Below are positions 1 through 64,000 of a stretch of DNA of 64,000 nucleotides, in pieces. This stretch comes from an uncultured Clostridia bacterium (GTDB lineage Bacteria > Bacillota > Clostridia > Christensenellales > Aristaeellaceae): the NCBI GenBank assembly GCA_947167215.1, contig CAMVHE010000004.1, forward strand, positions 1 through 64,000. The letters are read 5' to 3'. Position 1 is the stretch's first letter. Each line of letters starts with the position of its first letter. The notes under the pieces were generated by a model. It saw only the letters and a list, made by a program, of their open reading frames with translations. It was not told the DNA's origin and searched no databases. Both the position numbers and the translations under genes were made by a program.

Positions 1-1
1 C

Positions 2-697
2 GATCTGACTTCCCTTTCTCCGCATGCGCTTTCCGCTGCGCTGGTGCCGGTCGGCCTGACCAGATACCGGGAGCATCTGTTTCCGCTGCGCCCCTATACC
101 CGGGAAGAGGCAAGGCAGATCATCGCCATTGCCGGGGATTTCCAGAAGCGCATGCTGGCCTCTGCCGGAACACGGTTCGTCTTTCCGTCGGATGAATTCT
201 ACCGCATTGCGGACCTTCCGCTTCCGGATGACGAAAGCTACGAGGATTATCCCCAGTATGAAAACGGCGTCGGTCTGCTGCGCCGCTTTGAAGATGAATT
301 TGACACCGCCCTGCGGCTTGACCCGGATAACAGTACGGCAAAGGCCCGCCATGTCATCATTGCCTGCGGGACTTCCGTGGCTCCCTTTCTTCAGGAACAG
401 GTGGACAAGCTCAGGATGCCGCAGGTCACCGTGGAAGTCGTGCCGGTCATCAACCATTTTTTCGGAGAAACCGTTACGGTCTCCGGCCTTCTGACCGGTC
501 AGGACCTGGTCACCGCACTGCATCACCGCCCCTGTGATGAAATTCTCATTACGGCCAACATGATCCGAAAAGGCGATGATGTTTTCCTTGATGATATGCA
601 TCTGTCGGAACTGATTGAAACCCTCGGCGTTCCGGTCATCCCCGTACCGGATGACGGCTCCGATTTTCTCTATGCTCTACGTGGAACGGAGGTATAA
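2..697 (+). CDS. DUF512 family protein, C-terminal part (5' truncated by window edge)
   Basis: The frame is open from base 2 with no upstream stop, so the GTG at 44 is an internal valine codon rather than a start; about 230 residues are visible. The C-terminal half carries hallmarks of DUF512 (FeS oxidoreductase-like proteins with an N-terminal PDZ-like region and a radical SAM core): a NHFFGETVTVSGLLTGQD block followed by an FLDDM stretch. The N-terminal SAM-binding part lies outside the window. DUF512 genes commonly sit directly upstream of der in Clostridia, as here, with only 6 bases before der. The biochemical role of the family is not settled; a link to ribosome or membrane biogenesis is inferred only from the der-plsY neighbourhood. 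Confidence 0.85.
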   Translation, partial: DLTSLSPHALSAALVPVGLTRYREHLFPLRPYTREEARQIIAIAGDFQKRMLASAGTRFVFPSDEFYRIADLPLPDDESYEDYPQYENGVGLLRRFEDEFDTALRLDPDNSTAKARHVIIACGTSVAPFLQEQVDKLRMPQVTVEVVPVINHFFGETVTVSGLLTGQDLVTALHHRPCDEILITANMIRKGDDVFLDDMHLSELIETLGVPVIPVPDDGSDFLYALRGTEV

Positions 698-703
698 TTC
701 CCA

Positions 704-2032
704 ATGTCTAGACCACTTATTGCCATTGTTGGACGCCCCAATGTCGGCAAGTCCACTTTTTTCAACAAAATTGCCGGCCGCCGCATCTCCATCGTGGAAG
801 ATACCCCCGGAGTCACCCGGGACCGCATCTACGCGGACTGCGAATGGCAGGGGCACTTCTTTACCCTGATCGATACCGGCGGCATTGACCCCCGCACCGA
901 TGACATTCTCCTCCGGCAGATGCGCCATCAGGCGGAAATTGCCATCGAAACCTGCGATGTGATCCTCTTCTTTGTGGACGGCCGCACCGGCCTCACCGCC
1001 GATGACGAGGATGTTGGCGCCATGCTCCGGCGGAGCCAGAAGCCCGTCGTGCTGGTGGTCAATAAAATGGACCATGCCGGCATGTCGGACAATCTCTACG
1101 AATTCTACAATCTGGGTCTGGGTGACCCGGTTGCCATCTCCTCCACCAACATGCTCGGTCTCGGCGATCTTCTGGATGAAATCATCAAGCATATTCCCAA
1201 AGAGACCACTCCCGAGCCGGAAGAGAGTACCATCGGCATTGCCGTCGTCGGCCGGCCCAATGTCGGCAAATCCAGCCTTGTAAACCGCATCCTGGGCTCC
1301 GAACGTTCCATGGTTTCCGATATTGCCGGAACTACCCGGGATGCACTGGATACCGCCTTTACCCGTGACGGCCAGCGCTACAATATCATCGACACTGCCG
1401 GAATCCGCAGGAAGCGTGCCATCGAGGATGAATCCATTGAACGCTACAGCATCGTCAGAGCCCTGGCTGCCATCCGCCGCTGTGACGTTGCGCTCATCCT
1501 CATTGATGCCCAGGATGGAGTTACGGAACAGGATACCAAAATTGCAGGCTACGTGCATGACGAAGGAAAAGCTGCCATCATCGTAGTCAACAAATGGGAT
1601 ACCGTGGAAAAGGATACCAAAACCATGGACCAGTTCAAGGCAAAAATCCGCAACGATCTGAAGTTCATGGACTATGCCCCGATTCTGTTCATTTCTGCCC
1701 TCACCGGCCAGCGCCTCCCCAATGTCATCACCACCGTAAAGACGGTCCATGAGCAGGCGACCCGCCGCATCACCACCGGCCTGCTGAATGATATCCTGAC
1801 CGACACCCTTTCCGGTCTGCAGCCGCCGACCATCGCCGGACGAAAACTCAAGGTTTACTATGCCACCCAGCAGAGTGTCAGCCCTCCTACCTTTGTACTC
1901 TTTATCAACGATGAAAGACTGATGCATTTTTCCTATCAGCGCTACATCGAAAACTGCTTCCGCAAAGCATTCGGCTTTGAGGGAACCCCCATCCGTTTCA
2001 TTCTTCGGGAAAAGAACAGCAAGGAGGAATAA
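704..2032 (+). CDS. der: Ribosome biogenesis GTPase Der (EngA)
   Basis: Double-Era GTPase of 442 aa that acts in 50S subunit maturation. Two tandem G domains are visible. The first has GRPNVGKST at residues 10-18 and NKMD near 119. The second has GRPNVGKSS near 182 and NKWD near 296. A C-terminal KH-like domain of about 100 residues completes the normal family architecture and length. The start is well placed behind a GGAGG site (about 688-692) that lies in the end of the preceding gene. It is followed after 3 bases by plsY, a pairing seen in many Firmicutes, and probably belongs to one transcript with the DUF512 gene. Confidence 0.97.
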   Translation: MSRPLIAIVGRPNVGKSTFFNKIAGRRISIVEDTPGVTRDRIYADCEWQGHFFTLIDTGGIDPRTDDILLRQMRHQAEIAIETCDVILFFVDGRTGLTADDEDVGAMLRRSQKPVVLVVNKMDHAGMSDNLYEFYNLGLGDPVAISSTNMLGLGDLLDEIIKHIPKETTPEPEESTIGIAVVGRPNVGKSSLVNRILGSERSMVSDIAGTTRDALDTAFTRDGQRYNIIDTAGIRRKRAIEDESIERYSIVRALAAIRRCDVALILIDAQDGVTEQDTKIAGYVHDEGKAAIIVVNKWDTVEKDTKTMDQFKAKIRNDLKFMDYAPILFISALTGQRLPNVITTVKTVHEQATRRITTGLLNDILTDTLSGLQPPTIAGRKLKVYYATQQSVSPPTFVLFINDERLMHFSYQRYIENCFRKAFGFEGTPIRFILREKNSKEE

Positions 2033-2035
2033 ACG

Positions 2036-2635
2036 ATGCTTCGTCCTGTCATTGCATTCATTATTGCCTATCTTCTCGGCTCCATCTCCACCGGCGCGCT
2101 TCTTTCCCGGCTTCATGGGGAAGATATCCGTTCCAAGGGAAGCGGAAACATCGGAGCCACCAATGTGCTGCGCGTTATGGGGAAGAAATACGGTGCGCTG
2201 ACGCTTGCCGGGGACATGCTCAAGGGCATTCTGGCGGTGCTCATCGCCCGTCTCATCTGCGGCCCGGCCCTGTTCTATGGTCTTCTTGCTTCCCTCGGTG
2301 CCGTGGTCGGTCATAATTTCCCCATCTTCTTCGGCTTTAAAGGCGGAAAGGGAATTGCCACCAGTTTCGGTTCTCTGCTGTTTGTCGTCCCCATTCCCAT
2401 GCTCGGATGCTTTCTGGTGTTCCTGATTACGGTCGCCATTTCCCGCTACGTCTCTCTCGGATCCATACTGGCTGCGGCTTCCTTCCCGATTTTCTGCGCC
2501 CTTGTGATTCCGTTTGAACTGCGCACCTTCCTGCTTGTTCTGCTGATGGCCGCACTCGCCATCTGGCGCCATAAGGCAAACATTAAGCGCCTTATCCGCC
2601 ACGAGGAAAACAAGCTCAGCTTCCACAAGAAATAA
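2036..2635 (+). CDS. plsY: Glycerol-3-phosphate acyltransferase PlsY
   Basis: Integral membrane enzyme of 199 aa that transfers the acyl group of acyl-phosphate to glycerol 3-phosphate, the first step of phospholipid synthesis in most Gram-positive bacteria. The three family motifs are present: SGNIGATN near residues 36-44, GHNFPIFFGFKGGKG near 100-115, and the C-terminal HKANIKRL segment. About five hydrophobic helices are evident. The gene starts 3 bases after der and ends shortly before a strong terminator, so it is the last gene of the DUF512-der-plsY unit. Confidence 0.96.
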   Translation: MLRPVIAFIIAYLLGSISTGALLSRLHGEDIRSKGSGNIGATNVLRVMGKKYGALTLAGDMLKGILAVLIARLICGPALFYGLLASLGAVVGHNFPIFFGFKGGKGIATSFGSLLFVVPIPMLGCFLVFLITVAISRYVSLGSILAAASFPIFCALVIPFELRTFLLVLLMAALAIWRHKANIKRLIRHEENKLSFHKK

Positions 2636-2675
2636 TGTTTCCTGTTCTTTTGCGGATGCCGCGAATGAACGGACC

Positions 2676-2707
2676 AAAGCCCTGATCGCAAGTGATCAGG
2701 GCTTTTC
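2676..2707 (+). terminator. Rho-independent terminator after plsY
   Basis: A perfect 12-bp inverted repeat, AAAGCCCTGATC (2676-2687) and GATCAGGGCTTT (2694-2705), has a 6-base loop and ends in a T run on the plus strand. It closes the der-plsY transcript. Confidence 0.9.
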
Positions 2708-2768
2708 TGTATGCTGTTCCGGCTTTGAATGCCGGATATTCTCCACTGCTGCAGGACCGATTTCCATC

Positions 2769-2799
2769 AAAAAAGGGCCCGGAAAGGTTTTCCAGGCCC
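2769..2799 (-). terminator. Terminator of the aldo/keto reductase gene
   Basis: A GC-rich imperfect hairpin (2775-2799; arms GGGCCcGGAAA and TTTTCCaGGCCC) lies just beyond the end of the minus-strand reductase gene. Read on the minus strand it is followed by six T residues (2774-2769). Confidence 0.75.
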
Positions 2800-2829
2800 G
2801 GAAAGGTTCGGTTAAAAACGAAAGGAGCG

Positions 2830-3957
2830 TCAGTTCTGCTGGTCCAGCAGTTCGGATGCCTGTGCCAGCAGCTGGATGATTTCGAGGTGCTGCGGGCAGA
2901 CGCCTTCGCACTGTCCGCATCCGATGCAGTCCCCTGCCTTTCCTCCTCCTGCCGTCATGTTGGCATAGAAGGAATGTGGCCGGTTCTCCTTCGGGAACAG
3001 GCGCATGGTATTCATCGCCTTGAAGATTTCCGGGATATTGATATGCATCGGGCAGCCATCCGTACAGTATCTGCATGCCGTGCAGCCGATCAGCGGCGTA
3101 TTCATCATTTCCGCCGCGACCTCCTTCACCAGTGCCATTTCCTCTTCGGACAGCGGCCGGAAGGGGCTGAAGGTCTTCAGGTTATCTGCCATCTGCTCCT
3201 CATTGCTCATGCCGGACAGCACTGTCATTACCCCGGGGAGCGAAGCTGCAAAACGCAGCGCCCAGGATGCGACAGAAGCTTCGGGATTCGCCGCCCGGAA
3301 TTTAGCCTCAATCTCCGGCGTCACCTCGGCCAGTCTTCCTCCTTTTACCGGTTCCATGATGATCATGGGAATGTTTCTTTGCCTCAGAATGGAATAAATG
3401 CGTCCGGCGTCCACCACGGGATTGCTCCAGTCAAGATAATTGAGCTGAATCTGAACGAACTCCACCTCCGGATGCCGGTCAAGCACTTCGACCAGAAGCT
3501 CCGCAGTTCCATGGAACGAAAAACCGAAGTGACGGATCTTTCCTTCTTCCTTCTTCTTCAGACACCAGTTAAAGCAGTCCATGTCTTCGTATACGGAAAC
3601 ATGATGGCCATTCTCCAGGGAATGAAGGAGGTAGAAATCAAAATAATCCACGCCGGCACGCTCCATCTGCTCGGCCAGGATGCGGTCTCTGTCCTCCGGT
3701 TTTTTGATGCTCCAGGCAGGAAGCTTTGTCGCAAGATAGAAGCTGTCCCGCGGATAGCGCTCCACAATGGCGCTTCGCACTTCCACCTCGGATTTGCCCC
3801 CATGGTACACATAGGCCGTATCAAAATAATTCAGCCCGGCAGCCATGTAAGCGTCTACCATCCTGCATACCTGTTCATGATCAATTTCACCATTCAATTG
3901 CGGAAGCCTCATCAGGCCAAAACCAAGCTTCGACATCTTGCTGAGATCAATGCTCAT
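2830..3957 (-). CDS. Aldo/keto reductase with C-terminal 2x[4Fe-4S] ferredoxin domain
   Basis: Predicted NAD(P)H-linked oxidoreductase of 375 aa. An aldo/keto reductase TIM barrel (residues 1-280) has the catalytic Asp46 and Tyr51 in DTAYVYHG, Lys in ATKLP and His in LLHS. A C-terminal ferredoxin-like segment has two Cys clusters, CTACRYCTDGC at 292-302 and CIGCGQCEGVC at 344-354, each followed by Pro or a similar spacing typical of 4Fe-4S sites. This AKR-ferredoxin fusion is common in anaerobes; the substrate is not known. The start is supported by GGAGG 5-6 bases upstream. It is a single-gene unit with its own minus-strand promoter and terminator. Confidence 0.9.
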   Translation of the reverse strand: MSIDLSKMSKLGFGLMRLPQLNGEIDHEQVCRMVDAYMAAGLNYFDTAYVYHGGKSEVEVRSAIVERYPRDSFYLATKLPAWSIKKPEDRDRILAEQMERAGVDYFDFYLLHSLENGHHVSVYEDMDCFNWCLKKKEEGKIRHFGFSFHGTAELLVEVLDRHPEVEFVQIQLNYLDWSNPVVDAGRIYSILRQRNIPMIIMEPVKGGRLAEVTPEIEAKFRAANPEASVASWALRFAASLPGVMTVLSGMSNEEQMADNLKTFSPFRPLSEEEMALVKEVAAEMMNTPLIGCTACRYCTDGCPMHINIPEIFKAMNTMRLFPKENRPHSFYANMTAGGGKAGDCIGCGQCEGVCPQHLEIIQLLAQASELLDQQN

Positions 3958-3992
3958 TTTATTCCTCCTATTCCAACCATTCAGGTTCTTTC

Positions 3993-4022
3993 ATAATATC
4001 ACACCATTCATATAAAAGCCAA
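3993..4022 (-). promoter_or_regulatory. Probable promoter of the aldo/keto reductase gene
   Basis: On the minus strand TTGGCT (4022-4017) and TATTAT (3998-3993) are separated by 18 bp and lie about 36 bases upstream of the start codon. The -35 match is only moderate. Confidence 0.5.
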
Positions 4023-4195
4023 TCCTGCTTCAGGGCTTCTACCACCGGGCAGGACGAATCCGCCTTATGGGAAAATCACATTTCCCGATACAATTATTTT
4101 TCCCGTAATCATTTTTAACATTCGCAGAAAAGGCTTTTTGTGAAGAGTGGGCAACTTCCCGGGATGACAGGTAAGGCCCATTGCAGTAAAAGCTT

Positions 4196-5272
4196 TTATA
4201 TCAGTCCCACCGGGTGGCAATAGACGGATGCAATGCTTCTGAAAACGGGAACGATGGGAAAGTTCTCCAGGTCAAAGGAATGTGTGGAATGTGTGATCTC
4301 CGAAATCAGAATATGAACCGCAAGATAGGACTGCTTTGACGGATACTGATATATCGATGCCGTGAGAATGCCGTTCTGAAAAAAAGGAAGCAGCTCGGGA
4401 AAAGCATCCGTTCCGATCAGGGTAAGTTCCGGTTTCGAGGGAACATCCGACAGCGCCTGACAGGCAGTAAGTGTTTCTCTTGCAGACACCGCATAGATGC
4501 CGACCACATCATCCATTTTCTGCACCCAGTTCTGGACGAATGCCTTCAGTTTCGGAAGATCATGGTAAAGATGGGTCTCCATAATCTGGATACGCGTGCA
4601 TTCCTTCTCCATACGGGTACAGAAATCGTTGCTTCTTGCAACCTGCATCGGGTTGTTTCTGTCTCCTGCAAGCAGCAGCAGGTTCCCTTCGGTCCTGCGG
4701 TGCATGGAAGCAAAAAGATCCGCCCCCAGAGATCCGATGCTGCGATTGGCATCAATGGCAAAGCATCGGTGCCCCTGACTGAACGTATCCACACAGGAGT
4801 TGATCACAAAAACAGGGATGCCTTTATCTTCAAATTTCTGGATCAGCCGGTCCACCGCTTCATTGCGGCGCAGAACCGTGATCAGCCCTTCCACCGGTTT
4901 CTGCGTATCAGAAAGCCAGGATTCCAATATTTCCACACACTGGTCAGAGCCAGGCTCCGCGTAGCCTCTGACAATCTCAATCTGATAGATTGCCATTTCC
5001 GAACATGCTTTTTCGATTCCCTGCCACAGATAGGAAAAGAAATAACGATTGTCTTTTTCCGGCTTGGGCAGGAGCACCCCAAGACGAATTGCAGAGCGCC
5101 GCAGTGCGGAAGCCGCAGCGTTTGGCGTATAGCCCAGACGCTCCGCTTCTTTCAGGATAAGCTGTTTGGTTTTCTCGCTGTACCCTCCCTTATTGTGGAG
5201 CGCCCGCTGCACCGTCCCGATGGAAAGATGCAGGTTTTCCGCTATGGTCTTGAGCTTTGGCGTTTCTTCCAT
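4196..5272 (-). CDS. LacI-family transcriptional repressor, probable regulator of the TRAP/sulfatase operon
   Basis: 358-aa DNA-binding protein. The N-terminus carries a LacI-type helix-turn-helix (LKTIAENLHLSIGTVQRAL) and hinge helix (YTPNAAASALRR). The rest is a periplasmic-binding-protein-like sensor domain (IRLGVLLPKPEKDNRYFF onward, about residues 60-340). I place the start at 5272 because AAGGAG lies 9 bases upstream of that ATG; a longer frame to 5350 adds 26 residues with no ribosome site. It is divergent from dctP, and its own upstream region contains one of three similar AACGTT-centred sites, which suggests it controls both itself and the TRAP operon. The effector is presumably the transported or desulfated compound. 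Confidence 0.9.
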   Translation of the reverse strand: MEETPKLKTIAENLHLSIGTVQRALHNKGGYSEKTKQLILKEAERLGYTPNAAASALRRSAIRLGVLLPKPEKDNRYFFSYLWQGIEKACSEMAIYQIEIVRGYAEPGSDQCVEILESWLSDTQKPVEGLITVLRRNEAVDRLIQKFEDKGIPVFVINSCVDTFSQGHRCFAIDANRSIGSLGADLFASMHRRTEGNLLLLAGDRNNPMQVARSNDFCTRMEKECTRIQIMETHLYHDLPKLKAFVQNWVQKMDDVVGIYAVSARETLTACQALSDVPSKPELTLIGTDAFPELLPFFQNGILTASIYQYPSKQSYLAVHILISEITHSTHSFDLENFPIVPVFRSIASVYCHPVGLI

Positions 5273-5373
5273 GTGTTTTTTCTCCTTCTGAAAACTGTTT
5301 TCCATTATAACCAAACGCCGGGTTGAACTCAAGAAAAAAAAGCACATCATCTCTTTTATCTTCAGTATTTACG

Positions 5374-5383
5374 CAAACGTTAT
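5374..5383. promoter_or_regulatory. LacI-type operator-like site 1
   Basis: CAAACGTTAT matches the perfect palindrome ATAACGTTAT of the two downstream sites at 8 of 10 positions. Its centre is exactly 69 bp from the centre of site 2, and it sits on the repressor-gene side of the intergenic region. Confidence 0.6.
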
Positions 5384-5435
5384 TTCTTTTTATTCTGTTA
5401 AATTATTGAGTAGGAAAAAATTTTGATTTTTCTTG

Positions 5436-5464
5436 TTGACAGATAACGTTATTTGAAATATACT
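5436..5464 (+). promoter_or_regulatory. Strong sigma-A promoter of the TRAP/sulfatase operon
   Basis: A consensus TTGACA (5436-5441) and TATACT (5459-5464) are separated by exactly 17 bp. The spacer contains operator site 2, so a bound repressor would occlude RNA polymerase. Confidence 0.9.
5443..5452. promoter_or_regulatory. LacI-type operator site 2 (in the promoter spacer)
   Basis: ATAACGTTAT is a perfect 10-bp palindrome with the central CG typical of LacI/CcpA-family operators. It lies between the -35 and -10 boxes. Confidence 0.8.
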
Positions 5465-5510
5465 AGAGCCAGTTTGAAGGATACGGCCGATCCTTCCCAT
5501 CACTTATTGC

Positions 5511-5522
5511 AATAACGTTATT
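5511..5522. promoter_or_regulatory. LacI-type operator site 3 (before the dctP ribosome site)
   Basis: AATAACGTTATT is a perfect 12-bp palindrome, centred 69 bp downstream of site 2 and just upstream of the AAAGGAG ribosome site of dctP. Confidence 0.8.
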
Positions 5523-5539
5523 TTCAAAGGAGTGTTCCC

Positions 5540-6523
5540 ATGAAAAAGATCATCCTTACGCTGGCTCTCTTAGCCCTCGTCGTCTTCTCTTTTACCGCTA
5601 CCGCAGAAGACTCCCGTACCTTCCGTATTGCACTCCAGAACGGTGAAAAGCATCCCCTCTGCATGGGCGTTGCGAAATTCGGAGAAATCCTCTCTGAGAA
5701 AACCAACGGCCGTCTCACCCTGGACATCTACTACAGTGCTTCCCTCGGTGACAAGGCCACCACTGCACAGGGCCTTCAGACCGGAACCATTGACGGTGCC
5801 ATGCTCATGAGCGGCGTTATCGCCGATTATGGCTGCGATGACCTCCGCGTCTTCACCCTTCCCTATCTTTTCGATTCTGTCGCCCATGCCCGTGCCTTTG
5901 TAAAGAGCGAAGCCGGACGCGCACTGCTGGATAAGGTGCAGTCCGAGGGAACCGGCATCGTCTGCATTGGTGCCTATCAGGAGTCTTCCCGCAACTATTT
6001 CTTCACAAAGAAAGCGGTTAAGCACCCCTCCGATATGAAAAACCTCCAGATCCGCTGCCAGGAAGGCTCCGTCTACTATGATGCCGTGGAAGCCATGGGT
6101 GCCTATGCCCAGTCAGTTGCATTCTCCGAGCTTTATTCCGCGCTGCAGTCCGGCGTGGTGGACGGCGCAGAACAGCCCCTGTCCGGATTTGTGAACAACG
6201 CTTTCCCGGAAGTTGCCAAGTACTATGTGCTGGATGGTCACGAAACCAGCCCCAACCTGATTCTGTTCTCCGAGATGACCTGGAACAGCCTCACCGATGA
6301 GGATCGTGCAGTGATTCTTGAGGCAATGGAAGAGTCCGTTCCCTATTTTGAAGAACTCTCCGACAGCAAGGATGCCGAATATCTGCAGCAGATCAAGGAT
6401 TCCGGCGTCGAAGTCATCGATGTGGACGTAGCCGAATGGCAGGAAGCCTGCTCCGCAGTGTATGACAAATACGGCAAGGAATTCGATGATATCATTTCCG
6501 CAATCAAGGCCACGGCCTATTGA
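5540..6523 (+). CDS. dctP: TRAP transporter solute-binding protein (DctP family)
   Basis: Secreted substrate-binding subunit of a tripartite TRAP transporter, 327 aa. A signal peptide (MKKIILTLALLALVVFSFTA, cleavage near residue 22) is followed by a DctP/TAXI-like fold. The family's conserved ligand-binding arginine is probably in the LQIRCQEG segment, and the sequence SALQSGVVDGAEQP is typical of the family. Ligands of DctP proteins are usually organic acids or sugar acids bound through the arginine-carboxylate pair. The ribosome site AAAGGAG (5525-5531) fits the start. It heads the dctPQM-sulfatase operon and is separated from dctQ by a hairpin. Confidence 0.94.
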   Translation: MKKIILTLALLALVVFSFTATAEDSRTFRIALQNGEKHPLCMGVAKFGEILSEKTNGRLTLDIYYSASLGDKATTAQGLQTGTIDGAMLMSGVIADYGCDDLRVFTLPYLFDSVAHARAFVKSEAGRALLDKVQSEGTGIVCIGAYQESSRNYFFTKKAVKHPSDMKNLQIRCQEGSVYYDAVEAMGAYAQSVAFSELYSALQSGVVDGAEQPLSGFVNNAFPEVAKYYVLDGHETSPNLILFSEMTWNSLTDEDRAVILEAMEESVPYFEELSDSKDAEYLQQIKDSGVEVIDVDVAEWQEACSAVYDKYGKEFDDIISAIKATAY

Positions 6524-6532
6524 GTTTTTCCG

Positions 6533-6563
6533 AAAAGGGAATGGGCTAGCCATTCCCTTTTTT
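6533..6563 (+). terminator. Intercistronic hairpin between dctP and dctQ
   Basis: Arms GGGAATGG (6537-6544) and CCATTCCC (6550-6557), flanked by AAAA and a run of six T. It has the form of a terminator but lies inside the operon, so it probably gives partial termination or protects the 3' end of the dctP message and raises binding protein above permease. Confidence 0.8.
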
Positions 6564-6582
6564 CCTTGAAAGGAGTAGAAAG

Positions 6583-7071
6583 ATGTTTTCCGACAATAAA
6601 CTCCTCGATAAGATCGCTGACGCCATTTCCAACGTCATGATCACCATCTGCATGCTTCTCTTCGCAGTAATGGTCTTCTCTGTCTCCTACGGAGTCATCG
6701 GACGGTATATTCCCTTCATCCGCAATCCGCGCTGGACTCAGGAACTTGCCATCCTCTGCATGGTCTGGCTCTGTTTTGTTTCCTCCGGCTACGCAATCAA
6801 GAATGCGCTGCATGTGCGCATGACAATTCTGACCAACCTTCTTCCATTGAAAGTACAGCGGATATTATCACGGCTTGCCTACGTTCTCCTGCTTGCTGTC
6901 AATATCTTCTTTGTTATATATGGCATCCAGCTGATGTATCTGACCCGCCGCGCCCGCATGTCTGCAACCAGATGGCCCATGATGATCATCTATCTCTCCG
7001 TTGTTGTTGGAGGTGTTTACGGGGCTGCCATGTCCCTTTACCGCGTACTGAAAGGAGACATGAAAAAATGA
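6583..7071 (+). CDS. dctQ: TRAP transporter small permease (DctQ family)
   Basis: 162-aa membrane protein with four predicted hydrophobic helices and the DctQ signature around residues 40-75 (RYIPFIRNPRWTQELAIL then VWLCFVSSGYAIKN). It forms the membrane complex with DctM. The start follows GAAAGGAG. The stop overlaps the DctM start as ATGA (7068-7071), so the two subunits are translationally coupled. Confidence 0.94.
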   Translation: MFSDNKLLDKIADAISNVMITICMLLFAVMVFSVSYGVIGRYIPFIRNPRWTQELAILCMVWLCFVSSGYAIKNALHVRMTILTNLLPLKVQRILSRLAYVLLLAVNIFFVIYGIQLMYLTRRARMSATRWPMMIIYLSVVVGGVYGAAMSLYRVLKGDMKK

Positions 7072-8360
7072 ATCTGACCGCCATTATGCTCCTGCTGGAC
7101 TTGTTTTTTCTCATTATCTTCTTATCCGGTCATATTTCCTATGCCATGATTGCCTCCTCCGCGGTGACCATCCTCTACCTGGGCCTTTCCCCCACGCAGG
7201 TCATTAATACGCTGGTAGATGCCGTGGACGGTTTCACCTTCCTGGCAATTCCGTTCTTTATTCTGGCAGGCGACCTGATGAGCCACGGCGGCATCTCCGA
7301 AAGGCTCATTCTTCTTGCGGATGCCTGTGTCGGATGGATGCGTGGCGGTCTTGCCATGGTAAACATTGTTGCCTCCATCTTCTTTGGCGGCATTTCCGGC
7401 TCCGCCACAGCAGACACTGCTTCTCTGGGCGCAATCCTCATTCCCATGATGCACCGCCAGGGCTATGACGACGAATTCTCCGCCGCAGTCACCATGACCA
7501 GTTCAGTGCAGGGCATGCTGATTCCCCCCAGTCACAACATGATCATCTATGCCATGGCGGCAGGCGGACTGTCCGTCAGTGCCCTTTTCATGGCCGGTAT
7601 TGTTCCCGGCCTGCTTCTGGGCCTTGCGCTGATGATCTTCAGCTATATCCTTTCCGTAAAACGGCATTACCCCAAGGGAGATGCCTTCTCGATGAAGCGT
7701 CTGCTTTCTGCCATCCGGCAGTCCGTCTGGGGCATGGGCACCGTCATTATTGTTGTCATCGGTGTGGTCTTCGGTGTTTTCACCGCTACGGAATCCGCAG
7801 CAATTGCCTGCCTGTATGCCATACTCGTGTCCACCCTGATCTACCACGAACTGTCCCCGAAGGATATGCTCAAAGTGGTGAAGAACAGCATCCGCACCCT
7901 GTCCACCGTGCTGATCCTGATCGCGGCCTCCGGTCCTTTCGGGTTCTGCATCACCTACCTGAAAATTCCCTCCCTGGTGGTAGAAGCCCTGATGGGCCTG
8001 ACGGCCAACCGCTACCTGCTACTTCTGCTGATCAACGGCATCATCCTCGCTTTGGGCACCATCCTCGGCATGGCTTCCATCATTGTCATTGTCACACCGA
8101 TCCTTCTGCCCATCCTGCTGAATATCGGCCTTTCTCCCATACAGTTCGGCGTCATGCTCATCCTGAACTGCGGCATTGGCCTGATAACTCCCCCGGTCGG
8201 AGGCGTACTGTTTATCGGCAGCGGACTTACAGGAAAATCCATCGAAGACCTCACCAAACAGACCTTCCCCTTCCTGCTTGTCATGCTGTTCGTCCTGCTT
8301 CTTGTAACCTATTGTCCCGCATTTTCCCTGGCTCTTCCGCAAGCTCTCGGACTGATCTAA
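7068..8360 (+). CDS. dctM: TRAP transporter large permease (DctM family)
   Basis: 430-aa membrane protein with about 11-12 hydrophobic helices. It carries the DctM motifs FLAIPFFILAGDLMSHGGIS and FFGGISGSATADTASLGAIL, and the family's C-terminal GLITPPVGG segment. This is the sodium-coupled transport channel of the TRAP system. The start at 7068 is chosen because AAGGAGA precedes it and it overlaps the dctQ stop; a longer open frame from 6972 would run inside dctQ. The next gene starts 10 bases later. Confidence 0.95.
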   Translation: MNLTAIMLLLDLFFLIIFLSGHISYAMIASSAVTILYLGLSPTQVINTLVDAVDGFTFLAIPFFILAGDLMSHGGISERLILLADACVGWMRGGLAMVNIVASIFFGGISGSATADTASLGAILIPMMHRQGYDDEFSAAVTMTSSVQGMLIPPSHNMIIYAMAAGGLSVSALFMAGIVPGLLLGLALMIFSYILSVKRHYPKGDAFSMKRLLSAIRQSVWGMGTVIIVVIGVVFGVFTATESAAIACLYAILVSTLIYHELSPKDMLKVVKNSIRTLSTVLILIAASGPFGFCITYLKIPSLVVEALMGLTANRYLLLLLINGIILALGTILGMASIIVIVTPILLPILLNIGLSPIQFGVMLILNCGIGLITPPVGGVLFIGSGLTGKSIEDLTKQTFPFLLVMLFVLLLVTYCPAFSLALPQALGLI

Positions 8361-8370
8361 GGAGACCACT

Positions 8371-9822
8371 ATGTCTGAACAAAAAAATGTGCTTCTCATT
8401 TCCGCCGACCACTGGCCGGCGAGCTACCTTGGCTGTGCCGGTCATCCTGTCATCATGACGCCTACCCTGAATCAGCTGGCTGCAGACGGCATCCGCTTTA
8501 CTAACTGCATTTCCACCTGCCCGGTATGCATTCCTGCAAGACGCTCGCTCATGACAGGAATGACTCCCCGCTCCCACGGGGACCGGGTATACTCGGACCA
8601 GATGCCCATGCCGGACGTCACCACCCTGGCGCAGGCTTTCCGGAATGCCGGCTATCAGGCATACGCCGTGGGAAAACTGCATGTGTACCCGCAGCGCAAC
8701 CGCATCGGATTCGATGATGTCGTCCTGATGGAAGAGGGACGCTATGACTTCGGCGTCGTCGATGATTATCAGATCTGGCTGGGAGAACAGGGCTATGTCG
8801 GTCAGGAATTCCTGCATAACATGGGAAATAACAGCTACCTGACGCGTCCTTGGCATCTTCCGGAAAACATGCATCCCACGCATTTCGCCACCTGGCAGAT
8901 GACGAAGATGATCAAGCGGAAAGATCCGACCCGTCCTGCACTGTTCTACATGTCCTACCAGTTCCCCCATCCTCCGCTGGTCCCCCTTCAGACTTTCCTG
9001 GATTTTTATGATGAAGCGGAAATTGACCTTCCCGAAGGCGGCGAGGACTGGCTGGATGATTCCGTCATTATCCGGCTTCTGCAGGAGCAGGCTGCCCCTT
9101 ACAGTCAGAAGGAAATCCGCCGCGCCAAACATGCTTTCTATGCACTTTGCACACAGATTGATTATGAAATTCGTACTCTCATCGGAACGCTCCGGGAGTG
9201 CAATCTGCTGAAAGATACCATTATCGTTTTCCTTTCCGACCATGGCGATACCCTCTTTGAGCACGGAATCTGCGGCAAGCGTACTTTCTATCAGGGATCC
9301 TGCAACATTCCTCTCCTGATCTCCGGTGAGCCGGTCAAGGAATATCGCGGACTTGTCAGCGACAGGATTGCCTGTCTCGAAGACGTCATGCCGACCCTTC
9401 TTTCCCTCTGCGGTATTCCGGTGCCATCCACCGTTGAAGGAATTGATCTGCTTCACAGCAGCAGAGAGCTTCTGTACGGCGAAATCGGGGAAGGCCGTAA
9501 AGCCACCCGCATGGCCACGGACGGCCGCTATAAACTGATTTATTACCCCTGCGGCAACACGTTCCAGCTTTTTGATATTCAAGCGGATCCGCACGAAAAG
9601 CATAACCTGATTCACGATCCTTCCTGCGCGGAAAAACTCTCCGAACTCAGGGCCTATCTGATCGCTCATCTTCATGACAGCGACCTGGCATGGATTCGGA
9701 ACGGAGAGCTCGTCGGCTTTGATGCCGGTTCCTATGCACCGGCCCCGGATTATGAGCTCTATAACCAGCGGGGCTATCACTGGCCGCCTCCCAACGGATA
9801 TGTCAACTGCGGAAAAACCTGA
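8371..9822 (+). CDS. Type I sulfatase (Cys-type, alkaline phosphatase superfamily)
   Basis: Predicted cytoplasmic sulfate-ester hydrolase of 483 aa with no signal peptide. The formylglycine motif CIPARRSLMTG begins at Cys53 and fits C-x-P/A-x-R, so the enzyme would need an anaerobic radical-SAM maturase (anSME), which is not in this window. Metal ligands are suggested by SADH (13-14) and SDHGDT near 290. The enzyme is cotranscribed with the TRAP genes (10-base gap, own GGAG), so the imported substrate is probably a small sulfate ester. COG3119 also contains phosphonate and phosphoester hydrolases, so the exact bond is not certain. Confidence 0.9.
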   Translation: MSEQKNVLLISADHWPASYLGCAGHPVIMTPTLNQLAADGIRFTNCISTCPVCIPARRSLMTGMTPRSHGDRVYSDQMPMPDVTTLAQAFRNAGYQAYAVGKLHVYPQRNRIGFDDVVLMEEGRYDFGVVDDYQIWLGEQGYVGQEFLHNMGNNSYLTRPWHLPENMHPTHFATWQMTKMIKRKDPTRPALFYMSYQFPHPPLVPLQTFLDFYDEAEIDLPEGGEDWLDDSVIIRLLQEQAAPYSQKEIRRAKHAFYALCTQIDYEIRTLIGTLRECNLLKDTIIVFLSDHGDTLFEHGICGKRTFYQGSCNIPLLISGEPVKEYRGLVSDRIACLEDVMPTLLSLCGIPVPSTVEGIDLLHSSRELLYGEIGEGRKATRMATDGRYKLIYYPCGNTFQLFDIQADPHEKHNLIHDPSCAEKLSELRAYLIAHLHDSDLAWIRNGELVGFDAGSYAPAPDYELYNQRGYHWPPPNGYVNCGKT

Positions 9823-9830
9823 TTCCTCCA

Positions 9831-9857
9831 CGACCACCTCCTTTGGTGGTCGTTTTT
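9831..9857 (+). terminator. Terminator of the TRAP/sulfatase operon
   Basis: CGACCACC (9831-9838) pairs with GGTGGTCG (9845-9852) and is followed by five T residues. Confidence 0.9.
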
Positions 9858-9894
9858 CTCCTTCCCTTTTTTTGCAGTCCTCCCCTGTGAAAAG

Positions 9895-9925
9895 CTTCCG
9901 CCGTTGGTCTGCGGAAGTTTTTTTT
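9895..9925 (+). terminator. Second tandem terminator
   Basis: CTTCCGC (9895-9901) pairs with GCGGAAG (9911-9917) across a 9-base loop and leads into eight T residues. It backs up the terminator 40 bases upstream and insulates the next promoter. Confidence 0.85.
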
Positions 9926-9928
9926 GAT

Positions 9929-9957
9929 TTGCCTGTTTCTCATTCCTGTGATACAAT
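9929..9957 (+). promoter_or_regulatory. Promoter of the unknown-MATE-esterase unit
   Basis: TTGCCT (9929-9934) and TACAAT (9952-9957) with a 17-bp spacer, 31 bases before the next start codon. Confidence 0.7.
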
Positions 9958-9988
9958 CCTTGCATCCTATGAACGCTGAGGTCAGATC

Positions 9989-11095
9989 ATGAACGCAAAT
10001 TCCCTTTATTCCCTTCTTGATACTTATGTTGCCGAAAAACTGAATAACCGAATAAATAATCCGTGGCAGGTCTGTGCCGGTTTCAAGCCGGCCATGGACA
10101 GGGCGCTTCTTTCCTCCGATGAGGAATTTGCGCAACAGCTTGACCACGTCCGGACACTGTCTGCACATACCATTGACTCCCTGAAGCAGCCTTTCAAAGG
10201 GCTTGTGAAATGGGCACAGATGGAGCCCGCACGCGTAAAAAGCATGCTCACCGAATTATTCGATGCAAACGAAATCGACCTGACGCTCAAGGTCAACACC
10301 TTCCTGGAAGAGAGTGCCCAGCTGCTTTCTGCATGCACCCCCGGAAGGATGCAGTATGCCCAAGATCTCACTGCTGTTACCAGCTATCTGTTTTTCTATG
10401 ATCCTCAGCATTCCTTTGTCTATTTTCCCGCGTCCGGCTGTGCTGCCGCCAATCAGACCGGCTTCCGGGATACGTGGATGAAAGGCCAGGAGACCCTCCT
10501 GCCGGTCTATAATCATATGTGCCAGGAACTGGCAGAAGCCGCCCGCAACCATTTCCCGTCCTATCCGCTTTCCTTTGATGCCGGTCTCCCCATTCTTGAC
10601 AGCTGGTATCACATTCTGATAACGGATCTGATTGCAGGTATTCGCAGGCCTCCGCTGGCATCCCAGCTGACCGGGCAGGCGAAAGCCCTGTTCCCCTTTA
10701 AAACGCTATCGGAAATGACGGCACGAGCAGATAGTGCCCGGGATGAAATGCAGGCTGCCCAGTCCGACGAACGGAGCATGAAGGAAGGAATTGCTTACCT
10801 CCAGTCCGTATTTCAGGAAGGCGCCACCATCCTGCACCGCACCTATGGGAAGGTGCAGATTCTGAAAGCAACATCCACGATTCTCACCCTTCACTTGGAA
10901 AACGGTGCAACAAAAGAAGTCGGCACCGTGCTCAGTGCCGTGAAAGGCATCATCTGCGCCGAAGATGCGGATTATGCTGAAAAGCTTGCGGCATACCGTC
11001 CTTTCCTCGAAAATGAAAAGGGCGTCCGTCTGAGGAAGGACCTGGCAGAAAGAAACCTTTCTCCCGTCTATCCTTATCTGGAGCCCCAGTGGTAA
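9989..11095 (+). CDS. Protein of unknown function (368 aa) with C-terminal tudor/SH3-like segment
   Basis: I do not recognise the family. The protein is soluble, with no signal peptide or membrane segment. The middle (about residues 115-215) has the segment AVTSYLFFYDPQHSFVYFP, which vaguely resembles helical N-terminal modules of McrB-like proteins, but this is weak. The C-terminal 90 residues (FQEGATILHRTYGKVQIL ... LENGATKEVG) have the G-x-x-I-x-H-x-x-YG-x-V pattern of small tudor/CarD-like barrels. The ATG follows GAGGTCAG only loosely. It is followed by a MATE exporter after 24 bases and probably shares a transcript with it and with the esterase-like gene. Confidence 0.7.
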   Translation: MNANSLYSLLDTYVAEKLNNRINNPWQVCAGFKPAMDRALLSSDEEFAQQLDHVRTLSAHTIDSLKQPFKGLVKWAQMEPARVKSMLTELFDANEIDLTLKVNTFLEESAQLLSACTPGRMQYAQDLTAVTSYLFFYDPQHSFVYFPASGCAAANQTGFRDTWMKGQETLLPVYNHMCQELAEAARNHFPSYPLSFDAGLPILDSWYHILITDLIAGIRRPPLASQLTGQAKALFPFKTLSEMTARADSARDEMQAAQSDERSMKEGIAYLQSVFQEGATILHRTYGKVQILKATSTILTLHLENGATKEVGTVLSAVKGIICAEDADYAEKLAAYRPFLENEKGVRLRKDLAERNLSPVYPYLEPQW

Positions 11096-11119
11096 ATCCT
11101 TATGCATAGAGGTGCTTTT

Positions 11120-12493
11120 ATGCGCATTCGTCCTCCCCGAAAGCAACACACGCTGGACATGGTACAGGGCCCACTTCTGACATCGATTCTGTTTTATTCC
11201 CTGCCCCTGATGCTGTCCGGCTTATTGCAGCTTGCCTTCAATGCCGCAGACACCATCGTGGTAGGCCGTTTTTCCGGAAACGAAGCCCTGGCAGCCGTTG
11301 GATCGGTCGGTTCCCTGAACAGTATGATCGTCAGCCTTTTTATGGGAATCTCCGTCGGTGTAAACGTCATGGTTGCCCAGTCGGTAGGCGGCGGCAAATT
11401 CAAGGAAGTTCAGGATACCGTCAGCACATCCATCTGCATTTCCGTAATCGGCGGCAGTATTCTGGCGGTCATCGGGTTCTTTCTCGCACGTCCGATGCTG
11501 GCGCTGATGGGTTCTCCCGACGACGTTATTTCCCTTGCCACGCTGTACATGAAAATCATCTTCATCGGAATGCCGCTGCAGATGCTTTACAACTTCTGTG
11601 CAGCCATTCTTCGTGCAGTGGGAGATACCCAGAGGCCGCTCTATTTTCTGACCATCGCAGGCGTCGTCAATGTCATCCTGAACCTGTTCTTCGTCATCAT
11701 CTTCCATATGAGCGTCGCGGGCGTTGCTCTTGCAACCATCATCTCCCAGGGTATTTCCGCCGCGCTGGCGTTAAAGTCCCTTATGGTTGCTGATCCCCCG
11801 ATCCGGGTCAACCTGAAAAAGCTCCGGATTAAATTGGGCATCCTTCTCCGAATTGTCCACATCGGTCTCCCTGCCGGCGTACAGAGCATGCTTTTCTCCA
11901 TCTCCAATGTGCTGATTCAGTCTTCCGTGAACAGCTTCGGCTCCGTGGTAATCGCCGGAAATTCTGCGGCAAGCAATCTCGGCGGCTTCGTATATCAGGC
12001 GATGAACACCTTCCAGCAGGCCGTTACCAGTTTCACCGGGCAGAATACCGGCGCCCGGAAACCGGACCGGGTTCTCAATTCCGTCAAGGTTTCCCTGTTC
12101 TGGTCCACGGTCTTCGGTCTGATTCTCGGACCCGCCTGCTATCTGGCCGCGAATCCCCTGCTTTCTCTTTTCTCTCCGGACCCCGCTGTCATCGCTGTCG
12201 GTGCAAACCGCCTCAAAATCGTCGTAGTCCCCTATTTCCTCTGCGGTATCATGGATGTAATGACCGGCTCCCTTCGCGGAATCGGCTATTCGCTGCTTCC
12301 CATGATCATTTCGCTGCTGGGGGTCTGCGCTTTCCGCGTGTTCTGGATTCTCGTCATCTTCCCCCTCGCACCGTCGATGGATTCCCTGCTGGTCTCCTAT
12401 CCGATCAGCTGGACCATGACCGCCATTGTGCTGATTATCCTGTTTGCGATTTTCTTCCGAAAAGTCAGGGATAAGATGCTTTCTTCCCTGTGA
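11120..12493 (+). CDS. MATE-family efflux transporter
   Basis: 457-aa membrane protein with about 12 hydrophobic helices in two homologous halves. MATE signatures include PLMLSGLLQLAFNAADTIVVGRF in the first half and LPAGVQSMLFSISNVLIQSS at the start of the second. It is expected to export drugs or metabolites by Na+ or H+ antiport. I prefer ATG 11120 because AGAGGTG precedes it; an upstream in-frame ATG at 11102 lacks a site. The esterase-like gene begins 16 bases downstream. Confidence 0.93.
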   Translation: MRIRPPRKQHTLDMVQGPLLTSILFYSLPLMLSGLLQLAFNAADTIVVGRFSGNEALAAVGSVGSLNSMIVSLFMGISVGVNVMVAQSVGGGKFKEVQDTVSTSICISVIGGSILAVIGFFLARPMLALMGSPDDVISLATLYMKIIFIGMPLQMLYNFCAAILRAVGDTQRPLYFLTIAGVVNVILNLFFVIIFHMSVAGVALATIISQGISAALALKSLMVADPPIRVNLKKLRIKLGILLRIVHIGLPAGVQSMLFSISNVLIQSSVNSFGSVVIAGNSAASNLGGFVYQAMNTFQQAVTSFTGQNTGARKPDRVLNSVKVSLFWSTVFGLILGPACYLAANPLLSLFSPDPAVIAVGANRLKIVVVPYFLCGIMDVMTGSLRGIGYSLLPMIISLLGVCAFRVFWILVIFPLAPSMDSLLVSYPISWTMTAIVLIILFAIFFRKVRDKMLSSL

Positions 12494-12509
12494 TGTTGAG
12501 GTGGTCTCC

Positions 12510-13595
12510 ATGAAAAAAATCCTTTTCCTGGTATTCTGTTTTCTGCTTCTGGCATCCGTTTCCCAGGCGGAAGTATTTCACGTTTCCACCTACTGCCATG
12601 TAGGCAGGCAGGGACAGATTCTGGACCGGATTACCTTTGACGTTTCCGACCCGTCTGCCTGCAGTACCCTGAAAGCCGATGAATTCATGCTGGAAGCGGT
12701 CTATCGATACAGCAACAAGGATTCCTGGGTTCTGATCCCCACATCCCTTTCCATGGAGAATAACACGATTACTCTTTCTTTTGCGGATGAGCTGCCCGTA
12801 CCCTGGGTCGATATCGGCTGGTGGAAGGTAACCAGCCTGCGCTGGGGTTATTCCTTCTCAAAAGCCGCGCTCGAGTATTCCCATACCGATGTGGCAGATG
12901 AATTTGTCCACCATTCCATGTATCGGAATGACTGGAGCCCCACAGGAGAGTATTTTGATTACAGTCTCTACTCGCCTGCAGAAGCAGATACCCCGCTGCC
13001 GCTGATCCTTTCCCTTCACGATGAAACCGATATCAACATCCTGTACTCAGGCCGCAATGCCGTCGCATGGGCAGAGCCTGAATTTCAGCGCAGGCATCCC
13101 TGTTATGTGCTGGTTCCCTATTTCGAAGAGGTTACCACCCTGGAACCGGACAGCGTCCTAGATGCCACCGTACGTAAGATTCGCGAAATGGCAGCCGAAG
13201 GGCTGGTCGACGCTTCCAGGGTCTATGTGACCGGGTTTTCCATGGGTGGAAGCCTTGCCTTCCGCCTGCTCACGCGTTACAGTCCGTCCCCGTTTTTCGC
13301 CGCAGCACTGCTTCTCAGCCCCAGGATGGATTCCTCCCTCTCGGAGGCAGAAATTGCGAATGCGGTTTCCACTCCGGTACGGTTTCTCTTCAGCGCAGCG
13401 GATCCCGACCTTCCCTCCGAGATGGAATGCTATGATTCCCTGATCGCTGCCGGCAGTACCGTCTGCGAAAAGATTCAATACTCCGAAGAAGAGTTTAAGG
13501 CAGTAGGGATCGAAGACCCGCTGGCGGTGGATCGCCTCGCCTATGACATTTCGGATAACCTCGAATGGGTTTTCGAGCAGAAACTGAATCCATAA
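12510..13595 (+). CDS. Secreted alpha/beta-hydrolase (esterase-like)
   Basis: 361 aa with an N-terminal signal peptide ending in VSQA (cleavage near residue 20). The N-terminal 150 residues look like a beta domain seen in feruloyl-esterase or PHB-depolymerase-like enzymes. The C-terminal hydrolase has the oxyanion and nucleophile elements LPLILSLHDE and VTGFSMGGS, the latter with the catalytic Ser, and a late Asp in FSAADPDLP. A catalytic His is not obvious near the C-terminus. The start is fixed by GAGGTGG. Substrate unknown; hydrolysis of plant or cell-surface esters is a reasonable guess. Confidence 0.8.
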   Translation: MKKILFLVFCFLLLASVSQAEVFHVSTYCHVGRQGQILDRITFDVSDPSACSTLKADEFMLEAVYRYSNKDSWVLIPTSLSMENNTITLSFADELPVPWVDIGWWKVTSLRWGYSFSKAALEYSHTDVADEFVHHSMYRNDWSPTGEYFDYSLYSPAEADTPLPLILSLHDETDINILYSGRNAVAWAEPEFQRRHPCYVLVPYFEEVTTLEPDSVLDATVRKIREMAAEGLVDASRVYVTGFSMGGSLAFRLLTRYSPSPFFAAALLLSPRMDSSLSEAEIANAVSTPVRFLFSAADPDLPSEMECYDSLIAAGSTVCEKIQYSEEEFKAVGIEDPLAVDRLAYDISDNLEWVFEQKLNP

Positions 13596-13597
13596 AA

Positions 13598-13630
13598 AAA
13601 TGCACTCATTTTCGTGAGTGCATTTCTTTT
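13598..13630. terminator. Bidirectional terminator
   Basis: TGCACTCA (13601-13608) and TGAGTGCA (13615-13622), flanked by seven A and a TTTCTTTT tract. It can serve the esterase gene on plus and the HAD gene on minus. Confidence 0.9.
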
Positions 13631-13675
13631 GCGTTGGAAAAGAGCGGCTGCAGTAACACGGCAGCATCCCGATCC

Positions 13676-14497
13676 CTAAAACAGCCCCAGTTTCTCGCAG
13701 GCGTAATAAATTCCGTCTTCCTTCAGCGGCTTTGTAACCAAACCAGCTGCCTGCTTCACCGCATCCTCTGCATTCCCCATGGCAATGCTGGTTCCCGCGG
13801 TCTTCATCATTTCGAGATCATTATAGCTGTCCCCGAAGGCATACGTATCCGCCACCGGAACACCGAGGGTTTCGCAGATTTTGAGGATGCCGGTACCTTT
13901 GCTGCATCCTTTGGGCACCAGTTCGCAGACCGTATCCCCGTAATGGGGAATATAGGTATACATTTCCTTCAGCTCTGCAACCGCCTGCTCCCGGTGTTCC
14001 AGGCCCTGCAGATCACAGGATAGTTTGGAAAAAGCCAGACTCTTTTTGGCTTCTTCGAACGGGAGAAGATGCTCCCCCATATCCTCTGCAACAATCTGAA
14101 AAAACGGGTCATGGCCGAATGCCTTCATATCAGCAAACAGATCGTCAATTCCCTCCAGAATGGACATGATGTGATACCGTTCCAGAATGGCGATCGTCTG
14201 CTTCTTTTCTTCCAGCGCAGGCTCTGTACTGGCGATCACGCGATTCCGATGGTAATCCGGATCAATGAAGGCTCCTTTTTCCGCCACCTCCAGCATCGTC
14301 CCACAGCCGGAAACCAGGCCGTCCAGCTTCAGGGAAAAGAGGGTATCGGCATGAATGAATGCGCGGGTGCGTCCGCTGTTGATGAACACAAGATTTTCCG
14401 CAGCCCTGACGCGCCGAACCGCCTCCCGGGTACTTTCCGGAATCTGAAACCGTTCATCCCAGAGGGTTCCGTCAATATCAAAAAAACAAATCTTCAT
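13676..14497 (-). CDS. HAD-superfamily hydrolase, Cof-type phosphatase
   Basis: 273-aa cytoplasmic phosphatase. HAD motif I is FFDIDGTLWD at residues 5-14 with nucleophile Asp7. Motif II-like INSGR lies near 45, the class IIB (Cof) cap covers the middle, and motif IV GDSYNDLEMM is near the C-terminus. Such enzymes dephosphorylate sugar phosphates, FMN or pyridoxal phosphate; specificity cannot be read here. The start at 14497 is preceded by GGGAG and gives the canonical N-terminus; an upstream frame adds 11 residues. Confidence 0.92.
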   Translation of the reverse strand: MKICFFDIDGTLWDERFQIPESTREAVRRVRAAENLVFINSGRTRAFIHADTLFSLKLDGLVSGCGTMLEVAEKGAFIDPDYHRNRVIASTEPALEEKKQTIAILERYHIMSILEGIDDLFADMKAFGHDPFFQIVAEDMGEHLLPFEEAKKSLAFSKLSCDLQGLEHREQAVAELKEMYTYIPHYGDTVCELVPKGCSKGTGILKICETLGVPVADTYAFGDSYNDLEMMKTAGTSIAMGNAEDAVKQAAGLVTKPLKEDGIYYACEKLGLF

Positions 14498-14520
14498 GAA
14501 TGAAAGCTCCCAATTTAAAG

Positions 14521-14547
14521 AACCTCTCATCCGAAAGATGAGAGGTT
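14521..14547 (-). terminator. Hairpin between two minus-strand genes
   Basis: AACCTCTCATC (14521-14531) and GATGAGAGGTT (14537-14547) form a perfect 11-bp stem with a CGAAA loop. The following T tract on the minus strand is short, so termination may be incomplete. Confidence 0.75.
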
Positions 14548-14552
14548 AAAAT

Positions 14553-15053
14553 TCAGTAGGACCAGCACCGCAGGCAAGGCTTGAATCCAAGTTCCTGGGC
14601 ATTCCGTGCGCTCATCTTTCTGGCATATGCCATGCCGGAACAGGTGGGATTGGAGTGGAAGCGCGTACCGCCGTCCGTGGATACCCATACCTCATCCCCG
14701 GAAAGCTCCGGATAGTAAGTATCCAGATTCTTGACACTCATGCCATACAGCAGATAGGTCAGCGTATTATCCGTCATTTTCCCGTCTGCTTTTAACTTAT
14801 GGTCTTTCTGGAAAGCCATTACCGCCTGCTCCACCTCTGCGGTAAATGTGGAACCGGAAGCACTGGGCAGGTATCCCTGTTCATAAAGCCGGTCTATAAT
14901 GCCGCTGACCGCTTTTCCCTTATCCCCAAGCTGAATGAAACAGATACAATTGGAAAGTCCGCAGGTGTGCTTGACAAGTGCAAGAGCACTGCCCGACAGA
15001 CACAGAAGAACCAGCACCATCACCAGTGTCAGAATCAGTCTTGTCTTACGCAT
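14553..15053 (-). CDS. Secreted peptidoglycan-binding protein with C-terminal H-x4-C/C-x2-C module
   Basis: 166 aa. A signal peptide (to about residue 26) is followed by a PG_binding_1 domain (residues 40-105; QLGDKGKAVSGIIDRLYEQG then AVMAFQKDHKLKADG). A short C-terminal module (122-166) has His133-x4-Cys138 and Cys160-x2-Cys163, giving a candidate metal site or disulfide pair. Two further Cys pairs lie near 31-38. The same tail spacing occurs in the L,D-transpeptidase protein at 51812-53770. The start follows AAGGAGGG at 7 bases. It probably binds wall material outside the cell. Confidence 0.85.
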   Translation of the reverse strand: MRKTRLILTLVMVLVLLCLSGSALALVKHTCGLSNCICFIQLGDKGKAVSGIIDRLYEQGYLPSASGSTFTAEVEQAVMAFQKDHKLKADGKMTDNTLTYLLYGMSVKNLDTYYPELSGDEVWVSTDGGTRFHSNPTCSGMAYARKMSARNAQELGFKPCLRCWSY

Positions 15054-15246
15054 TGCATTGTCCCTCCTTCATAAACTTGCATCTATTGTATGCTAAATGG
15101 CCGCTGAAAGCAAGCATCATCTTCCGGAAGTATACGATTATGCCCCGTCATATGAATTCTTATCCATAAAAAATGAATAATTTGCTTTACTTTTGGAATG
15201 GAATAGACTAGAATAAGCGCTCATTCCATTAATTTTCGGAGGCATC

Positions 15247-15969
15247 ATGCGCATTCCCGAACCCATCTGCCGAAAAATCGCAGAAAAACACCCGCTGATT
15301 GCCGGAAAACTGCGAAACGAGTCTTTTGTCAACCTGTGCATGCTGTATTTTTCCTTTGGCATCAGCTTTGTATTTCTCGTATTCTGCCTTTATTCCGGTT
15401 TTACCCAGCGTTCGCTCTGGTTTATGGTCCTTGGACTGTACAATCTTCTCTTTTCCCTGATCCGGCTTTCCGTTGCCATGGTCACCCGGCACAAGCTTTT
15501 TACTCCCCGGAGTGATGAAACCCCGACTCACTTTGAAGCCCGTCTTTCCCTGTTAATCGGATTGTGGCTGCTCATCGTAAGTCTGGTCTTTACCGCAATT
15601 TCCGTGGAAACGATCATACGCAACCAGTCGCTGCACTATCCCCCGTTTTTCCTGATTCTGCTGGTGCTGTTCAATATTGTCCGTTTCGTCATTCTGGGAA
15701 TCGGAATACTGCAGAAGCGAAACATCGGAAGCACTCTCAGCCATACCGTGCAGCGTACCAACATGATTGTCTGTCTCTGTTCCATCTATACGACGCAGGT
15801 CGCCCTTCTGGATACCTTCTCCCACAATGAAGTATTCCGGCTCATCCTCAATCTTTTCACCTGCACCATCGTATTCTACGGCATTCTCAGTATTTCCATC
15901 GACACCGTACACTCGGCCCGCATGGCACTCCATCCCAATCTCGCGGAAGAGGATGTCCAGCCTGTCTGA
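15247..15969 (+). CDS. Integral membrane protein of unknown function
   Basis: 240 aa with about six hydrophobic helices (near residues 30-52, 58-78, 102-122, 133-153, 167-187 and 195-215). I recognise no named family and see no catalytic motif. The N- and C-termini are hydrophilic and probably cytoplasmic. A GGAGG site precedes the ATG. A possible promoter (TTTACT, 17 bp, TAGAAT) lies near 15188-15216. It is a lone plus-strand gene. Confidence 0.75.
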   Translation: MRIPEPICRKIAEKHPLIAGKLRNESFVNLCMLYFSFGISFVFLVFCLYSGFTQRSLWFMVLGLYNLLFSLIRLSVAMVTRHKLFTPRSDETPTHFEARLSLLIGLWLLIVSLVFTAISVETIIRNQSLHYPPFFLILLVLFNIVRFVILGIGILQKRNIGSTLSHTVQRTNMIVCLCSIYTTQVALLDTFSHNEVFRLILNLFTCTIVFYGILSISIDTVHSARMALHPNLAEEDVQPV

Positions 15970-16076
15970 AGCCTTCCCGGACTGTCAGAATCGACAGTCT
16001 TCTTTTTTATTCTTCCGACGCTGCATTTATGCAATATCCTCCGGAAGGCCTGAATCCCAGAAAAGCACCGCGGCCT

Positions 16077-16970
16077 TCAGAACAGATCCAGCATGCTGTC
16101 CAGGTAGATTTCCTCACGGACCCGGATATGATATTCGGGCTTTGTCATATAATACAGCAGGAATTCCAGAATGAGGGCGCTGCCCAGACTTCTGCCTTCG
16201 ATTTTGAAGTGGGAAAAGCCATGCGGCAGATAATAATCCTGAATCTCCTTTATTCCGATAAAACCCGGGTTTTTCATTGCCTCGGAAAAGCGGTACCCCT
16301 TTGAAGCATCCGGGGAAACACAAAGGTGCTCCTCGCAGTTTTCCCCAAGCGCGCGGCGGCTGACATTCTCATAGCATTCCCTGCGTTCGGGGCAGTCAAA
16401 CCAGCAGCATTCATTACACAGAAATTCGACCTTCCGCTTCAACCTGTCCGGAAGCGAAAGCAGCAGGTCTTCTGCCTTATTCAGACGGAAATCCGGTACT
16501 ACATAACGGAACTCGCTCCGGAGCAGTTCCTTCCTCAGCTCCTCCGCTTTCGTCAGGACTTTCGTCGTGGAGGAGACAAAATACAGCTCCGGATACTTCT
16601 CCTCCAGGTAGTGCAGAAGCAGGTCCGAACAGAGGATTACACCGGAAGGAACCTGCCCGTTGTGTGCAAACAGCTCACACAGCGCATTGCACCGCGGATC
16701 CGAAAGATGCTCTTCCCGCAGCAGGGAATTGCTGAAAGTAAGGCGGGCGGAAACCCCGTATTCCCGCATCAGCTTCGCAACGTCCCGCGGCTTTTCCTCT
16801 CCGAAACCAATACGGCCTCCTCCCCACAGGCAATCGCCCGGGGCCCCGTAGATGGAGCCGATCTCACACCAGTCATAGAAGTATTCCCGATGTTCCCGGA
16901 ACAGAGGCAGAAAGACACGATAGAGTTCCGTAAACTCAAAAAGTCCCGGCAGATGATAGTATGCTTTCAT
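16077..16970 (-). CDS. Peptidase U32-like protein
   Basis: 297 aa, cytoplasmic. Toward the C-terminus it has the FKIEGR signature of U32 proteins (SHFKIEGRSLGS). Before that is a Cys-rich block, CNECCWFDCPERRECY, comparable to the Cys set that binds an iron-sulfur cluster in U32-related proteins such as TrhP and UbiU/V. It is shorter than typical U32 proteins and lacks a recognised second domain. Known relatives act in tRNA or quinone hydroxylation; the role here is unknown. The start at 16970 follows AAAGGGG; 10 more in-frame residues upstream have no site. Confidence 0.7.
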   Translation of the reverse strand: MKAYYHLPGLFEFTELYRVFLPLFREHREYFYDWCEIGSIYGAPGDCLWGGGRIGFGEEKPRDVAKLMREYGVSARLTFSNSLLREEHLSDPRCNALCELFAHNGQVPSGVILCSDLLLHYLEEKYPELYFVSSTTKVLTKAEELRKELLRSEFRYVVPDFRLNKAEDLLLSLPDRLKRKVEFLCNECCWFDCPERRECYENVSRRALGENCEEHLCVSPDASKGYRFSEAMKNPGFIGIKEIQDYYLPHGFSHFKIEGRSLGSALILEFLLYYMTKPEYHIRVREEIYLDSMLDLF

Positions 16971-17181
16971 AATTCCCCTTTCTCTGTCACCGCTGTCCAT
17001 GCCTGTCCCGTGGACCGTTCTTCTCCTGCAATCTGTTATTCCGCCGCCGGAAAAACTTCCGAAGGAGGATGCTTTTCTCCCGGAGTGCCCTCCTCACCGG
17101 CCTGCGTGCCGCCGGAAACCGCTCATCTCCCGGAGGTTCCCAGGCATCTCCGGAACGTTGCGACTCCGGATTGATCTTCCA

Positions 17182-17210
17182 TTGTCTGCCATCGGCAGGA
17201 GTGCTATAAT
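17182..17210 (+). promoter_or_regulatory. Promoter of the M28 peptidase gene
   Basis: TTGTCT (17182-17187), a 17-bp spacer and a perfect TATAAT (17205-17210), 32 bases upstream of the start codon. Confidence 0.8.
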
Positions 17211-17241
17211 GACGGACAATCACAGGCAGGAGGAGTATAGC

Positions 17242-18474
17242 ATGACCACCAATGAGCTCAAATCCATCTTCAACCATACGGACTTTGTACACACCAGCGG
17301 AACTCCGGAAGAACTCCAGGTCGCTGAGTACCTGGAAAAATGCTGCCAGGAAATGGGAGTTTCCGCACATCTGGAGCCTTTCCGTGTCGCAATGGCGGAA
17401 ATGGAAAGCTGTTCCGTAACTGCAGACGGCGAAAGCATTCCCTGCAAGGCATTTTTCGGATGCGGCAGCGGAACCGTAGAAGCACCCCTTTACTACATGC
17501 CCAATCAGGATCCGGTTTCCATTGCGGGCGCCAAAGACAAGATTGTCCTGCTGGATACGCAGGGGATCGGCTACTTTGCATACCAGGATCTGATGAAGGC
17601 CGGCGCAAAAGGAATTCTCTTCCAGTACGGCAACATGTATTATCCGCATGAGGATATTGACCAGCGGGATCTGAGGGAGCATGTTGTAGGAGACTCCCGG
17701 AAGGTCCTCTGCGCCATGATTCATTCTTCCAGCGCGGTGAAGCTGGTCCGTGACAATGTGCAGTCCGTCACCATCACTGTCAGCCAGAGGGAATATGACG
17801 GCGAATCCCATAACGTGATTGCGGAAATACCCGGAAAACGTGACGAGTTCATCACGCTGTCCGCCCACTACGACTCGACGTCCCTCTCCCACGGCGCCTA
17901 TGATAATATGTCCGGCTGCGCAGGCCTGCTCGGCGTCATGGAAGCCCTGAAGGACCAGCCTCTGAATTATGGTCTCCGGTTTGTCTTCTGCGGCAGTGAA
18001 GAACGCGGACTGCTGGGCTCGAAAGCCTATGTCCGGGATCACGAAGATGCACTGGAGAAAACCGTCCTGAATATCAATCTGGATATGATCGGAACCATTA
18101 TGGGCAAGTTCATTGCCCGGGTTTCCGCAGAAGAAAAACTGGCCAATTACCTCTCGTATATGGGAGCAGAGCTCGGATTTCCTGTAAGTGCAAAAACCGG
18201 TGTTTATTCGAGCGACTCCACCCCGTTTGCGGACAAAGGCGTTCCTGCCGTTTCCCTGGCCCGAATCGCAGGCGGAAACGTCGCTCCGATTCACTGCAGG
18301 TATGACCTCGCTGATGTGCTGTCCATGGAACAGTTGCAGAAGGATATCCAATTTATCACCGAATTCACACGGCGTATGGCGAATGCCGCATGCTGCCCGG
18401 TAGCACGAGTCATTCCGGAAAAAGTCAGAAAAGAACTGGACGAGTATTTATTCCGGAAACGCAAAGACGATTGA
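17242..18474 (+). CDS. M28-family zinc aminopeptidase with PA-like insert
   Basis: 410-aa metallopeptidase expected to remove N-terminal residues from peptides. Five di-zinc ligands are visible in order: His in SAHYDST, Asp in AYDNMSG, Glu in SEERG, Asp in NLDMIG, and His in PIHCRYD. The region from about 60 to 190 matches a protease-associated insert. No signal peptide is present, so a cytoplasmic site is likely. I place the start at 17242, 10 bases after AGGAGG, and downstream of the TATAAT box; a longer frame from 16999 would begin upstream of that promoter. Confidence 0.92.
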   Translation: MTTNELKSIFNHTDFVHTSGTPEELQVAEYLEKCCQEMGVSAHLEPFRVAMAEMESCSVTADGESIPCKAFFGCGSGTVEAPLYYMPNQDPVSIAGAKDKIVLLDTQGIGYFAYQDLMKAGAKGILFQYGNMYYPHEDIDQRDLREHVVGDSRKVLCAMIHSSSAVKLVRDNVQSVTITVSQREYDGESHNVIAEIPGKRDEFITLSAHYDSTSLSHGAYDNMSGCAGLLGVMEALKDQPLNYGLRFVFCGSEERGLLGSKAYVRDHEDALEKTVLNINLDMIGTIMGKFIARVSAEEKLANYLSYMGAELGFPVSAKTGVYSSDSTPFADKGVPAVSLARIAGGNVAPIHCRYDLADVLSMEQLQKDIQFITEFTRRMANAACCPVARVIPEKVRKELDEYLFRKRKDD

Positions 18475-18546
18475 TCCCCGCTGCGTAAAAACAGGATCTG
18501 CAGACCGGAATTCAGCAGAAGCTGACGACGGAAGCAGATCCTTCAC

Positions 18547-18584
18547 GGACGCCGGATTCCTTTCCTCCGGCGTCCCTTTTTCTT
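18547..18584 (+). terminator. Terminator of the M28 peptidase gene
   Basis: GGACGCCGGA (18547-18556) pairs with TCCGGCGTCC (18566-18575) and leads into CTTTTTCTTC. Confidence 0.9.
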
Positions 18585-18615
18585 CTCTTCACGATTGGTG
18601 ACTGCAGCAGCAGAC

Positions 18616-18664
18616 GGAGGCGTCCCGTGGATCACGGGCACCTTTTTCCGGAAACGCCGCCTCC
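18616..18664 (+). ncRNA. Candidate structured RNA element between two terminators
   Basis: An outer 7-bp helix (GGAGGCG 18616-18622 with CGCCTCC 18658-18664) encloses a perfect hairpin CCCGTG-GAT-CACGGG (18624-18638). It lies between two plus-strand terminators with no gene, so it could be part of a short RNA ending at 18744. No promoter is evident and no known family is recognised. Confidence 0.3.
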
Positions 18665-18716
18665 TGTTTCCGTTTTCCCATTACCGACTGACGGACTCCG
18701 GCAATTCCATTTTCTT

Positions 18717-18744
18717 CGGCAGCCATTGCGGCTGCCGTTTTTTT
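18717..18744 (+). terminator. Second plus-strand terminator in the gap
   Basis: CGGCAGCC (18717-18724) pairs with GGCTGCCG (18730-18737), then seven T residues. No annotated plus-strand gene lies between it and the previous terminator. Confidence 0.85.
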
Positions 18745-18860
18745 CAGCCAGCCTTCTGCAGCAGTCCATCCCCGGATCCGGTGGTATTTTTACCGTATAC
18801 CGCCGGGATTCCCCCCAGGGCAGCAGACAGGTAAACAAACGGGAAATTCAACTCGACTCA

Positions 18861-19121
18861 CTAAAACAGAAAGTCTGCAAAACGGAAAAGCAGGAACGCA
18901 TGGAGAACGCAAAGGAGCGGAATAAAAACCCGGAAGTACCAGTGCCTGGTTTTGTGGTGAAAAAAGAACATGCCGATAAGGGCCCCCAGGCTTCCGCCCA
19001 CGCCGGCAGCCAAAAACAGCATCTTCTCCGAAATCCGCCCGGCATGGGTCCTGGCTTTCTTCTTATCCGCTACAAAGAGAAGAAATGCAAGAATGTTGAT
19101 CAGAATAAGATAGTAAATCAT
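18861..19121 (-). CDS. DUF1294 small membrane protein
   Basis: 86 aa with three hydrophobic stretches and the family pattern: an N-terminal helix, DKKKARTHAGRISEKML, then GGSLGALIGMFFFHHKTRHWYF. DUF1294 proteins are small inner-membrane proteins of unknown function. The start overlaps the stop of the upstream gene as ATGA (19118-19121), making it the last gene of a four-gene minus-strand operon. Confidence 0.93.
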   Translation of the reverse strand: MIYYLILINILAFLLFVADKKKARTHAGRISEKMLFLAAGVGGSLGALIGMFFFHHKTRHWYFRVFIPLLCVLHAFLLFRFADFLF

Positions 19122-19528
19122 GAAATGATCTCCTCAAGCTGGTCGAATAGCTGCTCTTCCGTCGCATAGGGATGAACCGTAAAATAGGAGTTCCCCCGCA
19201 GCATGGCGGAGAGTGCGGATCGTTCCGAATTGTAAAAAATATGTACCAGCTTCTCATGTGCCTCTGCATAGGCAAGCTCGTAACCTACGCCGAGGGAAGG
19301 ACAGGTACATTCGGCAATCAGGATATCTGACTCCAGAAGCCACGCAATGTCCTGCTGGTAGATGCGTTCATCCGCATCTTCTTTCTGTTCGAGCATGCTG
19401 AGCGAAAGATCCCCGATGTGCTCCGTCAGGACAAGATGGTGGTGCTGCTTCATTGCCGCGATCATGCGCTGGTAAAGTGCTGCATCCGTTCTTCCGCCGC
19501 GGATGGAGCCTGCAAAATAGATTTTCAC
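19118..19528 (-). CDS. DNPH1/Rcl-like nucleoside 2-deoxyribosyltransferase-fold hydrolase
   Basis: 136-aa cytoplasmic protein. The N-terminus MKIYFAGSIRGGR is characteristic of DNPH1 (Rcl), which cleaves the N-glycosidic bond of deoxynucleoside 5'-monophosphates. The conserved acidic region SDILIAECTCPSLGVGYELAYAE holds the probable catalytic Glu (GYELAYA). A nucleotide-sanitation role is therefore likely; transfer between bases is possible because the fold is shared with NDT enzymes. It overlaps both neighbours by 4 bases. Confidence 0.85.
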   Translation of the reverse strand: MKIYFAGSIRGGRTDAALYQRMIAAMKQHHHLVLTEHIGDLSLSMLEQKEDADERIYQQDIAWLLESDILIAECTCPSLGVGYELAYAEAHEKLVHIFYNSERSALSAMLRGNSYFTVHPYATEEQLFDQLEEIIS

Positions 19529-20082
19529 TTCCGTGCACCTTCCCTTTTGAGAAATTGATTCACACGCATCAGCCAGCGGACCATTCGATCGGTACCCGCG
19601 ATCCTCTCTCCGGAAAAGAAGGCAGACTGCATGGAAACCCGTTTATCCGCAAGCGAAACAATATATCCTTCCAGGCTTCTGGGACGATGGACCGCAAGCG
19701 GCCACATGTGATTCCGGATAATGTCCTCTGTTGCGCTGTCCATCTCCGGGTAAAGCTTTCTTGCTTCCTCCACGGAATCGACGGGATGCCGGAAACAGCA
19801 CTCCAGATTGTTCCGGTATTTTTCGTATCGGCCCACCATTCCGAGATCATGGCAGAGCGCGGCGATCAGAACGCTTCTCTCATCCGTCACTATCTCTTTT
19901 CTGGCAAGTGCCCGGCAGATTGCCAAGCTGAAATCCTTCACTTCGATCGAATGCCGTCCCACCGTCGTATTCCCGTGATGCGGCTGCTCCATTGCACGCA
20001 GAAAACAGCTGGAAGTCATAATATACTGTTCATCCTCGGACAGATCGGAGGTGGAATGCTTTCTCGTATCTTTCAGAACCAT
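19525..20082 (-). CDS. HD-domain phosphohydrolase
   Basis: 185 aa. An HD-superfamily metal site is visible: His in GRHSIEVKDFSLA, the HD pair in ALCHDLGMVGRYEKY (about residues 78-79), His in FRHPVDSVEEA, and a late Asp in SLADKRVSM. These proteins hydrolyse phosphate esters of nucleotides or related compounds. Its position in one operon with a DNPH1-like hydrolase suggests nucleotide metabolism. It overlaps the upstream gene by 10 bases and the downstream gene by 4. Confidence 0.88.
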   Translation of the reverse strand: MVLKDTRKHSTSDLSEDEQYIMTSSCFLRAMEQPHHGNTTVGRHSIEVKDFSLAICRALARKEIVTDERSVLIAALCHDLGMVGRYEKYRNNLECCFRHPVDSVEEARKLYPEMDSATEDIIRNHMWPLAVHRPRSLEGYIVSLADKRVSMQSAFFSGERIAGTDRMVRWLMRVNQFLKREGARK

Positions 20083-21014
20083 GATTCAATATTCAGCTTT
20101 TTCTTTTGTTTTCTTCGTTCAAAATCCCGTATATAACGCTCTATATATTTTCCCCGCTCCGGGAACCGCTTCTGGTCCACAATCCACTTTTCTCCGTCGG
20201 TTTCAAGAAGGATGGGTCCCCAGGTGGCAAAATAAAATGGAATCCCCGCCTTCATCAGCTCTTCCTGCACATCTTCCGTATTGATAGAGCCATTGGTAAT
20301 AACCGCAAATTCCGGATCCACATTTTCCAGGAACTCCGTTTCGATCAGACTGACCCCATGGTGCGGAACCTTGAGAATATCTGCCTTCAGATCATACTTA
20401 TCGGCAAATAGTCTCTGCGCATCTCCTTCCACATCCCCCGTCAGAAGAATGGACGCGTTCCTGTAACGGATATAGAGCATGCCCGATTTTGAGTTGGTGC
20501 CGCCCATTCCAGTCTGCTGTACAATGGTGATCTTTGCCTCACCAAATGGAATTTCATCTCCATTTTTCATCTGGATAATGGGAATTCCCTTTTTCTTCAG
20601 TTCTCCAAGCACTTTGATCTGCATGGAATCGCTCTCGGAATAATCCAGGGGAAAAACCGTGATGAACTGGTCTATTTCAAACCCCTTCTCGAGCAGTTTC
20701 GGTATACTACCGATGTGGTCATTATGGGGATGCGTATTAAACGCCCTGTGTACACGGGAGCACCCATATTCTTTCGCAGTATCAAACACGATATCCGCCT
20801 GCGTATCCACACCGCCATCCACCAGCAACGCATCATCGTCCAGCGATAACAGCATCCCGTCTGCTCCCTGCAGCGGAAAAACGAGGATTCTCATCACCTG
20901 GGCATCCTCAGGAAAAGGTGCTGTCTCACCGCTGAAATAAACTTTCTTGTCATCTGCCGCTGCAAGAACCGGCAGAATTAATAAGAGGCACAGAATAAAC
21001 CATTTCCTTAACAT
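20073..21014 (-). CDS. Secreted ComEC-type metallo-beta-lactamase-fold hydrolase
   Basis: 313 aa. A signal peptide (residues 1-20, ending AAADD) precedes an MBL fold related to the C-terminal domain of ComEC. Metal-binding residues are in THPHNDHIGS (H-x-H-x-D-H type), LLTGDVEGDAQRLF and VPHHGVSL. Free-standing ComEC-like MBL proteins are probable extracellular nucleases or phosphodiesterases. The protein heads the MBL-HD-DNPH1-DUF1294 unit. Extracellular DNA breakdown followed by nucleotide processing is an attractive but unproven reading of the cluster. Confidence 0.88.
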   Translation of the reverse strand: MLRKWFILCLLLILPVLAAADDKKVYFSGETAPFPEDAQVMRILVFPLQGADGMLLSLDDDALLVDGGVDTQADIVFDTAKEYGCSRVHRAFNTHPHNDHIGSIPKLLEKGFEIDQFITVFPLDYSESDSMQIKVLGELKKKGIPIIQMKNGDEIPFGEAKITIVQQTGMGGTNSKSGMLYIRYRNASILLTGDVEGDAQRLFADKYDLKADILKVPHHGVSLIETEFLENVDPEFAVITNGSINTEDVQEELMKAGIPFYFATWGPILLETDGEKWIVDQKRFPERGKYIERYIRDFERRKQKKKLNIESWF

Positions 21015-21204
21015 TCATTTTCCCTTCCTTGGGCCTGTTGAATAAGTGCGAAAGGTGATCCGGCAATTGTATCGGCAAATCTCCTTTTTTCTTTTTTAAT
21101 CGTTCAGCGTCCGCATGCCGGGATGTGCTCCCCGCAGAGCGCCTCCGCCAGTATCCGGACCTTCCGCCTCTCCGGAGAACGTTCTGCTGCTCCCAGGCTT
21201 CGCT

Positions 21205-23661
21205 TTATGGTTTTCTGCAGATGTCAAACCTGCGGAAGATATCCTCTGCCGCAGCCATTCCATCTTCAATCACGGTGACATAGCCATGCAGGGCACGTGC
21301 CTTGGTCATCAGGACACGGGAATGGCGGTCCACATAGGTTCTGCAGGGAAATCTTCCGTTTTTTGCCTCCTGTATCAGGTTGGCCGCTGCAGAGTTCCCA
21401 TCCAGTGCCAGCAGAATGGAGGGCATCCTTTTGAAAGCTTCATAGGCAAAGCTCTTGTAGAGCCCCATTGGGGATGGCTCAATCGCCACCCGTACCGGAA
21501 TTTTCCTGGCAATGAGCTTTTCCGCCTCCTGGCGGTCAATCAGGCTCGGAACGATGGCGAAAATCTGAAATCTTCCGCGGTTTTCTTCCACTAGAAATCT
21601 TTCATATCCCCGCAGTGTGTTTCCGATCACAAAAAACACCTTTTCAGGATCTGCTTTTTCCAGAAGTTCCCGAATCAGCATCTTCCCTTCTGCCCGCAGA
21701 ACCGTCCTGTGATGCTCGCTGTTGAAGCTGCCGCCTGCCACCAGAACCGGCACTTTTCCCCCCGGAAAAGGAAGGATCGATCCGCTGAGAATCGCATAAG
21801 CATCGACCCGGTCCCTGGTCAGCCACAGCAGGCTGTCGCCTTTTTCAAAGCTGGCGACCCGCTCTTGCAGCACCGTCTCTGCAGGCTTCCCTGCTAGCAT
21901 GCTGGCAAACCTGGCCTTTTTGTCTGAAAAGGCCGCAAATCCTTCCTCTGCCAGCCGGTTATCCACTGTCGCGATTTTCATCAGCTCTTCCTGGGAGAGT
22001 CCCAGCAGCTTCTGCAGGGCCAGTTCTTCATCGATGGAATCCGTACCGTACAGTGCCCCGCCATCGGTTCCCTGCACGCAGGAAATCCCTTCCTGCAGAT
22101 ACGTTTTGAGCGGATGGTGACGCATATCACTCAGGTTGTTCAGGCGGACGTTGGAAGTAATCTGGAATTCCAGGACAACATTCATGCTTTTCAGGTCATG
22201 CAGCAGTTTTCTGCCCTTCAGGGACCGGAGATTGGAGGTATAAAGCCCATGCCCGATGCGGACTCTGGGCATTCTCTGCCCTTCGGACAGGGATGCCGTC
22301 ACACAGGCAAGGCTGTTCGCCACATTGTCGCGAAGGCTGTCATTTTCACCGGCATGAATCCTCAGCACAAAAGTAGGCTCTTCTGCCGCTATGCGGACCA
22401 GGGCGGAAATGATGGGCTGAAGTTCCATGATATCGTTGATTTCTTCCCCGACGATGTCTGCACCGGCCACATAAGGATCCGGAAGAACGCCGTACAGAAC
22501 CCGAAGGTTCTCTGCAAGATAATCGTTGGGCGTCACCTGATCCTTCACGATTGTAAGCGGCGTTCTGCGGATCGCGGCAAGAAAGCGGATCAGCACTCCG
22601 GTTTCTTCCAGAATGACAGGCATGACCGCATGGACTTCGGAAAGCATTTTGAAGGATGCCTCCGGCTTCACCAGAGTGGTGTCCGATATTTCCACGTATC
22701 GGATGCCCTTGCTGGCATACATCCGGGCAATATACAGCAGCTTATGCTGAAATAAGGAAAGTCCCTGATAGCACGCCTGCCTTCCGTCCTCCAGCATTTT
22801 TTCCAGGTACATCTGCACTTCCGGATCCGGCACATGCAGGTCCGGCAGTGCTATCGGGAAATCCGATCGTACCCCCTTGGTAAAAATGTAACGGTAAAGA
22901 TAAACCTTTTCGAGGTCCGCAAATACCGCCTGGCCGTCTTTGGGAATCGTGAGCGAGTTGCGTATCTTTGCAATATTCTCCACCGCATCTGCGGGGTTAT
23001 TCAGAATAAGGTCCGCAAAATTGATAAAGGTATGGTCATTGATTCTTCTTTCCAAATAGCGGCCCGTCAGCGGCGAATCCGTGAACTGTTTTTTCACCTG
23101 CGCGCGCTGTTTTTCCAGTTCGGCTTCCTGTCTTTCCGTGCATTTCAGGGCAAGCTTGCGCACATAGTACAGGGGATACCGGATCTGATGGATAATACCC
23201 AGGGCAATCAGCACATCCGGCGGCAGATTGCCGTTCATGTGGGTATGCAGATCGGTATGAAATTTGCATTCCTTCTGGATATAGGTTTTTACGATCGTCT
23301 GCTGAACCCCCATCCGGTAATCCGTTGTCTGACTCATGAGGGTTTTGGAGATTGCGGGAATCGAAGCCTTCATCTCAATCTGTCCGTCCGGATAGATATT
23401 CGCAATCTTCGTATTTCCCATGCGAAGCACATATACTTCGTGATTATAGCCGTCGATATAGCAGGGAATGATTCCCCGTATCACCCTGAGCCCCTGCTCG
23501 TCCACGGAGAGCGGCAGATCGCAAAGTTTTGCCAGGTTGGTTATCAGATTTCCCGTTTTATGGTTTGGAGTTCTCAAAACATAGTGCAGCCCGTCTTCTT
23601 CCATATCGAGCTCCACAATGATGTCCCGTTCCTTGTCGAGTGCAAGCTTTCCAAATTCCAT
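21205..23661 (-). CDS. Adenosine-deaminase-like amidohydrolase fused to a C-terminal Rossmann-like domain
   Basis: 818 aa, far longer than the 330-370 aa of ordinary adenosine deaminases. Residues 1-130 form an unassigned N-terminal region. Residues 131-595 contain all the ADA landmarks: H139-x-H141 in DLHTHMNG, HAGE at 436-439, GHG at 470-472, SN at 503-504 and GTDGG at 531-535. A large insertion lies between the first two motifs. Residues 630-800 (VPVLVAGGSFNSEH ... VFFVIGNTLRGYERFL ... IPVRVAIEP) look like a nucleotide-binding Rossmann or SLOG-like fold. The start follows AAAGGA. The size and fusion recall RdrB-type deaminases, but no partner ATPase is present. Confidence 0.82.
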   Translation of the reverse strand: MEFGKLALDKERDIIVELDMEEDGLHYVLRTPNHKTGNLITNLAKLCDLPLSVDEQGLRVIRGIIPCYIDGYNHEVYVLRMGNTKIANIYPDGQIEMKASIPAISKTLMSQTTDYRMGVQQTIVKTYIQKECKFHTDLHTHMNGNLPPDVLIALGIIHQIRYPLYYVRKLALKCTERQEAELEKQRAQVKKQFTDSPLTGRYLERRINDHTFINFADLILNNPADAVENIAKIRNSLTIPKDGQAVFADLEKVYLYRYIFTKGVRSDFPIALPDLHVPDPEVQMYLEKMLEDGRQACYQGLSLFQHKLLYIARMYASKGIRYVEISDTTLVKPEASFKMLSEVHAVMPVILEETGVLIRFLAAIRRTPLTIVKDQVTPNDYLAENLRVLYGVLPDPYVAGADIVGEEINDIMELQPIISALVRIAAEEPTFVLRIHAGENDSLRDNVANSLACVTASLSEGQRMPRVRIGHGLYTSNLRSLKGRKLLHDLKSMNVVLEFQITSNVRLNNLSDMRHHPLKTYLQEGISCVQGTDGGALYGTDSIDEELALQKLLGLSQEELMKIATVDNRLAEEGFAAFSDKKARFASMLAGKPAETVLQERVASFEKGDSLLWLTRDRVDAYAILSGSILPFPGGKVPVLVAGGSFNSEHHRTVLRAEGKMLIRELLEKADPEKVFFVIGNTLRGYERFLVEENRGRFQIFAIVPSLIDRQEAEKLIARKIPVRVAIEPSPMGLYKSFAYEAFKRMPSILLALDGNSAAANLIQEAKNGRFPCRTYVDRHSRVLMTKARALHGYVTVIEDGMAAAEDIFRRFDICRKP

Positions 23662-23698
23662 GTCGCGGTCCTTTCTCTATGCGGTCCACCGTGGTGAA

Positions 23699-23730
23699 AA
23701 GCGAACGTCCAGACCCCTGAACGTCCGCTT
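23699..23730 (-). terminator. Probable terminator of the galM-peptidase unit
   Basis: AAGCGaACGT and ACGTcCGCTT form an imperfect hairpin about 60 bases beyond the minus-strand peptidase gene, with a short T run on the minus strand. Confidence 0.55.
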
Positions 23731-23791
23731 CCGCAAAGGTTGATTCATTGCAGCTGCCAGGGAGTGCTTTCCGCCCCTCCGGCGCCTGCCT

Positions 23792-24874
23792 TTATCCGAT
23801 ATCCAGGGAGAGGAGTTCCCTCGGCAGTGCATTCATGGTCTCCGCTCCATTTTCCGTGACCGTTACCAGATCCTCGATACGCACGCCAAAGCGTCCGGGC
23901 AGATAGATGCCGGGTTCCACGGAAAAACACATGCCGGGCAGACATACCGCTTCCGAAGTCGCACTGACATCCGGAAATTCATGTACATCCAGACCGATTC
24001 CGTGACCGGTCCGGTGAATAAAGTATGGCCCGTATCCGGCGTCTTCAATGACCTTTCTGGCTGCCCTGTCCACGTCCTTCAGCGGTACACCGGGGCGTAC
24101 TGCAGCACGGCCTGCGGCATTTGCCGCCTTGACAATATCATAAACCTTTTTCTGTTCATCCGTGGGCTTTCCGATGAAAACCGTCCGGGTCATGTCGCTG
24201 CAGTAATCCTCCAGCAGAAGGCCCACGTCCAGGATCACGGAATCCCCCGCCGACAGCTTTCTGCTGCTGACCGAGCTGTGATGCGGATCCGCGCAGTTTT
24301 CGCCAAAGCATACCAGGGGTGCAAAGCTGTTGCCGGATGCACCGTTGGCAACCGCTTCCCGGGAATAAAGGTCGGCACCCTCCGTCTCGCTCATTCCGGA
24401 GAAGAGTTTCTGTATCACTCCCTGCAGGGTCCTGTCATTCAGCGCTGAGGAAGCCTTCATCCGGCGGATCTCTTCGGGGTCCTTGCAGAGCCTTGCCTCA
24501 TCCACGGGAGCAGACCCCAGTACCGGGCGGATGTCGCTTCTCGCTTCCATGAGTCGGATTGTAAACTGACTCGGCCAAGTCTTGTCGATCCCGATTTTCC
24601 CCGCATCCAGCGCGTCCGCCAAGATCTTCACACAATCGTCCGTATCATCATATTCCACCAGCGGCACATCCACCGTGCCGGACAGTGCAAACAGACGATT
24701 TGCGAAGAGCGTGCAGTCACCGTTTTCACGTACCAGCAGCACAACCATGCGCTCTCCCGGCTCCACGCGTCTTCCTGTCAGATAAAAAACGGAAGAAGGG
24801 TCAGAAACGAGAATCTGGGAAAGTCCCTTTTTCCCCATCAGCTCCGTAAGTTTTTGCATTCGATTCTTATTCAT
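23792..24874 (-). CDS. Xaa-Pro aminopeptidase-like M24B metallopeptidase
   Basis: 360-aa cytosolic peptidase expected to cleave X-Pro dipeptides or N-terminal X-Pro bonds. Creatinase N-domain (1-120) is followed by the pita-bread fold with the five metal ligands in order: Asp in ILDVGLL, Asp in CSDMTRT, His in GHGIGLDVHE, Glu in SVEPGIY, and Glu in GVRIEDLV. The start is uncertain. ATG 24874 gives the family-like N-terminus, while GTG 24886 lies 10 bases from a GGAG and might be used by coupling to galM, which ends at 24894. Confidence 0.9.
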   Translation of the reverse strand: MNKNRMQKLTELMGKKGLSQILVSDPSSVFYLTGRRVEPGERMVVLLVRENGDCTLFANRLFALSGTVDVPLVEYDDTDDCVKILADALDAGKIGIDKTWPSQFTIRLMEARSDIRPVLGSAPVDEARLCKDPEEIRRMKASSALNDRTLQGVIQKLFSGMSETEGADLYSREAVANGASGNSFAPLVCFGENCADPHHSSVSSRKLSAGDSVILDVGLLLEDYCSDMTRTVFIGKPTDEQKKVYDIVKAANAAGRAAVRPGVPLKDVDRAARKVIEDAGYGPYFIHRTGHGIGLDVHEFPDVSATSEAVCLPGMCFSVEPGIYLPGRFGVRIEDLVTVTENGAETMNALPRELLSLDIG

Positions 24875-24893
24875 GGCATTGAACACTTTCTTC

Positions 24894-25931
24894 TCACTCC
24901 GCAAAGGTGGAGAAACGATAGACGGTAACGTCTGTTTTGGGGCAGCCAGCCTTCAGCACGCCGGACGGGAAATTCCCGTGATGGACTGCATCCGGCCAGA
25001 TCTGGGTTTCCATGCAAACCGCATAGCGGTCTCCCATTTTCTCCTGCTTGCCATCCCGTTCAGAGAGACCATTGGCCGTGTATATCTGAACACCGGGCAT
25101 ATTGCTCTCGCAGGTCATCGCGATCCCGCTCTCTGCAGAGCGCAACTCTCCGATCTTCCTGAAGCCTTCTTCGCCTGCAATGCAGAAATTGTGGTCATAG
25201 CCATTGCCGCGGTGGAGCATTTCATCGTCCGCTCCGATATCCCTGCCGATCTGCTTGAAGGAACGGAAATCGAAGGGGGTACCCTCCACCGGAATAAGCT
25301 TGCCAGTAGGAAGACAATTCACGTCACACTCACAGATGGCATCCGCGTTCAGCATGAGCTCATGCGAAAGGACGGAACCGTGGCCTGCGAGGTTGAAATA
25401 GGAATGGTTCGTGGGGTTATAAAGCGTATCCCTGGTGGTATCCGCAACGTAGGTAATCTTCAGCGCGTTGTCTTCTGTTAGGCCATACCGGACGGAAAAG
25501 ATCATGTCCCCGGGGAATCCTTCCTCCATATCTGCGCTGGTGGTTGACAGCACAAGTTCATCGCCGTTTTCCGCTGCCACATAGTACTTTTTGTCAAAGC
25601 CCCGGATTCCGCCGTGCAGGGTATTCCCGCGGTCATTTTTCACCATATGATAGGTTTCGCCGTTCAGCGTAAACTCGCCTGCACCGATACGGTTGCCTAC
25701 CCGGCCGATGGCAGCGCCGAGGTAGCCGGACTGGGTTTCATATTCCTTTATCGTATTATATCCAAGGACAACATCCACCGGCTTTCCGTTCCGGTCCGGA
25801 ACGATTAGCGACTGGATAATGCAGCCATAGTCGAGAATGACCGCTTTCATTCCTTTTCCATTTTCAAGGGTGTATGCATGGACATCTCTGCCCTCCTGAG
25901 TAGTCCCGAACAATCGTTTTGAAATATGCAT
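24894..25931 (-). CDS. galM: Aldose 1-epimerase (mutarotase)
   Basis: 345-aa enzyme that interconverts alpha and beta anomers of galactose or glucose. GalM landmarks are present: GNRI near 95, NTLHGG (His), the NPTNHSYFNLAGHG block with the catalytic His, YDHNF with a substrate-binding Asp, and ETQIWPDAVHH with the catalytic Glu. The start at 25931 follows GGAAGGA; a longer frame adds 17 residues. It is first in a two-gene minus-strand unit with the M24 peptidase. Confidence 0.95.
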   Translation of the reverse strand: MHISKRLFGTTQEGRDVHAYTLENGKGMKAVILDYGCIIQSLIVPDRNGKPVDVVLGYNTIKEYETQSGYLGAAIGRVGNRIGAGEFTLNGETYHMVKNDRGNTLHGGIRGFDKKYYVAAENGDELVLSTTSADMEEGFPGDMIFSVRYGLTEDNALKITYVADTTRDTLYNPTNHSYFNLAGHGSVLSHELMLNADAICECDVNCLPTGKLIPVEGTPFDFRSFKQIGRDIGADDEMLHRGNGYDHNFCIAGEEGFRKIGELRSAESGIAMTCESNMPGVQIYTANGLSERDGKQEKMGDRYAVCMETQIWPDAVHHGNFPSGVLKAGCPKTDVTVYRFSTFAE

Positions 25932-25963
25932 ATCAGGATCCTTCCTTTCATCTTTATGGCATA

Positions 25964-25992
25964 AACATATCACTTTCAACACGCCCCGTCAA
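25964..25992 (-). promoter_or_regulatory. Promoter of galM
   Basis: On the minus strand TTGACG (25992-25987), 17-bp spacer, TATGTT (25969-25964). Confidence 0.65.
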
Positions 25993-26362
25993 TATCCGAA
26001 ACAACAACCGGTCGAAAACAAAACCTATTCTTGCATCCTCTCCCACAGATTGTGTCCTCCTTCCCCGGCGAGAACCGCATTGCCGCTTCTGCACTTCTTC
26101 AGTTCCTGCAGTTATTCCGGCTTCTTCCGCCTATCCCGGATTACACACTTTCCTTTCCGTTCGTGCATTCTGCGCTTCTCCATTCCTCCGTCAAAAAAAC
26201 TTCGACACCTTTCCGCCATTCCCTTCTTCCGTAAGATTGGTTCGTATCCTTTGAATCTTTATTTTTTCTATCCACAATACATACTCTTTATTGATTCTTT
26301 AACACATCCGATTCATGATAATGATAGATTTATTATTCTTTTTCCCGTCATAAAATTAACGC
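25993..26362. other. Gene-free divergent region between galM and suf
   Basis: About 370 AT-rich bases hold no credible gene. An open frame upstream of sufC runs through it but lacks a ribosome site. A purine/AT repeat, GATAATGATAGATTTATTAT (26317-26336), resembles half of a Fur-type box. Confidence 0.6.
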
Positions 26363-26391
26363 TTGTCAAATATTCCGTTTCGGTGTATACT
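26363..26391 (+). promoter_or_regulatory. Promoter of the suf operon
   Basis: TTGTCA (26363-26368), 17-bp spacer, TATACT (26386-26391), 52 bases before the sufC start. Confidence 0.8.
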
Positions 26392-26442
26392 TTGCCCACT
26401 AATCCTATCATTTTACTATGCTTTATAAATCGGAGGTATTCC

Positions 26443-27195
26443 ATGACTCCCTATCTTACGGTGAATGAACTCTCGGCATCCGCCGGAGACAAGCCCATCC
26501 TCAGCAATATAAACCTTACCATTCTCCCCGGAGAAGTACACGTTCTTCTTGGTCCAAACGGTGCAGGAAAATCCACCCTCGGAAACGTTATCCTGGGGAA
26601 TCCTGCCTATCAGGTCACTTCCGGAAGGATAGAAATGGAAGGCAGCGATATTACCGGACTTACTCCGGACCAGCGGGCAAAGGCGGGATTGTATTTATCC
26701 TTTCAGAATCCCATTGAAGTTCCTGGGCTTACGCTCTTCAGTTTTATCCGGACTGCAAAGGAACTTATCTACGGTCAGAAGGAACGCCTGTGGCCTTTCC
26801 GCAAATCGCTTGAAAAGCAGATGGAAATCCTGAATATGGATCCGTCTTACCTTGACCGGGACCTGAATGTCGGCTTCTCGGGCGGAGAAAAGAAAAAGGC
26901 AGAGATTCTGCAGCTTCTTGCCCTCAATCCCAAACTGGCAATTCTGGATGAAACGGATTCTGGACTGGATGTAGATGCTGTCAAAACCGTTTCCGCCGGC
27001 ATTCATACCCTTATGCAGGATAAGAGTCATGCCCTGCTCATCATCACGCACAGCACCCGGATTCTTCAGTCCCTTACCGTTGATTATGTGCACATCCTGA
27101 TCAATGGAAAGATTGTAAAGAACGGAGATGCCTCCCTGATTGCAGAAATTGAGCGTCATGGCTTCGGCCCCTTCCAGGCGGCAATCGGAGGCTGA
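26443..27195 (+). CDS. sufC: Fe-S cluster assembly ATPase SufC
   Basis: 250-aa soluble ABC-type ATPase that powers the SufBCD scaffold. Walker A GPNGAGKST is near residue 39, the Q-loop is in SFQNPIEVPG, the signature is FSGGEKKKAE, Walker B is LAILDETDSGLD, and the H-loop is ITHSTRIL. Start 26443 follows CGGAGGTATT, and the long upstream frame is excluded because it would begin before the promoter. It is the first gene of sufCBDSU and is 2 bases from sufB. Confidence 0.97.
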   Translation: MTPYLTVNELSASAGDKPILSNINLTILPGEVHVLLGPNGAGKSTLGNVILGNPAYQVTSGRIEMEGSDITGLTPDQRAKAGLYLSFQNPIEVPGLTLFSFIRTAKELIYGQKERLWPFRKSLEKQMEILNMDPSYLDRDLNVGFSGGEKKKAEILQLLALNPKLAILDETDSGLDVDAVKTVSAGIHTLMQDKSHALLIITHSTRILQSLTVDYVHILINGKIVKNGDASLIAEIERHGFGPFQAAIGG

Positions 27196-27197
27196 GC

Positions 27198-28604
27198 ATG
27201 AACGAAAAGAACAGCATAAAGGAAATCAATGTCAGCCGATATGACTTTCGCGACGAGGAAAAAGATTTCTATAAGGTCGATCATGGCCTTACCGAAGCGA
27301 TCATCCGACAGATTTCCAAAGAAAAAAAGGATCCCGACTGGATGCTTGATTTCAGGCTTCACTGTCTGGCGATCTATAACCGGCTGGATGTTACCCCCTG
27401 GGGACCGGAGCTTTCCGGACTGCAGCTGGACAATATTGTCACCTACGTACGCGCAAATACGTCCATGTCCGCGAAATGGTCCGATGTTCCCGAAGACATC
27501 AAGAACACCTTCGAACGGCTTGGAATCCCCCAGGCCGAGCGCGACCAGCTTGCAGGCGTCGGGGCACAGTATGACAGTGAGCTGGTCTACCATCATGTGA
27601 AAGACGAGGTGGCTGCACAGGGTGTAATCTACAGTGACCTGGAAAGTGCCATGCACGGCCCCTATGCAGATATGATACGAACCCATTTCATGCACCTGGT
27701 TCCTCCCACGGATCATAAATTTGCTGCTCTGCACGGTGCAGTCTGGTCCGGCGGTTCCTTTGTCTATGTTCCGGCGGGGGTACACGTGGAGATTCCGCTG
27801 CAATCCTATTTCCGTCTGAATGCTCCGGGTGCCGGCCAGTTTGAACACACCCTGATTATTCTGGATGAGGGAGCAGACCTGCATTTCATCGAAGGGTGTT
27901 CTGCCCCAAAGTACAACATTGCCAATCTTCACGCCGGCTGCGTGGAACTGTACGTCGGCAGAAAAGCCCGACTCCGCTATTCCACCATCGAAAACTGGTC
28001 CAAGAACATGTTCAATCTGAACACCAAACGAGCTCTCGTCGAAGAGGACGGGGTGATGGAATGGGTCTCGGGTTCCTTTGGTTCGCATATTTCCTACCTG
28101 TATCCCACGACCATCCTGCAGGGTCCAGAAGCCGTCATGCGTTATACCGGGATCACCTTTGCAGGGGAAACGCAGAACCTCGATACCGGAATGAAAGTGG
28201 TTCACAATGCCCCCCATACCCATTCGGTCATCAGCAGCAAGTCCATCTCCAAAGGCGGCGGTCAGAGCACATACCGGAGTGCAGTGGTCATCGGCAAAGC
28301 CGCCGGATACAGCAGTTCAACGGCAAACTGCGAGTCCCTGATGCTGGATAATCTCTCCAGCAGCGATACCATCCCCGTACTGGATGTCCGAACCGATACA
28401 GCGGACGTCGGCCATGAAGCACGCATCGGAAAGATCAGCAACGAAGCCCTCTTCTATCTGATGTCCCGAGGCATTCCGGAGGAAGAAGCCCGTGCCATGA
28501 TTGTCAGCGGGTTTGCCGACAGCGTTTCCAAAGAGCTGCCTCTCGAATATGCAGTTGAAATGAATAATCTGATCCGTCTGGAACTTAAAGGAAGTATCGG
28601 GTAA
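27198..28604 (+). CDS. sufB: Fe-S cluster scaffold protein SufB
   Basis: 468-aa core scaffold on which Fe-S clusters are built, working with SufC and SufD. The full-length family features are present, including YFRLNAPGAGQFEHTLII, FIEGCSAPKYN with the conserved Cys, and SSDTIPVLDVRTDTADVGHEARIGKIS with the conserved beta-helix core and Glu/His set. The start at 27198 follows GGAGGCTG in the sufC end. It is normal in length for Firmicutes SufB. Confidence 0.97.
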   Translation: MNEKNSIKEINVSRYDFRDEEKDFYKVDHGLTEAIIRQISKEKKDPDWMLDFRLHCLAIYNRLDVTPWGPELSGLQLDNIVTYVRANTSMSAKWSDVPEDIKNTFERLGIPQAERDQLAGVGAQYDSELVYHHVKDEVAAQGVIYSDLESAMHGPYADMIRTHFMHLVPPTDHKFAALHGAVWSGGSFVYVPAGVHVEIPLQSYFRLNAPGAGQFEHTLIILDEGADLHFIEGCSAPKYNIANLHAGCVELYVGRKARLRYSTIENWSKNMFNLNTKRALVEEDGVMEWVSGSFGSHISYLYPTTILQGPEAVMRYTGITFAGETQNLDTGMKVVHNAPHTHSVISSKSISKGGGQSTYRSAVVIGKAAGYSSSTANCESLMLDNLSSSDTIPVLDVRTDTADVGHEARIGKISNEALFYLMSRGIPEEEARAMIVSGFADSVSKELPLEYAVEMNNLIRLELKGSIG

Positions 28605-28614
28605 AGGAGATACT

Positions 28615-29643
28615 ATGAGCGAAAAACAACTTTCCTATAACAGACTGCCTTCGCCGACCTGGCGATGGCTCGGGGTAAATGAAAAGAAGTTCCAGCTGGA
28701 AAGCCTTTCGGCGGGGGTGTCTGACATCCATGCCCAGGGCTGTGTTCCTGCAGATGATTCCTTTTTTGAAAAAGTTGCAACCAGTGCCGGCAGCGACTTT
28801 GAATCCTGTCTCCAGAACCTGCCGTCCAGCTGTTTCACCTGTCCCTCCGGTCAGAGCGGTAGCCTTCACCTGAAAGACACTTCAGGCGGATGCCGGCACT
28901 CCTATCTGGCAGAAGCCGGCACGGAATCCACCGTCATTCACCTGCTGTCCCCCGGAAAAAACGAACTGCTCCTTTCATCCATGCGCCTGATCCTTCGGGA
29001 GCATGCGCATGTAACCTATGTGCTGCTCTGCGACGGCCATCCCGACTCCCGCATGCTGGCATCGCTGGGAGTCCTCTGCGGCAGAGATGCCCGCGTAACG
29101 GTGATTCAGATTCTGGTGCGCGGAGGAATGGTTTCCTTTGGCGGAAATGCCGCGCTCGCCGGTGAAGGCAGCAGGCTGGATTGTCAGATCGGCTACCATG
29201 CCGCCGGAAGTGCAAAGCTCGATATCAACTGGATTGCGACCCATTCCGGGAAGAACAGCAGAAGCTCCATTTCCGTGAAAGGCATTCTCCGTGATCATGC
29301 AGAAAAGTGCTTCCGTGGAACCATCGACTTTCTTCAGGGGTCCTCCGGGTCCGAGGGCCAGGAAAACGAAGATGTGCTCATGCTTTCCGAAGATGTAGTC
29401 AACCAGACCGTCCCTGTTATTCTCTGCAGGGAAGAAGATGTCAGCGGTACCCATGGAGCAAGCATCGGACGGCTGTCTGAAGATGTGCTCTTCTACATGA
29501 ACACCCGGGGATATGACCAGGAATCCATTTTCAATTCCATCTCGCAATCCAGAATGCTTTCCTTTATTCACCAGATACCGGATTCCGGTATCCGCTGCCA
29601 TTATGCCAATCTGTTTGAAAAGGAGATTATCCATGGCATGTAA
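28615..29643 (+). CDS. sufD: Fe-S cluster assembly protein SufD
   Basis: 342-aa SufB paralogue, shorter and more diverged than SufB. The C-terminal beta-helix end is recognisable (EDVVNQTVPVILCREEDVSGTHGASIGRLSEDVLFYMNTRG). It carries the conserved His of the SufB-SufD interface in VSGTHGAS. It forms the SufBC2D complex. A ribosome site AAAGGAG precedes the ATG. It overlaps sufS by 11 bases. Confidence 0.93.
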   Translation: MSEKQLSYNRLPSPTWRWLGVNEKKFQLESLSAGVSDIHAQGCVPADDSFFEKVATSAGSDFESCLQNLPSSCFTCPSGQSGSLHLKDTSGGCRHSYLAEAGTESTVIHLLSPGKNELLLSSMRLILREHAHVTYVLLCDGHPDSRMLASLGVLCGRDARVTVIQILVRGGMVSFGGNAALAGEGSRLDCQIGYHAAGSAKLDINWIATHSGKNSRSSISVKGILRDHAEKCFRGTIDFLQGSSGSEGQENEDVLMLSEDVVNQTVPVILCREEDVSGTHGASIGRLSEDVLFYMNTRGYDQESIFNSISQSRMLSFIHQIPDSGIRCHYANLFEKEIIHGM

Positions 29644-30865
29644 CCTGCGCTCCATCGAAGCGATCCGTGCTGATTTTCCTTTCTTTTCCGCCAATCCCGA
29701 TTGGGCTTATCTCGACAACTCTGCCACCAGCCAGACGCCCCGCTGCGTCGCGGAGCGCCTTAACCGGTTTCTGCTTTATGAAAAAGCAAGCCCACTGCGG
29801 GGCCTCTATGATCTTTCCATCCGGGCAACAGAGGACTACGAAGCAGCCCGTGCTGCGGCAGCTTCCTTTATCCATGCTGAAAATGCCAGTGAAATCATCT
29901 TCACCAGGAATGCCAGCGAAAGTCTTAACCTGGCTGCCTTTATCCTTTCCTCCCTGCTTTCGCCGGAGGACGAGATTATCGTCAGCATTGCAGAGCACCA
30001 CAGCAACCTGGTTCCATGGCAGGAGGCTGCCGCCCGTACCGGCGCCGTTGTGAAGTATATGGAATGCAATCCCGAGGGTGTTTTTGAAGTCTCCGCTTTG
30101 GAGCGCCTGTTAACGGAACGGACCCGAATCCTTGCACTCACGCACATGTCTAATGTTTTCGGCAGAGAAAACGACCTGCAATCTTTTACGGAAAAAGCGC
30201 ATGAAAACGGAGTGCTTGTGGTAGCCGACGGCTGCCAGAGCGTTCCGCATATTCCCGTGAATGTCCAGACTCTCGGAGTGGATTTTCTGGCATTTTCCGG
30301 GCATAAGATGCTTGCACCGACGGGAATCGGCGTTCTTTACGGCAGGAAAGCCCTGCTTGAATCCCTTCCGCCCTATATGACAGGGGGAGAGATGATTGAA
30401 TACGTCACCACCGAACATACCACCTTTGCAGCGCCTCCGCAGAAATACGAAGCAGGCACCGTCAACACGGGAGACGCGCTTGCCTTTGCCGAAGCCATCC
30501 GCTATTTGGAGCATCTTGGCTTCCCGTTTATGATGGCCCGGGAGGCCGAACTGACGGAATACCTTCTGCAGGGAATGAACTCCATCCCCCATGTCCGGAT
30601 TGTCGGCGGCTCGGATCCCTCGGCGCATCACGGGATTGTCACCTTTCTGGTGGATGGCGTCCATCCTCACGATATCGCTTCCATTATGTCGGACAACCAT
30701 ATTGCTGTCCGGGCAGGACATCATTGTGCACAGCCCCTTCATCAGCACCTTGGAATTCCCGCTTCCACCAGGGTCAGTCTCATGTTCTACAACACCCGGG
30801 AGGAGATCAGCCGTTTCCTCAATGTGTTATCCGACGTTCGGGAGGTAATGGGCTATGGCCGTTAA
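29633..30865 (+). CDS. sufS: Cysteine desulfurase SufS
   Basis: 410-aa group II PLP enzyme that mobilises sulfur from cysteine for cluster assembly. The PLP Lys is in AFSGHKMLAPTGIGV, the His in AEHHSNLVPWQ stacks on PLP, and the catalytic Cys is in RAGHHCAQPLHQHLG. The start at 29633 follows AAGGAG and gives the standard N-terminus (IRADFPFF). It overlaps sufD and sufU by 11 bases each. Confidence 0.96.
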   Translation: MACNLRSIEAIRADFPFFSANPDWAYLDNSATSQTPRCVAERLNRFLLYEKASPLRGLYDLSIRATEDYEAARAAAASFIHAENASEIIFTRNASESLNLAAFILSSLLSPEDEIIVSIAEHHSNLVPWQEAAARTGAVVKYMECNPEGVFEVSALERLLTERTRILALTHMSNVFGRENDLQSFTEKAHENGVLVVADGCQSVPHIPVNVQTLGVDFLAFSGHKMLAPTGIGVLYGRKALLESLPPYMTGGEMIEYVTTEHTTFAAPPQKYEAGTVNTGDALAFAEAIRYLEHLGFPFMMAREAELTEYLLQGMNSIPHVRIVGGSDPSAHHGIVTFLVDGVHPHDIASIMSDNHIAVRAGHHCAQPLHQHLGIPASTRVSLMFYNTREEISRFLNVLSDVREVMGYGR

Positions 30866-31283
30866 AACTTACTATAACCAGATCCTGACGGAGCATAATC
30901 TCCGCCCGCTACATAAGTCCCCGCTGAAGGATGCAAACCTTACGCTGCGCGGAGTTAATCCCAGCTGTGGGGATAACATCGTACTGCAGCTCCGGGTGGA
31001 TGAAAACAACATCATAGCGGACGGTGCATTCCTCGGAGACGGCTGCGCCATTTCCCAGGCATCTGCAGATATGATGCTGGACCTCGTCATCGGCAGGGAA
31101 AAGGAGGAGGCCCTTCATCTGGCAGACCTGTTCATGCGCATGATCCGTGGGGAAGCTTCCCCTGGGGACCTGGAGGCTCTGGAAGAAGCAGCTTCCCTGG
31201 AAGATGTATCCCATATGCCGGCCCGTGTAAAGTGTGCAGTGCTCGGCTGGCATACCCTCACCAATCTTCTCGGCAAATCCTGA
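30855..31283 (+). CDS. sufU: Zinc-dependent sulfurtransferase SufU
   Basis: 142-aa partner of SufS that accepts persulfide sulfur at a zinc site. The ligand cysteines are in NPSCGD, GDGCAIS and RVKCAVLGW, with the Asp in the first motif completing the site. The 18-21 residue insert typical of SufU relative to IscU is present between the second and third Cys. It is the last gene of the operon and is followed directly by a terminator. Confidence 0.96.
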   Translation: MAVKTYYNQILTEHNLRPLHKSPLKDANLTLRGVNPSCGDNIVLQLRVDENNIIADGAFLGDGCAISQASADMMLDLVIGREKEEALHLADLFMRMIRGEASPGDLEALEEAASLEDVSHMPARVKCAVLGWHTLTNLLGKS

Positions 31284-31314
31284 CCAGCGGACAGCCTCCG
31301 CTGGTTTCTTGTTT
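31284..31314 (+). terminator. Terminator of the suf operon
   Basis: CCAGCGGA (31284-31291) and TCCGCTGG (31297-31304), then TTTCTTGTTTTT. Its tail overlaps the -35 box of the next gene. Confidence 0.85.
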
Positions 31315-31337
31315 TTGCCCGCCTTTCATGGTACAAT
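31309..31337 (+). promoter_or_regulatory. Promoter of the dihydrouridine synthase gene
   Basis: TTGTTT (31309-31314), 17-bp spacer, TACAAT (31332-31337). Confidence 0.7.
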
Positions 31338-31366
31338 CCTGCCATTCCATGAAAAAGAGGTTTTCC

Positions 31367-32365
31367 ATGCAGATTTACTTTGCACCGCTCCACGGTGTCA
31401 CGGATCTCACCTTTCGCGAAGTTCACAGTTCGCTGTTTCCCGGAGTCGATAAGTACTTCATTCCTTTTATCAGCCCCACAAAAGGCTTTCATCTGACCGG
31501 CAAGGAGTACCGGGAACTTGCGCCGGACCAGCATGTTCCGCATCCCGTTCCCCAGGTCCTTACCAACGACCCGGAAGCCTTCCTTCTCGCGGCCGATTAT
31601 CTTTCCGACCTCGGCTATACGGAAGTCAACCTGAATCTCGGCTGTCCCTCCGGGACCGTCACCGCAAAGCACAAGGGTGCAGGTCTGCTGACTTCCCCAG
31701 ACATGCTTGCTCTTTTTCTCGACGAAATCTTCTCCCGCAGTCCCATTCCGATTTCCATTAAAACCCGGCTTGGATGGGCCTCCCCCCAGGAGTTCCATAC
31801 CCTGCTCCCCATCTTTGAACAGCATCCGATTCTGGAACTGACGGTACATGCAAGAACACGCTCCCAGTTTTATAACGGACGTCCCTTCTACTCCTTCCTC
31901 AAGGAGGCCGTATCTACCAGCCGTCTTCCGATTGTATACAACGGGGACATGCTGTCAACGGCTTCCGGTCTGCGCATTTCGGGCGATTCGTTTCCCTTTC
32001 ACGGATTTATGCTGGGAAGGGGTCTGGTAACCAATCCCGCCCTTGCCCGGGTCCTGCGCGGCGGACCGCAGCTGCAGGCCGAAGAACTGCGTTCCTTTCA
32101 TGATTCCCTCTTTGCCGCCTATGACAGCCGGTATTCCAGAAGTGTCGTGCTCGGGAAAATGCGGGAAATCAGCAAGTATTTCGTATGCTGCTTTGACCAT
32201 GCCGAAAAAGCCTACCGCATTCTCCGCAAAGCAGCCTCCTATCCGGTTTATCAGGATGGCATATCCCGCCTTTTCGACTGTGCACTCAAGGACGATCCTT
32301 TCTTTCAGCAGGATTATCTGCAGCCGGTGCTGGATATTCCCTTTGACGGGCAGCCTTCCGTCTGA
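31367..32365 (+). CDS. dus: tRNA-dihydrouridine synthase
   Basis: 332-aa FMN enzyme that reduces uridines in tRNA. The N-terminal TIM barrel begins YFAPLHGVTDLTFR and contains the active-site Cys in VNLNLGCPSGTVT followed by the KHKGAG loop. Phosphate-binding IKTRLGW, TVHARTRSQFYNG and IVYNGDM follow. The start at 31367 is set by AAGAGG and by the promoter upstream. The protein looks closest to compact DusB/DusC-type enzymes; target position in tRNA is not readable. Confidence 0.92.
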   Translation: MQIYFAPLHGVTDLTFREVHSSLFPGVDKYFIPFISPTKGFHLTGKEYRELAPDQHVPHPVPQVLTNDPEAFLLAADYLSDLGYTEVNLNLGCPSGTVTAKHKGAGLLTSPDMLALFLDEIFSRSPIPISIKTRLGWASPQEFHTLLPIFEQHPILELTVHARTRSQFYNGRPFYSFLKEAVSTSRLPIVYNGDMLSTASGLRISGDSFPFHGFMLGRGLVTNPALARVLRGGPQLQAEELRSFHDSLFAAYDSRYSRSVVLGKMREISKYFVCCFDHAEKAYRILRKAASYPVYQDGISRLFDCALKDDPFFQQDYLQPVLDIPFDGQPSV

Positions 32366-32417
32366 GAATCCTTTCCCGGAACACGGTCAGGCTTTCGGCA
32401 TCCTTCACACTTTTTGC

Positions 32418-32445
32418 TTGAAGTATACCCTATTCCTGCTATAAT
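32418..32445 (+). promoter_or_regulatory. Promoter with a long leader for the secreted split-barrel protein
   Basis: TTGAAG (32418-32423), 16-bp spacer and perfect TATAAT (32440-32445). Transcription from here would give a leader of about 190 bases before the ATG at 32642. Confidence 0.65.
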
Positions 32446-32641
32446 ATTAAGACAGTAACAGAGCGTTCCGGGCGGTTCACGCCGGAGATATCCGCTGAAG
32501 CAGGGAATCTTTCCTTGCCGCCTGCCTCTGTTTTCGTCGTATCGGAAATATGCCCCAAAGGAGGACTGCACCCACACGCCGCCTCCACCAGCGTGTCGCC
32601 TGCAGGATTCTTCGAAATAAAATACGAAAGGAACATGTTCT

Positions 32642-33121
32642 ATGAAAAAGGTTTTGGTCATCGCTGCTGCTCTCGTGCTTATTGCCTGTGTCGCATTAGC
32701 GGAGAATCCGGATGCTTTCACCTCAGCCTCTGTCAACAACTTCTATGGCGGCATCGAAGGAGACGACCTGATGAACGCCATTAACTCCTACAGCGGCTTT
32801 TATGCAGTCTCTTCCGTCAATCCGGACGGAACGCCCAACGTCGGCTTCTATATCTACGGCTGCGTGAAATTGGAAGATACCTACTACCTGCAGCTCGGTC
32901 TTTCCCCGAATCAGACGACAGTCAATGTGGACAACGGAAGCGAACTGGTTGCCATGTATGCCTGCCTCCCCGAAGAGGGTGCAACGTATCCGACCTCCGG
33001 TGCGAGAATGAACCTCAAGAAGGTGGAAGACGAAGCAGTCCTGCAGGAGTTGCTGAAAACTGCTCCGGAAGGATATACTCCCATGTACTATGAAGTTACC
33101 CTGGTCCGTCCGTTAGGCTGA
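32642..33121 (+). CDS. Secreted FMN-binding split-barrel-like (pyridoxamine oxidase-like) protein
   Basis: 159 aa. A signal peptide ending ALA (residues 1-20) is followed by a PNPOx-like split barrel: FYAVSSVNPDGTPNVGFYIYG matches the first strands, where flavin-binding proteins of this fold bind FMN, and residues ELVAMYACLPEEG fit a later strand. Secreted members of this family are uncommon. The start follows GAAAGGAAC. The downstream DUF4867 gene is about 90 bases away. Confidence 0.65.
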   Translation: MKKVLVIAAALVLIACVALAENPDAFTSASVNNFYGGIEGDDLMNAINSYSGFYAVSSVNPDGTPNVGFYIYGCVKLEDTYYLQLGLSPNQTTVNVDNGSELVAMYACLPEEGATYPTSGARMNLKKVEDEAVLQELLKTAPEGYTPMYYEVTLVRPLG

Positions 33122-33213
33122 TCCGGTCTTTATCTTTCCAGATCTGTGGAGAATCCGGAAGGGATCATTGGACATGCATCGTCCGCAACAAGCTACTAAG
33201 AGGAGGAATGCCT

Positions 33214-33855
33214 ATGCATATTTATTCGGTTACCGATCCGGAATTCAAAAAGTATGGTCAGATTGTCACCGGCTACGATGTCCAGGAGCTGCTCCATACC
33301 CTGAATACGGTAACTCCCTGCCCCGAAGGCACTGCCTATGTTCCGGAGCAGCCTGAACTTCAGGCACTTCCGGTCACTGCAGCACTCCGTGACCATCAGT
33401 ATGGCGGCATGCCCATTCAGATGGGCTGGTGCAACGGCCACAACACCAAACTCAACTGCCTCGAATATCATCGCGACAGTGAAGTCAACCTGGGTACCGA
33501 AGATTTCATTCTGCTTCTCGGAAAGCAGGAGGAAATCGGTGACGACGGCCTCTATGATACTGCCAACGTGAAAGCATTCCGCGTTCCGGCAGGCGTCATG
33601 GTGGAAGTTTTTGCCACAACCCTGCATTACGCCCCCTGTTCCGCCAAAGCAGGTGCAGGTTTCCGCGTACTCGTTGTTCTTCCCCAGGGAACGAATACCG
33701 CAAAACCGGTATTTGAGCCTCTGAACCACGAGGATACGCTGCTGACCGCAAGGAATAAGTGGCTGCTTCCGCATCCGGACAGCAAAGAAGCAAAAAACGG
33801 TGCGGTCATTGGCCTGAAAGGCGTGAATATCGACATTTCAGAGGATATTGCCTGA
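33214..33855 (+). CDS. DUF4867 family cupin-like protein
   Basis: 213-aa cytoplasmic protein similar to DUF4867 (cupin-like). His-rich beta-strand segments such as LNCLEYHRDSEVNLGTEDFILLLG and ATTLHYAPCSAKAGAGFRVLVVLP support a small-molecule binding or isomerase-like fold with a possible metal site (His, Glu, His). Start 33214 lies 7 bases after AGGAGG; an ATG two codons earlier is too close to it. DUF4867 genes are often near carbohydrate genes; function is unknown. Confidence 0.85.
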   Translation: MHIYSVTDPEFKKYGQIVTGYDVQELLHTLNTVTPCPEGTAYVPEQPELQALPVTAALRDHQYGGMPIQMGWCNGHNTKLNCLEYHRDSEVNLGTEDFILLLGKQEEIGDDGLYDTANVKAFRVPAGVMVEVFATTLHYAPCSAKAGAGFRVLVVLPQGTNTAKPVFEPLNHEDTLLTARNKWLLPHPDSKEAKNGAVIGLKGVNIDISEDIA

Positions 33856-33944
33856 ACGGAAATGCATTGCCATTTCTCGGTTTACCCTCTCCCGCAGCGG
33901 ATTGCGGACCTGGCAGGATTTCATCCTGCATATATAAAAAAACG

Positions 33945-33975
33945 GAGACCGGCCAGTTCAGGCCGGTCTCTTTTT
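33945..33975 (+). terminator. Terminator after the DUF4867 gene
   Basis: GAGACCGGCC (33945-33954) and GGCCGGTCTC (33961-33970), loop AGTTCA, then five T residues. Confidence 0.92.
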
Positions 33976-34123
33976 CCATCCCCTGAACCTGTTTGCAAAG
34001 ATTCCTCCGGACTCTTCCAAAGTCCCTGGGAATCTGTCCCAAAAACACGTTTTCCTTTACCCGATAACCACCAGATTCCAGTGATGCCGCCCTGCGGAAC
34101 GCGTTCTCCGGTTTAAGCGCAGC

Positions 34124-34155
34124 TATAAAAAAGAGAACCGGTTTCCCGGTCCTCT
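34124..34155 (-). terminator. Terminator of the arg operon
   Basis: AGAGaACCGG and CCGGTcCTCT form a stem with a short loop; on the minus strand it is followed by six T residues. Confidence 0.75.
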
Positions 34156-34206
34156 GTACACGAAACGTAACTGTTGCTGTATCTGGGAATCTCCAGACAG
34201 GGATTA

Positions 34207-35379
34207 CTACGAATTGGGATCTGCGGCATCGCAGAGCACTTCCAGAGCACGCATCAGAAGCTCATCCGGAATATTCAGCGCAGGGAGAAGACGCACCCGT
34301 GACTTGGCCGTCAGGCAAAGCACCCCATTTTCTCTGGCACGGGCCAGCACCTGCGGCGCCGGCTTTTCGGTATCGATTCCCACCATCAGGCCCATTCCGG
34401 AAACTCCCCGGATGCCGGGTTTTCCCGAAAGGGTCTGCCAGATCATCTGACTTCTGCGTTCCACCCCTGCAAGGAAATCTTCCGTCAGCCGTTCCACAAC
34501 CGATATGGCACCGGCAGCGACTGCGGGATTTCCGCCAAAGGTAGAGCCATGATCTCCCGGATGGAAGACGCCTTTTACCTTTTCTCCAAGAAGACATGCC
34601 CCAATGGGCAGCCCTCCGCCGAGTCCCTTGGCAGTGGTGACAATATCCGGCTCCATTCCAAGCTTCTGATACGCAAAAAACTTTCCCGACCTGCCGATGC
34701 CGGTCTGTACTTCATCGACGATCAGCAGAATATTGCTGTCATGGCACACTTTCTGAATCGCCTGTGCGTATTCCTGGGACAGCGGGATAACCCCGCCTTC
34801 TCCCTGGACACATTCCACCATGATGGCGGCAAGCTGGTTATTTCGGGCCGCCTCGTACAGCTCCTCCACATTTCCCGGAGTCACATGGACAAAGCCGGAA
34901 GTCAGGGGCTGAAACATCTCATGATAGTGTTCCTGCCCGGTTGCCGCAAGCGTCGTGATCGTCCTTCCGTGAAAACTGTTTTTCAGCGTCGCGATCACCG
35001 GCATCCCGATGTTCCGGACGTCGGAAGCATATTTTCTTGCAGCCTTGATGGCGCATTCGTTTGCTTCTGCACCGGAATTGCCGAAGAACACTTTTTTCAT
35101 TCCGCTGCGTTCACAGAGCATTTCGGCAAGTCTGCCGCAGGGTTCCGTATAATACAGGTTGGAAGTATGCGCAACTTTTCCCAGCTGTGCCGTTACGGCC
35201 TGCATCCATGCCTCGTCCGCTACGCCAAAGGAATTAACGGCAATTCCGCTGCCCAGATCGATGTATTCCTTTCCGGACTCATCATAAAGAAGCGAACCCT
35301 TGCCGCTCACAATCTCCACCGGAAAATGCGCATAGGTATTTGCCAGATAAGTATCTGACCTGACCGTTATCTCACTCAT
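34207..35379 (-). CDS. argD: Acetylornithine aminotransferase
   Basis: 390-aa PLP aminotransferase (class III) that converts N-acetylglutamate semialdehyde to N-acetylornithine. The PLP-binding Lys is in TTAKGLGGGLP, and the conserved Asp and Gln are in VDEVQTGIGR. The family phosphate-binding motif FGNSGAEANECAIK is near residue 100. It is the last gene of the argCJBD operon and overlaps argB by 8 bases. Confidence 0.96.
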   Translation of the reverse strand: MSEITVRSDTYLANTYAHFPVEIVSGKGSLLYDESGKEYIDLGSGIAVNSFGVADEAWMQAVTAQLGKVAHTSNLYYTEPCGRLAEMLCERSGMKKVFFGNSGAEANECAIKAARKYASDVRNIGMPVIATLKNSFHGRTITTLAATGQEHYHEMFQPLTSGFVHVTPGNVEELYEAARNNQLAAIMVECVQGEGGVIPLSQEYAQAIQKVCHDSNILLIVDEVQTGIGRSGKFFAYQKLGMEPDIVTTAKGLGGGLPIGACLLGEKVKGVFHPGDHGSTFGGNPAVAAGAISVVERLTEDFLAGVERRSQMIWQTLSGKPGIRGVSGMGLMVGIDTEKPAPQVLARARENGVLCLTAKSRVRLLPALNIPDELLMRALEVLCDAADPNS

Positions 35380-36244
35380 TTCCTGCTCCTTTAATCATTG
35401 TGCCCGCACCTTCGTCCGTAAGGATCTCCATCAGAATGGAATGCGGTACACGCCCGTCCATAATTACCACGTTTCGAACACCACGCGTGATTGCTTCAAT
35501 GCAGCATTCCACCTTCGGAATCATGCCTCCCGAGATGATGCCGGTCTCCTGAAGATGTCTGGCTTCCTCCACCGTAAGATCGGAAATGAGCGTATCCGGA
35601 TCCTCCTTTTCCCGAAGAATCCCCGGGATGTCCGTGAGAAGAAGCATCCGTTCCGCATGAAGGGCACCCGCAATAAAAGCTGAAGCCGTATCCCCGTTGA
35701 TATTGTAGACATTGCCGGCCTCGTCACAGCCCAGGGTCGAAACCACCGGGATATATCCCTTTTCCAGCAGGTCCAGAACCGGCTGGATATTAATGCCGGT
35801 AATCTCCCCTACATATCCCAGCCTTTCATTCTTTATCCGTGCTTCAATCAGGCGTCCATCCATGCCGGAAATGCCCATGGCCTTTCCGCCTTTCATTTCC
35901 AGCAGGTTTACAAGGGTTTTGTTTACCTTTCCTGCCAGAACCATCTGGACAATATCCACCGTCTCCTGATCGGTAACCCTCAGACCGTCCACAAATTCCG
36001 GTTTCTTGCCTAGGCGCTTCATCATGTCGGAGATTTCCGGGCCGCCCCCGTGAACCAGCACAACCCGTACGCCGATCAAAGACAGCAGCACCACGTCTTC
36101 CATTACCTGATTCTTGAGCTGTTCATTGATCATGGCATTGCCGCCGTATTTGACAACGACGATCTTGCCGTTGTACTTGCGGATATACGGCAACGCCTGC
36201 GTCAGGACCTCCGCCCGCTCGGCATTTGTAAAAGACTTGTCCAT
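35372..36244 (-). CDS. argB: Acetylglutamate kinase
   Basis: 290-aa amino-acid kinase that phosphorylates N-acetylglutamate. ATP-binding VKYGGNAM is near residue 27, and VLVHGGGPEIS and GISGMDGRLI are typical. The C-terminal SGGMIPKVE with the Lys that supports phosphate transfer is present. An N-terminal helix of about 20 residues precedes the core, as in arginine-sensitive forms, so feedback inhibition by arginine is possible. The start follows GAGGAGG and is 11 bases from the argJ end. Confidence 0.95.
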   Translation of the reverse strand: MDKSFTNAERAEVLTQALPYIRKYNGKIVVVKYGGNAMINEQLKNQVMEDVVLLSLIGVRVVLVHGGGPEISDMMKRLGKKPEFVDGLRVTDQETVDIVQMVLAGKVNKTLVNLLEMKGGKAMGISGMDGRLIEARIKNERLGYVGEITGINIQPVLDLLEKGYIPVVSTLGCDEAGNVYNINGDTASAFIAGALHAERMLLLTDIPGILREKEDPDTLISDLTVEEARHLQETGIISGGMIPKVECCIEAITRGVRNVVIMDGRVPHSILMEILTDEGAGTMIKGAGNE

Positions 36245-36254
36245 CGTGTCCTCC

Positions 36255-37469
36255 TCAGGTTCTATAGTCGCCATTGATCTTCACATAATCGTAGGTAAGG
36301 TCACAGCCCCACGCCTTCGCAGAAAAATCTCCGTCCCCGAGAGAAACCAGGATTTCAATATCCTTCTGAAGCAGGATCTCCTTCGCCTCTTCCTCGGAGA
36401 AATCAATGCCGGATCCATCCTTGCACACCGGGATCGTTCCCTTGCAGGAGCGGAATGCCACATCAATCCGGTTTACATCCACCTTTGCTCCGCTGTAGCC
36501 AATCGCGCAAAGCACCCTGCCCCAGTTCGCATCCGCGCCGAACATTGCTGCCTTCAGGAGGCTGGAACAGATGACCGATTTCGCAACGGTTCTTGCCGTG
36601 GCAAGATCATCTGCTCCGGTGACAATGCATTCGAGCATCTTCGTTGCGCCTTCACCGTCTCCTGCGATCGCCCTGCAAAGATATACGGTAACGGAGTTCA
36701 GTGCCTGCATAAAGACCGCAAAGCGATCATCCTCCCGGTCAATCACAGCATTTCCCGCAAGACCGTTTGCCATGACACTGACCATGTCGTTCGTGGAGGT
36801 ATCTCCGTCGATGCTGAGCATATTGAAGGTGCCCTGTATATCCGTGGAAAGGGCTTTCTTCAGCATTTCAGGGCTGATAGCCACGTCCGTGGTCAGGAAA
36901 ACCAGCATCGTTGCCATATTCGGGTGAATCATGCCGCTTCCCTTGGCAATTCCGCCAAGATGGCAGATCCTGCCGTCAATTTCAAATTCAACCGCAACTT
37001 CCTTGATCTCTGTATCCGTCGTCATGATTCCCAGCGCCGCTTCATGGCTGCCGGAATCAGAGAGACGGGAAACCAGCAGCGGGATTCCCGCAGCGATCGG
37101 GTCAATCACCAGCGGCTGGCCGATAACGCCGGTGGAAGCAACAATCACATTCTCACTGGAAATATGCAGCTCGTCGGCCGCAAGGCGGCTCATCTGCTCT
37201 GCGATTTCGATCCCGTTCGCATTGCAGGTATTGGCATTTCCGCTGTTGCAGATAACAGCCTGTGCCTTTCCGTTCTGAAGGTGCTGCTTCGTGACCAGGA
37301 TCGGAGCACCCTTTACGAGGTTCTGCGTATATACTGCCGCAGCGCTGGCAGGGCAATCGGAAACAATCATGGAAAGATCATTCTTATCCTTATTCTTCCG
37401 GATACCGCAGTGAATTCCTGCCGCCTTAAATCCTTTTGCAGCACAAACGCCGCCTGATACTGTTTTCAT
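36255..37469 (-). CDS. argJ: Bifunctional ornithine acetyltransferase / N-acetylglutamate synthase
   Basis: 404-aa ArgJ, which recycles the acetyl group between N-acetylornithine and glutamate and can make acetylglutamate from acetyl-CoA. The self-cleavage site is intact: PNMATML with Ala186/Thr187, Thr being the nucleophile. The oxyanion Thr-Gly pair is in ASTGVIG near 111-114. The start is at the ATG 8 bases after AAGGAG; 6 upstream residues in frame are discounted. Confidence 0.96.
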   Translation of the reverse strand: MKTVSGGVCAAKGFKAAGIHCGIRKNKDKNDLSMIVSDCPASAAAVYTQNLVKGAPILVTKQHLQNGKAQAVICNSGNANTCNANGIEIAEQMSRLAADELHISSENVIVASTGVIGQPLVIDPIAAGIPLLVSRLSDSGSHEAALGIMTTDTEIKEVAVEFEIDGRICHLGGIAKGSGMIHPNMATMLVFLTTDVAISPEMLKKALSTDIQGTFNMLSIDGDTSTNDMVSVMANGLAGNAVIDREDDRFAVFMQALNSVTVYLCRAIAGDGEGATKMLECIVTGADDLATARTVAKSVICSSLLKAAMFGADANWGRVLCAIGYSGAKVDVNRIDVAFRSCKGTIPVCKDGSGIDFSEEEAKEILLQKDIEILVSLGDGDFSAKAWGCDLTYDYVKINGDYRT

Positions 37470-37483
37470 GTTCCATGCTCCTT

Positions 37484-38407
37484 TCAAAGAACCAGACCGG
37501 TTGTTTCCGGAATATCCAGTGCCACATTCATATTCTGAATTGCCGCACCGCTTGCACCCTTGCCAAGGTTATCAAATCTCGCCGTCAGCAGAATACGTTC
37601 CTCATTTCCATATACACTGATTTCCATGTCATCCCTTCCCGACATGGAAAGTGCACTGAGGAATCCGCTTTCATCCGTTTTTTCCGCATAGCGGATCACC
37701 GGGCCAACGTAGCAGCTGCGATATATTTCCTTTATCGCCTCCATGCCCCCGCATACCTGGCATCCCATCAGCGGCACGGTCACCTCCATGCCGCTGTAAA
37801 AATCTGCCACAATGGGACTGAAGAGCGGTGCTGTCTGTAAACCGCAGATTTTCTGCATTTCCAGGAGATGCTTATGCATCTGGCTCAGCCCGTATTGTCT
37901 CGGTGCCGACAGCAGCGTATCTCTCTCCGGCGCCTCATACTGAGCGATCATCTTTTTCCCGCCGCCGGAATAGCCGGTGATGGAAAAACAGGACAGCAGG
38001 ACGTCTTTCGCAAGTACTCCTGTATGCACCAGCGGCGCAATCAAAGCAATAAAGCCCGAAGCATGACATCCCGGATTTGCAATCCGGTGGGAAGCACGGA
38101 TTCTTTCTCTGTTTCCCGCCAGTTCAGGCATGCCGTACGTCCAGAGGTCCGATGTACGGTGCGCGGTAGACGCATCAATGATCACGGTATCCGGATTGCT
38201 GACAAAGGAGACCGCTTCCCGTGCCGCATCATCCGGCAGGCACAGAAATACGACTTTTGCCTCATTCATTGCGTTTTCCCGGGATCTGCTGTTCTTACGC
38301 TCTTCCTCTGATAAACGAATCAATTCAATATCCGTGCGTCCCTCCAGCCGTTCTGCAATCCGCAGCCCCGTTGTCCCTGTACTTCCATCAATGAAAACCT
38401 TTGTCAA
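37484..38407 (-). CDS. argC: N-acetyl-gamma-glutamyl-phosphate reductase (type 2)
   Basis: 307-aa NADPH enzyme for the third step of arginine synthesis. It begins with the Rossmann motif FIDGSTGTTGLRIAERL and contains the catalytic Cys in ANPGCHASGF. Its length fits the shorter type 2 ArgC. I choose a TTG start at 38407 because AGGGGTG lies 6 bases upstream and translation begins directly with the Rossmann strand; an upstream ATG frame would begin ahead of the -10 box. It is first in argCJBD. No argF, argG or argH is in the window. Confidence 0.9.
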   Translation of the reverse strand: MTKVFIDGSTGTTGLRIAERLEGRTDIELIRLSEEERKNSRSRENAMNEAKVVFLCLPDDAAREAVSFVSNPDTVIIDASTAHRTSDLWTYGMPELAGNRERIRASHRIANPGCHASGFIALIAPLVHTGVLAKDVLLSCFSITGYSGGGKKMIAQYEAPERDTLLSAPRQYGLSQMHKHLLEMQKICGLQTAPLFSPIVADFYSGMEVTVPLMGCQVCGGMEAIKEIYRSCYVGPVIRYAEKTDESGFLSALSMSGRDDMEISVYGNEERILLTARFDNLGKGASGAAIQNMNVALDIPETTGLVL

Positions 38408-38441
38408 TGCAATCACCCCTGTTATACATAAATATGCGGGC

Positions 38442-38470
38442 ATTATACGCTCGATAAAAATACTTTGCAA
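38442..38470 (-). promoter_or_regulatory. Promoter of the arg operon
   Basis: On the minus strand TTGCAA (38470-38465), 17-bp spacer and perfect TATAAT (38447-38442), about 35 bases upstream of the TTG start. Confidence 0.85.
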
Positions 38471-38477
38471 GTCTCAT

Positions 38478-38493
38478 TTTGTAAATATGCAAA
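38478..38493. promoter_or_regulatory. Possible ArgR/AhrC box upstream of argC
   Basis: TTTGTAAATATGCAAA is an imperfect 16-bp inverted repeat lying 8 bases upstream of the argC -35 box. It resembles the AT-rich arginine boxes of ArgR/AhrC in spacing and palindrome, not in exact consensus. Confidence 0.4.
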
Positions 38494-38709
38494 TTTTGTG
38501 AATATTATACATTTATCTTGTTCTCAGTCATGCCAGTATTTCTTCTTATTATCTTACATTACAATTGATATCAAGTCATAATCCTCTTGTTCTGTCAAAA
38601 AACGAATATACACATTTATGCAAATATCTGCATTCTTTTGCATAGATGCTGTTATTTAATGAGGCATCAGGCTCCTCAGAAACACACTTTACTCAAAAAA
38701 AGATGCGCG

Positions 38710-38817
38710 CTAGCTGCGGTACATGCATGAACCCTGTAAAAAAGGAGAACTTTCCCGAAGACTGTCCTCCGCTGCGATTCCCCTGAACCTTTGAGTCTTT
38801 GGGATCGGTGTTCCCAT
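38710..38817 (-). CDS. Candidate 35-aa small ORF
   Basis: An ATG at 38817 lies 9 bases after a strong AGGAGG and opens a 35-codon frame (MGTPIPKTQRFRGIAAEDSL then 15 more residues, ending in TAG). I recognise no family and there is no hydrophobic segment. No promoter is evident. It could be chance. Confidence 0.25.
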   Translation of the reverse strand: MGTPIPKTQRFRGIAAEDSLRESSPFLQGSCMYRS

Positions 38818-38964
38818 TGTTCCGTTCCTCCTCTATTTCCTTGCGGTAAATCCACCGAGGGAAAATACTGCGGACCCTTCCGCACCGGCCCGGCCTTCTT
38901 CCCTCTCCCCAGGGCTGAAAACGTTTTTCCCGCGGAACTATACCATTTTTCCGTATGAAAAAAA

Positions 38965-38997
38965 GGTCCATGGAGGCCCTTCCGGCCATACCATGAA
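38965..38997 (-). terminator. Probable terminator of the TetR gene
   Basis: On the minus strand CATGG-TAT-GGCC pairs with GGCC-T-CCATG, followed by ACC and seven T residues. Confidence 0.65.
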
Positions 38998-39010
38998 CCC
39001 TGCTGTAATC

Positions 39011-39610
39011 TTACTGAAAAGCAGCCGCGCTGCCTTTCTGAAGCTGTCTTTCAACCAGTGCCGCCATAGCCTTGGGATCTTCCTTGCAATCCCGCATAAG
39101 CCAGGCACGAATCACTCCGAGGCTGCCGCTGGTAACAAAGGAGTAGACGTACTCAAATTCCGTTTCATCTGCCTCCTTGGACATCTTTCGCCATTCGCCG
39201 CGGCATTTTTCCTTTAAAACCATGTCTATTTTCTGCAGAAAAGCAATATCTCCATGCTCACCCAGAAGCACCCTGCACAGCTTCCGGTTTTCACTGATAA
39301 AGGTAAAACCCCGTTCATACACCGTTCGAATATCCAGGAGTATTTCTTCCCCCTCGGGGCTGAGCAGATTGACCAGTCTGTCGAAATAATCCTCCTCGAT
39401 ATGATCGAGCATGTCAAATACATCCTGGTAATAGAGATAAAACGTTCCCCGGTTGATGTCTGCCCGTTCCGTAAGCTCCTGAACCGTAATATCCTGGATG
39501 GGTTTTTCAAGGAGCAAATCCGTGAGGCTTTCCTCCAGTACTCGCATAGTACGTCTGACACGACGGTCCTCCCTGTTGCGTGTCAGAGTTCTGTTTTTTC
39601 GCATAGCCAT
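39011..39610 (-). CDS. TetR/AcrR-family transcriptional regulator
   Basis: 199 aa. The N-terminal TetR helix-turn-helix is clear (TRRTMRVLEESL region, then ITVQELTERADINRGTFYLYYQDVFDMLDHI). The C-terminal ligand domain resembles the TetR_C_8 group. ATG 39610 lies 5 bases after GGGAGG; a much longer frame from 39790 is upstream of the promoter. The target is unknown. It is encoded alone, so its regulon may be itself or distant genes. Confidence 0.92.
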   Translation of the reverse strand: MAMRKNRTLTRNREDRRVRRTMRVLEESLTDLLLEKPIQDITVQELTERADINRGTFYLYYQDVFDMLDHIEEDYFDRLVNLLSPEGEEILLDIRTVYERGFTFISENRKLCRVLLGEHGDIAFLQKIDMVLKEKCRGEWRKMSKEADETEFEYVYSFVTSGSLGVIRAWLMRDCKEDPKAMAALVERQLQKGSAAAFQ

Positions 39611-39659
39611 GAGCACCTCCCATTCACAGTACCTTTCACACGTCCTTTGTTCGGGTAGG

Positions 39660-39688
39660 ATTATATACAATTGACTTCGAAAAAGCAA
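39660..39688 (-). promoter_or_regulatory. Promoter of the TetR gene
   Basis: Minus-strand TTGCTT (39688-39683), 17-bp spacer, TATAAT (39665-39660). Confidence 0.75.
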
Positions 39689-39806
39689 CACCCTGTTAAT
39701 TTGCCACCGGCATAGATGCCTGAACTCCGTCATCCGCCTGCTTGCCGCATGTTTTGTCAGACTTTTTATGCCAGAACCGGCATGCTTCACGCCTTTCGGA
39801 GATCAT

Positions 39807-39845
39807 AAGAAAAACCTGCTGAACGTCACTCATGACGTCAGCAGG
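39807..39845 (-). terminator. Terminator of the aminotransferase unit
   Basis: A long hairpin (CCTGCTGAACGTCA with TGACGTCAGCAGG, one bulged A) is followed on the minus strand by TTTTTCTT. It lies 140 bases beyond the aminotransferase gene. Confidence 0.75.
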
Positions 39846-39985
39846 CTGCAGACTATTCAGTATTTTCCCGTTTACGCCTGCAGATTTCAGCGATCACCAT
39901 TGCAGGAGCACATGTCATATTTCAGCATAGGCTTATAACAAATCTTCGGGCGTTAATCCGAATAAGTGCAGAAGCAGCAATCCGT

Positions 39986-41155
39986 TCAGTTCTGACCGGA
40001 CATCAATCTGTCCATGTCAGCCAGACGGTTCAGTGCCTCGCACAATGTGGATTCCTGCTTGGCAAAATGCAGGCGGATCAAATGACTGACCGGTTCACGG
40101 AAAAAGCTGGAACCAGGCACCGCCCCCACACCAACCCTTTCCGCCAGATGTTCACAGAACAGCAGATCACTGTCATAACCGTATCTGCTGATGTCCAGCA
40201 TTATGTAATAGGCTCCCTGAGGTACGGTATGGTCAATGCCAAGATCTTCGAGACCGCGAAGGAACAGATCCCGCTTGCGGGTATAGGTTTCCTGCAGCGC
40301 CTCATAGTAATCATCGCCCATCTGCAGTCCGGTAACGGCAGCCTCCATCAGAGGCGCAGCAGCCCCCACTGTCAGGAAGTCATGCACCTTGCGTGAGCGG
40401 TCAATCACATCCGGCGGTGCGATGATATAGCCCAGCCGCCAGCCGGTAATGGAATAAGTCTTGGACAGGCTGGAGCAGCTGAGTGTTCTCTCCCACATGC
40501 CCGGCAGCGCAGCAAAATAAGTGTGTACATTCGGTGCATATACAATATGCTCATATACCTCATCGGTGATAACCCACGCGTCATATTTTTCTGCGAGACC
40601 CGCGATGATCAGCAGTTCATCCCGGGTAAACACCTTGCCGCATGGATTTGAGGGATTGCACAGCACCAGTGCGGTGGCACCCTGTCGGAAAGCATCCTCC
40701 AGCTGTTCCGGATCAAAGCTGAATTCCGGAGGCGTCAGAGGCACATAAATGGGTTCGGCACCGCACAGGATGGTATCCGCACCATAATTCTCATAGAACG
40801 GAGAGAAAATGATCACCTTATCCCCTGGATCGGTCACGGTCATCATGGCAGCCATCATAGCCTCGGTAGAGCCGCAGGTCACTACGATATCCGTTTCCGG
40901 GTTGATCTCAATCCCCATAAAATGACGCTGCTTGGCTGCCAGTGCTTCACGGAAATTCTGCGCACCCCAGGTCACGGCATATTGATGCGGTCCCGCCGCG
41001 GCAACCTGCGCCAATCGCCCGGTCAGCTGCTTCGGCGGATCAAAATCCGGGAATCCCTGGGACAGATTCACAGCGTTGTACTTTAAAGATATACGGGTCA
41101 TTCTACGGATCACGGAATCCGTGAATTCAGCTGTACGGCTGGAAAGCTTTCTCAT
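39986..41155 (-). CDS. PLP-dependent class I aminotransferase
   Basis: 389-aa fold type I aminotransferase, similar to aspartate, aromatic or methionine aminotransferases. Conserved motifs are NLSQGFPDFDPP, the NPSNPCGKVFT substrate-binding Asn, TDEVYEH with PLP-binding Asp and Tyr, and SSLSKTYSITGWRLGY with the Schiff-base Lys. The NLSQGFPDF beginning is typical of YbdL/kynurenine-aminotransferase-like enzymes. The start at 41155 follows GAGGAAC. It lies just after the remnant of an FAD oxidase and may once have formed an operon with it. Confidence 0.92.
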   Translation of the reverse strand: MRKLSSRTAEFTDSVIRRMTRISLKYNAVNLSQGFPDFDPPKQLTGRLAQVAAAGPHQYAVTWGAQNFREALAAKQRHFMGIEINPETDIVVTCGSTEAMMAAMMTVTDPGDKVIIFSPFYENYGADTILCGAEPIYVPLTPPEFSFDPEQLEDAFRQGATALVLCNPSNPCGKVFTRDELLIIAGLAEKYDAWVITDEVYEHIVYAPNVHTYFAALPGMWERTLSCSSLSKTYSITGWRLGYIIAPPDVIDRSRKVHDFLTVGAAAPLMEAAVTGLQMGDDYYEALQETYTRKRDLFLRGLEDLGIDHTVPQGAYYIMLDISRYGYDSDLLFCEHLAERVGVGAVPGSSFFREPVSHLIRLHFAKQESTLCEALNRLADMDRLMSGQN

Positions 41156-41165
41156 CGGTTGTTCC

Positions 41166-42069
41166 TCACTTAAGATAAGATATATGATCATTCAGTATAT
41201 GTTTGGGATCGACGGCTTCCTTAAGCGCTCTCATCCGTCTGAGATTGACTTCGGGTGTGTTCTCAAAGAAGTATGGGCGCCTGGCAATGCCAATGCCATG
41301 TTCACCGGAGGTCAGGCCGCCCAGCTGGTAAGCTTTGCCATAGATAGTACGCATCACTGCGGACAGCTCGCGGTTCCAGTCATCGTCATCCCGACTGCCC
41401 CTTACAATACATAAGTGCACATTGACGTCGCCCGCGTGGCCGAAGGCCACCATCTGCATGCCGGTCTCCTGCTCCACTTCATGCACAAAGGCACAAACTC
41501 TGCATCCCTGCTGATGGGCACACCCGGATCGACCGACTCCTGTTCGCTCACTGCTTCCACCGCTTTGACCGGACAGCCGCGAATCTTCCAGATATCCGCA
41601 GCAAAAGATGGATCTACAAGCGGGATGAAGCCGAGTGTTCCTCCGCTCATGGCAGCAGTCTCTAGGCAGCGTGTATTTTGCCTGACCTGCTCATCAAGTC
41701 CGTCAAAAGTCACCAGAATATATGCCTTCGCCTCCGGACACGGGAATCTTAATCTGGTAAACGGTTCCCCAATTCTACCACATTGCGCTTGATATATCCA
41801 ATCGCTGCAGGATTTGCATTCGCCTTCATCACAGCATGTACGTTGTGGATGGCTCTTTTCAGGTCCTGATAGAGAACCAGCACGGAAAGTGAAGCAGCCT
41901 GTCTGGGAATCAGCTTCAGGATACACCTGATGATGACTCCGGGCGTACCTTCAAAGCCAATAATATCCGTGGCTTCAGCAGAGCATTGCAGAAGGAAGCA
42001 AGCGTTACCTGGATGTGCACCCTTTCTGCGTGGAATACACGAAGGCAGGTACGTCAAATCCACAGGCAT
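41166..42069 (-). pseudogene. Degraded FAD-linked oxidase (GlcD-like) gene
   Basis: Pieces of one protein occur in three reading frames in order on the minus strand. The first is about 41749-42069, with GFEGTPGVIIRCILKLIP matching the GlcD GSEGTLGIIT region. The second is about 41402-41800, with FIPLVDPSFAADIWKIRG. The third is 41166-41486, with GHAGDVNVH and LGGLTSGEHGIGIARRPYF of the C-terminal FAD-oxidase domain. The N-terminal FAD-binding half is missing. At least two frameshifts are needed, so this is a broken gene. The intact family oxidises glycolate or D-lactate. Confidence 0.88.
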
Positions 42070-42375
42070 GGACTATACCGAACCGCACCCCGGAAATAAG
42101 GAGCGGTTCTGAGATGCGAGAAACGGCAGGCCTTCTGCCACGGTTATCACGGTATCAAAAAAACAGCCTCCTCTCCCCTGCATATTGCTATGCAGAAAAA
42201 AACTGAAAACTTTGCACCAAAACATGCAAAGTTTTCAGCAGGCAGGCTTGAATTTGTCTGAATACCATGTTCAGTCTCACTTTCGAGGCTTGTCATGGAA
42301 AGAAAACTGAAAAGGGAAATGCGTTCTGCTGGTTACGAAATTGCTATTTACCTGCAGTACCGATACCCCGTCTTA
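42070..42375. other. Gene-free stretch with terminator
   Basis: No gene is visible. It holds the pepF terminator (42196-42238) and perhaps degraded N-terminal sequence of the FAD-oxidase pseudogene. Confidence 0.6.
42196..42238 (-). terminator. Terminator of pepF
   Basis: Perfect 14-bp arms CTGAAAACTTTGCA (42203-42216) and TGCAAAGTTTTCAG (42225-42238); on the minus strand it is followed by seven T residues. Confidence 0.9.
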
Positions 42376-44175
42376 TTAATCCAGTTCCTCCGTGAGTTCG
42401 GTAATGCGCCCAATCAGTCTTCCGATCTCTGTGATCGTATCCCGAAGGGGTACATCGGTGGTGATATCAATGCCGGACAGGGATGCCCATTTTACAGGAT
42501 CACAGCTTCCGCCTGCAGAAAGCGCATGCTTCCATTGCTGAACCGCCTCTCCTCCCAGATGGTTAATCCGGTCGGCTACGCGGCTGGCAATGGTGAGCCC
42601 GGCAGAATATGTATAGGAGTACAGTCCCATATAATAATGCGGCTGCCGCATCCATGTCAGTTCTGCCCCTTCCGTCAGTTCCACGGCATCTCCCCAGAAC
42701 CGGCCGAGAACATTCCGCATGATTCCGTTCAGCGTCTCCGCCTGAACAGAACCGCCCGCGTCGATAATCCGGTATACTTCACGCTGCCAGGCAGCCTCCA
42801 GCAGATGGGTAACGAAATTATGATAATAGGTATCTCCGACCACGCAGGAAAGCACCCATCTCTCAAAGCGCTTGTCTTTCTTCGTCGTCAGGAGATAACG
42901 TGCAAGCAGGAGTTCATTCATGGTGGAAGGAGACTCCACCGTATACGTTGACATTTCCGCATCAAAGAAAGACTGATTCCGGTCCGTCAGGATGCTCTGC
43001 CCGCAGTGTCCCAGTTCGTGCGCTAGCGTCATTACATCCGCCATGCGGTTCTGCCATGTCATCAGGATAAACGGATTCCGCTTGTAGGTGAAAGAGCAGA
43101 AGCCGCCGGTAGATTTTCCTTCATTGCGTGCAAAATCAATCCAGCGTTCATCAAAGGCCCTGCCGATGATCTCGTGGTATTCGTTTCCGAGAATGCCAAG
43201 GGCATCCTGAAGCAGGCCCTTTGCCTGTGCCGGGGTAAATGCGGGATCATAGGAAGGATCCACCGGAAGCTTCAGGTCTGCATAAGTAACCCGGTCCAGA
43301 TGGTGAATCCGGCCAAGAAGCTTTGCATAGCTGTGCATATGGGGAGCAAGCTCTTCCATAATAATATCGATCTGCCGGTCATACATTTCCCTCGTCACAT
43401 TCTGAGGAAACAGCAGATAATCAAAAACGGAAGAAAACCCTCTCAGCGTGGCCATTGTCTTTTCCTTCTGCACCTGGGAAAGATAGGCAGACGCCGTCAC
43501 ATGCTGGTATTGCCGGATTTTCCCGCTGAAGGCATCAAAAGCAGCCCGCCTGACGGAAGTGCGCTCATCATACTCATAGAAATCCTCAAACAGAGAATAA
43601 TCGAGCGGAAAACTCTCTCCGTCCGCATCAAAATTGCCGAAACGGATATCTGACAGCTTTGCCTGATTATAAATGGTATAGGGCGCATTCAGCACCGGAG
43701 ACAGCATTTCAAGTGCATGCTCGGTTTCCTGGGAAAGCTGGTGGGGCTTTTCCCGGAGAATCTCCTGAAGGTAATTCTGATGCTCCGGAACGTTCTGCAT
43801 TGCTTCGCGAAGCACGTCATCCTGGCAGGCTGCGATTTCGGTCCTGACAAAAGCAATCTTTGCATTCATGGCAGAAAGTCTGGAGTCCACAGCATCGCTG
43901 AAGGACAGATTTCCTGCATTTCCAAAGTCCACGCTCACATTCAGATCCGCATAATTGAATACCTGCTGGGACAGTACCTGTATCTCTTCCAGCCGCCTCA
44001 GACAATCCTTGATATTCTCGGCTGTCTTCAGCTTTCCTTTCCACTGCAGGACCATTGATTCTGCCATTTCCTCGATCCTTTCGAGGTCCTGAAACGCTGC
44101 ATTCTGTGAAGGATATAACAGGGAAAGATCCCAGGTAAGGTTTTTCTCCACTTGTTCTCTCTTTGGTAAATCCAT
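42376..44175 (-). CDS. pepF: Oligoendopeptidase F (M3 family)
   Basis: 599-aa cytosolic zinc metallopeptidase that cleaves medium-size peptides. The catalytic HELGH lies near residue 384 (TLAHELGHCGQ), and the third ligand Glu follows about 25 residues later in AEMSTYTVESPS. The N-terminal M3 helical domain starts NLTWDLSLLYPS. The start at 44175 follows AGGAGG at 10 bases; a longer frame to 44250 is discounted. Length fits PepF. Confidence 0.95.
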   Translation of the reverse strand: MDLPKREQVEKNLTWDLSLLYPSQNAAFQDLERIEEMAESMVLQWKGKLKTAENIKDCLRRLEEIQVLSQQVFNYADLNVSVDFGNAGNLSFSDAVDSRLSAMNAKIAFVRTEIAACQDDVLREAMQNVPEHQNYLQEILREKPHQLSQETEHALEMLSPVLNAPYTIYNQAKLSDIRFGNFDADGESFPLDYSLFEDFYEYDERTSVRRAAFDAFSGKIRQYQHVTASAYLSQVQKEKTMATLRGFSSVFDYLLFPQNVTREMYDRQIDIIMEELAPHMHSYAKLLGRIHHLDRVTYADLKLPVDPSYDPAFTPAQAKGLLQDALGILGNEYHEIIGRAFDERWIDFARNEGKSTGGFCSFTYKRNPFILMTWQNRMADVMTLAHELGHCGQSILTDRNQSFFDAEMSTYTVESPSTMNELLLARYLLTTKKDKRFERWVLSCVVGDTYYHNFVTHLLEAAWQREVYRIIDAGGSVQAETLNGIMRNVLGRFWGDAVELTEGAELTWMRQPHYYMGLYSYTYSAGLTIASRVADRINHLGGEAVQQWKHALSAGGSCDPVKWASLSGIDITTDVPLRDTITEIGRLIGRITELTEELD

Positions 44176-44465
44176 GTTGGTAAATCCTCCTAACGCCGCA
44201 TAGTATAACACGCCAAAGGCTATCCTGCCATGGCAATTTTCAGATACCACATGACATAGATTGCTTCTTCCGGAAAAAAGTTTTCTCTCTGTCCTGCCGT
44301 TCTATTCCGGATTTTCTCCACGCATCCCATCCGGCATCCGTCTGCAGAAGTCACCCCAATCAGAATAAAACTGATACGATTCGTCGCTTCTCCCCTGCCG
44401 TCCTGTACATTTTGTCTTATCCATTCCTTTCCCCGGAAAAATCATGCAGCTGTTCAAAAAACTGC
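44176..44465. other. Gene-free spacer upstream of the aromatic operon
   Basis: No gene or clear structure is visible between pepF (minus) and the aromatic-operon promoter. Confidence 0.6.
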
Positions 44466-44494
44466 TTGCATTTCTCCATTGTCAATGATATACT
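44466..44494 (+). promoter_or_regulatory. Promoter of the aromatic amino acid operon
   Basis: TTGCAT (44466-44471), 17-bp spacer, TATACT (44489-44494). Transcription would begin near 44501, leaving a compact leader with a ribosome site GGAGG at 44511-44515. Confidence 0.8.
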
Positions 44495-44524
44495 TTCCGC
44501 ATATTGACACGGAGGAATCCCATC

Positions 44525-44599
44525 ATGAAGAACATCTTCTCCTTTGCACGATTTTACGGCTTTACCGGAGGGCAAAGTCTCATTTTTGTGCGTGTATAA
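44525..44599 (+). CDS. Phenylalanine-rich attenuator leader peptide
   Basis: A 24-residue frame preceded by GGAGG at 9 bases. It starts MKNIFSFARFYGFTGG and has Phe at positions 5, 7, 10, 13 and 21, plus Tyr at 11. It ends one base before a sequence that can form an antiterminator, and a terminator follows 27 bases later. This is the expected layout of a ribosome-stalling sensor for charged tRNA-Phe. No homologue is known to me; the call rests on composition, position and the paired RNA structures. Confidence 0.85.
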   Translation: MKNIFSFARFYGFTGGQSLIFVRV

Positions 44600-44658
44600 G
44601 GAGTATTTGTTGATAGGGTTATGATGCTCCCGCCGCACAGGCGGGGGCTTTTCTTTTT
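44600..44658 (+). promoter_or_regulatory. Attenuator: antiterminator and terminator upstream of aroF
   Basis: Two exclusive helices are visible. Antiterminator: GGAGTAT (44600-44606) pairs with ATGCTCC (44624-44630), allowing one G-U. Terminator: GCTCCCGCC (44626-44634) pairs with GGCGGGGGC (44640-44648), then TTTTCTTTTT. They share bases 44626-44630. A ribosome stalled at Phe codons 5-13 would leave 44600-44606 free and favour antitermination; a ribosome at the stop codon (44597-44599) would cover it and favour termination. Confidence 0.85.
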
Positions 44659-44687
44659 GGTGTTAATAGGAAAGAGAGGATAACAGT

Positions 44688-45701
44688 ATGATTATTATCA
44701 TGAAACCGGAGGCAACCGCCCAGCAGATCGACGACCTTTGCGATAATCTGGAATCCAGGGGGATGACCGTTCAGCGCAATTCCGGCGTGGATTGTACCGT
44801 TCTCGGCGTCATCGGCGACGTAGGCAGCCTTGATCCCCATGATTTTCTGACGCATGAAGGCGTGGAGCGTGTCATGCCGGTTTCCGAGCCTTTCAAAAAG
44901 GCGAACCGCAAGTTCCATCCTCAGGACAGTGTCATCGACTGCAAAGGAGTTCCGGTTGGCGGACGCAAGCTTGTGCTTTTTGCCGGTCCGTGCTCGGTAG
45001 AAAACTCCGAACAGATTACAGACACCGCACTCAAAGTCCGTGCCAGCGGCGCGGATATTCTCCGCGGTGGCGCATATAAGCCGCGTACCTCCCCCTATTC
45101 CTTCCAGGGCCTGAAGCTTCACGGTCTGGAACTGCTCGAAGAAGCATCCTCCATCACCGGAATGCCTATCTGTACGGAAATCATGAGTCCCAAGCTGGTG
45201 GAAGAATTTGACCGCCGCGTCGATGTGATTCAGGTCGGCGCAAGGAACATGCAGAACTTCGACCTGCTTTCGGAGCTCGGAAAGACCCGCAAGCCCATCC
45301 TTCTCAAGCGCGGCATGAGTGCCACCGTCTATGACTGGCTTCTGAGTGCCGAATACATCATGGCAGCCGGCAACCCCAATGTCATCCTCTGTGAACGCGG
45401 AATCCGGACCTTTGAGAACTATACCCGCAACACGCTGGATCTTTCGGTTATCCCCGCCATCAAGCGCCTCAGCCATCTTCCGGTAATTGTTGACCCCTCC
45501 CACGCAACCGGGCTCAGCTGGATGGTGGAGCGGATGTCTCTTGCTGCCATTGCTGCCGGTGCAGACGGATTGCTGGTGGAAGTCCATAACGATCCGCCCC
45601 ATGCGCTTTCAGACGGTGCCCAGAGTCTTACCCCGGATCAGTTTGCCCAGCTGGTGGGTAAGATTCACGGCATGGCCCCGATCGTGGAAAGAACCCTATG
45701 A
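44688..45701 (+). CDS. aroF: 3-deoxy-7-phosphoheptulonate (DAHP) synthase, type Iβ
   Basis: 337-aa enzyme that joins phosphoenolpyruvate and erythrose 4-phosphate, the entry to the shikimate pathway. An N-terminal ferredoxin-like domain (1-70) of the Thermotoga type is followed by the TIM barrel with the metal Cys in FAGPCSVEN, KPRTSPYSFQG and a late DPSHATGL. The N-domain suggests feedback inhibition by Tyr or Phe. It is the first enzyme gene behind the attenuator and overlaps tyrA by 4 bases. Confidence 0.97.
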   Translation: MIIIMKPEATAQQIDDLCDNLESRGMTVQRNSGVDCTVLGVIGDVGSLDPHDFLTHEGVERVMPVSEPFKKANRKFHPQDSVIDCKGVPVGGRKLVLFAGPCSVENSEQITDTALKVRASGADILRGGAYKPRTSPYSFQGLKLHGLELLEEASSITGMPICTEIMSPKLVEEFDRRVDVIQVGARNMQNFDLLSELGKTRKPILLKRGMSATVYDWLLSAEYIMAAGNPNVILCERGIRTFENYTRNTLDLSVIPAIKRLSHLPVIVDPSHATGLSWMVERMSLAAIAAGADGLLVEVHNDPPHALSDGAQSLTPDQFAQLVGKIHGMAPIVERTL

Positions 45702-46576
45702 AAGTGATGTTTATCGGATTAGGGCTGATTGGCGGGAGCATGGCACTGGCACTGCGCGGGGATTCTTCCCTGCAGGTCACCGCCGTTGAACCGGATTTAT
45801 ACAGCCGCAGCGAAGCCCTCAGGGTTGGCGCGGTCAACGCGGCCTGGCCTTCCGCAGATGCCGCTCCCCTTGCCGAACAGGATCTGATCCTCCTCTGCCT
45901 TCATCCCAACGCAGCCGTTGACTTCATCTCCACTTATGGCGGACAGCTTTCCCCCAATACCGTGCTGACCGATGTCTGCGGCGTAAAGGTGCCGATATTT
46001 CAGGCTCTGGACAGCCTGCCGACGTACCAGTTTTCCTTTATTGGCGGCCATCCCATGGCCGGACTGGAGAGCGGCGGATTTTCCAATGCCACCCCTTACC
46101 TTTTCCGCGGCGCTCATTATATTCTGGTTCCCCATCCAAGCACCACCGACAGCGCCAGAACCATTCTGACCCATATGGCGCTGCAGATCGGATGCTGCGA
46201 CGTCATCGAATCCACCCCTGAGCTGCATGATCACTGTATCGCCTATACCAGCCAGCTGATGCATATTCTCGCCCTCGCTCTCTGCGATCAGCCGCTGTTC
46301 AGCCAGAGCGCGGGATATGAGGGCGGCTCCTTCCGCGGTGCCACCCGGGTTGCCGCGCTGGATCCGAACCTGTGGTGCGAACTCTTTGATCTGAACCGGA
46401 TTTCTCTGGCAGATCAGATCGATGCGCTTTCTGAACAGCTGCAGAAGTACAGCAGCCTGCTGCGCAGTGGAAGCCGGGAAGAACTGCTTCAACAGCTGAC
46501 CGAAAGCAGCGAACACAAAAAGAATATTGACCGGCAGAAGGGACAGGGCCGTCCGCGTTCTCCCCTTTATACCTGA
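45698..46576 (+). CDS. tyrA: Prephenate dehydrogenase
   Basis: 292-aa NAD(P)+ enzyme that makes 4-hydroxyphenylpyruvate from prephenate. It begins with the Rossmann motif FIGLGLIGGSMALALRG, and the catalytic His is in GGHPMAGLESGG. No ACT or chorismate mutase domain is fused, so it is the short type. The start overlaps the aroF stop as ATGA. The next gene, aroB, is 12 bases away. Confidence 0.95.
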   Translation: MKVMFIGLGLIGGSMALALRGDSSLQVTAVEPDLYSRSEALRVGAVNAAWPSADAAPLAEQDLILLCLHPNAAVDFISTYGGQLSPNTVLTDVCGVKVPIFQALDSLPTYQFSFIGGHPMAGLESGGFSNATPYLFRGAHYILVPHPSTTDSARTILTHMALQIGCCDVIESTPELHDHCIAYTSQLMHILALALCDQPLFSQSAGYEGGSFRGATRVAALDPNLWCELFDLNRISLADQIDALSEQLQKYSSLLRSGSREELLQQLTESSEHKKNIDRQKGQGRPRSPLYT

Positions 46577-46588
46577 GAGGAGGCTCCA

Positions 46589-47671
46589 ATGTATCAAGTA
46601 AACGTCATGGCACCGGGACAGGACTGCAGCTATCCGATCATCATCTCCCCGAACCTGCTTTCCGAATGCGCTCCCTGTCTTTCCTCCCTGGAAGGACACA
46701 CCGTCGCAGTCATTGCAGATGAGCATACCGGTCCGCTGTATGGCAGTACTGTGGAAAATGCATTGCGCACTGCCGGGGCCACGCCCTGCCTCTTCGAAGT
46801 CCCTGCCGGGGAAACCAGCAAAAGTGCCCTCCAGTACGACCGCATTATTGATTTCCTGCTGGAATCGCATGTGACGCGCTCAGACACTGTCATTGCCCTG
46901 GGCGGCGGCGTGATCGGAGACCTGACCGGCTATGCCGCAGCCACCTATCTGCGTGGCGTCCCGTTTATCCAGATTCCAACCACCCTGCTGTCCCAGGTGG
47001 ACTCTTCCGTGGGCGGAAAGGTCGCATTGAATCATCCCAAGGGAAAGAACCTTCTCGGTGCGTTCCTCCAGCCAAAGCAGGTTTTGATTGATACAGGCAC
47101 CCTCTCCACGCTGGACGACCGGCAGATTGGTGCAGGACTTGGCGAAGTCATCAAGACCGCCTGTATTTCGGATGAAGACTTCTTTTCCTCCTTCGAAAAA
47201 TGGCAGGGAAGAAAAGCCATGCTGCCGCATCTTCCGGAGATCATTTCCCATTGTTGCACATTCAAGGCCGGCATCGTCCGCCAGGATCCTCTTGACCACG
47301 GTCTTCGCATGATCCTGAACTTCGGACATACCCTTGCCCATGCCCTTGAAAATTCCATGGGATATGGTACACTGCTGCATGGGGAAGCGGTCTGTATCGG
47401 CATGGTTTATGCCTCCCGCTTCGGCCAGCTTCTCGGAATTACGCCGGAAGGAACCGATATCCGCATCAGCAGGCTGCTGGAAGCCTATGACCTGCCGCAT
47501 GAAATGCCGGATAACCTGGCTCCTGAACAGCTCCTGCAGGTCATGGCTCTCGATAAGAAAGCGAGCGGAAAAATACTCCATCTCGTTCTGCTGGACCGCA
47601 TCGGCAACGCCGTCATTCATCCTCTCCCCTTTTCTGAATTGTCCACTCTTCTATACAGGTCCTGGAGGTAA
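46589..47671 (+). CDS. aroB: 3-dehydroquinate synthase
   Basis: 360-aa NAD+ and metal-dependent enzyme that cyclises DAHP to 3-dehydroquinate. The nucleotide motif IALGGGVIGDLTGYAAATYLRG, the active-site KVALNHPKGKN and LNFGHTLAHALE with a metal His are present. GAGGAGG precedes the start. aroB is followed by aroA after 1 base. Confidence 0.97.
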   Translation: MYQVNVMAPGQDCSYPIIISPNLLSECAPCLSSLEGHTVAVIADEHTGPLYGSTVENALRTAGATPCLFEVPAGETSKSALQYDRIIDFLLESHVTRSDTVIALGGGVIGDLTGYAAATYLRGVPFIQIPTTLLSQVDSSVGGKVALNHPKGKNLLGAFLQPKQVLIDTGTLSTLDDRQIGAGLGEVIKTACISDEDFFSSFEKWQGRKAMLPHLPEIISHCCTFKAGIVRQDPLDHGLRMILNFGHTLAHALENSMGYGTLLHGEAVCIGMVYASRFGQLLGITPEGTDIRISRLLEAYDLPHEMPDNLAPEQLLQVMALDKKASGKILHLVLLDRIGNAVIHPLPFSELSTLLYRSWR

Positions 47672-47672
47672 T

Positions 47673-48968
47673 ATGGATAAAATCGTCTCTCCCTCATCTT
47701 TATCCGGTACCCTTGCTGTCATCCCCAGCAAATCCGCATCCCATCGTGCAGTGATCCTGGCTGCCATGGCCAGAGGAGAAATGGAAATCGAACCCCTGCA
47801 GCTTTCGGAAGATGTGAGTGCCACCCTGTCCTGCTGCAGACAGCTCGGCCTCTGCAGCGGGGCCACACTGATCGATGCAGAGGAGCCGGGATTCGTCCGG
47901 GCCCGGATTTCCGGCAGTCTGAGCCGTCCGGTTTCCCGGGCCATGCGCACCCTGGACGCCGGAGAATCCGGTTCCACCCTGCGCCTTCTGCTTCCCCTTG
48001 CCCTTGACGGCCGCGGACCGGTGCGCTTTCTGGGACGCGGGCGGCTCATGCAGCGCCCCCTGACCGTCTATGAAGAGCTGTTTACGGATCAGGGAATCTC
48101 CTGGGCCCAGCGCGGAAATGAGCTAACGGTGAACGGCCGGTTATCCGGAGGGATTTATTCCGTTGCCGGAGATATCAGCAGCCAGTTCATCTCCGGGCTG
48201 CTGCTTGCCCTCCCCAGGCTGGATACGGACAGCACCATCCAGCTCACCACTCCGCTGGAAAGTGCTCCCTATGTGGAGATGACCCGCTCCATACAGGCGC
48301 TGTTCGGCATTCATTCCGCATGGAGCCGGGACGGCAGCGCACTGCATATCAAAGGAAATCAGACAGTCCGCAGCCCCGGTTCCCTGCGCATCGAAGGGGA
48401 CTGGAGCCATGCCGCATTTTATCTGGTAGCAGGGCTGATATCCCAGAACGGTCCGGTCAGTCTGACGTGCCTCGACAACCAATCGGTCCAGGCCGACCGG
48501 CAGATCGTCGATATTCTTCGGGACATGGGCGGAGAAATCCAGCTGGATAACGGCCTGGTGACCGCATTCCCTTCCTACCTCCATCCCATTGAAGTCAATG
48601 TCTCCCAGTGTCCTGACCTGGTCCCCATTCTGGCCGTTGCCATGGCTGCAGCCCATGGGGAGAGCAGGATTACCGGAGCCGAACGCCTCCGCTATAAGGA
48701 GAGCGACCGGCTTTCCGCCATGGCAAATGCCCTGAATGCATGCGGTTCCATCTGTCAGGAGACCCCTGACGGCCTGATCATTCGGGGCGGGTTCCCCCTT
48801 CGGGAAGCAAGCATCGACGGATGTCATGATCATCGAGTCGTCATGGCCATGGCAGTTGCCTCTGCCCTCTCCCGCGGAAATTTCATCCTGTCCGATTCGG
48901 ATTCCGTCAGCAAATCCGCTCCTTCTTTCTGGCATGAATTTGAACTTCTGGGAGGAAAAGCATCGTGA
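47673..48968 (+). CDS. aroA: 3-phosphoshikimate 1-carboxyvinyltransferase (EPSP synthase)
   Basis: 431-aa enzyme that adds the enolpyruvyl group to shikimate 3-phosphate. Family motifs are PSKSASHRAVILAAM (phosphate binding), LDAGESGSTLRLLLPLAL near 88 and RYKESDRLSAMANAL near 340. The LDAGESGST form has Gly-Glu-Ser where glyphosate-sensitive enzymes have a Gly-Asn-Ala-Gly-Thr, so sensitivity class is best left open. The start follows CTGGAGGTAAT. It overlaps aroC by 4 bases. Confidence 0.96.
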   Translation: MDKIVSPSSLSGTLAVIPSKSASHRAVILAAMARGEMEIEPLQLSEDVSATLSCCRQLGLCSGATLIDAEEPGFVRARISGSLSRPVSRAMRTLDAGESGSTLRLLLPLALDGRGPVRFLGRGRLMQRPLTVYEELFTDQGISWAQRGNELTVNGRLSGGIYSVAGDISSQFISGLLLALPRLDTDSTIQLTTPLESAPYVEMTRSIQALFGIHSAWSRDGSALHIKGNQTVRSPGSLRIEGDWSHAAFYLVAGLISQNGPVSLTCLDNQSVQADRQIVDILRDMGGEIQLDNGLVTAFPSYLHPIEVNVSQCPDLVPILAVAMAAAHGESRITGAERLRYKESDRLSAMANALNACGSICQETPDGLIIRGGFPLREASIDGCHDHRVVMAMAVASALSRGNFILSDSDSVSKSAPSFWHEFELLGGKAS

Positions 48969-50086
48969 GTGCAACCATAGGAACCCATTTCCGGATTACG
49001 GTATTCGGAGAATCCCACGGTCCGGCAATCGGCGTCACCATCGACGGCCTGCCCGCCGGCTTTCCTCTTGATCCGGAACAGATTGCAAGGCACATGAACC
49101 GCCGTGCTCCCGGTCAGGATCCGACGGCCACCGCACGCCGGGAAAAGGATGAAGTACGCATTCTTTCCGGATGGTATAATGGAAGAACTACAGGAGCCGC
49201 ACTGACAGGAATCATTGAGAACACGAATACCCGTTCCTCCGATTACCAGGAACTCTCCCATGTCTTCCGCCCCGGCCATGCAGATTACTCCGCATTTGTA
49301 AAATATGCCTGCTTTAACGATGTGCGCGGCGGTGGGCAGTTTTCAGGCCGTCTGACTGCTCCCCTGGTCTTCGCCGGGTCGGTTGCCCGCCAGCTTCTTG
49401 CTTCAAAAGGGATTGCCATCGGTGCCCATATTCTCAGCATCCAGAACGAAGAGGATCTGCACTTTGATGCCCTTCCCATGACAAAAGAGGCTCTGGATTC
49501 TCTCACCGCGCTTTCTTTCCCCGTTCTCCATCCCGAAAGCGAGGCCCCGATGCGCAGCGCCATCCTGAAGGCCAAAGAGAACGGAGACAGTGTCGGAGGC
49601 CGCATTGAATGCCTGGCGCTCGGGGTTCCTGCCGGAATCGGCTCCCCCCTGTATGCCTCCGTGGAAAGCACCTTTGCAGCGCTTGCCTTCTCTGTACCGG
49701 GAGTCAAGGCCGTCTCCTTCGGTGACGGCGACCACATCAGCGAAATGACCGGCAGCACAGCCAATGATGAGATGTCCTATGATGAGCAGGGAAACATCGT
49801 CTGTCTGACCAATCATAACGGCGGCGTCATCGGCGGAATCACCAATGGCATGCCCGTCCGCGTCGTTGTAGGAATCAAGCCGACGCCCTCCATTGCCCGT
49901 CTGCAGAAGAGCGTCGATGTCCGTCTCCATAAGGACGTGGATCTCTCCGTTCACGGCCGTCATGATCCCTGCATCGTTCCCCGCGCCGTGGTTGTCATTG
50001 AAAGCATTCTCGCCATAACCCTCTGCGATCTTATCATGGAAAATACAGCAATGCATGCCTTCATGCAGGAGGGAGTTAACCCATGA
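48965..50086 (+). CDS. aroC: Chorismate synthase
   Basis: 373-aa FMN enzyme that makes chorismate from EPSP. It starts at GTG 48965 overlapping the aroA stop as GTGA and begins GTHFRITVFGESHGPAIG, the family N-terminus. Other hallmarks are RRAPGQDPTATARREKDEV, RPGHADYSAFVKY and RGGGQFSGRLTAP. Reduced FMN is required. It overlaps pheA by 4 bases. Confidence 0.97.
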   Translation: MSATIGTHFRITVFGESHGPAIGVTIDGLPAGFPLDPEQIARHMNRRAPGQDPTATARREKDEVRILSGWYNGRTTGAALTGIIENTNTRSSDYQELSHVFRPGHADYSAFVKYACFNDVRGGGQFSGRLTAPLVFAGSVARQLLASKGIAIGAHILSIQNEEDLHFDALPMTKEALDSLTALSFPVLHPESEAPMRSAILKAKENGDSVGGRIECLALGVPAGIGSPLYASVESTFAALAFSVPGVKAVSFGDGDHISEMTGSTANDEMSYDEQGNIVCLTNHNGGVIGGITNGMPVRVVVGIKPTPSIARLQKSVDVRLHKDVDLSVHGRHDPCIVPRAVVVIESILAITLCDLIMENTAMHAFMQEGVNP

Positions 50087-51201
50087 ACGTTCCAGATCTC
50101 ACAGAAAGCCGTAAGCGGATCGATGCCATAGACCGGGAACTGGTCCGCCTTTTTGAAGAGCGCATGGAAGTATCCCGGGATGTCGCCCGCTACAAGCAGC
50201 TCCACCATCTGGAAGTACTCAACACCGCCCGGGAAGAGGCAGTCCTGAAGAGCCGGGCAGAACTGGCAAAGGACCCCTACCTCAAGGAAAGCGTTGTCTC
50301 CTTTTTTACGGAAATCATGCGGCTTTCCAGGCAGGAACAGTACCGTTTTCTGGAAAGCGGTCTGAAAGCAGACTGCATCGGATACATGGGAATTCCCGGA
50401 GCATTTTCCGAGAGTGCCACCATCGGCTTTTTCGGAGCGGAGATCCGCCGCCGGTGCTATGACAGTTTTGAGTCCGTCTTTGCCGCAGTGGCAGATGATC
50501 AGGTACGCTACGGCGTCGTTCCGGTAGAAAACTCTTCCTCCGGAGCCATCCATGCGGTTTATGATCTCCTCGGGAAATATGCCTGCCACATCGTCGGTGA
50601 GCAGCTGGTCCATGTGGAGCACTGCCTGCTCGGGCTTCCCGGAAGCAGGCTGGAGGATATTCAGAAGGTCTACAGTCACGAACAGGGTTTTGTCCAGTGC
50701 CAGCCTTTCTTGAAACAGCATCCCCAGATGACAGCCATTCCCTACTACAATACTGCCATCGCCGCAAAGCACGTTGCAGAGATGCAGGACTCTTCCTGCG
50801 CTGCTATCGCCTCCACACTTGCAGCAGAGCATTACGGCCTTACCGTTCTGGCTCCTTCCATTCAGTCTTCCACCACCAATGCAACCCGCTTCTTTATCGT
50901 CAGCGCATCTCCCCGCCCCATCGGCGTTGCCGATAAAGCAACCATTACCTTTTCCCTCAAGCATGCCCGGGGCACCCTTCAGCGGGCACTTTCGAGCTTT
51001 GTGGCGCTGGGGATGAACCTCACCCACATCGAATCCCGTCCGATACCGGGAACAAACTGGGAATACTGTTTTTATGTGGACCTCACCGGGGATCTTTCGC
51101 AGAATAACCTTCGTGTCCTGATGCAGTCTCTTGAAGCTGATGTGGCCTCCTGCAGACTGGTGGGCACTTATGCCGCAGCGAAAGAAGAGACGGTCCCATG
51201 A
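50083..51201 (+). CDS. pheA: Chorismate mutase / prephenate dehydratase (P-protein)
   Basis: 372-aa bifunctional enzyme. An N-terminal AroQ chorismate mutase (residues 1-88; SRKRIDAIDRELVRLFEERM) is followed by prephenate dehydratase (about 98-275) ending in the TTNATRFFIV motif. An ACT domain follows (about 290-365) with the Phe-binding ESRP motif in LTHIESRPIPG. This makes phenylpyruvate and is normally inhibited by phenylalanine. It fits the Phe-type attenuator upstream. Overlaps aroC and aroK by 4 bases each. Confidence 0.97.
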   Translation: MNVPDLTESRKRIDAIDRELVRLFEERMEVSRDVARYKQLHHLEVLNTAREEAVLKSRAELAKDPYLKESVVSFFTEIMRLSRQEQYRFLESGLKADCIGYMGIPGAFSESATIGFFGAEIRRRCYDSFESVFAAVADDQVRYGVVPVENSSSGAIHAVYDLLGKYACHIVGEQLVHVEHCLLGLPGSRLEDIQKVYSHEQGFVQCQPFLKQHPQMTAIPYYNTAIAAKHVAEMQDSSCAAIASTLAAEHYGLTVLAPSIQSSTTNATRFFIVSASPRPIGVADKATITFSLKHARGTLQRALSSFVALGMNLTHIESRPIPGTNWEYCFYVDLTGDLSQNNLRVLMQSLEADVASCRLVGTYAAAKEETVP

Positions 51202-51728
51202 AGAACCCGCTTTATCTGATTGGCATGATGGGATGCGGCAAAAGCAGCGTCGGCAGCAGACTGGCTGAAATACTGCAGGTGTCCTTTGTCGATCTGGATT
51301 TTCTCATTGAAGAACAGGCAAAAATGCCGATTTCTGACATCTTTGCCCGCTTTGAAGAAGACGGTTTCCGCATGCGTGAAACGGCAGCACTCCGAAGCAT
51401 CAGCACGCAGCCTTCCGTCATTGCAACCGGCGGAGGAATCATTACCAGAGAAGAAAACATCCGTATCATGCAGGAAACCGGTCTGGTTATCTGGCTGCAG
51501 CGCCCCCTTGAACGAATCCTTGCGGATATTCCGGACAGCGGACGGCCTCTGCTGGCTTGCAACAAAAAAGAGCGCATGTATGCGCTCTATGATCAGCGGA
51601 AGTCCCTCTATGCCCGTGCTGCAGGCATTATCTTTGAAAGTCTCGATACCGTGGACGCTACGGCAACCGCTCTGTCCCGGCGGCCGGAGATTATTTCTCC
51701 GTCCGGCAGCACAGAAAAAAAAGATTGA
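51198..51728 (+). CDS. aroK: Shikimate kinase
   Basis: 176-aa P-loop kinase that phosphorylates shikimate. Walker A GMMGCGKSSVGSRLAE at residues 8-23, the shikimate-binding DLDFLIEEQ, TGGGII motif and the lid Arg region near 115-120 are present. Last gene of the operon, overlapping pheA as ATGA. aroD and aroE, needed for the two middle steps, are not in the operon. Confidence 0.95.
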   Translation: MKNPLYLIGMMGCGKSSVGSRLAEILQVSFVDLDFLIEEQAKMPISDIFARFEEDGFRMRETAALRSISTQPSVIATGGGIITREENIRIMQETGLVIWLQRPLERILADIPDSGRPLLACNKKERMYALYDQRKSLYARAAGIIFESLDTVDATATALSRRPEIISPSGSTEKKD

Positions 51729-51737
51729 AGATAAAAG

Positions 51738-51761
51738 AAACTGCCTAGAGGCAGTTTTTTT
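51738..51761 (+). terminator. Terminator of the aromatic operon
   Basis: AAACTGCC (51738-51745) and GGCAGTTT (51750-51757) with a TAGA loop, then a run of T residues. Confidence 0.9.
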
Positions 51762-51811
51762 CGTAAAACCCGAAATGTCCTTCCTCGCATGGAAAGTCCG
51801 GCTGCGGACCT

Positions 51812-53770
51812 TCACCGGGCGCTCTCTTCGGATGCGCCGTTTTCCGTAAACTGGCTGTTGATGAGTGCCTCGATTTCCAGCTCTTCCAGCGCTTCATCAA
51901 TTGCCGAATTCCACGCCGCAGCCACTTCCGGTCTGGCCGGAGCATTGCAGGTACCGCAGGGCACCAGTTCATTATAGGGGTAATAGGAAAGATCCCCATA
52001 GGTGATCCTGCTGAGGGGCAGGTAGGTGCTCCGTACGCTGCTGCAATAGGCAGTCGTGTGGAATTTCTTACCGCCATTGGGATTATAATAGACGGCAGTT
52101 TCCTTCTCGGTTTCCGGAATCTTGCGTCCGTCATCATCCCAGACAATCAGCTTGACATTCTTGCTCAGATTATTCCACAGCCAAAGGTGATTATAGCCAT
52201 CTTCATTTGCAATGCGCTGTACCCGGATGCATCCATGGGAAGCACGGGTTCCAAGTGCGCTCTCGCATCGTGAAAAATCTTCTTTTTCCACTCCGTCAGC
52301 GTCCACGGTCTTGATGGACGGAACCAGATGCAGAAGGTCTCCTCCATTGAAACGGATCGCATAATTGCACCAGAGGTCTCCTGCATAGAAGCCGCCGGTC
52401 CAGCTGCATAGCAGAAACTCGCCGCTGGACGTTTCATTGAAATCCTCGTTGGCGCCGGCGGTCGTTCCCGTACTGACAAGGAGCGTTGTAAGCAGCTTTC
52501 CTTCCTTATACAGGTACAGACGCTGGGTCATCTTGTCCACAATGATACCGTAAGTCTGGTTCGGAGTCACCTCTTTGATCCGGTAGCCCCTCACCCAGCC
52601 CTGTTCCAGTTCATCGCAGTCATTGTATGCTTCGATCTTTACCCATCCGTCCTTCTCTTCCAGCACATGAACAGCAACAGAGGAGCCATAGAAGAAACCT
52701 CTATGCTCCTGTGTTGTTTTTCTTTTTCCGTTGGGACCATCCGCAAGGTACACCTTCTCATTGTTTTCGACATCCAGCACCTTAATGGGAGCTGTCAGTC
52801 TCTTCCAGGCCGTCTCCTCATCCAGAGGATCAAAATCCCCGAACCAGGTGGATGCCAGTGCTTCCCGTGCCATACGGATCGCATCCATCTTTGCCTGCGC
52901 AGCATTTTCCTGGTTCTTTCTTTCGGCTTCCTCCCGTATGGCTTTCAGTGCAGTCCGGATCCGCTGCCAGGTAATCAGGTCCGCTTCACCGCTCTGGGTA
53001 ATGCCGTTCGCCTTCTGAAATGATTTAATCGCTTCTACTGTGGCCTTACCAAGCTTGCCGCCGTTGTCCCCATTGTAGAACCCCAGCAGTCCCAGACATT
53101 TCTGAAGATAGATAACCGCTTCGCCGGAATCCCCTTTCCGAAGCGTCCAGGCTGCCAGTGCCTCCGTCTGGACTCCGTATCCGCGAATGCTGGGATCGTT
53201 GAGCGCGTACGTGAACCGCTCCACTTTGGTAGGAGAAGCACCGAGAACATGATTGTTGCCTTCGATCGTATGCACATAATACTGACCATTGTCATCCATG
53301 GTAACCATTTCAACGATTCCCACGTGATCCAGCCGGTTATAGGCATACCATTCGAAATAGATGAGATCCCCTCGCTGCGGAATGTATTCCCTGTCCTTCA
53401 GGGAAAAACCGTCCGAGAGCCAGTACTCGTCCTCTTCACCACGAAGTCCGTTCCCGACCGTAATATATCTTCCGCGCTCCTTGAACCAGGCAGCACCTCC
53501 TGCGCAGCTGGACTGCTGCGGATAGACACTTCCCAGCATACTGGTTCCATACCGTTTATCTGCCTGATCCACGCACCAGGAAACAAACTCGGAACAGTAT
53601 TCACCGTAGGCGTTTCCGCCCCATTCGCCGTATTTGGTATATCCGCCTTTGGTAGCCTGCGTTCCTATCTCGCTGACTGCCACAGACAAAACCATATCTG
53701 CATACTGATCCGCAGATGCTCCTGCACACAGTATCAGGAATAAAGCGAGAAAATAGCTGAATCTTTTCAT
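51812..53770 (-). CDS. Secreted CHAP / PG-binding / YkuD L,D-transpeptidase multidomain protein
   Basis: 652 aa. A signal peptide (1-20, ending GASA) precedes a CHAP-type amidase or endopeptidase domain with Cys59 in YCSEFVSWC and His149 in RLDHVGIVE. A PG_binding_1 domain follows (about 208-262), then an SH3-like region near 345-400. A YkuD L,D-transpeptidase domain lies near 405-545 with Cys514 in the ASHGCIRV motif. The C-terminus carries H571-x4-C576 and C605-x2-C608. The protein would both cut and cross-link peptidoglycan. The start overlaps the RluA-like stop as ATGA, so it is cotranscribed with the ileS unit. Confidence 0.93.
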   Translation of the reverse strand: MKRFSYFLALFLILCAGASADQYADMVLSVAVSEIGTQATKGGYTKYGEWGGNAYGEYCSEFVSWCVDQADKRYGTSMLGSVYPQQSSCAGGAAWFKERGRYITVGNGLRGEEDEYWLSDGFSLKDREYIPQRGDLIYFEWYAYNRLDHVGIVEMVTMDDNGQYYVHTIEGNNHVLGASPTKVERFTYALNDPSIRGYGVQTEALAAWTLRKGDSGEAVIYLQKCLGLLGFYNGDNGGKLGKATVEAIKSFQKANGITQSGEADLITWQRIRTALKAIREEAERKNQENAAQAKMDAIRMAREALASTWFGDFDPLDEETAWKRLTAPIKVLDVENNEKVYLADGPNGKRKTTQEHRGFFYGSSVAVHVLEEKDGWVKIEAYNDCDELEQGWVRGYRIKEVTPNQTYGIIVDKMTQRLYLYKEGKLLTTLLVSTGTTAGANEDFNETSSGEFLLCSWTGGFYAGDLWCNYAIRFNGGDLLHLVPSIKTVDADGVEKEDFSRCESALGTRASHGCIRVQRIANEDGYNHLWLWNNLSKNVKLIVWDDDGRKIPETEKETAVYYNPNGGKKFHTTAYCSSVRSTYLPLSRITYGDLSYYPYNELVPCGTCNAPARPEVAAAWNSAIDEALEELEIEALINSQFTENGASEESAR

Positions 53771-54501
53771 TGGTTCACTTCCTCAATTGCTTGACTCCAG
53801 TCCATTATATCGCTCCAGGGGCACTTTGGCAAATTGAAAGCGTCATACGGTGCCCTGACGGGAGGGCAGAAAGCAAAAGACATCTGCTTCTTCAGTGTAG
53901 GATGAATAAAGGTCAGAAATGCCCCAAACAGGGCAATCTGTTCTCCGGGTCTTCCTTTTCCGTATCTCGCATCTCCCCAGATCGGATGTCCCATATGCAT
54001 CATCTGCACCCGGATCTGATGCGAGCGTCCCGTATACAGCTGCACCTTCAGAAGGCTGCAGCCGTCGGCTTCCTCCAGTTTTTCGAACGAAAGAATGGCT
54101 TCCTTGGCCATGGGTGCGCCAGGCGGAACCACCGTCACCATGTTCGTCTTCGGATCCTTGAGCAGCCAGTCCACAAGCCGGCCGTTCGGAGGCGTACTTC
54201 CACGGACAACCGTCAGATACTGCCGGTTCATGGTTTTCGTCCGAACCTGTTCGCTGAGTCTTTCTGCAGCCTTGCTCGTTCTGGCAAAAACCACAAGGCC
54301 GCCAACCGGGCGGTCCAGCCGGTGGACCAGCCCCAGATAAACGGCGCCGGGCTTATGATATTTCTTTCCGATATAGTCTTTCATGCAGGAAAGCAGATCC
54401 AGGTCCCCGCTGGAATCCGCCTGGGTCGGCATATTGCAGGGTTTCACTACCACCAGTACATGATTGTCTTCGTAGAGAATCCGTACCGGAGTGTCAGGCA
54501 T
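53767..54501 (-). CDS. RluA-family RNA pseudouridine synthase
   Basis: 244 aa. The catalytic Asp is in VHRLDRPVGGL, and the family's GRSHQIRVQM is present near residue 155. The short N-terminus means there is no S4 domain, as in RluC-less relatives. Target uridines in rRNA or tRNA cannot be read. The start at 54501 follows AAGGTGG; a longer frame to 54570 would overlap the upstream gene by 77 bases. Confidence 0.92.
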   Translation of the reverse strand: MPDTPVRILYEDNHVLVVVKPCNMPTQADSSGDLDLLSCMKDYIGKKYHKPGAVYLGLVHRLDRPVGGLVVFARTSKAAERLSEQVRTKTMNRQYLTVVRGSTPPNGRLVDWLLKDPKTNMVTVVPPGAPMAKEAILSFEKLEEADGCSLLKVQLYTGRSHQIRVQMMHMGHPIWGDARYGKGRPGEQIALFGAFLTFIHPTLKKQMSFAFCPPVRAPYDAFNLPKCPWSDIMDWSQAIEEVNQ

Positions 54502-55366
54502 GACACTCCCACCTTCCGCTGGTGCCGCAGGGAAGCACTCCTCCCGCGGTACAGGGCAGTCCGACTTCATCGGCCGTGATACTTCCTCCGAATCTGCTTT
54601 GTACCGTCTGCTCCAGGATATTGGAAAGAACGCTGGCCTGGAATCCGGTGGTGTAGCTGTTGATCAGGAAAAAGAGCGGTTCTGAGGACAGAATGTTGCT
54701 GGTCAGATCCACCAGCCGGTACAGTTCGTCTTCCAGCTTCCATACTTCTCCGCCGGGGCCGCGGCCGTAGGAAGGCGGGTCCATGAGGATGCCTTCATAG
54801 CTGTTTCCCCTTCGGATTTCCCGTTCCACAAACTTGCGGCAGTCATCGACGATCCACCGGACCTGCGTCTCCGGAATCCCATTCAGTTCCCGGTTTTCTT
54901 TAGCCCACTGCACCATTCCCTTTGCCGCATCCACATGGCAGACCGTTGCGCCAGCCTTCGCGCATGCTATGGTTGCACCGCCGGTATAGCCGAACAGGTT
55001 GAGTACCCGGACCTTACTGCCATCGGCAGCCCTGGAACGGATGAGACCGCTCATCCAGTCCCAGTTGACGGCCTGCTCCGGGAAAACACCGGTATGCTTG
55101 AAGCCCGTGGGTCGGACATACAGCTGAATGTCGCCGTACTTAATATTCCAGCGTTCCGGAATCTTTCTACGGAACTCCCATTCTCCTCCCCCTTTGGCAC
55201 TCCGGTGGTAATAGCCATCCACCTTTTCCCAGAGAGAAGCATTTCGGGGGACCCAGATTGCCTGGGGATCCGGCCTGCGAAGAATCACATCATGCCAGCG
55301 TTCCAGCTTTTCTCCGTTCCCGCAATCCAGGACCTCATAATCCTTCCAGTTCTTGGTACTAAACAT
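54494..55366 (-). CDS. RlmI/RlmK-like SAM-dependent methyltransferase
   Basis: 290-aa class I methyltransferase similar to 23S rRNA m5C1962 methyltransferases. The SAM-binding motif LNLFGYTGGATIACAKAGA and the acidic VDAAKGMVQWAKEN follow a short N-terminal region that differs from classic RlmI because the PUA domain is missing or very short. The DPPSYGRG motif is present. RNA methylation is likely; the site is unknown. It overlaps both neighbours by 8 bases. Confidence 0.85.
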   Translation of the reverse strand: MFSTKNWKDYEVLDCGNGEKLERWHDVILRRPDPQAIWVPRNASLWEKVDGYYHRSAKGGGEWEFRRKIPERWNIKYGDIQLYVRPTGFKHTGVFPEQAVNWDWMSGLIRSRAADGSKVRVLNLFGYTGGATIACAKAGATVCHVDAAKGMVQWAKENRELNGIPETQVRWIVDDCRKFVEREIRRGNSYEGILMDPPSYGRGPGGEVWKLEDELYRLVDLTSNILSSEPLFFLINSYTTGFQASVLSNILEQTVQSRFGGSITADEVGLPCTAGGVLPCGTSGRWECHA

Positions 55367-56693
55367 CTTTCTCCTCTGCCTCCCCATAAAAACGCGGCAG
55401 TTTGTCTTTCTGTTTTTCCATCATGCGTTCGAGCACATCTTCTGCGTACAGCACATCCACGCCGGCCAGTGCCGGATCGATTTCCAGTGCCTCCCGCAGA
55501 GCATCCCGGTTTCCTGTTGCTGCAGCTTCCGCCATCAGCCGGTTGCAGAGCGTCAGCTGCTCCATCAGTTCTGTGATCTCTACCGGCAAGGAGGTCGGAA
55601 TTCCGACGACTCCTGTCCCGTCAACTTCTGCAGGTCCTTCAATGTACCTGCCTTCGGTCACGGACGGATAGGAGGTTTTGTTCCGCATGGTCATGGCAGG
55701 CACGGCCAGTTTCCCTTTTCCCCACAGGGCACGGACCAGGGCAACCGGTCTTACCTCCCGGCAGCCGGTATCCAGTATATGCTGCCATGCCTTTTCCCCT
55801 TCGGGATGGTCCGGACCATAGACCGCAAGCATGGCAAGATCGCGCTTTCGAACTTCAAAATCCGCAAGGCCTACTCCGGAATAGATCACGGTCTTCCTGG
55901 GGCTGAGCTCCGTATCGGCAAGCAGTTCATACTGGGTCACCCGCATACCGGCAGGAACCGCGTCATAAAAATCAATGAACTGCGCAGCCAGCGCCTCCCT
56001 GTCATCCTCACAGATTTCCTTTCTCAGACGCGGCAGCAGGTCCTCGCCGGTTTCCCTGTTTCGGAGGGAAGAAATAAACGAGAATGCGTTGATGCCACCG
56101 CAGGTAACTTCCACCTGCTCCTGGGGAATTCCGAGATATAAGGCCACCCGTGCCCTCGTCTGTCCCACCACATCGGAGATGCCATACGAAGGAACCCCGC
56201 AGAACGTTTCCGCAGTTTCACAGGCTCTCGAGAGCACCAGGCCTCCGAAGCAGTTGTCACAGAGGATCAGCGGCGTCTCACCGGAGCATTCCAAGGCAAT
56301 TTTTTCGGCCACATCCGCAACAAAGCCACAGGATCGAAGGGTCTGCATTGCGCCTCCGATTCCTCCCGTCAGCCTGGCCTGCTTGCCAAGACCGACCTCA
56401 TCCAGCGCATCCAGGTCCTGCTTCCATGCATCCGGATCCAGAAAATCGGAGCAGAGAATCACCGCGTCTGCACCGAATATGCTCTTCTGCCACTGCGTGG
56501 TGTAGTAGAACTGGCAGGGCAGATTCCTTGCTTTTGCAAGCTTTCCGGCTGCTCTTGCGGTCAGTTCCGCCAGATCCAGGTCCGCATCCACCAGCCAGAT
56601 TTCGCTGGGCTCATCGGCTTTCATAATCAGATCTTCTAAAATGGCGGGCGCAAACTGATATGCGCCCGCCCCTAATACGACGAATTTTTTCAT
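55359..56693 (-). CDS. GH4-like NAD-dependent protein with altered metal site
   Basis: 444-aa protein related to glycoside hydrolase family 4. The NAD-binding Rossmann strand is VVLGAGAYQFAPAILEDL, and a Cys-Asn pair in ILCDNCFGGL fits the metal-binding Cys segment. In true GH4 enzymes a GxNH motif supplies the second metal ligand, but here the aligned GGINAFSF has Ala in place of His. Activity therefore may be changed or lost. A GH4 enzyme in a translation and wall operon is also unusual. The start is weakly supported by GGA 4 bases upstream; a TTG at 56702 is an alternative. Confidence 0.75.
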   Translation of the reverse strand: MKKFVVLGAGAYQFAPAILEDLIMKADEPSEIWLVDADLDLAELTARAAGKLAKARNLPCQFYYTTQWQKSIFGADAVILCSDFLDPDAWKQDLDALDEVGLGKQARLTGGIGGAMQTLRSCGFVADVAEKIALECSGETPLILCDNCFGGLVLSRACETAETFCGVPSYGISDVVGQTRARVALYLGIPQEQVEVTCGGINAFSFISSLRNRETGEDLLPRLRKEICEDDREALAAQFIDFYDAVPAGMRVTQYELLADTELSPRKTVIYSGVGLADFEVRKRDLAMLAVYGPDHPEGEKAWQHILDTGCREVRPVALVRALWGKGKLAVPAMTMRNKTSYPSVTEGRYIEGPAEVDGTGVVGIPTSLPVEITELMEQLTLCNRLMAEAAATGNRDALREALEIDPALAGVDVLYAEDVLERMMEKQKDKLPRFYGEAEEKDV

Positions 56694-56703
56694 GATTTCC
56701 AAA

Positions 56704-59700
56704 TTAAGCCTTTTTCACGCTGATGCCAGCATTGATGCCGTTGATATTCCATTCCTTGCTGTAGGAGCCTTCCAGGGCATCCCCAAGCTGGACGGAAACG
56801 GCCAGCACGCCATCCGCGATTGTCTGCATATTATCTGCCACAACGTTCTTCAGCTTCTCATCTTCCGTGCTGACAGTAACCAGGATGCGGTCCGTTACCT
56901 CGAATCCGGCTTCCTTCCGCATGGTCTGTACCTTGGAAATGATCTCTCTGGCAAAGCCTTCCGCAATCAGGCTTTCCGTCAGATTGGTATCCAGGGCCAC
57001 CGTCACATCATGATCGCTGGAAACAACATAGCCGGCCTTTTTCATCGGCGATGTCAGAACGTCGTCCTTTTCAAGTTCAATTTCCGTATCCTGAAGCGTG
57101 AAGCGCAGGGTTTCTCCGCGTTCGAACAGCGCCACAACCTCGTTGCCGTCGAGGGTTGCCAGCTTCTCTCCGATTGCCTTCAGGAGCTTTCCGTACTTCT
57201 TACCCAGCGTGCGCATCTGAGGCTTCAGCTGATATGTCATGAAGGCGGTGGTATCGTCCGTAAAGTCAACCTTCTTCACGTTCAGCTCATCCTCGGCCAG
57301 TGCACAGAATTCCTCCGGCATCTCGGCACCGGAAACGATCATCCGGGACAGGGGCTGGCGAACCTTGAGACCGCTTTCATTGCGGCAGGAACGTCCCAGT
57401 ACCACGACTTCCAGAAGATCCTTCATGTGTGCTTCCAGCTCGGGGTCAATCTTCGATTCATCGCATACCGGGAAATCGGACAGGTGAACCGAGAGCGGCG
57501 CGGACGGATTCACGGAGCAGACAAGATTCTGATACATGCTCTCCGCGATGAACGGCGTGAAGGGTGCCGTCAGCCGGCTCATCGTCTCCAGCACATGGTA
57601 AAGCGTTGCAAAGGCAGCTTCCTTGGTTCCTTCCATTCCCTTGCCCCAGAAACGCTCACGGCTGCGGCGTACATACCAGTTGGAAAGGTCATCGACAAAG
57701 TCCGCCATGGCACGGGAAGGTTCCGTGATGCGGTAATTCATCAGGTGCTCATCCACCGTCTTCACCAGGGTATTCAGCTTCGAAAGAATCCAGCGGTCCA
57801 TGAGGGTCAGCTCCACCTGGTCCAGGGGATGCGCCGCGGGATCGAACTGGTCAATCTCCGCATACAGGATGAAGAAGGCATAGGTATTCCACAGCGTACC
57901 GATATACTTGCGCTGCGTCTCTTCCACAGCCTTTGCATAGAACCTGTTCGGCAGCCAGGGAGCAGCATTGTTATAGAAGAACCAGCGTACCGCATCCGCG
58001 CCCTGAACATTCAGAACACTCCAGGGATCCACAACATTTCCCTTGTGCTTGCTCATCTTCTGGCCGTCTTTATCCTGAACGTGTCCCATGACAATGCAGT
58101 TTTCAAAAGGATTGGTATCGAACAGACAGGTAGAAATGGCCAGCAGCGTGTAGAACCAGCCGCGGGTCTGGTCAATGGCCTCGGAGATGAAGTGTGCCGG
58201 GAACCTTGACTCGAATTTTTCCTTGTTTTCAAAAGGATAATGCCACTGCGCAAAAGGCATGGAGCCGGAATCGTACCAGCAGTCAATGACCTCTTTTTCA
58301 CGGATCATATCGCCGCCGCAATCCGGGCAGGTCAGCACCACCTCATCGATGTAAGGACGATGCAGTTCAATATCCGGCTTTACATTGCGGCCGAGTCTGC
58401 ACAGCTCTTCCCTGCTGCCGATGACATGCACCTTGCCGCAGTCCTTGCAGACCCATACCGGCAGCGGAGTGCCCCAGTAACGCTCGCGGGAAAGGCCCCA
58501 GTCGATGACATTCTCAACGAAGTTGCCCATGCGGCCTTCCTTGATGTTCTCCGGTATCCAGTTCACGCGGCGGTTGTTGCGGATGAGATGGTCCCGGACA
58601 GCGGTCATCTTGATGAACCAGCTCTGGCGGGCATAATAGATCAGCGGCGTATCGCAGCGCCAGCAGAACGGATAATCATGCTCAAATTCCGGAGCAGAAT
58701 ACAGAAGGTCACGCTCTTTCAGGTCCTGAAGAACCAGCTTATCGACATCCTTGACAAAGACGCCCGGCCACTTGGTATCTTCCGTCATGCATCCCTGTGT
58801 ATCCACAAAGTTGACGAAAGGAAGATGATTCGCCATGCAGACACGGTAGTCATCTTCACCGAAGGCAGGTGCCATATGAACGATACCGGTACCATCATCG
58901 GTGGTAACATAATCATCGCTGATGACAAACCAGGCTTTTTCATTGGCACGGAGCTTTTTCTTGGCAAAATCAAACACCGGCTCATATTCCATGCCAACCA
59001 GTGCTTCGCCCTTCATCGTCTCCTTGATTTCCACGGGAGTCTCGCCGAAGACGGTGGCGATCAGTGCTTCTGCCATGATATAAATCTTCCCGTCTGCTTC
59101 AAAACGGGCATAGGTCTCATGCGCATTGACGCAGAGAGCAAGGTTGCTCGGAAGCGTCCAGGGAGTCGTCGTCCAGGCAAGGAAATAGGTGTTCTCCACG
59201 CCCTTGACCGGGAAGCGGACCGTCGCGGAGGTTTCCTTGACCGTCTTGTAGCCCTGAGCGACCTCGTGGCTGGAAAGCGCAGTGCCGCAGCGGGGGCAAT
59301 ACGGAACGATCTTGTGGCCCTTGTAGAGCAGACCCTTGTCATGAATCTGCTTGAGGCTCCACCATTCCGACTCGATATATTCATCCTTGTACGTAATGTA
59401 AGGATGCTCCATGTCTGCCCAGTAGCCGACACGGTCACTCATCTCTTCCCATTCCGTCTTATACTTCCAGACCGATTTCTTGCACTCCTGGATAAAGGGC
59501 TCAATGCCGTATTCCTCAATCTGAGGCTTGCCATCCAGTCCGAGCTGCTTCTCCACTTCGAGCTCAACCGGAAGTCCGTGCGTATCCCATCCGGCAATGC
59601 GCAGAACATCATAGCCTTTCATCGTGCGGTAGCGGGGAATCACGTCCTTGATGGAGCGCGTCAGTACATGGCCAATGTGGGGCTTGCCGTTCGCGGTAGG

Positions 59701-59841
59701 CGGTCCATCATAGAAAGTAAAGGGTTCCGCTCCCTCGCGCAGCTTCATCATTTTCTTGAAAACTTCATTTTCCCGCCAGAAAGAAAGGACTTCTTCCTCA
59801 CGTTTCACGAAATTCATATCCGTGGAAACTTTCTGATACAT
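56704..59841 (-). CDS. ileS: Isoleucyl-tRNA synthetase, type 2
   Basis: 1045-aa class I synthetase that charges tRNA-Ile. The HIGH motif is at residues 55-58 (GKPHIGHVLTR), and KMSKH is near 595 (QKMSKHKGN). The CP1 editing domain lies between. The sequence follows the eukaryote-like IleRS2 pattern (SFWRENEVFKKMM at the start, no C-terminal zinc finger), a type commonly less sensitive to mupirocin. A T-box leader controls it. It is the first gene of the minus-strand unit. Confidence 0.96.
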   Translation of the reverse strand: MYQKVSTDMNFVKREEEVLSFWRENEVFKKMMKLREGAEPFTFYDGPPTANGKPHIGHVLTRSIKDVIPRYRTMKGYDVLRIAGWDTHGLPVELEVEKQLGLDGKPQIEEYGIEPFIQECKKSVWKYKTEWEEMSDRVGYWADMEHPYITYKDEYIESEWWSLKQIHDKGLLYKGHKIVPYCPRCGTALSSHEVAQGYKTVKETSATVRFPVKGVENTYFLAWTTTPWTLPSNLALCVNAHETYARFEADGKIYIMAEALIATVFGETPVEIKETMKGEALVGMEYEPVFDFAKKKLRANEKAWFVISDDYVTTDDGTGIVHMAPAFGEDDYRVCMANHLPFVNFVDTQGCMTEDTKWPGVFVKDVDKLVLQDLKERDLLYSAPEFEHDYPFCWRCDTPLIYYARQSWFIKMTAVRDHLIRNNRRVNWIPENIKEGRMGNFVENVIDWGLSRERYWGTPLPVWVCKDCGKVHVIGSREELCRLGRNVKPDIELHRPYIDEVVLTCPDCGGDMIREKEVIDCWYDSGSMPFAQWHYPFENKEKFESRFPAHFISEAIDQTRGWFYTLLAISTCLFDTNPFENCIVMGHVQDKDGQKMSKHKGNVVDPWSVLNVQGADAVRWFFYNNAAPWLPNRFYAKAVEETQRKYIGTLWNTYAFFILYAEIDQFDPAAHPLDQVELTLMDRWILSKLNTLVKTVDEHLMNYRITEPSRAMADFVDDLSNWYVRRSRERFWGKGMEGTKEAAFATLYHVLETMSRLTAPFTPFIAESMYQNLVCSVNPSAPLSVHLSDFPVCDESKIDPELEAHMKDLLEVVVLGRSCRNESGLKVRQPLSRMIVSGAEMPEEFCALAEDELNVKKVDFTDDTTAFMTYQLKPQMRTLGKKYGKLLKAIGEKLATLDGNEVVALFERGETLRFTLQDTEIELEKDDVLTSPMKKAGYVVSSDHDVTVALDTNLTESLIAEGFAREIISKVQTMRKEAGFEVTDRILVTVSTEDEKLKNVVADNMQTIADGVLAVSVQLGDALEGSYSKEWNINGINAGISVKKA

Positions 59842-59865
59842 CTTCTTCCTCCTCAGAAATCGGTG

Positions 59866-60093
59866 TTAAAAAAAATCGCCCCATTGCTGGGGCGATTGAT
59901 TCGCGGTACCACCCAAAATTCAATACAAGTGTATCCTCATTTGCCATAACGGTGCAAGCCGTTCCTGCTTCACCGACGATCTGCAGGACCGCTCCACGGG
60001 TGATTCCTCCTGGCTTTCTGACCGGATTTCCACCATTCTCCGGCTCTCTGTACAGAAATAGTCCATTTGCGTCCCGCTTCCTAGCGTTTAACG
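59866..60093 (-). promoter_or_regulatory. T-box riboswitch, isoleucine-specific, upstream of ileS
   Basis: The T-box consensus GGGTGGTACCGCG is at 59914-59902 on the minus strand. Upstream is stem I with an AGAGAG-type loop followed by GGTGGAAA, and a specifier loop with GAATCACC; the codon ATC (60004-60002) is an Ile codon. A terminator follows: AATCGCCCC and GGGGCGATT (59897-59874) and a run of T residues. Uncharged tRNA-Ile should promote read-through into ileS. Confidence 0.95.
59867..59897 (-). terminator. T-box terminator
   Basis: AATCGCCCC and GGGGCGATT with a 6-base loop, followed on the minus strand by eight or more T residues. It is part of the T-box switch and competes with the antiterminator. 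Confidence 0.9.
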
Positions 60094-60099
60094 AGCCAT

Positions 60100-60128
60100 A
60101 TCATACATGTTTTTTCAGCTTTTGTAAA
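60100..60128 (-). promoter_or_regulatory. Promoter of the ileS transcript
   Basis: Minus-strand TTTACA (60128-60123), 17-bp spacer, TATGAT (60105-60100), a few bases upstream of the T-box stem I. Confidence 0.75.
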
Positions 60129-60209
60129 GCTTTATTTCACCTTTTTTACTTTCAGGTTCTGCCCTGCTTTGTCCGGCCTGTCGAATTACACGGTCTGGGT
60201 ATTATCCCC

Positions 60210-61037
60210 TCAGGCATCCAGGACTTCCACCAGCTCGATGGTGAAATTCAATTCCTTGCCAGCCATTTCATGATTGGCATCGAAAGTAATCGTCTTCTCA
60301 TCCTTGGCATCCACACGGACCGGTACCGGACGGCCGTCCATTCCCTGCAGGTAAACCTGCTGTCCGACAGACAGCTGTTCGGATCCGGGAACCTGTGCTA
60401 TCTCGACCGTGAAAATTGCCTGCGGATCCTTTTCTCCATAGGCTTCCTCCGGCATGAGGTGAACCTGTTTCGTTTCCCCGACATTCATATCCGCGACTGC
60501 CGCATCAAATCCCCGGATCATCATGCCGGCACCGCAGATGAATTCCAGCGGTTCTCCCCGATCATAGGATGAATCGAACTGCGTACCGTCATTGAAAGTT
60601 CCGCGGTAATGCGTGCGGCATTTCTTCCCGACATTCTTGCCCTTGTGACCGCATCCGCCATGGCAGTCATGATTTCCCTCATTACCGCAGTCATGTTCCC
60701 CGGAATGATGATGATTGCAGTTTGCTCCGGTGTTTACCAGTTTCCCTTTCAGGTAGGCTTCAACAGCTTCATCTGCACTTCCGGAGGCCCCTGCACAGAG
60801 TTCGATTCCCTGATCCGCCAGTGCCGCCTGGGCACCGCCGCCAATCCCGCCGCAGATGAGAACATCCACTGCCTGCTCCTTTAAAAGAACCGCCAGGGAA
60901 CCATGTCCCACTCCGTTCGAGTCGACCACTTCCGAGGAGGTTACAACGCCATCTTCCACCGTATAGATCTTGAAGTGTTCCGTATGGCCGAAATGCTGAA
61001 ATACTTCACCATTTTCAAATGTTACAGCAATTTTCAT
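60210..61037 (-). CDS. NifX/NifB-like domain fused to FKBP (SlyD-type) peptidyl-prolyl isomerase
   Basis: 275 aa. Residues 1-105 match the dinitrogenase iron-molybdenum cofactor family (VTFENGEVFQHFGHTEHFKIY ... VLICGGIGGGAQAAL), a small metal-cluster-binding fold. A linker of about 30 residues is rich in His and Cys (NHHHSGEHDCGNEGNHDCHG and GGCGHKG). The C-terminal half is an FKBP of the SlyD kind (HYRGTFNDGTQFDSSYDRG ... MIRGFDAAVADMNVGET). SlyD-like proteins are metallochaperones for Ni, so a metal-handling role is likely. The start follows AAAGGAAC. Confidence 0.88.
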   Translation of the reverse strand: MKIAVTFENGEVFQHFGHTEHFKIYTVEDGVVTSSEVVDSNGVGHGSLAVLLKEQAVDVLICGGIGGGAQAALADQGIELCAGASGSADEAVEAYLKGKLVNTGANCNHHHSGEHDCGNEGNHDCHGGCGHKGKNVGKKCRTHYRGTFNDGTQFDSSYDRGEPLEFICGAGMMIRGFDAAVADMNVGETKQVHLMPEEAYGEKDPQAIFTVEIAQVPGSEQLSVGQQVYLQGMDGRPVPVRVDAKDEKTITFDANHEMAGKELNFTIELVEVLDA

Positions 61038-61438
61038 TGCTATCTGTTCCTTTCTGTTCTGCCTTTCTGAAGGCAGGTTATCCTCAATGTCCCGGGGATC
61101 GCAGTCAGAAAAACAGACCGCAAATCCCGACAGTTGCAGAGCAACACACAGACTTTACCATATACTCTTCCAATATGCAAATAGTTTCTCGGCCTCTTTC
61201 CTTACTGATTACAGGCAGTGTCTCCTTCCCCGCCCCCCATTTCCACTGTCAGCAGGGACTTTCCCGTTTATTTACCCGCCTTCAGCCGCTTCTGCTGCAT
61301 TTTTTTCCTGCTTTCCGTCTTCCTGCGGATATGGATGTTCCTCCCGAAAAAGAAGGAACACTTTACCGGTTTTTGTAGAATCTTTCCAGACTTTTGGAGA
61401 TATTTCCTTCCATATCATTTTCCGACGTAAAATCATGC
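61038..61438. other. Gene-free upstream region of the ABC transporter
   Basis: About 400 bases hold no credible gene. An open frame continuous with the downstream binding protein runs here but has no ribosome site and precedes the promoter. Confidence 0.6.
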
Positions 61439-61467
61439 TTGCATTTTATACAATTTTTCGTCATAAT
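61439..61467 (+). promoter_or_regulatory. Promoter of the Fe3+-type ABC transporter operon
   Basis: TTGCAT (61439-61444), 17-bp spacer, CATAAT (61462-61467). The leader carries a hairpin, AACAGAGCA (61487-61495) and TGCTCTGTT (61509-61517), before the ribosome site. Confidence 0.6.
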
Positions 61468-61545
61468 ATATACGAGTTATTGACTGAACAGAGCACTCAC
61501 CGACATCATGCTCTGTTTTACCCACAGAAAAAGGAGGAATTATTT

Positions 61546-62685
61546 ATGAAAAAATGGTTTGTACTCATTCTTGCCGCAATGCTGCTCCTTTCCGCCATCC
61601 CTGCGCTTGCAGATATTTCCGATGACATCGCTGCAGCAGAAGCCATGACCCATGAAGAACTGGTTGAAAAAGCAAAAGCTGAGACAGGTACTTTCATTGT
61701 TTACGGCAATACCTCCCGTATTTCCACTGCTGCTGAAGAGTTTGCCGCAGTTTATGACATTCCCGTTGAAAGCAACAACCTGAAGGACCAGGAAATCTAC
61801 ACAAAGCTGCGCAATGAAAACGGCAATACCGCAGCGGATATGGTCATGATTCAGGACGGCGCACAGCTCACGGATGCCATTGACGAAGGTCTTGTCATGA
61901 ATTTCGTCCCTGCTTCCGTCAAGGATGTGGTGGAGGAAGGCGACCTCAATCCGCTGGTTCACCAGTATATCAATAAACTTTTCATCTACAACAATCTGGG
62001 AGAAAACGTCCCTGCCATCAAGAATGTATGGGAACTCACTGCACCGGAAATGGCCGGAAACGTCATCTTCAAGAATCCGGAAAGTGAAAAGGTCAACATG
62101 AACTTCCTGGTCATGTGCACCAGTGAAGAATGGGCTGCCAAGCTTGCGGAAGCCTATAAGTCCTGGAAGGGCGAAGACATCGATCTCGGCGAATACAAGA
62201 ATGCCGGATACAAATGGGTTGCCGAATTCCTCGATAACGTCACTTTCGGCAAGTCGGATACGACCATTGCAGAAGAAGTCAGTCAGGAAACTGCAGCCGG
62301 AAAGATCGGCCTGTTCGTACTCTCCAAGCTTCGTTCCTCTTCTGTTCTCACGGATAACCTGACCGTTGCGCAGTATGCTGCAACCGCCGAAGGCTATGCC
62401 ATTGAGCCGTTTGCCGGTTTCATGTACCCCATGTACACCATGGTCAATACGAAGGCCACCCGTCCCTACACCGCCATGCTCTTCATTGAATACCTGATGA
62501 CTCAGGAAGGATTCCAGCCCTGGGGCAAGAGCATCGGAGCCTATTCTCCGAATCCTTCCATTCAGGTCAATGAGGGAGATCTGACCATTGATGTGTGGAA
62601 GAATACGCTCGTCATGGAAGATGCGGATTACATTCTTGAGAGTTTTGAAGTAGAAGACTTTATTCTGCAGCACTGCCAGAAATAA
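61546..62685 (+). CDS. Extracellular solute-binding protein of an Fe3+-type ABC transporter
   Basis: 379-aa secreted binding protein. A signal peptide (1-22, ending PALA) is followed by a two-lobed type II periplasmic-binding fold (TFIVYGNTSRISTAAEEF, then TTIAEEVSQETAAGKIG). It resembles the AfuA/FbpA-like group that binds Fe3+, phosphonates or polyamines; the classical tyrosine pair is not obvious, so the ligand is open. The start follows AAGGAGG. A hairpin separates it from the permease gene. Confidence 0.85.
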   Translation: MKKWFVLILAAMLLLSAIPALADISDDIAAAEAMTHEELVEKAKAETGTFIVYGNTSRISTAAEEFAAVYDIPVESNNLKDQEIYTKLRNENGNTAADMVMIQDGAQLTDAIDEGLVMNFVPASVKDVVEEGDLNPLVHQYINKLFIYNNLGENVPAIKNVWELTAPEMAGNVIFKNPESEKVNMNFLVMCTSEEWAAKLAEAYKSWKGEDIDLGEYKNAGYKWVAEFLDNVTFGKSDTTIAEEVSQETAAGKIGLFVLSKLRSSSVLTDNLTVAQYAATAEGYAIEPFAGFMYPMYTMVNTKATRPYTAMLFIEYLMTQEGFQPWGKSIGAYSPNPSIQVNEGDLTIDVWKNTLVMEDADYILESFEVEDFILQHCQK

Positions 62686-62718
62686 ACCGCATATCCCTGC
62701 GAATCGTTTTACGTTTCA

Positions 62719-62750
62719 CGGCGGGACGGGTAACCCGTTCCGCCGCTTTT
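62719..62750 (+). terminator. Intercistronic hairpin between binding protein and permease
   Basis: GGCGGGACGGG (62720-62730) and CCCGTTCCGCC (62734-62744) with a TAA loop, followed by GCTTTTC. It may give partial termination within the operon. Confidence 0.7.
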
Positions 62751-62789
62751 CATTATCTATGCTTTGAGACTTTTTACAGGGGGACACCT

Positions 62790-64000
62790 ATGAATAAAGC
62801 CATCCCGCAAAAAAGGTCATTTGCACGCACACTTGGAAGAATCCGTGCGTGGTTTTCAAAGCCGGCAAATATCATTCTGATACTCTTTCTGATCAGTCTT
62901 GCGCTTCTCACGCTTTACCCTCTGCTTTCCATGCTGACGGAAACCGTGACGGTTCACACCGGCCGGGAAGCTCGTGCTGCACATCAGAAAGCCGGTGAAC
63001 TGACCTTATACCATTTTCAGCGGCTCTTTGTCACCTCCGAGAATGACTACAGCTGGATTCAGTTCTACCAGCCGTTCTTCAATACGCTGGTTGTTTCGAT
63101 TGCCTCTTCCGTTATCGCGATTCTTTTTGGCGCCGTGGTTGCCTTTCTTGTTACACGGACCAATCTGAAGTATAAGAAGTTCGTGTCTGCCGTCTTCACT
63201 TTTCCATATATCATGCCATCGTGGACGCTGGCACTCTTCTGGGAAACCTTCTTCAAAAACATTAATATCGGCCTTAAAACATCCAACGGCATCATGGCCG
63301 CCGTTTTCGGCATCTTCATGCCGGAGTGGTTCGTCTACGGAGCTTTCCCGATTTCCCTGGTATTAGGCCTTCACTATGCTCCTTTTGCCTATATCCTGAT
63401 CGGCGGCATTCTGCGCAATATGGATGCCAACCTTGAAGAAGCCGCCACGATCCTCAAAACCAGCCGTCCGAGAATCATCTGGAAGATCACGCTGCCCATC
63501 GTGAAGCCCGCCATGCTGTCCACTTTCCTGCTGGTATTCGCAAGCTCGATGAGCGCTTATTCCGTTCCGGTTTTCCTGGGTTCTCCTGTCCGTTATTATG
63601 TGCTCTCCACCAAAATGAAATCCCTGATGGACAGCTATCCGGGACAGGCCTACATCATTGTCGGCGTCATGATCCTCTTCGGCGTGGCAATCCTGATGCT
63701 GAACCAGCGGGTCACCAATTCCCGGAAACAGTTTACCACGGTAACCGGAAAATCGGGGCAGATCAGCAAAATCAATCTGGGCAAAGCCAACACCCCCATC
63801 GCCGTCCTCCTGGTCATCATTCTCCTGATGGTAGCCGTCATTCCGCTTGTTACATTTGCGCTGGAATCCGTCATCATCAAGGCCGGCGATTATAGTCTCC
63901 GAAACATGACCCTGGACTTCTGGATCGGAACCAACCTCAGTGAACGGCTGGACCAGGGAGATTCCACCGGAATCCTTCTCAACCCCAAGATCTGGAACGC
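62790..64000 (+). CDS. Fe3+-type ABC transporter permease (3' end outside window)
   Basis: Open frame from ATG 62790 to the window end, at least 403 codons, preceded by AGGGGG. Several hydrophobic helices are visible: one near residues 29-50, then a BPD_transp_1 domain with NTLVVSIASSVIAILFGAVV and the EAA loop LEEAATILKTSRPRIIWKITLP, and a further hydrophobic segment near 335-360. The continuing sequence suggests a fused two-domain FbpB-like permease. The partner ATPase would lie downstream. Confidence 0.9.
   Translation, partial: MNKAIPQKRSFARTLGRIRAWFSKPANIILILFLISLALLTLYPLLSMLTETVTVHTGREARAAHQKAGELTLYHFQRLFVTSENDYSWIQFYQPFFNTLVVSIASSVIAILFGAVVAFLVTRTNLKYKKFVSAVFTFPYIMPSWTLALFWETFFKNINIGLKTSNGIMAAVFGIFMPEWFVYGAFPISLVLGLHYAPFAYILIGGILRNMDANLEEAATILKTSRPRIIWKITLPIVKPAMLSTFLLVFASSMSAYSVPVFLGSPVRYYVLSTKMKSLMDSYPGQAYIIVGVMILFGVAILMLNQRVTNSRKQFTTVTGKSGQISKINLGKANTPIAVLLVIILLMVAVIPLVTFALESVIIKAGDYSLRNMTLDFWIGTNLSERLDQGDSTGILLNPKIWN

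Follow-up and report, generated by a model that had tools for sequence, protein, structure and literature searches.

The leaders of pheA (pheL) and pheST in Escherichia coli are known Phe attenuators: a Phe-rich leader ORF, a four-segment switch and a terminator stand before a gene of the Phe pathway. The same arrangement is found in the stretch of 64,000 nucleotides analysed here (the window), but whereas the E. coli leaders precede pheA or pheST, the leader of the window precedes the DAHP synthase gene that heads a seven-gene operon in Clostridia. We consider it very probable that this site is a classical ribosome-mediated transcription attenuator of the seven-gene aromatic operon. The T-box (RF00230) is alike in responding to uncharged tRNA, but there the tRNA binds the RNA directly and, unlike in the aro leader, no leader ORF takes part.

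The preliminary description of the site held leader-peptide attenuation to be best known from Proteobacteria, but leader peptides have already been proposed in bacilli, C. glutamicum and Acholeplasma. In C. glutamicum, aroF is reported to have a Phe-Tyr-Phe leader peptide as part of a proposed attenuator (PMC4046766); the likeness, an aromatic leader before a DAHP synthase gene, is one of description, and C. glutamicum belongs to the Actinobacteria, unlike the Clostridia of the window. The motif uORFC-13-1, from Acholeplasma and environmental sequences, has been described with 24 representatives exclusively before aroF; its parts are a possible promoter, an RBS, a terminator and a short ORF with one or more Phe codons (PMC8632094); as far as the text description goes, the parts and the aroF target are the same as in the window. 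In bacilli, His leader peptides have been proposed before hisZ/hisS*, and this is likewise proposed leader-peptide attenuation in Firmicutes, but with His codons before hisS-family genes instead of Phe and Tyr codons before aroF (PMC2965389). With leaders of bacilli, C. glutamicum and Acholeplasma already proposed, the mechanism itself is not new, and there are precedents for aroF as its target. Among mostly openly accessible papers, we recognised none that describes clostridial attenuators with aromatic leaders before aroF, and the literature searched showed neither their spread across Clostridia nor a pair of DAHP synthases divided between a Phe and a Tyr leader.

Control region and operon of the window

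The control region comprises 222 nt (44466-44687) between a divergent gene and aroF, in a genome of 3.83 Mb and 204 contigs. The leader ORF, the helices and their conservation, the order of the parts and the operon were all computed, and their coordinates are collected in Table 1. The site had been described as having a strong promoter, but its strength lies in the extended -10, which reads TGATATACT; the -35 TTGCAT is weak, with 3/6 consensus matches, and the promoter was absent from the list of a generic scan. TGn with TATACT or TATAAT stands upstream of the leader in 20/20 loci of the genus, the window's included. The leader of 24 codons with five Phe was described correctly. Its peptide is MKNIFSFARFYGFTGGQSLIFVRV, the first four Phe codons span 44537-44563, and thus a short ORF with a Shine-Dalgarno sequence has Phe at 5/24 codons before an operon that makes Phe and Tyr. 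In all 20 genus loci GGAGG lies at most 16 nt 5' of the leader ATG.

Table 1. Features of the aro control region and operon, and a T-box elsewhere in the window
Feature	Position	Strand	Detail and basis
Promoter	44466-44494	+	TTGCAT 44466-44471, 17 nt, TGA-TATACT (extended -10, 44486-44494); sequence and genus conservation
Shine-Dalgarno GGAGG of leader ORF	44511-44515	+	Sequence
Leader ORF	44525-44599	+	ATG...TAA, 24 codons, 5 Phe and 1 Tyr, stop TAA 44597-44599
Protector hairpin 1:2	44545-44592	+	44545-44551 with 44586-44592, 44558-44563 with 44574-44579; hides segment 2; RNAalifold, 20 leaders
Segment 2 (antiterminator 5' side)	44587-44603	+	TGTGCG 44587-44592, GGAG 44600-44603; inverted repeat I7, duplex energy
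Segment 3 (antiterminator 3' side; terminator 5' arm and loop)	44627-44639	+	CTCC 44627-44630, CGCACA 44634-44639
Intrinsic terminator 3:4	44626-44658	+	Stem 44626-44648, then TTTTCTTTTT
aroF, DAHP synthase	44688-45701	+	NF006421 and TIGR01361, over cut-off
tyrA, prephenate dehydrogenase	45698-46576	+	Best NCBIfam matches, all under cut-off
aroB, 3-dehydroquinate synthase	46589-47671	+	TIGR01357
aroA, EPSP synthase	47667-48968	+	TIGR01356
aroC, chorismate synthase	48965-50086	+	TIGR00033
pheA, chorismate mutase/prephenate dehydratase	50083-51201	+	Best NCBIfam matches, under cut-off
aroK, shikimate kinase, last operon gene	51198-51728	+	Best NCBIfam matches, under cut-off
T-box RF00230, 93.3 bits	59885-60091	-	Before ileS-like gene (isoleucyl-tRNA synthetase, named by eye)

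The seven ORFs of the operon overlap or stand at most 13 bases apart, and the operon ends in pheA-aroK as described earlier, with best NCBIfam matches that are under the cut-off for both. The suggestion that the whole shikimate trunk is controlled from this point holds for aroF, aroB, aroA, aroC and aroK (plus tyrA and pheA), but aroD and aroE were not found among the seven ORFs.

A short aromatic ORF might also stand by chance ahead of an ordinary 5' terminator, and about 1% of the shuffles of the region do yield a similar call: when the 450 nt before aroF were dinucleotide-shuffled, 26/2000 gave an aromatic leader with terminator, as did, by the same rule, 18/2000 shuffles of the 222-nt region. 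The single window alone is thus about a 1% chance event and modest evidence, and it is conservation that makes the case convincing. Since 20/20 genus loci have the leader before the same gene, and leaders recur across the class, chance is ruled out by conservation and has next to no probability.

Alternative helices and the proposed switch

The fold of 44500-44690 reaches -65.5 kcal/mol (z -3.97), and 0/200 shuffles were as good. In the window, TGTGCG 44587-44592 has two alternative partners, either segment 1 (44545-44551) or CGCACA 44634-44639 (I7), and GGAG 44600-44603, directly 3' of the leader stop codon, contributes four pairs with CTCC 44627-44630. The terminator scan gave 9 pairs, 8 of them G-C, for the stem 44626-44648. 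The intrinsic terminator stands between the leader and the first structural gene, the protector hairpin 1:2 overlaps the ORF, hiding segment 2, and, because the antiterminator uses the 5' arm and the loop of the terminator, the antiterminator excludes the terminator. The parts are therefore in the order needed for attenuation and the two helices are mutually exclusive, as had been proposed. The 2:3 duplex of the window has -15.9 kcal/mol, with 1/300 shuffles of segment 3 as good, and a p of 0.055 over a wider segment 2. A generic test of hairpin and ORF overlap gave a weak excess (0.55 vs 0.48 in the genus, 0.48 vs 0.41 outside it).

Folding with constraints was used to represent the ribosome. 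With the bases at the conserved Phe codon blocked and segment 4 absent, 13 pairs of 2:3 form in the window, and across the genus 2:3 reaches 6 pairs under a stalled ribosome, segment 4 absent, in only 8/20 loci. The terminator forms in 20/20 genus loci when the ribosome stands at the stop codon, and also when there is none. Once the transcript is complete, the terminator is favoured in 20/20 even with a stalled ribosome, and therefore the switch must be kinetic and decided during transcription. In known attenuators, the choice between the helices is likewise made during transcription.

From these elements we infer where transcription starts, that ribosomes translate the leader and stall on it, and how the kinetics and the response to amino acids would run. 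Transcription would begin just 3' of TATACT, and a ribosome would start on the 24-codon leader. When Phe-tRNA (and secondarily Tyr-tRNA) is charged, the ribosome would reach the stop at 44597 and cover segment 2, the terminator 44626-44648 would form and RNA polymerase would leave. A ribosome stalled at the first four Phe codons would instead cover segment 1 and leave segment 2 free, and the freed segment 2 would pair with segment 3 while segment 4 has still to be transcribed, so that the terminator is pre-empted and aroF-aroK are transcribed. If the leader is not translated, hairpin 1:2 would hold segment 2 and the terminator would form.

Conservation within the genus

A search with AroF covered 60 related genomes and gave 21 same-genus loci with a close orthologue, the window included. 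One of them (L006) lies so close to a contig edge, with 64 bases upstream, that it could not be judged, which leaves 20 loci with enough upstream sequence, and the leader is present in all 20. The invariance of CGA-TTT (Arg-Phe) in 20/20 leaders is to be read with the selection of the genus loci by a motif containing it, L006 being the sole one of the 21 without the motif. RNAalifold, with no structure supplied, found hairpin 1:2 and the terminator in the 20 leaders, with 28 consensus pairs, in 10 of which both sides have changed together one or more times. In hairpin 1:2, 97.0% of cells are paired (at most 54.9% in slid versions), and double changes occur in 13 cells where shuffles give 5.6 and 0/500 reach 13, although two of the five covariation measures were weaker (double-change pairs reached by 48/500 shuffles, pair types by 89/500). 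For the terminator, 98.6% of cells are paired in the 20 loci, with 5 double-change pairs against 1.3 in shuffles (0/500). The antiterminator has 93.5% of its cells paired, where slid versions have at most 54.1%, but its covariation in the genus was not significant (1 double-change pair, score reached by 51/500 shuffles), and a wide-region duplex test gave no excess in the genus (mean z -0.02, 1/20 at p at most 0.05). The antiterminator is thus the weakest conserved element inside the genus.

The covariation check in relatives that had been suggested earlier thus came out in favour of hairpin 1:2 and the terminator, which covary, and found the antiterminator conserved, with no significant covariation. 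Since relatives keep both the leader frame, in 20/20 genus loci, and the helices, with 28 consensus pairs, the earlier reading is supported. Its label of a Phe-type attenuator suits the dominance of Phe, which exceeds Tyr in 19/20 genus leaders, but the type is mixed, the 20 leaders having 98 Phe and 38 Tyr in total. In frame, 136/465 codons of the genus leaders are aromatic; the other two frames have 15 and 75. Length differences inside the leader ORFs are whole codons. Frame +1 is stop-free in 16/20 leaders, and 8/21 single-base variants are synonymous where 25% are expected, so that the codon changes by themselves are no proof of translation. A single genus leader (L011) lacks a stop at the usual place, and its ORF continues for five codons.

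A covariance model built from the 20 leaders gave one match each in 20/29 genus genomes, all before aroF; these are its training loci, recovered by construction, and nothing else matched in the 29 genomes. Five of the nine genomes without a match (G003, G006, G010, G012, G022) have no match to the window-type AroF, three (G004, G015, G016) have AroF matches of about 55% identity only, and one (G001) is the contig-edge case. Across the order the model matched 2/200 genomes, one of them the window's own, and nothing convincing was found beyond the genus; the other match (L146, E 9e-4) has no aro gene within the 3.2 kb examined. Similarly, the genus leader profile had no significant relative among the 40986 short frames taken from the named loci described below, its best match (E 0.77) lying on the other strand and not being an aroF leader.

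As the hairpin is strongly conserved and covarying at the RNA level, and has a symmetric 6x6 internal loop, it could be thought of as a ligand-binding RNA, an aptamer for an aromatic metabolite in which the ORF is incidental. The CGA-TTT in 20/20 and a genus codon pattern that is not clearly protein-like would fit this as well. However, the codons of the internal loop vary between relatives, its 5' side having AGC, TAC, TTT, ACG or ACA and its 3' side several variants. At the aro leader every Rfam family stays below its gathering score (best E 0.49), the genus model has hardly any match in the 200 order genomes, and other clostridial leaders keep the aromatic ORF, the Shine-Dalgarno sequence and the terminator. 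We regard an aptamer as very improbable. Nor did Rfam at gathering scores match any of 16 named loci or of 13 upstream regions of a DAHP synthase paralogue.

The genome of the window has 14 T-box matches, 6 of them above the curated score, which include T-boxes before tyrS and pheS (targets over the cut-off), one before a TrpX-like transporter protein (below the cut-off) and, inside the window, the one before the ileS-like gene of Table 1. With T-boxes before pheS and tyrS, a T-box or a protein-controlled (TRAP-like) leader could be considered for the aro operon too, but the Rfam scans gave no match to RF00230 at the aro leader, and a T-box-like motif was seen in only 1/80 named aroF upstream regions. 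A T-box at the aro leader is ruled out by sequence, and we give this class of leaders almost no probability. Judged from these scans, the cell has T-boxes at its disposal and appears not to use one for the aro operon.

Aromatic leaders across Clostridia and a second DAHP synthase

Outside the genus, we studied the named loci, the best 80 of a longer list of close AroF relatives, of which 2 are genus members and 78 are others. An aromatic ORF preceded by a Shine-Dalgarno sequence and followed by a terminator stands before aroF in 43/78 non-genus loci, against 0/78 reverse complements and 2/390 dinucleotide shuffles. Before other ORFs, a slightly looser rule found 7/1072, two of them before genes that read by eye as aroB and aroK. 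This leader-plus-terminator rule replaced a binomial filter on aromatic content, which had passed 21/78. A locus of another genus (L023) has no leader upstream. The 43 leaders contain 256 Phe, 170 Tyr and 23 Trp, and both synonymous codons are used for Phe and for Tyr. The end of the leader pairs with the 5' arm of the terminator beyond shuffles (mean z -2.08, 23/42 at p at most 0.05; -0.46 in the reversed control); this test used 42 of the 43 loci, as a stricter terminator rule found no terminator in L039.

The order of the residues in these peptides is conserved beyond composition. For 35/46 leaders, at most 5/100 self-shuffles scored as high when their own cluster was left out, with a shared core of about FYFSxGYF; for this set, a peptide that may be a membrane-protein fragment (L079) was left out and four others (L024, L026, L027, L028) were added. 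Such a core would fit a peptide that itself stops the ribosome on free Phe or Tyr or on a pathway intermediate, by the nascent-peptide arrest of which TnaC is an example. The core fits the genus leaders poorly, however, with at most 5/100 shuffles scoring as high in 5/20, the conserved residues of the genus leaders also fall in paired RNA, and arrest at high amino acid gives the wrong sign for a biosynthetic operon unless it is wired differently. Arrest is, in our estimate, very improbable at this site.

A profile of 25 leader peptides (A2), run on 291 genomes of the class in six frames at E of at most 0.01, matched 49/291 genomes from 31 genera, with one match each. Of these 49, the 30 best loci were inspected. 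All 30 have a terminator and an aromatic-pathway gene downstream, the first being aroF in 27, aroB in 1, tyrA (then pheA) in 1 and pheA in 1. Ten of the 30 share at least 80% identity with a training peptide, including 4 exact copies, and 16 share less than 60%; these 16 stand before aroF (14), tyrA (1) and pheA (1). Pairing of 2:3 in the 30 matches had a mean z of -1.98, with 18/30 at p at most 0.05 (reversed -0.65), and in the 20 that are less than 80% identical the mean z was -1.25, with 9/20. The profile gave 0 matches at E 0.01 in the window's own genome, and on sequence grounds the genus leader does not appear clearly homologous to the wider clostridial family.

In a search of the phylum with the leader profile, 13/398 genomes matched at 0.001. 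Among 13 further loci from the phylum search, 10 leaders stand before aroF, 1 before aroB and 1 (L189) before an ACT-domain-like ORF; L184 has neither a leader nor an aro gene and was taken as a false match. In L177, the ORF rule found no leader, though a terminator and aroF come after.

Several single loci have an aromatic leader before another gene. An aromatic leader with a terminator stands before aroB, and not aroF, near 1315 (+) in L045 (Clostridium puniceum) and in L149 and L188. In Pelosinus fermentans, one stands before an aroK-like gene (L084, minus strand, near 6246), and L165 and L172 have aromatic leaders before tyrA and pheA, respectively. It seems that the aromatic leader moves between aromatic genes (L084, L165, L172). 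In one genome (G877), an aromatic leader before aroF (L179) lies about 2 kb from a second one, which precedes the ACT-domain-like ORF (L189).

The genus also has a paralogue of DAHP synthase, 54-58% identical to the AroF of the window, at a separate site; the window's own genome has one DAHP synthase match only. The ORFs after the paralogue are, by eye, not recognisable as aro genes in L203, L204 and L205. A short leader, chosen by eye among the listed ORFs, was found in 12/16 paralogue upstream regions examined (L190-L200 and L207-L209 among them), and the other 4 had none. All 12 leaders contain Leu-Tyr, and together they have 39 Tyr, 21 Phe and 1 Trp. Tyr is the more frequent in 8 leaders and equals Phe in 4, and none has more Phe than Tyr; these counts, like those of the window-type leaders, treat related sequences as separate. 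By a perfect-stem rule, a terminator follows 10/12. In L197 and L198 the paralogue leader stops early and a shared stretch, ACGGGTTGTTTG, comes after the stop, which suggests that this stretch is kept as RNA and not as peptide.

We tentatively propose, at somewhat less than even confidence, that a deep family of aromatic leader peptides in Clostridia controls the entry into the shikimate pathway, and that the two DAHP synthases of the genus have different leaders, one anchored at Phe by CGA-UUU for the operonic enzyme and one anchored at Tyr by Leu-Tyr for the second enzyme. If this is true, two attenuators reading two tRNAs would do the isozyme specialisation. In E. coli, the specialisation of the DAHP synthase isozymes is obtained with repressors.

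The two isozymes, with their different leader codon signatures, make a case that can be put to the test, and the leader genes are an example of what an annotation length cut-off would miss. The finding would also show one genome reading the same tRNA in two ways, with a T-box for pheS and a leader peptide for the aro operon, and would make ribosome-mediated attenuation a frequent control of aromatic synthesis in Clostridia, where this control is usually described through T-boxes.
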